Origin: Caldilineaceae bacterium
Lineage (GTDB): Bacteria > Chloroflexota > Anaerolineae > Caldilineales > Caldilineaceae
DNA length: 5,264 nt
Assembly: GCA_019637645.1 (NCBI GenBank)
Contig: JAHBVH010000147.1
Coordinates: forward strand, 1-5,264
Direction: 5' to 3'
Shown here: positions 1 to 5,264 of the stretch, in pieces
Position numbering within the stretch: the stretch's first letter is position 1
Layout: every line of letters begins with the position of its first letter
Made by a program: the position numbers and the translations under genes
Notes under the pieces: generated by a model
Told to the model about the DNA's origin: nothing
Databases searched by the model: none
Seen by the model: the letters and a program-made list of their open reading frames with translations, nothing else

Positions 1-327
1 CCGTGTTTCGTTAGGCTTGGTGGCCGACCGCTTCTTCTTTTTCTTCTTCTTACTCTGTTCCTGGCGAAAGATGAGCTTGCGTTCCTCTTTCGAAACCTGG
101 TCTTTAATGAGCTGGAAGAAAGCCCCGCCTGGTGTGCGACGGCGCTGTTCATTTTTGGTTGCCATCCCACCGGTGGCTTCAAGGTCTAGCGTCTGTTGGA
201 GAAAGGCGCGCGTCCGTTCCACACCTAAGGTAGCAAGTGCAGCCTCGATTAAGTCGAGGCGACGTTCATCGAGTGCTTGCGCAATCTCTTGGATTATTGC
301 TTGGGACTCGTTTACAAGTTCACTCAT
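1..327 (-). CDS. PHAX RNA-binding-domain-like small basic protein (3' end cut by window)
   Basis: Seen: an open frame of 109 codons runs from ATG at 327 to the window edge without a stop. AAAGGGA (331-337) lies just upstream of the ATG, which fixes the start. Residues about 10-90 match the pattern of the RNA-binding domain of eukaryotic PHAX (phosphorylated adapter RNA export protein). There is an ALDERRLDLI helix, an LQQTLDLEATGG segment (43-54), the hallmark RRRTPGGAFF (62-71), then FQLIKDQ and a KEERKLIF stretch (80-87). A lysine run (93-99) followed by R100 forms a basic tail. Known: in animals this domain binds RNA, including the snRNA being exported; Pfam's PHAX RNA-binding family also has bacterial members, as I recall. 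Inferred: a cytoplasmic RNA-binding protein whose target is unknown. It stands alone here, transcribed away from the aminopeptidase gene from its own promoter. The family call is fairly secure; the bacterial function is not known to me. Confidence 0.85.
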   Translation of the reverse strand, partial: MSELVNESQAIIQEIAQALDERRLDLIEAALATLGVERTRAFLQQTLDLEATGGMATKNEQRRRTPGGAFFQLIKDQVSKEERKLIFRQEQSKKKKKKKRSATKPNETR

Positions 328-354
328 GATTCCCTTTCGCATTTTGGCGTACGT

Positions 355-393
355 TCAGGGGCTCATCCCGTGACCTACGGGGTGCCTACCTGA
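355..393 (-). promoter_or_regulatory. Compound hairpin in the PHAX-like gene 5' leader
   Basis: Read on the minus strand, this 39-base stretch folds as three stacked helices: TCAGG/CCTGA, GGC/GCC and CCCGT/ACGGG, closed by a five-base loop AGGTC, with small internal loops between. It lies about 28 nt upstream of the ATG at 327 and within the leader expected from the promoter at 441-469. There is no U-tract, so it is not a terminator. A cis-regulatory structure, possibly bound by the encoded RNA-binding protein, is an inference. Confidence 0.45.
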
Positions 394-440
394 GTTCATC
401 CTAGCGCTGACGTTGTGATGGTGGTCAATTTCGCACTTCT

Positions 441-469
441 ATTGTAGAAAAAGGCGCAATCCCTGTCAA
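441..469 (-). promoter_or_regulatory. Sigma-70 promoter for the PHAX-like gene
   Basis: On the minus strand the -35 box TTGACA (464-469) is separated by exactly 17 bases from the -10 box TACAAT (441-446). The -35 is a perfect consensus match and the -10 matches five of six. Transcription should start near 434, giving a leader of about 107 nt before the ATG at 327. Confidence 0.85.
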
Positions 470-477
470 AGCGCCTT
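451..477. repeat. Inverted repeat over the promoter: AAGGCGC-N13-GCGCCTT
   Basis: Perfect 7-bp arms lie at 451-457 and 471-477. They flank the -35 box of the minus-strand promoter, with one arm inside its spacer. The arm centres are 20 bp apart, about two helical turns, the geometry expected of an operator for a dimeric repressor. Read on the minus strand the right-hand arm is followed by TTTTTC-like bases, so it could also look like a terminator, but the overlap with a near-consensus promoter makes an operator the better reading. Confidence 0.4.
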
Positions 478-481
478 AATC

Positions 482-529
482 GTTACATTTGTTGCAAAGA
501 CATCATGCTCTATCAATCTAGAATGTAAC
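482..529. repeat. Spaced inverted repeat GTTACATT-N32-AATGTAAC
   Basis: Perfect 8-bp arms lie at 482-489 and 522-529, with centres 40 bp apart (close to four helical turns). They sit directly upstream of the PHAX-like promoter. The arms are too far apart for a compact RNA hairpin. A pair of half-sites for a DNA-binding protein is possible but unproven. Confidence 0.3.
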
Positions 530-672
530 ATTGTTTGGCTGGGGCTCCGTAAAATACAGAACCGCTTGGGTCATTGGCCCCGGCTGCAACCTCCTTCTTG
601 AACGCTACCCAGCCCAACGGCTAAGTTCTCAGCGCGGCATCGGATCGTCTTTTTTCGCCAACTCAGCGTTGT

Positions 673-681
673 TGATATACT
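673..681 (+). promoter_or_regulatory. Possible extended -10 promoter for the aminopeptidase gene
   Basis: TGA followed directly by TATACT (676-681) is an extended -10 element, the -10 hexamer matching five of six consensus bases. No good -35 box sits 16-18 bases upstream (only TTTCGC/TTCGCC-like sequence), which is tolerated by extended -10 promoters. Start of transcription would be near 688, leaving a leader of about 87 nt. Confidence 0.4.
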
Positions 682-703
682 TGCTTTACCGTAGCACCGG
701 AGC

Positions 704-738
704 CCGTGTGGCGAGACCGTGTGGCGAGACCGTGTGGG
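704..738 (+). repeat. 13-bp tandem repeat (2.7 copies) in the aminopeptidase leader
   Basis: The unit CCGTGTGGCGAGA occurs perfectly at 704-716 and 717-729, followed by a partial third copy CCGTGTGGG at 730-738. It lies between the possible promoter (673-681) and the start codon at 775. Perfect identity suggests a recent slippage duplication; a regulatory role cannot be judged from one sequence. Confidence 0.75.
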
Positions 739-774
739 TAGCATAAGATTTGTAGAAATGAGACGCTAATTACT

Positions 775-2055
775 ATGACAACTACTTTGGAATACCAGAT
801 CGAAGCGTATGCCGACTTATTAATTAACCGCGGCGTTACTCTACAGCCCGGCCAGTCTTTACGCATTGGCGCTGAATTAGAACATGCCCCTTTTGTGCGT
901 TTGCTGGTCGCGGCTGCTTATCGCGCCGGTGCTCGTTATGTGCATGTTGATTGGAGCGATACGCCTACGACAAAACAACGCTTACGTTACAGCCAACCCG
1001 ACTATCTGGAATTCTTGCCTGCCTACGAAGTCAATCGCCATCAGGAAATGGTTGATGATGGGTGGGCCCGCATCGCCTTAACCGGTGACGCCTATCCCGA
1101 TCTGCTCGACGATGTAGACCCCTTGCGGCTACGCACCATTGGTCAAGTACGTGCCCAAAAGCTACGCTTCTACGCCCAAGCGCAGATGAGCAATCGGCTG
1201 GCTTGGTGTGTGGCTGGTGTGCCGACCTTGGCTTGGGCGCAAAAGGTCTTTCCTCAACTCACCCCCACGGCGGCATTGGACCACTTGTGGCAAACGATCT
1301 TGACCGTTTGTCGTGTCAACCAGCCCGATCCCGTGGGGGCTTGGCAGCGGCAAGATCAGCTGTTAAAGCAGGTGGTTGCGTTTCTAGATGATCATCAAGT
1401 GCGTACAGTTCGCTTTGTCGATACGGCGCTTGATGCAACAGGACAACCCCGCACCAACTTAACTATTGGCCTTACCGATGCGCCGCGTTGGATGGGCGGT
1501 GGCGCACAGACAACCGCTGGCCTGCCTTTTTTGCCCAATATCCCGACTGAAGAAGTCTTTTCGACACCCCATCATAGCCGTACCGAAGGGTGGGTCCGTA
1601 CTTCAAAGCCAACCTTCCCGCTCGCGCGCAAAGTGGAAAATGCATATTTCCGCTTTGAAAAAGGCGAGGTGGTTGACTATCGGGCCGAAATAGGCCAGGA
1701 GGTGCTGGCCCAGTTTTTCGCAATTCCTGGCGCACGGCGGCTTGGCGAAGTGGCGCTGGTTGATATCCGTTCGCCCATTCAGCAAGTGAATACAATCTTT
1801 TATGATATTCTCTTTGACGAAAATGCGGTGAGCCACATCGCTTTTGGCGAGGCCTACCCCGAGGGATTGGTTGGCAGTGAAACCATGGATGATGAAACCT
1901 TGGCCGCCCACGGTGTGAACCTGGCCGATACCCATGTCGATTTTATGATAGGAACGCCAACCATGAATCTCTATGGACAGTGTGCGGATGGACGGGAGAT
2001 TACCCTCATGGTTGCAGGACAATTTACCGCGGATGTGTTACAAGGGGGAGCGTGA
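775..2055 (+). CDS. Aminopeptidase, peptidase family M29 (AmpS/AmpT/PepS type)
   Basis: A 426-residue cytoplasmic metallo-aminopeptidase that removes N-terminal amino acids from peptides; family members are about 400-415 residues, so this one is complete. The N-terminal half begins with the typical YADLLINRGVTLQPGQSL segment (12-29). The C-terminal half holds the metal site: NIPTEEVFSTP (255-265) with E259, RRLGEVALVD with E325, SHIAFGEAYP with H354 and Y361, and ADTHVDFMIG with H387 and D389. The spacings between these residues (66, 29, 33 and 2) match what I recall for the staphylococcal enzyme, so all five ligands of the two-metal centre appear present. No signal peptide or membrane segment is seen. 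The start ATG lacks a clear Shine-Dalgarno sequence but gives the family's usual N-terminus. It appears to be a single-gene unit, convergent with the tRNA gene. Substrate preference cannot be told. Confidence 0.93.
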   Translation: MTTTLEYQIEAYADLLINRGVTLQPGQSLRIGAELEHAPFVRLLVAAAYRAGARYVHVDWSDTPTTKQRLRYSQPDYLEFLPAYEVNRHQEMVDDGWARIALTGDAYPDLLDDVDPLRLRTIGQVRAQKLRFYAQAQMSNRLAWCVAGVPTLAWAQKVFPQLTPTAALDHLWQTILTVCRVNQPDPVGAWQRQDQLLKQVVAFLDDHQVRTVRFVDTALDATGQPRTNLTIGLTDAPRWMGGGAQTTAGLPFLPNIPTEEVFSTPHHSRTEGWVRTSKPTFPLARKVENAYFRFEKGEVVDYRAEIGQEVLAQFFAIPGARRLGEVALVDIRSPIQQVNTIFYDILFDENAVSHIAFGEAYPEGLVGSETMDDETLAAHGVNLADTHVDFMIGTPTMNLYGQCADGREITLMVAGQFTADVLQGGA

Positions 2056-2060
2056 CCATA

Positions 2061-2091
2061 AGAAAACCGTCTCCGCATGAATGGAGACGGT
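2061..2091 (-). terminator. Intrinsic terminator of the tRNA-Arg transcript, just past the aminopeptidase stop
   Basis: ACCGTCTCC (2066-2074) and GGAGACGGT (2083-2091) form a perfect 9-bp stem with an 8-base loop. Read on the minus strand the stem is followed by TTTCTTAT, a fair U-tract, so it should end transcription about 45 bases past the tRNA 3' end. On the plus strand there is no U-tract after the stem, but the hairpin begins 11 bases after the aminopeptidase stop codon and may protect or weakly terminate that mRNA. Confidence 0.75.
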
Positions 2092-2135
2092 AGCTCATCG
2101 GCGGCACAAAGCCAGCTAGCGTTCGTAGCATTTAG

Positions 2136-2209
<74 letters not shown>

Positions 2210-2230
2210 AAATTCTTCCGCGCGCCGCTC

Positions 2231-2259
2231 ATTATAGCGGCAGCAAACCCGAAAGTCAA
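2231..2259 (-). promoter_or_regulatory. Strong sigma-70 promoter of the tRNA-Arg gene
   Basis: On the minus strand TTGACT (2254-2259), a 17-base spacer and a perfect TATAAT (2231-2236) make a near-consensus promoter. The expected start is near 2224, about 15 bases before the tRNA 5' end. The bases after the -10 box are very GC-rich (GAGCGGCGCGCGG), like the discriminators of stable-RNA promoters under stringent control; that regulation is an inference. Confidence 0.9.
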
Positions 2260-2284
2260 GCTTCAGGCAGAGGCGGGTTGCATC

Positions 2285-2324
2285 CCAGTTTTCGCCTGTT
2301 GGTGCCAGTTTTTGCCTGTTGTTG
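2285..2324. repeat. Two 20-bp tandem repeats between the tRNA and gcvT promoters
   Basis: The unit CCAGTTTTCGCCTGTTGGTG (2285-2304) is followed directly by CCAGTTTTTGCCTGTTGTTG (2305-2324), with 18 of 20 bases identical. The pair lies between the divergent promoters of tRNA-Arg (-35 at 2254-2259, minus) and gcvT (-35 at 2350-2355, plus). Twenty bases is about two helical turns, so both copies face the same side of the DNA. They could be a double binding site for a regulator or a simple duplication. Confidence 0.7.
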
Positions 2325-2349
2325 AATGTCAGGCTGGATCGATAGATAT

Positions 2350-2378
2350 TTGCCAACTCGCGTTTCCAGGAGTATACT
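2350..2378 (+). promoter_or_regulatory. Sigma-70 promoter of gcvT
   Basis: TTGCCA (2350-2355), a 17-base spacer and TATACT (2373-2378) each match five of six consensus bases. Transcription should begin near 2385, giving a leader of about 43 nt to the GTG start at 2428. Because the open frame upstream of this point runs through the promoter, an ATG at 2326 cannot be the main start. Confidence 0.8.
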
Positions 2379-2415
2379 CGCACCAGATGCAAAGCCTTGC
2401 ATGCAGGATCAACAG

Positions 2416-2422
2416 AAAGGGA
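2416..2422 (+). promoter_or_regulatory. Ribosome binding site that sets the GTG start of gcvT
   Basis: AAAGGGA lies five bases before GTG at 2428. The in-frame ATG codons at 2326 and 2401 have no such sequence, and 2326 is upstream of the promoter. The resulting N-terminus (VQQTPLYETHLALGGRMVDF) begins as GcvT proteins usually do. Confidence 0.85.
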
Positions 2423-2427
2423 ACGCT

Positions 2428-3516
2428 GTGCAACAAACCCCACTTTATGAAACGCATCTAGCGCTGGGTGGGCGCATGGTCGATTTTGCCGGGTGGGCGC
2501 TGCCCGTCCAATACCCAACCGGGCCAACCGTTGAGCACCAGGCGGTGCGAACGGCAGCTGGTCTTTTTGATATTGACCATATGGGTCAAATTGAGTTGAC
2601 GGGGGCGGATGCTGACCTCTTTTTACAATATATCCAGGTTTGGGATTGTACCAAGATCGGTCTCCATGAGGCCCACTACAGCTTACTGCTCTACCACGAT
2701 GGGACGATTGTCGATGATATTTTTCTCTACCGTCTACCCGAACGTTGGCTCATTGTGGTGAATGCCTCCAATCGTGCCAAAGACTTGGCTTGGCTACAGG
2801 CCCATGCCTTGGGCTTTGACATCACCCTCACCGATATTTCCGATGCCACTTGCATGTTGGCCCTACAGGGCCCTAAAGCGGCGGCAATTCTCCAGCGCGT
2901 GGCTTCTTTTGATGTAGAAGCGATGGCCACGCGAACTGGGGTCGAAGGTGAACTTGCGGGGGTGCCGACTCTCTTTGGCCGTACGGGCTATACAGGGGAA
3001 GATGGTTTCGAGCTTTATTTCCCGGCCACCCATGCTGTTCAAGTATGGCAAACATTGCTAGAGACGGGGCAGGCCGATGGTCTGTTACCCTGTGGTCTAG
3101 CCGCACGCGACAGTTTGCGCTTTGAAGCCTGTATGCCGCTTTACGGTCATGAAATTGATGCGACGATCAATCCGCTGGAAGCGCGCCTGGGGTGGGTGAT
3201 CAGTTGGGATACCGAATTTATTGGGCGCACGGCCCTGCTCAAAACCAAGCTGGAACAGCCCCAACGGTTGCTCATTGGCTTTGAAATGGTTGACCGCGCG
3301 GTACCGCGCGATCATTATGCGATTGCTATCGAGGGCAATGTCGTGGGCTATGTAACGACTGGCATGAAAAGCCCAACGTTGGATCGTTTCCTGGGGCTAG
3401 GGTATGTCCCGCGCACGTCTACCAAACTGGGTACCGCGATTGAAATTCTCGTGCGTGGGCAGCCGAAAAAGGCGCGTATTGTCAAGCGGCCTTTCTATCA
3501 GCCGCGCTATAAATAG
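2428..3516 (+). CDS. gcvT: Aminomethyltransferase, T protein of the glycine cleavage system
   Basis: GcvT acts in the cytoplasm on the aminomethyl group carried by lipoyl-GcvH, moving the one-carbon unit to tetrahydrofolate (giving 5,10-methylene-THF) and releasing ammonia. With the GTG start the protein has 362 residues, the usual family size. Seen in order: TPLYETHLALGGRMVDFAGW (4-23), LFDIDHMGQI (46-55), GTIVDDIFLYR (92-102) with the conserved aspartate pair D96-D97 (one of them corresponds to the folate-site aspartate known in this family), VVNASNRAKD (110-119), LQGPKA (146-151), RTGYTGEDGFEL (185-196) and GLAARDSLRFEACMPLYGHE (223-242). The C-terminal domain has GYVTTGMKSPT, GLGYVP and VRGQPKKARIVKRPF. 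It is the first gene of a likely gcvT-gcvH unit, with gcvH 250 bases downstream behind a structured spacer. An upstream-extended 396-residue version starting at 2326 is rejected. Confidence 0.96.
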   Translation: MQQTPLYETHLALGGRMVDFAGWALPVQYPTGPTVEHQAVRTAAGLFDIDHMGQIELTGADADLFLQYIQVWDCTKIGLHEAHYSLLLYHDGTIVDDIFLYRLPERWLIVVNASNRAKDLAWLQAHALGFDITLTDISDATCMLALQGPKAAAILQRVASFDVEAMATRTGVEGELAGVPTLFGRTGYTGEDGFELYFPATHAVQVWQTLLETGQADGLLPCGLAARDSLRFEACMPLYGHEIDATINPLEARLGWVISWDTEFIGRTALLKTKLEQPQRLLIGFEMVDRAVPRDHYAIAIEGNVVGYVTTGMKSPTLDRFLGLGYVPRTSTKLGTAIEILVRGQPKKARIVKRPFYQPRYK

Positions 3517-3520
3517 CGCA

Positions 3521-3601
3521 AGTAGCAACCTGTTCGCTTTGCCCCAAACGCTAACTGCGTTAGGGTGCTACTTGGATGGGAGGCATCAACGGGTTGCTGC
3601 T
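3521..3601 (+). promoter_or_regulatory. Structured RNA element in the gcvT-gcvH spacer
   Basis: Bases 3521-3534 can pair with 3588-3601 as a 14-bp helix with two G-U pairs and no mismatch. Inside it, 3551-3555 CTAAC and 3559-3563 GTTAG form a tight hairpin, extended by GC/CC with GG/GC pairs down to 3541 and 3568. An alternative perfect 9-bp pairing, CAAGTAGCA (3519-3527) with TGCTACTTG (3566-3574), competes with the long helix. It starts five bases after the gcvT stop codon. I do not recognise it as a known riboswitch class. Confidence 0.45.
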
Positions 3602-3674
3602 GCGGTGTAACTAGGCGTGTTCTAGGATAGATCTTCTATTGTTTGAAAAACTGCAGTGTCCTACCGCGGAACGG

Positions 3675-3706
3675 GGCGATGAGCAACCTGGCTCAACGCC
3701 TTTTCT
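3675..3706 (+). terminator. Terminator-like hairpin upstream of gcvH (possible attenuator)
   Basis: GGCG-A-TGAGC (3675-3684) pairs with GCTCA-A-CGCC (3691-3700): nine base pairs with one A-A mismatch, a six-base loop, then TTTTCT. This has the form of an intrinsic terminator. It lies 60 bases before the gcvH start with no convincing promoter between, so either it ends most gcvT transcripts or it is conditionally read through. Bases 3682-3690 (AGCAACCTG) can instead pair with 3590-3598, which would break the hairpin. Confidence 0.6.
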
Positions 3707-3766
3707 ATGAGCTGGCGAGCTGCACTGCGGGTCTGCGTATACCTGTAACTGAGAAGGGAAGTCTTC

Positions 3767-4168
3767 ATGTCAAACTTTAAAGTCGATAAAAATGCCAAAT
3801 ATACCAAAAAGCACGAGTGGGTGCGGATGGAAGAAGGGCTAGCCGTTGTTGGCGTTTCCGATGCTGGGCAAGATATGTTGAGTGATGTTGTCTATATTGA
3901 GCTGCCCACGGTCGGCGATACGGTAACCGCGGGCGCTGAAGTAGCCGTGGTTGAATCGGTCAAGGCCGCCGAAACAGTTTATGCGCCGATCAGTGGCACG
4001 GTAGTTGAGGTAAATGACTCACTGGTCGATACGCCCGAAGTGGTCAATCAGCGTCCCTACTCTGCTTGGTTTTTTAAGCTGGAACCAACCGGCAATTTAG
4101 CGAGCGAATTGGCTGTGTTACTGGATCCGACGGCTTACGATGCTTTTGTTGACGAAAGCGACCACTAA
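3767..4168 (+). CDS. gcvH: Glycine cleavage system H protein (lipoyl carrier)
   Basis: GcvH is the small lipoylated shuttle of the glycine cleavage system. Its lipoyl arm receives the aminomethyl group from GcvP, presents it to GcvT and is reoxidised by the L protein. The product has 133 residues, normal for the family. Seen: YTKKHEWVR (12-20), VGVSDAGQDMLSDVVYIELPTVG (28-50) and the lipoylation motif VVESVKAAETVYAPISG (61-77), with K66 as the lipoyl lysine. EVNDSLVDTPEVVNQRPYSAWFFKLEP follows; the usual YGxGW segment here reads YSAWF, lacking the glycines. The last 15-20 residues are acidic. AAGGGA (3754-3759) lies seven bases before the ATG. It is probably transcribed with gcvT through the 250-base structured spacer, since I found no good promoter directly upstream. 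gcvP is not in the window. Confidence 0.97.
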   Translation: MSNFKVDKNAKYTKKHEWVRMEEGLAVVGVSDAGQDMLSDVVYIELPTVGDTVTAGAEVAVVESVKAAETVYAPISGTVVEVNDSLVDTPEVVNQRPYSAWFFKLEPTGNLASELAVLLDPTAYDAFVDESDH

Positions 4169-4178
4169 TCAGCCGCCC

Positions 4179-4236
4179 GTTGACGCCTTGCCCACTAGTC
4201 CGCCATGCACTGACGCACCGTGGGCAGGGCGTCAAC
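4179..4236 (+). repeat. 17-bp inverted repeat after gcvH
   Basis: GTTGACGCCTTGCCCAC (4179-4195) and GTGGGCAGGGCGTCAAC (4220-4236) form a 17-bp helix with one G-U pair and a 24-base loop. It starts ten bases past the gcvH stop. The bases after it (GTTGCTGCC) contain no U-tract, so it is not a classic intrinsic terminator, though such a stable hairpin may terminate weakly or protect the mRNA 3' end. The loop contains another TGACGC (4211-4216) that could compete for GCGTCA (4229-4234). Confidence 0.7.
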
Positions 4237-4268
4237 GTTGCTGCCCCGTTCGCGCCATTGTCTGTTCC

Positions 4269-5264
4269 ATGGGGCGGCGAACGCTTTGGCTAGGGATGGG
4301 CTTGATCCTCTGTTTACTCACTGCCTGTCAATCGCTTCCCACGCCTGCGTGGCCCACGTGGCTGCCCACGTTCTGGGGAGCTACCCCCACGCCTACACGG
4401 CTACCCGTGACAACACAACTCCACCTCGCTACTTGGTCCTCCACGGCACCACTTGATGCGTACTTCCAACAACGCTTGGCTGCCTATGCAATGCTCCAAC
4501 CGAGCACACAGGTAGAATTGCAATTGCTCCCCAATTATCTAACCCGCCTACGTACTCTCATCGAGAATGGCGAAGCGGTGGATGTTGTGCGGATCAACGC
4601 CTTTGCTTTGCCAGATTTCGTGGCGCGTGGGCTATTGGCACCATTGCCCCCTGCGCTAGCGGACACTTCGGCGCTTCCCCCCATGTTGCAGGCGATGACG
4701 ATGGTGGACGGTACAGCCTATTGTGTCCCCCATGAAGTGAACACATTGGCGCTTTTTTTCAACCGGGACTTTTTTGATCGTGCCCAACTTGCCTATCCAA
4801 CGGCCGATTGGACATGGGACAATCTGCGCGCCACGGCTGAGCAGCTCACCGATGCTGATACAGGACATTATGGTCTTTCGCTGCCAGCAGATTTCTCCCG
4901 TTGGCTGCCCTTTCTCTACCAAGCTGGGGGAACGGTTCTTGCTGGGGATGCCATGACGATGACGCTGAACAGCCCAGCAGCCTTGACCGCATTGGAGTTC
5001 TACACCAATTTGGTATTGGATGGCATGGCTGCCCCGCCCGCCACTTTGGGGGATGCCTGGTCGGGCGATGCGTTTGCCCGTGGGGATGTGGCTATGGTGA
5101 TTGAGGGAAATTGGCTGATTCCCTACCTCCAGACAGCCGCGCCGACGCTTGTCTATGGCGTCGCACCCTTGCCCACCGGGCCAGCCGGCCCAGCGACGTT
5201 GGCCTTTGTAAACTGTTATGCCCTGGCTGCCGAAACTACTCATCTGGCCGCAGCTAGCCAACTC
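4269..5264 (+). CDS. ABC-transporter extracellular solute-binding lipoprotein, probably for sugar (3' end cut)
   Basis: The first 332 residues are present, with no stop before the window edge; relatives are about 400-450 residues. The N-terminus MGRRTLWLGMGLILCLLTAC is a lipoprotein signal: two arginines, a hydrophobic core and the lipobox LTAC with C20 as the lipidated cysteine. A linker (21-47) rich in Pro, Thr and Trp follows, then the binding domain from about residue 50 (LHLATWSS). Segments typical of SBP family 1 (carbohydrate-type) are DVVRINAFALPDFVARGLLAPL (105-126), YCVPHEVNTLALFFNRDFFD (151-170), YPTADWTWDNLRATAEQLTD (176-195) and FARGDVAMVIEGNWLIPYL. The protein should sit outside the membrane and deliver its ligand to an ABC permease, whose genes may follow beyond the window. 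The ATG has no Shine-Dalgarno sequence and no in-frame alternative with a better one. The exact sugar cannot be told. Confidence 0.88.
   Translation, partial: MGRRTLWLGMGLILCLLTACQSLPTPAWPTWLPTFWGATPTPTRLPVTTQLHLATWSSTAPLDAYFQQRLAAYAMLQPSTQVELQLLPNYLTRLRTLIENGEAVDVVRINAFALPDFVARGLLAPLPPALADTSALPPMLQAMTMVDGTAYCVPHEVNTLALFFNRDFFDRAQLAYPTADWTWDNLRATAEQLTDADTGHYGLSLPADFSRWLPFLYQAGGTVLAGDAMTMTLNSPAALTALEFYTNLVLDGMAAPPATLGDAWSGDAFARGDVAMVIEGNWLIPYLQTAAPTLVYGVAPLPTGPAGPATLAFVNCYALAAETTHLAAASQL

Follow-up and report, generated by a model that had tools for sequence, protein, structure and literature searches.

Among the closest described systems is human PHAX. The title of PDB entry 2xc7 characterises the human PHAX domain by its binding of single-stranded RNA. 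The 394-aa human protein is predicted to lack order over most of the sequence outside its RNA-binding domain (RBD), and its CRM1- and cap-binding complex (CBC)-binding parts lie within residues 55–162 (PMC12350170). A 2011 comparative study regarded PHAX as an animal-level innovation (PMC3032688). In bacteria the PHAX domain is already named by automatic annotation, which calls a protein of a Caldilineaceae MAG a “phosphorylated adapter RNA export RNA-binding domain-containing protein”, while the JGI annotation name is “PHAX RNA-binding domain”. The primary papers on the PHAX RBD are reportedly Segref 2001 and Mourao 2010. Among the matches listed from the open-licence PMC literature, no title or abstract opening concerned a bacterial PHAX-domain protein, and we have not seen described the OB partner, the RRM, CSD and ParB fusions, the antirepressor and partition neighbourhood or the PHAX-YrlA-Ro60 locus presented below, all of which are apparently undescribed.

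The window, i.e., the whole 5,264-nucleotide stretch of DNA analysed here, begins inside a gene on the minus strand that starts with an ATG at 327 and remains open to base 1 without a stop in the ORF list. The best explanation of this gene is that it encodes a putative PHAX-OB protein, of a kind found mainly in Chloroflexota. The relevant features are:

1..327, minus strand: 5' part of the PHAX-OB gene, residues 1–109 of an expected ~240
55..294, minus strand: PHAX RNA-binding domain, residues 12–91 (PF10258, 82.1 bits, E 2.8e-23)
115..147, minus strand: QRRRTPGGAFF, residues 61–71, within the part of the domain that is best conserved (from the alignment)
31..51, minus strand: seven-lysine run, residues 93–99, an interdomain linker in close relatives
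343..774, no strand: intergenic region from the PHAX-OB start to the M29 peptidase gene, upstream of PHAX-OB
2135–2209, minus strand: tRNA-Arg (TCT) gene, between the M29 peptidase gene and gcvT

The original prediction had proposed a PHAX RNA-binding fold in a bacterium from the motifs EATGG and RRRTPGGAFF and the order of the flanking helices. The minus-strand ORF contains EATGG and QRRRTPGGAFF, and profile, sequence and predicted-fold comparisons all back the proposal. The match to PF10258 (PHAX_RNA-bd) covers positions 2–83 of 84 and lies far beyond chance (cut-off 25 bits). Among PDB sequences, phmmer aligned the human PHAX-RBD 2xc7 with window residues 8–100 (E 3.5e-12) and the Cryptosporidium parvum structure 2w4s, whose PDB molecule name is that of an ankyrin-repeat protein, with residues 10–92 (E 1e-7); human PHAX 8pnt was matched as well (E 6.4e-11). 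Similarity therefore extends well beyond the RRRTPGG stretch, and with residues 12–91 matched by the Pfam profile the domain call rests on the whole domain rather than on that motif. Identity in these alignments amounts to 30 of 85 columns for human PHAX and 21 of 83 for the Cryptosporidium domain, and across 66 aligned locus proteins the GG of the domain motif is invariant and its T nearly so. The fold was predicted not on the cut window protein but on a full-length relative (82% identical), whose AlphaFold2 model shows the helical PHAX-RBD fold and superposes on the solved PHAX domains, the human one included.

The likeness to human PHAX (2xc7, 8pnt) thus consists of the RBD profile, the predicted helical fold and a shared L..E / E..GG / RRRTPGG core. 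The RBD begins at residue 12, so that the window protein has 11 residues before it and no ARS2, cap-binding-complex or CRM1 region, and the N-terminal features of a PHAX orthologue (CBC helix, NES, phosphorylation sites) are absent. The presumed bacterial host has no nucleus. Conversely, the OB domain is a feature of the bacterial relatives and sets them apart from human PHAX.

Two parts of the earlier description, a “small stand-alone protein” and a “seven-lysine tail”, did not survive comparison with these relatives. The frame runs off the window edge without a stop, so a stand-alone protein of 109 residues is not established, and the relatives carry a second domain, with the lysine run placed between it and the RBD in the close ones. 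The closest full-length relative among the matches listed (P0003) has 241 aa and aligns with 98% of the query at 82% identity, and a Met equivalent to the start Met of the window protein begins close relatives too. A homologue search restricted to proteins between 0.55 and 1.75 times as long as the query gave 257 matches at E ≤ 0.01. The RBD profile recognises all of the best 120 of these 257, and the second domain is matched, at least in part, in 119; both profiles were built from 20 of the same proteins, and the single exception is the window's own cut protein. Of the 173 two-domain proteins examined, 20 have a run of at least six lysines, and every one of these belongs to P0003–P0024; in the window, the bases of the run show up as a CTT repeat in a repeat scan.

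The conserved C-terminal domain of the relatives is confidently predicted to adopt an OB fold (pLDDT 93.8), with a topology that, in the predicted structure, resembles the OB folds of SSB, PriB, RPA and LysRS. No sequence relationship to these proteins was detected, however: no Pfam model matches the domain, no Pfam or NCBIfam OB family appeared among the 20 members scanned, and a sequence search of the PDB gave no credible solved relative. Overall, 54 of the 66 locus proteins combine the RBD with this second (OB) domain, in two of the PHAX proteins (L054 and L046) the OB domain is matched twice in succession, and in one (L057) the PHAX domain is matched twice. When the OB profile itself was used as the query, PF10258 was present in 60 of the 120 matches listed, and the other 60 (69–194 aa) carried no Pfam domain. 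By analogy with its relatives, the OB domain of the window gene itself would lie beyond the window edge. A different arrangement is seen in L094 (genome G466, from the phylum of L064), where the PHAX domain precedes a long stretch rich in prolines and charged residues; no OB domain could be made out by eye in its 410-residue open frame.

Beyond the OB partner, the domain is fused to other modules. PF10258 is present in all 66 locus proteins (the set having been chosen for the domain), RRM_1 in seven and CSD in five (both at E ≤ 0.01, the CSD match of L038 falling below Pfam's own cut-off), and the most elaborate case, the 612-aa protein of L036 (2331–4169), combines four RRMs with a PHAX and an OB domain. 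An N-terminal ParB_N domain is found in P0023, P0027 and P0028 (rechecked by Pfam for P0023). When the fusions are mapped onto a tree of 82 proteins, two changes are required for RRM, only one of them forced by strongly supported branches; a single origin could account for CSD, and likewise for ParB, with L028 lacking CSD though placed inside the CSD region. The 66-protein set leaves out L037, L045 and L058 (domains in two frames or short ORFs) as well as L052 (cut by a contig end), and L069, L073, L077 and L081 were taken into it. Unlike bacterial RRM and cold-shock RNA-binding proteins, the window protein has neither of these domains in its residues 1–109.

RRM and CSD are well-known binders of RNA or single strands, and these fusions are therefore the best indirect sign that the family handles RNA. 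The idea of an RNA-binding regulator, also put forward in the original prediction, gains indirect support from the RRM and cold-shock fusions in relatives. Most likely, the gene encodes a single-stranded RNA-binding, chaperone-like protein that is often an accessory gene. In such a scheme, the N-terminal helical PHAX-type domain would grip RNA where it is single-stranded. A flexible linker, which in the clade of the window gene is rich in lysine, would tether this domain to the OB domain, and the latter could take hold of another single strand or another segment of RNA. The protein as a whole may then work as a sequence-tolerant RNA chaperone or stabiliser, broadly comparable to cold-shock and RRM proteins, and several copies have been taken up by mobile elements. 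The analysis establishes the identity of the domain, the predicted fold and the architecture in relatives, the distribution, the fusions and the gene neighbourhoods; we infer RNA binding by the window protein, its chaperone role, its own OB domain and the contact of the OB domain with nucleic acid, and consider that PHAX-OB proteins probably, if by no means certainly, act on RNA.

To describe the distribution of the family, 84,980 species genomes were scanned with patterns, which gave 77 stretches and 64 confirmed loci within the scope of those patterns; at least one member was missed (L094, found in a different genome collection). By organism labels, 61 of the 64 confirmed loci belong to Chloroflexota lineages (the lineage names being ones that we take to fall in the phylum Chloroflexota), and the remaining labels are Nitrosomonas (L002), “bacterium” (L017) and Myxococcales (L064). 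A profile search detected PHAX in 22 of 400 sampled Chloroflexota genomes (with a centre genome chosen as a carrier), in 2 of 235 genomes from the phylum of L064 (one of them the chosen centre) and in 1 of 398 from the phylum of L002; in each of the three phylum samples, none of the 14 named control genomes had a match. As the only match among the 398 was the chosen centre, L002 is possibly a misbinned Chloroflexota contig, a transferred element being the other possibility. Copy number reaches three per genome among 14 genomes picked as carriers, and one of the 400 Chloroflexota genomes (G242) has four matches. Two contigs of a viral collection also matched (L065 and L066).

The family is sporadic, centred on Chloroflexota and spread like an accessory gene. 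These dozens of Chloroflexota loci with a PHAX RBD are to be set beside the earlier conclusion of an animal-level innovation. Carriers include the named strains Thermosporothrix hazakensis ATCC BAA-1881 and Herpetosiphon aurantiacus DSM 785, so that a predicted and unstudied bacterial RNA-binding family becomes testable in cultured strains. In the latter strain, Haur_5073 (PF10258, E 6e-13) lies on plasmid pHAU01. This plasmid copy (L087) is located near two-component genes, a WYL-domain gene and CRISPR-associated genes.

The alternative that fares best holds that these are chiefly replicon-maintenance proteins, SSB/PriB-like, acting for a plasmid or integrated element on single-stranded DNA or regulatory RNA in replication or partition; we regard it as unlikely but as one to be taken seriously. 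Of the 66 loci used for neighbourhood counts (from which L067–L086, being repeated loci or additional copies, were excluded), five (L005, L009, L013, L016 and L021) have a P22_AR_N-type antirepressor gene 58–312 bp upstream of the PHAX gene and on the same strand, compared to an expectation of ~2e-4 per gene (48 such genes in the 37.6 Mb of those five genomes), with a distance cut-off set post hoc. Pfam confirmed the antirepressor in L005 and L013, and L009 has a 101-residue ORF between the two genes; the five loci belong to different small clades, with L005 and L009 in one larger clade. ParA-like genes occur within 3 kb in seven loci (by our own profile alone) and ParB-like genes in three (again by our own profile, with L021 confirmed by Pfam and the L013 candidate assigned to no family), and Pfam places DnaB nearby in L013 and a prim-pol nearby in L034. 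The ParB_N fusions and the copy on pHAU01 point in the same direction. However, most of the 66 loci have no such genes on what are often short contigs, the window shows a tRNA and ordinary chromosomal genes only, and PHAX and RRM domains favour RNA. The antirepressor, ParA, ParB and integrase profiles were moreover seeded from these same loci, which together with the short contigs makes the neighbour counts descriptive. Finally, tblastn matched a single record of 72,556 plasmid records, that of pHAU01, and none of 50,697 phage records, which also weighs against replicon maintenance as the chief function.

Other features of the neighbourhoods were recorded alongside. P22_AR_N-type antirepressors number 8–14 copies per genome in G003, G004, G646 and G647 (E ≤ 0.001) and three in G645, and 0–1 in eight other PHAX-bearing genomes searched. 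An integrase gene is directly adjacent to the PHAX gene in two of the 66 loci, L012 (by profile only) and the Nitrosomonas-labelled L002 (Pfam-confirmed), where it sits directly upstream. A conserved chromosomal operon was rejected, since no neighbour family is common to most of the 59 loci clustered (56 of L001–L066 plus L069, L073 and L077); the commonest neighbour cluster is found in 14 of them, and its position is not fixed. An anti-phage system was likewise discarded, with no PADLOC match for P0003, the PHAX-OB protein of L065 or L036, and only a cold-shock model returned for L013.

The next two alternatives both stem from L065, a viral contig on which a PHAX-OB gene (9962–10765), a YrlA-like RNA (10995–11101) and a Ro60 gene (11211–12821) follow one another on one strand. 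The Ro60 assignment is strong (TROVE E 4.6e-44, vWA_Ro60 E 2.1e-47), and the YrlA match, obtained with Rfam at an E-value threshold applied to L065 only, reaches 36.1 bits (E 9.3e-5) and falls short of the gathering score, 69. From this PHAX-OB gene beside a tRNA-mimic YrlA-like RNA and Ro60 comes a joint reading that we hold to be improbable, in which PHAX-OB would be the RNA-loading subunit of a bacterial or phage small RNP and the eukaryotic export adaptor would have co-opted a bacterial-born RNA-binding module, one diversified in bacteria with RRM, cold-shock and OB partners. An RBD tree of eukaryotes and bacteria has 85 rows and 88 columns, too few to place its two eukaryotic rows; the eukaryotic PHAX domain gains bacterial relatives with which its origin can be examined.

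The narrower proposal, in which PHAX-OB belongs as a subunit to an RNP of the Ro60-Y RNA type and binds the tRNA-mimic Y RNA (YrlA), appears quite improbable to us. The L065 row is found in just one of the 66 PHAX loci. Four other viral Ro60 loci (L089–L092) have no PHAX in the flanks examined, and in L092 a permuted tRNA-mimic YrlA-like pattern lies just upstream of Ro60 (L092:5827, plus strand), which indicates that Ro60 can be accompanied by a YrlA-like RNA even where no PHAX is present. The other PHAX loci yielded no relative of the L065 Ro60, and neither Ro60 nor a Y RNA was found on the side of the PHAX-OB gene that the window covers; the YrlA-like pattern was absent from the window and the other PHAX loci too, a weak silence given that this strict pattern also misses L089–L091, i.e., three of the four other Ro60 loci. 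A general Y-RNA/Ro60 link was accordingly rejected, L065 alone having both among the PHAX loci and the fresh viral Ro60 loci. Among the 400 Chloroflexota genomes, 22 have PHAX, 16 have TROVE and four have both, against 0.88 expected (hypergeometric p-value 0.008), but the two genes are on different contigs in all four. The matching genomes are large (4.2–7.5 Mb for PHAX, 3.0–8.3 Mb for TROVE), which makes this co-occurrence signal weak, and the p-value rises to 0.04–0.28 with assumed size-matched backgrounds of 240–120 genomes. The Y-RNA or tRNA-like partner mentioned in the original prediction finds a counterpart in L065 and does not extend to the other loci examined.

The remaining alternative, a eukaryotic contaminant or recent transfer from a eukaryote, is hardly credible: both the name and the characterisation of the domain come from eukaryotes, but the tRNA and the neighbouring genes are of bacterial type, Pfam-positive relatives occur in many Chloroflexota records (named strains included), the 82-protein tree has long branches within bacteria, the RBD-OB architecture is common to the bacterial relatives, and just the 30 of 85 residues given above are identical to human.

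As to the surroundings of the PHAX-OB gene in the window, the other genes are ordinary chromosomal ones, encoding an M29 peptidase, GcvT, GcvH and a solute-binding protein. A structured RNA upstream of the PHAX-OB gene was considered and rejected: folding of the intergenic region 343..774 is ordinary (z-scores −0.41 and −0.33), and at the gathering threshold Rfam detects only the tRNA in the window and nothing in this region. The same region contains, at 700–737 and immediately ahead of the M29 peptidase gene, 2.9 copies of a 13-base tandem repeat (GAGACCGTGTGGC).
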